Of a DNA stretch of 8,804 nt, positions 1 to 8,804 are shown one piece after another (within the stretch, counting starts at the first letter, position 1; every line of letters begins with the position of its first letter). This stretch comes from Pseudomonadota bacterium (lineage in GTDB: Bacteria > Pseudomonadota > Gammaproteobacteria > Burkholderiales > Burkholderiaceae). Where the stretch lies: assembly GCA_963205525.1 (NCBI GenBank), contig CAUJJP010000107.1, forward strand, positions 1 to 8,804, written 5' to 3'. The position numbers were made by a program, and so were the translations under genes. A model generated the notes under the pieces. That model was not told the origin of the DNA, searched no databases, and worked only from the letters and a program-made list of their open reading frames with translations.

Positions 1-695
1 CGCTGGGCCTCGCTGATCACGGGCGTGAAGTCCTGCGAGCTCAGCGGGTAGCCGCCGTCGTAGACGATGTTGAAGTTGGCCGCCTTGAGCGCCTTGCGCG
101 CCGCGTTGGCCAGCTCGATGCCGAACTGCTCGGTGGCGTGGGCGATGGCCACGCGGTCGTTGATCTGACCGGCCGCGCGCGCCTGGCTGAGCACCGCCAC
201 CAGCGCCTCGGCATAGGTGCTCGAGGTATTCAACAGCGAGAACACGTTGGGCCAGCGCTTGACGATCTCGGCCGTGCGGTCGCTGGCCATGCTGGGCGCC
301 ATCATCGGGTAGCCGGCGCGCGCGAAGATGGGCGCCACCGCCAGGTTCTGCCCGGTGCCCCAGGGCGGCAGCAGGATGTCGACCTTGTCCTGGCTGATCA
401 GGCGCTCGACCGCACGCACCGCCTCCTCGGACTGGCTGCGGTCGTCGTACTCGATGTGCTCGAGCTTGAGCTTGCGCCCGTCCACGCTGAGGCCACCGGC
501 GTCGTTGGTGTCCTTGATCCACAGCAGATAGTTCGGCCACTGGGTGGCGGCCGCACCGCCGGCGAAGGGGCCGGTCTTGGAGATCGCCCAGCCGACCTTG
601 ATCGAGCTGCGCTGGGCGCTCACCCAGCCGGGCGCGGCCAGGGCCGCTGCACCGAGGGTGCCGATGACCGTGCGTCGTGAAACTTGCTGGCTCAT
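1..695 (-). CDS. ABC transporter substrate-binding protein, branched-chain amino acid/aromatic acid type (3' end missing)
   Basis: This is the first 231 codons of a periplasmic binding protein; the C-terminal part lies beyond the left edge (family members are about 400 residues). The N terminus MSQQVSRRTVIG carries a twin-arginine-like motif (Arg7-Arg8). A hydrophobic stretch and a VSA|Q cleavage site near residue 27 follow, so export by Tat or Sec is likely. The mature start KVGWAISKTGPFAGG and the later LLPPWGTGQ, FARAGYPMMAPS and ATEQFGIELA stretches are typical of LivJ-like (periplasmic binding fold type I) proteins. The ATG at 695 is preceded by a good Shine-Dalgarno GGAGA. Such proteins beside aromatic catabolic operons often bind aromatic acids for uptake. 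Here that role is inferred from position only, and the ligand cannot be read from the sequence. No permease or ATPase gene is visible in the window. Confidence 0.88.
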   Translation of the reverse strand, partial: MSQQVSRRTVIGTLGAAALAAPGWVSAQRSSIKVGWAISKTGPFAGGAAATQWPNYLLWIKDTNDAGGLSVDGRKLKLEHIEYDDRSQSEEAVRAVERLISQDKVDILLPPWGTGQNLAVAPIFARAGYPMMAPSMASDRTAEIVKRWPNVFSLLNTSSTYAEALVAVLSQARAAGQINDRVAIAHATEQFGIELANAARKALKAANFNIVYDGGYPLSSQDFTPVISEAQ

Positions 696-704
696 GGTGT
701 GATG

Positions 705-709
705 TCTCC
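705..709 (-). promoter_or_regulatory. Ribosome binding site of the substrate-binding protein
   Basis: The minus strand reads GGAGA nine nucleotides before the ATG at 695. This supports that start and suggests independent translation initiation after the 144-nt gap. Confidence 0.6.
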
Positions 710-723
710 AGGGTTGACAGAAG

Positions 724-785
724 CGGCCGCCTGCTTCGTTGCAGCAGCACCTCCGGCGGCTGTGACGGCTGTGCTGCGGCGGCCG
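724..785 (-). other. Imperfect stem-loop in the gap between aldehyde dehydrogenase and binding-protein genes
   Basis: The intergenic region 696-839 contains two nested inverted repeats. The outer arms are 724-731 with 778-785 (8 bp), and the inner arms are GCAGCAC at 744-750 with GTGCTGC at 771-777 (7 bp). A 12-nt bulge (732-743) sits on one side only and the loop is 20 nt. The structure lies just after the aldehyde dehydrogenase stop codon and could attenuate or terminate transcription or protect mRNA ends. It has no T-tract, so an intrinsic terminator is not shown. In GC-rich DNA some of this pairing can arise by chance. I see no convincing promoter in this gap. Confidence 0.35.
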
Positions 786-839
786 GCAGCGCGTGGCGGC
801 CGGCCGTGCTTGGGGGGTGAGTCGTGCGCGCGGCGGTGC

Positions 840-2291
840 TCAGAACGGGTAGTGCGCCGGCGTGGTCTGCAGCGTCACCCAGCGCAGCTCGGTGAATTCC
901 TCGATCCCGGCGCGGCCGCCGAAACGGCCCCAGCCGCTGTGCTTCATGCCGCCGAATGGCATCTGCGCCTCGTCCTGCACGGTGGCGGAGTTGACGTGGC
1001 AGATGCCGGCATCGATGCGCCGCGCCACCGCCAGGGCGCGGTTCACGTCGCGCCCGAAGACGGCCGAGGACAGGCCGTACTCGTTGTCGTTGGCCACCGT
1101 CACCGCCTCGTCCACCGAGCGCACGCGCACCACCGCCACCAGCGGGCCGAAGGACTCCTCGCGGTAGATGCGCATCGCCGGCGTCACGTGGTCCAGCAGC
1201 GCCGGCTGCATGATGGTGCCCTCGATCTCGCCGCCGGCGACCAGCGTCGCGCCCTTGGCCAGCGCATCGTCGATCAGCCCGCGCACGCGCTCGGCGGCCT
1301 CGCGCCCGACCATGGCGCCGAGCACGCAGCCTTCGGTACCGGGCACGCCGGCGCGCAGCGAGCCCGCCTTGCGGCCCAGACGCTCGACGAACTCGTCGGC
1401 CACCGCCTCGTCCACCACCACGCGCACGGTGCTCATGCTGATCTGGCCCTGGTTCATGTTGGCGCCGATGGCCGCCGCCGCCACCGCCTCGTCGAGGTCG
1501 GCGTCGTCCAGCACCAGCATGGGCGCCTTGCCGCCGAGCTCCAGCAGCGCGCGCTTGAGGTGGCGTGCGCAGGCCTGGGCGACCAGCCGGCCCACACGCG
1601 TGGAACCGGTGAAGTTGACGCGCCGCACCGCCGGGTGGGCGATCAGCGCCTCGACCACGGTGGCGGCGTCGGCCGGCGCATTGCTGACGACGTTGATGAC
1701 GCCCGGCGGCAGACCGGCGCTGCGCAGCGCGTCGGCGATCAGCCAGTGCGTGCGCGGGCAGATCTCGCTGGACTTGAGCACCACCGTGTTGCCGCAGGCC
1801 AGCGGGGCGGCGATGGCGCGCGTGCCCAGGATCACCGGTGCGTTCCACGGCGCGATGCCCAGCACCACGCCGGCCGGCTGGCGCAGCCCCATCGCCAGCA
1901 GACCGGGCTTGTCCGAAGGAATCACCTCGCCGCCGATCTGCGTCACCAGCGCAGCGGCCTCGCGCAGCATGCCGGCGGCGAGCTGGCAGTTGAAGCCGGC
2001 CCACATCGGCGCGGCACCGGTCTCGGCGGCCATGGCCTTGACGAACTCGGGCGTGCGTGCGGCGAGCGCGTCCGCGGCCTGGTTGAGCAGGGCACGGCGG
2101 TCCTTGGGCGGCAGCGCAGACCAGGCGGGGAAGGCGGCGGCGGCGGCATCGGCGGCGGCCACCGCATCGGCCACGCTGGCGGCGGCGGCCCGGGTGGCCA
2201 CCTCGCCGCGCACCGGGTCCAGGCGTTCGAAGACACGGCCGTCGCTGGCCGCGCAGTCTCGGTCGCCGATCAGGAGTTTGACGTCAGGCAT
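840..2291 (-). CDS. Aldehyde dehydrogenase family protein (salicylaldehyde/vanillin dehydrogenase-like) with Ser at the catalytic Cys position
   Basis: This 483-residue protein is of normal length for the ALDH superfamily. It has the Rossmann-domain signatures PWN (Asn150), VLKSSE (Lys173) and FTGS (227-230), the ELGGK motif with the general-base Glu251, and EESFGP (378-383). The catalytic nucleophile expected in GQIC is absent: residues 282-286 read GQISM, with Ser285 encoded by AGC at 1439-1437. Ser285 is exactly 34 residues after Glu251, the same spacing as Glu268 to Cys302 in ALDH2, so the alignment is secure. By overall resemblance the family oxidises aromatic aldehydes to acids with NAD(P)+, which would feed the protocatechuate pathway. 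With serine here, normal dehydrogenase activity is doubtful. The start at 2291 (MPDVKLLIGD) fits the family; a longer reading from a TTG at 2375 does not. It lies about 150 nt after the reductase gene. Confidence 0.9.
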   Translation of the reverse strand: MPDVKLLIGDRDCAASDGRVFERLDPVRGEVATRAAAASVADAVAAADAAAAAFPAWSALPPKDRRALLNQAADALAARTPEFVKAMAAETGAAPMWAGFNCQLAAGMLREAAALVTQIGGEVIPSDKPGLLAMGLRQPAGVVLGIAPWNAPVILGTRAIAAPLACGNTVVLKSSEICPRTHWLIADALRSAGLPPGVINVVSNAPADAATVVEALIAHPAVRRVNFTGSTRVGRLVAQACARHLKRALLELGGKAPMLVLDDADLDEAVAAAAIGANMNQGQISMSTVRVVVDEAVADEFVERLGRKAGSLRAGVPGTEGCVLGAMVGREAAERVRGLIDDALAKGATLVAGGEIEGTIMQPALLDHVTPAMRIYREESFGPLVAVVRVRSVDEAVTVANDNEYGLSSAVFGRDVNRALAVARRIDAGICHVNSATVQDEAQMPFGGMKHSGWGRFGGRAGIEEFTELRWVTLQTTPAHYPF

Positions 2292-2342
2292 CGCAGGTCC
2301 GGGTTTGAAGCTGTCGTGCCGAGATGGTGCAGCGTCACCGGC

Positions 2343-2386
2343 GGCTTTGCGATGCACTTTTCTGGCGTCAACCAATCGTTTTCTGG
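2343..2386 (-). promoter_or_regulatory. Possible promoter/operator region upstream of aldehyde dehydrogenase
   Basis: The 153-nt gap 2292-2444 has a locally AT-richer core. On the minus strand it holds TTGACG (2371-2366), a good -35 match. The hexamer 17 nt further on is AAAGCC, a poor -10, so a sigma-70 promoter is only possible. An 8-bp direct repeat, CCAGAAAA on the minus strand, occurs at 2386-2379 and 2365-2358. The repeat period is 21 bp, which is two helical turns and places the copies on either side of the -35 element, as an operator pair would be. Separate control of the aldehyde dehydrogenase is therefore suggested but not proven. Confidence 0.3.
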
Positions 2387-2444
2387 TGGTCGGTCTCGGC
2401 GTTTTCCCGCAAGACAGCCGCGCTTGCGCGTCCTCCGCCGGCCG

Positions 2445-3545
2445 CTATGAGCGCCCCCAGGACCGGGCTGCGCCCAGCCCACCCCCCGCGGGGGTCAAGG
2501 AAACTTGGGACGGCCCGGCGTTTCCTTGAGAGCTCCAGGGGCAGGGCTCGGTATCGACCTCGCCCTGCGCAGCAAGCGCGTAGCGATTGCCGAGCACCGC
2601 CGCCGGGCGGATGAGCTCGCCGGCGCGGTCCAGCACCGCCTGCGGCAGCGCCAGATCCAGCGCCGCCATGTTCTCGCGCAGGTGCTCGATCCGGGTCGTG
2701 CCGGGAATGGCGACCAGCTGGGGCGTGCGCGCCAGCAGCCAGGCCAGCGCCAGTTGCCCCGGGGTGCAGCCGGCCTCGGCTGCCAGCGCTTCGTAGGCCG
2801 GCAGCAGGGCGGCGTTGTGCGCCCAGGCCTCGGGCGCGAAGCGCGGCATCTGGCGGCGGATGTCGCCGGCGTCCAGCGTCGACGGGTCGCGCAGGCGACC
2901 GGTGAGGAAGCCGCGCGCCAGCGGGCTGAAGGCGACGAAGCTGGCGCCGATCTCGCGGCAGGCATCGAGCACGGCGATCTCCGGGTTGCGCGTCCACAGC
3001 GAGTACTCGGTCTGCACGGCGGCGATGGGGTGCACCGCGTGGGCGCGACGCAGCGTCTGCGCCGAGACCTCGGACAGGCCGATCGCGCGCAGCTTGCCCT
3101 GATCGACCAGGCGCGCCAGCTCGGCCACCGATTCCTCCACCGGCAGCCGCTTGTCCCAGCGGTGCAGGTAGTACAGGTCGATGTGGTCGGTGCCCAGGCG
3201 CCTGAGGCTGTCCTCGCAGTGGCGCCGGATCGCCTGCCGGCTGCCGTCGATGACGCGGCGCATCACGCCGTCCGCACCCGTCTGCCCCGCCATGCCGCCT
3301 TTGCTGGCGAGCAGCACGCGCGAGCGCTGCCCGGCCAGCACGCGCCCGACCAGGGTCTCGTTGGCGCCGAAGCCGTACAGCGCCGCGGTGTCGAAGTGGT
3401 CCACCCCCAGGTCCAGCGCCTGCCTGAGCAGCCGCTCGGCATCGGCCGGCGCGGGCGGCTGGCCATAGGCGTGGCTGAGGTTCATGCAGCCCAGGCCGAT
3501 CGGCCGGACGGTGAAGGGGCCCAGGCGGCGCGCCGGTAAGGCCAT
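2445..3545 (-). CDS. Aldo/keto reductase with an unusual C-terminal tail
   Basis: This is a 366-residue TIM-barrel aldo/keto reductase, expected to reduce aldehydes or ketones with NADPH in the cytoplasm. The catalytic tetrad is complete: Asp52 (FDTA), Tyr57 (LYG), Lys82 (ASKGG) and His128 (YYLHR). GLGCMNLSHAYG near residues 17-28, FSPLARGFLTGR (206-217) and AIPGTT (279-284) are family signatures. The normal domain appears to end around residue 335. Residues 340-366 are translated from a block of three inverted repeats and look non-homologous. The start chosen is the ATG at 3545, 5 nt after the ligC stop codon. A GTG at 3554 would overlap the ligC stop as GTGA and is an alternative. Position at the end of the protocatechuate operon suggests an aromatic or pathway aldehyde as substrate, but the substrate is unknown. 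Confidence 0.88.
   Translation of the reverse strand: MALPARRLGPFTVRPIGLGCMNLSHAYGQPPAPADAERLLRQALDLGVDHFDTAALYGFGANETLVGRVLAGQRSRVLLASKGGMAGQTGADGVMRRVIDGSRQAIRRHCEDSLRRLGTDHIDLYYLHRWDKRLPVEESVAELARLVDQGKLRAIGLSEVSAQTLRRAHAVHPIAAVQTEYSLWTRNPEIAVLDACREIGASFVAFSPLARGFLTGRLRDPSTLDAGDIRRQMPRFAPEAWAHNAALLPAYEALAAEAGCTPGQLALAWLLARTPQLVAIPGTTRIEHLRENMAALDLALPQAVLDRAGELIRPAAVLGNRYALAAQGEVDTEPCPWSSQGNAGPSQVSLTPAGGGLGAARSWGRS
2465..2529. repeat. Cluster of three adjacent inverted repeats at the 3' end of the aldo/keto reductase gene
   Basis: Three hairpin-forming palindromes lie end to end. The first is GGGCTG (2465-2470) with CAGCCC (2475-2480), a 6-bp stem with a 4-nt loop. The second is ACCCCC (2481-2486) with GGGGGT (2490-2495), a 6-bp stem with a 3-nt loop. 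The third is TCAAGGAAAC (2495-2504) with GTTTCCTTGA (2520-2529), perfect 10-bp arms with a 15-nt loop. The block marks the end of the catabolic operon and could act as a transcription terminator or mRNA-stabilising structure. It also looks like the dispersed intergenic palindromic elements of GC-rich betaproteobacteria. No T-tract follows on the minus strand. Reading frame through the block remains open until the TAG at 2447-2445. Confidence 0.7.
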
Positions 3546-3550
3546 GACGC

Positions 3551-5889
<2,339 letters not shown>

Positions 5890-6816
5890 TCACAGTTCTT
5901 CGGGCCAGTACAGGCGCATCGGGTTGTCCACCAGCAGCCGGCGCTGCAGCTCGGGGGTGGGCGCGATGTGCTCAATGAAGTCCACCAGCAGGCCGTCGTC
6001 GGGCATGTGGTCCTTCAGGTTGGGGTGCGGCCAGTCGGTGCCCCACAGCACGCGGTCGGGAAAGCTCTCCACCACCCGGCGCGCAAAGGGCACGACGTCG
6101 CGGTAGGCGGCCTGCTCGCCGGCCAGCGCGCGCGGCCCGGTGACCGACAGCCGCTCCGGACAGCTGACCTTGCTCCAGACCTTGGCGTGCTCGCGCATGA
6201 ACTTCAGAAAGAGCGCGAACTCGGGCCCGTCCACCGGCTTGGACACGTCGGGGCGGCCCATGTGGTCGACCACCACGGTGGTCGCCAAATCGCCAGCGAT
6301 GGTGCTGAATAAGTCCCACAGCTCGGGCAGGTCCACGGCCTCGAAGTAGATCACCACGTGCCAGCCCAGCGGCCGGATGCGCGCCGCGATCTCGAGCAGC
6401 TCGTCCCTGGGCGTGAAGTCCACCAGCCGCTTGACGAAATTGAAGCGCACGCCGCGCACGCCGGCGGCGTGCAGCGCCTGCAGCTCGGCATCGCTGACGC
6501 TGCGCCGCACGGTGGCCACGCCGCGCGCGCGTCCGCCGCTGGCGATGCAGGCGTCGACCATCGCCCGGTTGTCGGCGCCGTGGCAGGTGGCCTGCACGAT
6601 CACGTTGCGCGCGAAGCCCAGGTGGTCACGCAGCGCAAAGAGCTGCGCCTTGCCGGCGTCGCAGGGGGTGTACTTGCGCTCGGGGGCGAACGGGAACTCG
6701 GCGCCGGGGCCGAAGACGTGGCAGTGTGCGTCCACGCTGCCGGGAGGCAGCACGAAGCGCGGCTTGCTCGGGCCGGCATACCAGTCCAGCCAGCCGGGGG
6801 TCTTCTCGAAGCTCAT
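5890..6816 (-). CDS. ligI: 2-pyrone-4,6-dicarboxylate (PDC) hydrolase, LigI/PmdD
   Basis: This 308-residue amidohydrolase-superfamily enzyme hydrolyses the lactone PDC to 4-oxalomesaconate/4-carboxy-2-hydroxymuconate, the step after CHMS dehydrogenase. Landmarks agree with LigI: the HxH pair His31 and His33 in VDAHCHVFGPG, His185 in VVDHMGRPD, and the catalytic Asp261 in LWGTDWPHPN (LigI His31, His33, His180 and Asp248). LigI is known to work without a divalent metal. The ATG at 6816 overlaps the stop of the upstream oxidoreductase as ATGA (6813-6816). The start lacks a strong Shine-Dalgarno sequence, so it probably depends on translational coupling. Alternative longer readings on this strand run into the oxidoreductase gene in another frame and were discarded. 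Confidence 0.95.
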   Translation of the reverse strand: MSFEKTPGWLDWYAGPSKPRFVLPPGSVDAHCHVFGPGAEFPFAPERKYTPCDAGKAQLFALRDHLGFARNVIVQATCHGADNRAMVDACIASGGRARGVATVRRSVSDAELQALHAAGVRGVRFNFVKRLVDFTPRDELLEIAARIRPLGWHVVIYFEAVDLPELWDLFSTIAGDLATTVVVDHMGRPDVSKPVDGPEFALFLKFMREHAKVWSKVSCPERLSVTGPRALAGEQAAYRDVVPFARRVVESFPDRVLWGTDWPHPNLKDHMPDDGLLVDFIEHIAPTPELQRRLLVDNPMRLYWPEEL

Positions 6817-7817
6817 GCGTGGTCTGCTCGTCGAACGGGGGGAATGGTCGGCACCGCAGCCGCAGGTGTGCGGTCGCCCTGCACAGCCGCAGGTGTGCGG
6901 TCGGCCCGCACAGCCGCCAGGATGCGGTCGGCCTCCATGCGCCAGTCCGCGCTGCGCGCGAAGCCGGATGTGCCGCGGGCGCCGAAGCAGCCGGCGTCGG
7001 CGAGGTCGGCCACCCAGGCCTGGCGCTCGGCGGTGCCGGCGGCGCTCCAGGGTTCGAGGCCGGCCTCGCGCACGGTGGCGGCGACTTCGCGCACTTCCTC
7101 GGCGCGCCTGCGGCCGTGCTCGATCACGCGCTGGAAGAAGTAGCTCGCCTGCTTCTCCCAGTCGATGCCGGGGAAGGTCTCCTGCAGGCTGGCGATCAGC
7201 GCGTCCTCCACCCCGTAGTGGCGGGCGGCGCTGAAGCTCTCGATGACCATGGCCTCCAGGCCCTTGATCATGACGCTGCGGCACATCTTGGTCGCACTCG
7301 CCACGCCCAGCCGCGCGTCGTGCACGCGGGCCGCGAAGCCGATCGCGTTCAAGGGCTGCAGCAGCTGCACGGCGTGCGGTCCGCCCAGCAGCAGCGGCAC
7401 CCGGCTGCGGTAGGGCGGTACCGAGGTCATGACCGCGCCTTCGACGTAGCGCGCGCCGGCGCCGTCGACGATCTGCGCGGCGCGCTGCTTGGCTCCCGGC
7501 GAGGCGCTGTTCAGGTCGAGGAAGAAGCTGCCCGCGCCCAGTCCGGCGGCACAGGCCTGCGCCACCGGCACCGCCTGGCTGGCGGTGACCGCAGAGATGA
7601 CGAGATCCGCGCCGCGCACCGCCAGCGCGTGTGCCGGCTGCAAGGTCACGCCGTGCTGCTGCGCGTGCGCCCGCAGGGATGCGGCGGCGTCGCCAATGCC
7701 GTCGCCGTTGCCGCCGAACTTGAGGTCGCAGGCGCTGACGGCCAGCCCCTGCGCGCGCAAGTCCTCGGCCAGGATGCGGCCGACCTCGCCGTAGCCGATC
7801 AGGGTGATCGCCTGCAT
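6813..7817 (-). CDS. NAD(P)-dependent oxidoreductase, 6-phosphogluconate dehydrogenase-like with DUF1932-type C-terminal domain
   Basis: This 334-residue protein has a Rossmann N-terminal domain with GYGEVG at residues 9-13 region (LIGYGEVGRIL, 6-16), LVISAVTASQAV (72-83) and DLNSASPGAK (101-110), as in beta-hydroxyacid dehydrogenases. It also has a helical C-terminal domain with SATKMCRSVMIKG (174-186), where Lys177 is the likely catalytic lysine. This arrangement fits the group annotated as NAD(P)-dependent oxidoreductase with DUF1932. The start ATG at 7817 directly precedes the dinucleotide fold and lies 7 nt after the ligK stop. A longer reading from 7937 would add 40 residues from within ligK and is not credible. 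It is not a known step of the 4,5-cleavage pathway, so its substrate is unknown. Its last 38 residues form a repetitive DRxPAAV-type tail that looks like an extension by tandem duplication. Confidence 0.85.
   Translation of the reverse strand: MQAITLIGYGEVGRILAEDLRAQGLAVSACDLKFGGNGDGIGDAAASLRAHAQQHGVTLQPAHALAVRGADLVISAVTASQAVPVAQACAAGLGAGSFFLDLNSASPGAKQRAAQIVDGAGARYVEGAVMTSVPPYRSRVPLLLGGPHAVQLLQPLNAIGFAARVHDARLGVASATKMCRSVMIKGLEAMVIESFSAARHYGVEDALIASLQETFPGIDWEKQASYFFQRVIEHGRRRAEEVREVAATVREAGLEPWSAAGTAERQAWVADLADAGCFGARGTSGFARSADWRMEADRILAAVRADRTPAAVQGDRTPAAAVPTIPPVRRADHA
6857..6930 (-). repeat. 27-bp in-frame tandem repeat, three copies, in the 3' end of the oxidoreductase gene
   Basis: Three units of 27 bp start at 6857, 6884 and 6911. 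The first two are identical over 20 bp and differ at 2 of 27 positions; the third matches the core at 16 of 20 positions. In protein they read DRILAAVRA (297-305), DRTPAAVQG (306-314) and DRTPAAAVP (315-323). The first corresponds to the natural end of the protein and the others look like duplicated copies. The first two DNA units each contain a small hairpin, CCGCA-GGTG-TGCGG (6860-6873 and 6887-6900), 44 to 84 nt upstream of the ligI start. Confidence 0.85.
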
Positions 7818-7824
7818 CGCCGCG

Positions 7825-8508
7825 TCAATCGACGTAGCGCAGCCCGGCCTGGGCCAGCGGCTCGCGCATCTTGTACATGTCCAGCCCCAGCACGCCGGAC
7901 GCCAGCTTGGCGCGCTTCTCGCCCTCCAGCGCCTCACGCTTGGCGGCGGCGTCGAGCGCGGCCTGCGCCATCGCCTGCGGCACGCAGACGACGCCGTCGT
8001 CGTCGGCCACGATGACGTCGCCCGGCGTCACCCAGGCCCCGGCGCAGACGAGCGGGATGTTCACCGACCCGAGGGTGGCTTTGATCGTGCCCTTGGCGCT
8101 GATCGCCTTGCTCCAGACCGGGAAGCCCATCTGCTGCAGCGTCCTCACGTCGCGCACGCCGGCGTCTATGACCAGCGCGCGCGCGCCGCGCGCCTGGAAG
8201 CTGGTGGCCAGGAGGTCACCGAAGTAGCCGTCGCTGCACTCGGCGGTGACGGCGGCGACGACGATGTCGCCGGGCTGGATCTGCTCGGCCGCCACGTGCA
8301 GCATCCAGTTGTCGCCCGGCTGCAGCAGCACCGTCACCGCGCAGCCGGCAACCTGGGCGCCGGGGTAGATCGGCCGCATGTAGGGCTTGAGCAGGCCGAC
8401 GCGGCCCATCGCCTCGTGCACGGTGGCGCTGCCGAAGTGCGCGAGCTGGTCCGCCAGGTGCAGCGGCGTGCGGCTGATCCTGCGGTGGACGACCCCGAGT
8501 TCGTACAT
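7825..8508 (-). CDS. ligK: 4-carboxy-4-hydroxy-2-oxoadipate (CHA) aldolase / oxaloacetate decarboxylase, LigK/PmdF
   Basis: This 227-residue class II (divalent metal-dependent) aldolase of the RraA-like/HMG aldolase fold is full length. It splits CHA to pyruvate and oxaloacetate, the last step of the protocatechuate 4,5-cleavage pathway, and family members also decarboxylate oxaloacetate. Diagnostic features are the N-terminal [23 protein letters not shown] (30-40), GDNWMLHVA (65-73), [10 protein letters not shown] (94-103) and DAGVRDV (115-121). Arg119-Asp120 of that last motif are the catalytic arginine and metal-binding aspartate by family comparison. The ATG at 8508 lies 1 nt after the TGA of the hydratase gene, with AAAGGGG upstream as a probable ribosome binding site inside that gene. 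The order hydratase-aldolase matches pmdE-pmdF of Comamonas. Confidence 0.95.
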
Positions 8509-8509
8509 C

Positions 8510-8804
8510 TCACAACCCCTTTCTCTTCAATGCGGCGTCCAGCCGCGGGTAGACACGCCGCGCGTTGCCTTCATAGATCTGCTGCTTCTGCGCCGCACTG
8601 AGCTGGGTGCTGGCCTCGATGTAGCGCCGGGTGTCGTCGTAGGGGTGGCCCGTCTCGGGGTCGATGCCGCGCACGGCGCCGATCATCTCGCTGGCGAACA
8701 GGATGTTGTCCACCGGGATCACGCGGGTGAGCAGGTCGATGCCCGGCTGGTGGTAGACGCAGGTGTCGAAGAACACGTTGCCCAGCAGGTGGTCCTTGAG
8801 CAGC
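8510..8804 (-). CDS. ligJ: 4-oxalomesaconate hydratase, LigJ/PmdE (5' part missing)
   Basis: Only the last 97 codons plus the stop are present; the gene continues past the right edge. The fragment contains [44 protein letters not shown] and [13 protein letters not shown], all strongly reminiscent of LigJ, a zinc-dependent amidohydrolase-superfamily hydratase of about 340 residues. The glutamate in FASEM probably corresponds to the catalytic Glu284 of Sphingobium LigJ, judged from distance to the C terminus. LigJ hydrates 4-oxalomesaconate (its keto tautomer) to CHA, the substrate of the aldolase encoded 1 nt downstream. A GTG at 8776 gives an apparent short reading frame, but the homologous sequence continues upstream to the window edge (LLKDHLLGN), so it is an internal valine codon, not the start. 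Confidence 0.93.

Follow-up and report, generated by a model that had tools for sequence, protein, structure and literature searches.

The aldehyde dehydrogenase (ALDH) gene at positions 840..2291 (minus strand) of the 8,804-nucleotide stretch of DNA analysed here (the window) reads serine at the codon of the catalytic nucleophile (codon 285, AGC, 1437..1439, minus strand), a position held by cysteine in 181 of 181 homologues. This serine belongs to a cluster of four departures from nearly fixed columns within 15 codons, namely F275I, Y278N, C285S and E289V, all of them exchanges between A and T, which together occupy a 44-nt patch (1426..1469, minus strand) recognized by comparison with relatives. 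The pattern is beyond chance, and because so odd a patch surrounds the codon, the base call at codon 285 is itself doubtful. We think it probable that the serine codon is a technical artefact within this patch and does not represent a fixed trait of the organism; judged from sequence, a novel type of enzyme is less likely than a local error or a one-off patch of mutations.

The aldehyde dehydrogenase and its 44-nt patch

The open reading frame runs from an ATG at 2291 to a stop at 840-842 and is uninterrupted across all 483 codons. Its product matches PF00171 (Aldedh) over the full length of the profile (485.5 bits against a cut-off of 23; positions 4-461 of 461), and is nearer in sequence to the solved structures 6QHN (601.6 bits), 9IHB (581.9 bits) and 4JZ6 (542 bits) than to other solved ALDHs (next chain, 315.2 bits), which places it in the salicylaldehyde/vanillin dehydrogenase group; 6QHN and 4JZ6 were also top-ranked when the predicted model was used in a fold search. 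Functionally, the equivalents of Glu251, Asn150 and Lys173 in ALDHs serve as general base, oxyanion residue and NAD-binding residue, and replacing the nucleophilic cysteine by serine is expected to nearly abolish dehydrogenase activity. Homologue alignment and codon readout show that Glu251 (GAG, 1539..1541, minus strand) is kept, as are Asn150, Lys173 and the ESFGP motif (379-383), and that the cysteine of GQ-x-C is the residue missing from this record, the motif reading NQGQ-I-S-M-S with Ser285 placed 34 residues after Glu251. Catalytic roles for Asn and Glu are given in PMC5324060, in which Cys284 is described as the nucleophile and as the most highly conserved residue across 2039 sequences. 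The first-pass annotation had reported the serine, the spacing of 34, the retained residues and motif and the open 483-codon frame, all of which we confirmed, but it missed the three accompanying changes.

Each change in the patch is a single base (three T to A, one A to T; coding nucleotides 823 to 866), lying at 1469 for F275I, 1460 for Y278N, 1439 for C285S and 1426 for E289V. Codon 275 (ATC, Ile, 1467..1469, minus strand) is Phe in 181/181 homologues, codon 278 (AAC, Asn, 1458..1460, minus strand) is Phe or Tyr in 180/181 with one Cys, and codon 289 (GTG, Val, 1425..1427, minus strand) is acidic in all 181 (165 Glu, 16 Asp). These three columns are less fixed in a wider tblastn set that includes remoter ALDHs (Phe275 in 65/69, Phe or Tyr278 in 66/69, Glu289 in 61/69), and even there the window's Ile, Asn and Val are absent from the corresponding sites.

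Counting as window-private any nucleotide position at which five relatives (L001-L005) all agree but the window differs, we found 22 such sites in the ALDH gene, of which exactly the four patch sites, and none of the other 18, are A↔T changes. When the labels were permuted, so that any four of the 22 could be the A↔T sites, a span this short arose in 0.15% of trials (p = 0.0015), and when four changes were scattered randomly over the 293 conserved A/T sites it arose in 0.006% (p = 6e-5). Among the private sites of the five relatives themselves, A↔T changes number 4/200 (L001 0/25, L002 1/44, L003 2/65, L004 0/18, L005 1/48), and among window-private sites of the other eight genes 13/330, a count that draws on 3-5 matching rows per gene, some from one genome, after rows below 60% identity were dropped. 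The kind of base exchange and the kind of residue change are linked, since F to I, Y to N and E to V are reached in a single step only via A↔T; the A↔T argument is thus partly circular, and the label permutation alone is modest.

The closest relative identified is the orthologue of Rubrivivax sp. SJ498 (L004, whose protein is identical to P0001), which is 94% identical, differing at 31 of 483 residues. Compared with it, the gene outside codons 275-291 has a dN/dS of 0.086, and within those codons there are five nonsynonymous and one synonymous differences, a ratio of 1.27; the same codons carry no nonsynonymous difference between L004 and L001. We also asked which strongly conserved columns the window breaks, at a column threshold of at least 97%. 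Across 74 related sequences of at least 60% identity (lower ones were dropped) the ALDH has 155 such columns, and the window breaks only three, 275, 285 and 289, whereas the neighbouring LigC-like gene breaks 0/171 and the fused LigAB gene 2/214, both mildly (K61R and A83S, each column conserved in 53/54). Outside the patch, then, the sequence comparisons indicate that the ALDH is under strong purifying selection, with no decay. Gene decay was ruled out by this low dN/dS together with the open frame, and a generally poor contig by the clean or nearly clean state of the two neighbours tested.

Two structure models, built from 30-sequence alignments, are unsure at the catalytic loop: over residues 271-280 the mean confidence (pLDDT) was 58 in the window protein against 75 in P0001, and over residues 281-290 it was 57 against 62. 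The same two models diverge elsewhere as well, at residues 121-130 and 131-140 (62 and 72 vs 39 and 48). A comparison of strand folding gave no clear signal of a difference between the window and L004.

Searches for relatives that share the serine

The first-pass annotation had proposed asking whether orthologues share the serine, and they do not: every relative examined has cysteine, including the one that is 94% identical. A protein search of 5.8 billion sequences, from which the best 120 of 8000 scored were taken, gave Cys at column 285 in 120/120. A second search, ranked by similarity over residues 250-325 (again the best 120 of 8000 scored), added 61 proteins for a total of 181 distinct homologues, and in these combined best-match sets Cys285 and Phe275 occur in 181/181, Tyr or Phe278 in 180/181 and Glu or Asp289 in 181/181, with Ile275, Ser285 and Val289 in none. 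Because the protein database groups sequences at 90% identity, a protein identical to that of the window could sit inside a cluster such as that of P0001. In genomic DNA, all 69 segments that tblastn matched at E <= 1e-20, drawn from 57 genome loci, encode Cys. A serine-carrying clade was thereby ruled out among the 181 best-match homologues and the 69 segments from 57 loci.

More narrowly aimed searches gave nothing further. An initial region search with residues 266-305 returned 177 candidates, none with E <= 0.001, and a DNA-pattern search for the serine motif, restricted to AGY serine codons, matched 0/369 and 0/299 genomes, where the cysteine control itself matched just 2/299, so that this search carries little power. 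One protein, P0121, was considered as a serine relative and rejected: its top score in the second search (162 bits vs 123 for the next) reflects a duplication of the region, and each copy carries Cys. The duplicated stretch of P0121, in tandem, matches ALDH residues 194-376 and is possibly an assembly product. Several homologues from several sources (P0061, P0066-P0068, P0078 and P0100) were seen to combine an ALDH of this group with an ABC-transporter ATPase domain in one chain (PF00171 + PF00005, about 730 aa).

Searches of mobile DNA suggest that neither the gene nor the patch has a close copy in the plasmid and phage sequences covered. Plasmid DNA matched the whole ALDH gene at 70.8-74.9% identity among the 20 matches listed, and a tally of 648 plasmid records against the whole gene placed one at 90-95% and 78 at 80-90%, outside those 20; the 141 bases around the patch were matched at 77-80% identity among the eight matches listed. 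Phage DNA gave no match at megablast sensitivity. A search of the literature, covering few subscription journals, yielded no case of a Cys-to-Ser or serine-nucleophile ALDH and no C302S variant; the phrase 'lacks the catalytic cysteine' led to one article that, judged by its title, concerns the ubiquitin-proteasome system and was set aside.

Known systems and competing explanations

Among known systems, the closest solved relative by both sequence and fold is SALDAP (6QHN), which shares the NQGQI-x-MST motif frame but differs in having a cysteine nucleophile (Cys272, PMC12718228) and the family Phe and Glu in the loop. The second and third solved relatives, vanillin dehydrogenase (9IHB) and NahF (4JZ6), match over nearly the full length and likewise differ in their cysteine nucleophile, which is assigned by alignment in 9IHB and is Cys284 in NahF (PMC12718228). 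The Rubrivivax sp. SJ498 orthologue keeps Phe275, Tyr278, Cys285 and Glu289. The pseudoenzyme ALDH16A1 shares with the window protein an ALDH fold from which the catalytic Cys is missing; however, it lacks the entire catalytic triad, as stated in PMC10650815, whereas the window ALDH keeps Glu and Asn, and its loss is private among the relatives examined. Of Cys, Glu and Asn only Cys is missing here, unlike the lineage-wide loss of catalytic residues that characterizes proteins of the ALDH16A1 kind.

We posit that the patch probably arose from four neighbouring A↔T miscalls, or from a variant that a minority of reads carried and that entered the consensus, in an apparently environmental contig; both the technical cause and the environmental origin are what we infer. 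The underlying gene would most likely encode an ordinary NAD-dependent aromatic ALDH that belongs to the salicylaldehyde/vanillin group and uses cysteine as its nucleophile. This enzyme would convert aromatic aldehydes to acids, for example protocatechuate, which the adjoining 4,5-ring-cleavage enzymes would then take up; such substrates are suggested by its family and by its neighbourhood on this one contig. Decay would not leave the damage confined to 44 nt, and for an adapted enzyme one would expect relatives or intermediate forms, of which none was found; this leaves either a technical error of local extent or one recent mutation event. A private, all-A↔T patch in an otherwise constrained gene would fit either of these better than an enzyme evolved or lost along a lineage. 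Between the two we prefer the technical cause, since no special event has to be invoked and low-coverage environmental contigs are presumably prone to such errors. Against an error stand the parts of the contig that were tested, which are free of signs of poor quality (intact frames, clean neighbours), the ALDH frame, which is still open, and the position of the patch on the catalytic loop, which is where one would look for a change of function. Four miscalls in a single read would normally be dropped by the assembler unless coverage were very low.

If the patch is not an error, a real and very recent local event in this strain, such as a mutation shower or a template switch, might have left a dead or nearly dead dehydrogenase in an otherwise undecayed gene. 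A single event would leave just such a tight cluster of one substitution type, and serine in place of cysteine would be expected to remove dehydrogenase activity by the general mechanism of the family (Cys284 as nucleophile, PMC5324060). Such an event must be recent because the rest of the gene is intact, and that same lack of decay tells against it, as does the want of a template: nothing resembling one occurs in the window, where there are only two 11-mer matches, and beyond it an exact 45-base scan of viral contigs (viral_contigs) gave zero matches. We regard a mutation event as unlikely. A further reading takes the changes as adaptive, the protein having become a non-catalytic ALDH that binds NAD and an aromatic ligand, for example as a sensor or carrier of protocatechuate or of an aldehyde. 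Such a binder would agree with the retention of Asn150, Lys173 and Glu251, with the placing of all four changes on the catalytic loop and with the existence of pseudoenzyme ALDHs such as ALDH16A1 (PMC10650815), and it becomes at least concrete beside protocatechuate genes because the refined structure of SALDAP holds protocatechuic acid in the active site (PMC8996149). It is nonetheless improbable, with Ile275, Ser285 and Val289 in 0/181 homologues, a 94% relative that keeps Cys and the loop, and a gene that shows no new domain or other change pointing to a new function. An enzyme with a true serine nucleophile, performing ester hydrolysis or other acyl-transfer chemistry, could use the retained Glu251 and Asn150 to activate the hydroxyl and to hold the oxyanion; yet serine occurs at column 285 in no relative examined, no published case emerged from the literature search described above, and the loss of Glu289 and of the aromatics at 275 and 278 would be unlike a built serine site, which makes this the least credible reading, and a very improbable one.

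Thus, although the residue, spacing and motifs described in the first-pass annotation stand, its readings of inactivation, serine chemistry or non-catalytic binding find little support, and sequencing error was among the options that it listed. Were the changes both real and fixed in a population, the protein would be an ALDH fold with a remodelled catalytic loop, a non-oxidising binder of NAD and of protocatechuate or an aldehyde, and hence a newborn pseudoenzyme, an outcome that we consider quite improbable. If true, it would offer a very young pseudoenzyme whose protein sequence lies within 6% of a form that resembles the parent and bears Cys, with a close relative ready for comparison. Active-site losses seen in a single record are best judged by whether the surrounding changes are odd as well; here the lost Cys is accompanied by three further departures from near-fixed residues in 44 bases, so a claim for a new enzyme should await the reads.

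The protocatechuate gene neighbourhood

All genes of the window lie on the minus strand, and in reading order they encode an amidohydrolase (cut), LigK, a DUF1932 protein, an amidohydrolase, a fused dioxygenase, a LigC-like dehydrogenase, an aldo/keto reductase, the ALDH and a substrate-binding protein (cut). The first amidohydrolase (8510..8803, PF04909 at 50 bits), presumably LigJ, is represented by its end and cut by the window end; it is followed by the 4-carboxy-4-hydroxy-2-oxoadipate aldolase LigK (7825..8508; TIGR02798, 409 bits against a cut-off of 304.5), an NAD-binding/DUF1932 protein (6813..7820; PF03446 + PF09130) and a second amidohydrolase (5890..6816; PF04909), which we take to be LigI. 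The fused protocatechuate 4,5-dioxygenase alpha/beta (LigA-LigB, 4498..5868) matches PF07746, PF02900 and TIGR02792 above their cut-offs, and NF009912 at 760 bits, under its cut-off of 837; together with LigK it identifies a protocatechuate 4,5-cleavage cluster, curated cut-offs being passed by LigK and by the alpha subunit of the dioxygenase. A Gfo/Idh/MocA dehydrogenase (3551..4501; PF01408 + PF19858), for which we assume the name LigC, and an aldo/keto reductase (2445..3545; PF00248, 248.6 bits for 2517-3545, the start at 3545 being a choice) precede the ALDH, and the start of a periplasmic substrate-binding protein gene (3..695; Peripla_BP_6), cut by the other window end, follows it.

A relative of the substrate-binding protein also follows the ALDH in L001-L005, at 46-93% identity, the highest value being that of Rubrivivax sp. 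SJ498 (L004), and no relatives of LigAB, LigC or LigK were found in the stretches of ALDH flank covered for L001, L002, L003 and L005. In the L004 genome one contig carries the ALDH and another the ring-cleavage genes, and both break off at the junction, which makes adjacency possible. Since the linkage was unseen in relatives, a role of the ALDH in making protocatechuate is something we infer from its family and from this contig. Across L001-L005 and L098-L101, the ALDH with its downstream substrate-binding gene and the protocatechuate set appear as separate blocks, whose junction was observed only in the window.

Two further features of the neighbourhood were observed. LigA and LigB are fused in a frame of 456 codons; among relatives, some matches run through both parts with the frame open, and in others a stop intervenes. 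A 27-bp repeat in 2.9 copies (TRF score 119) lies at 6857-6934, at the 3' end of the DUF1932 gene, and gives its product a repeated RTPAAV-type C-terminus.
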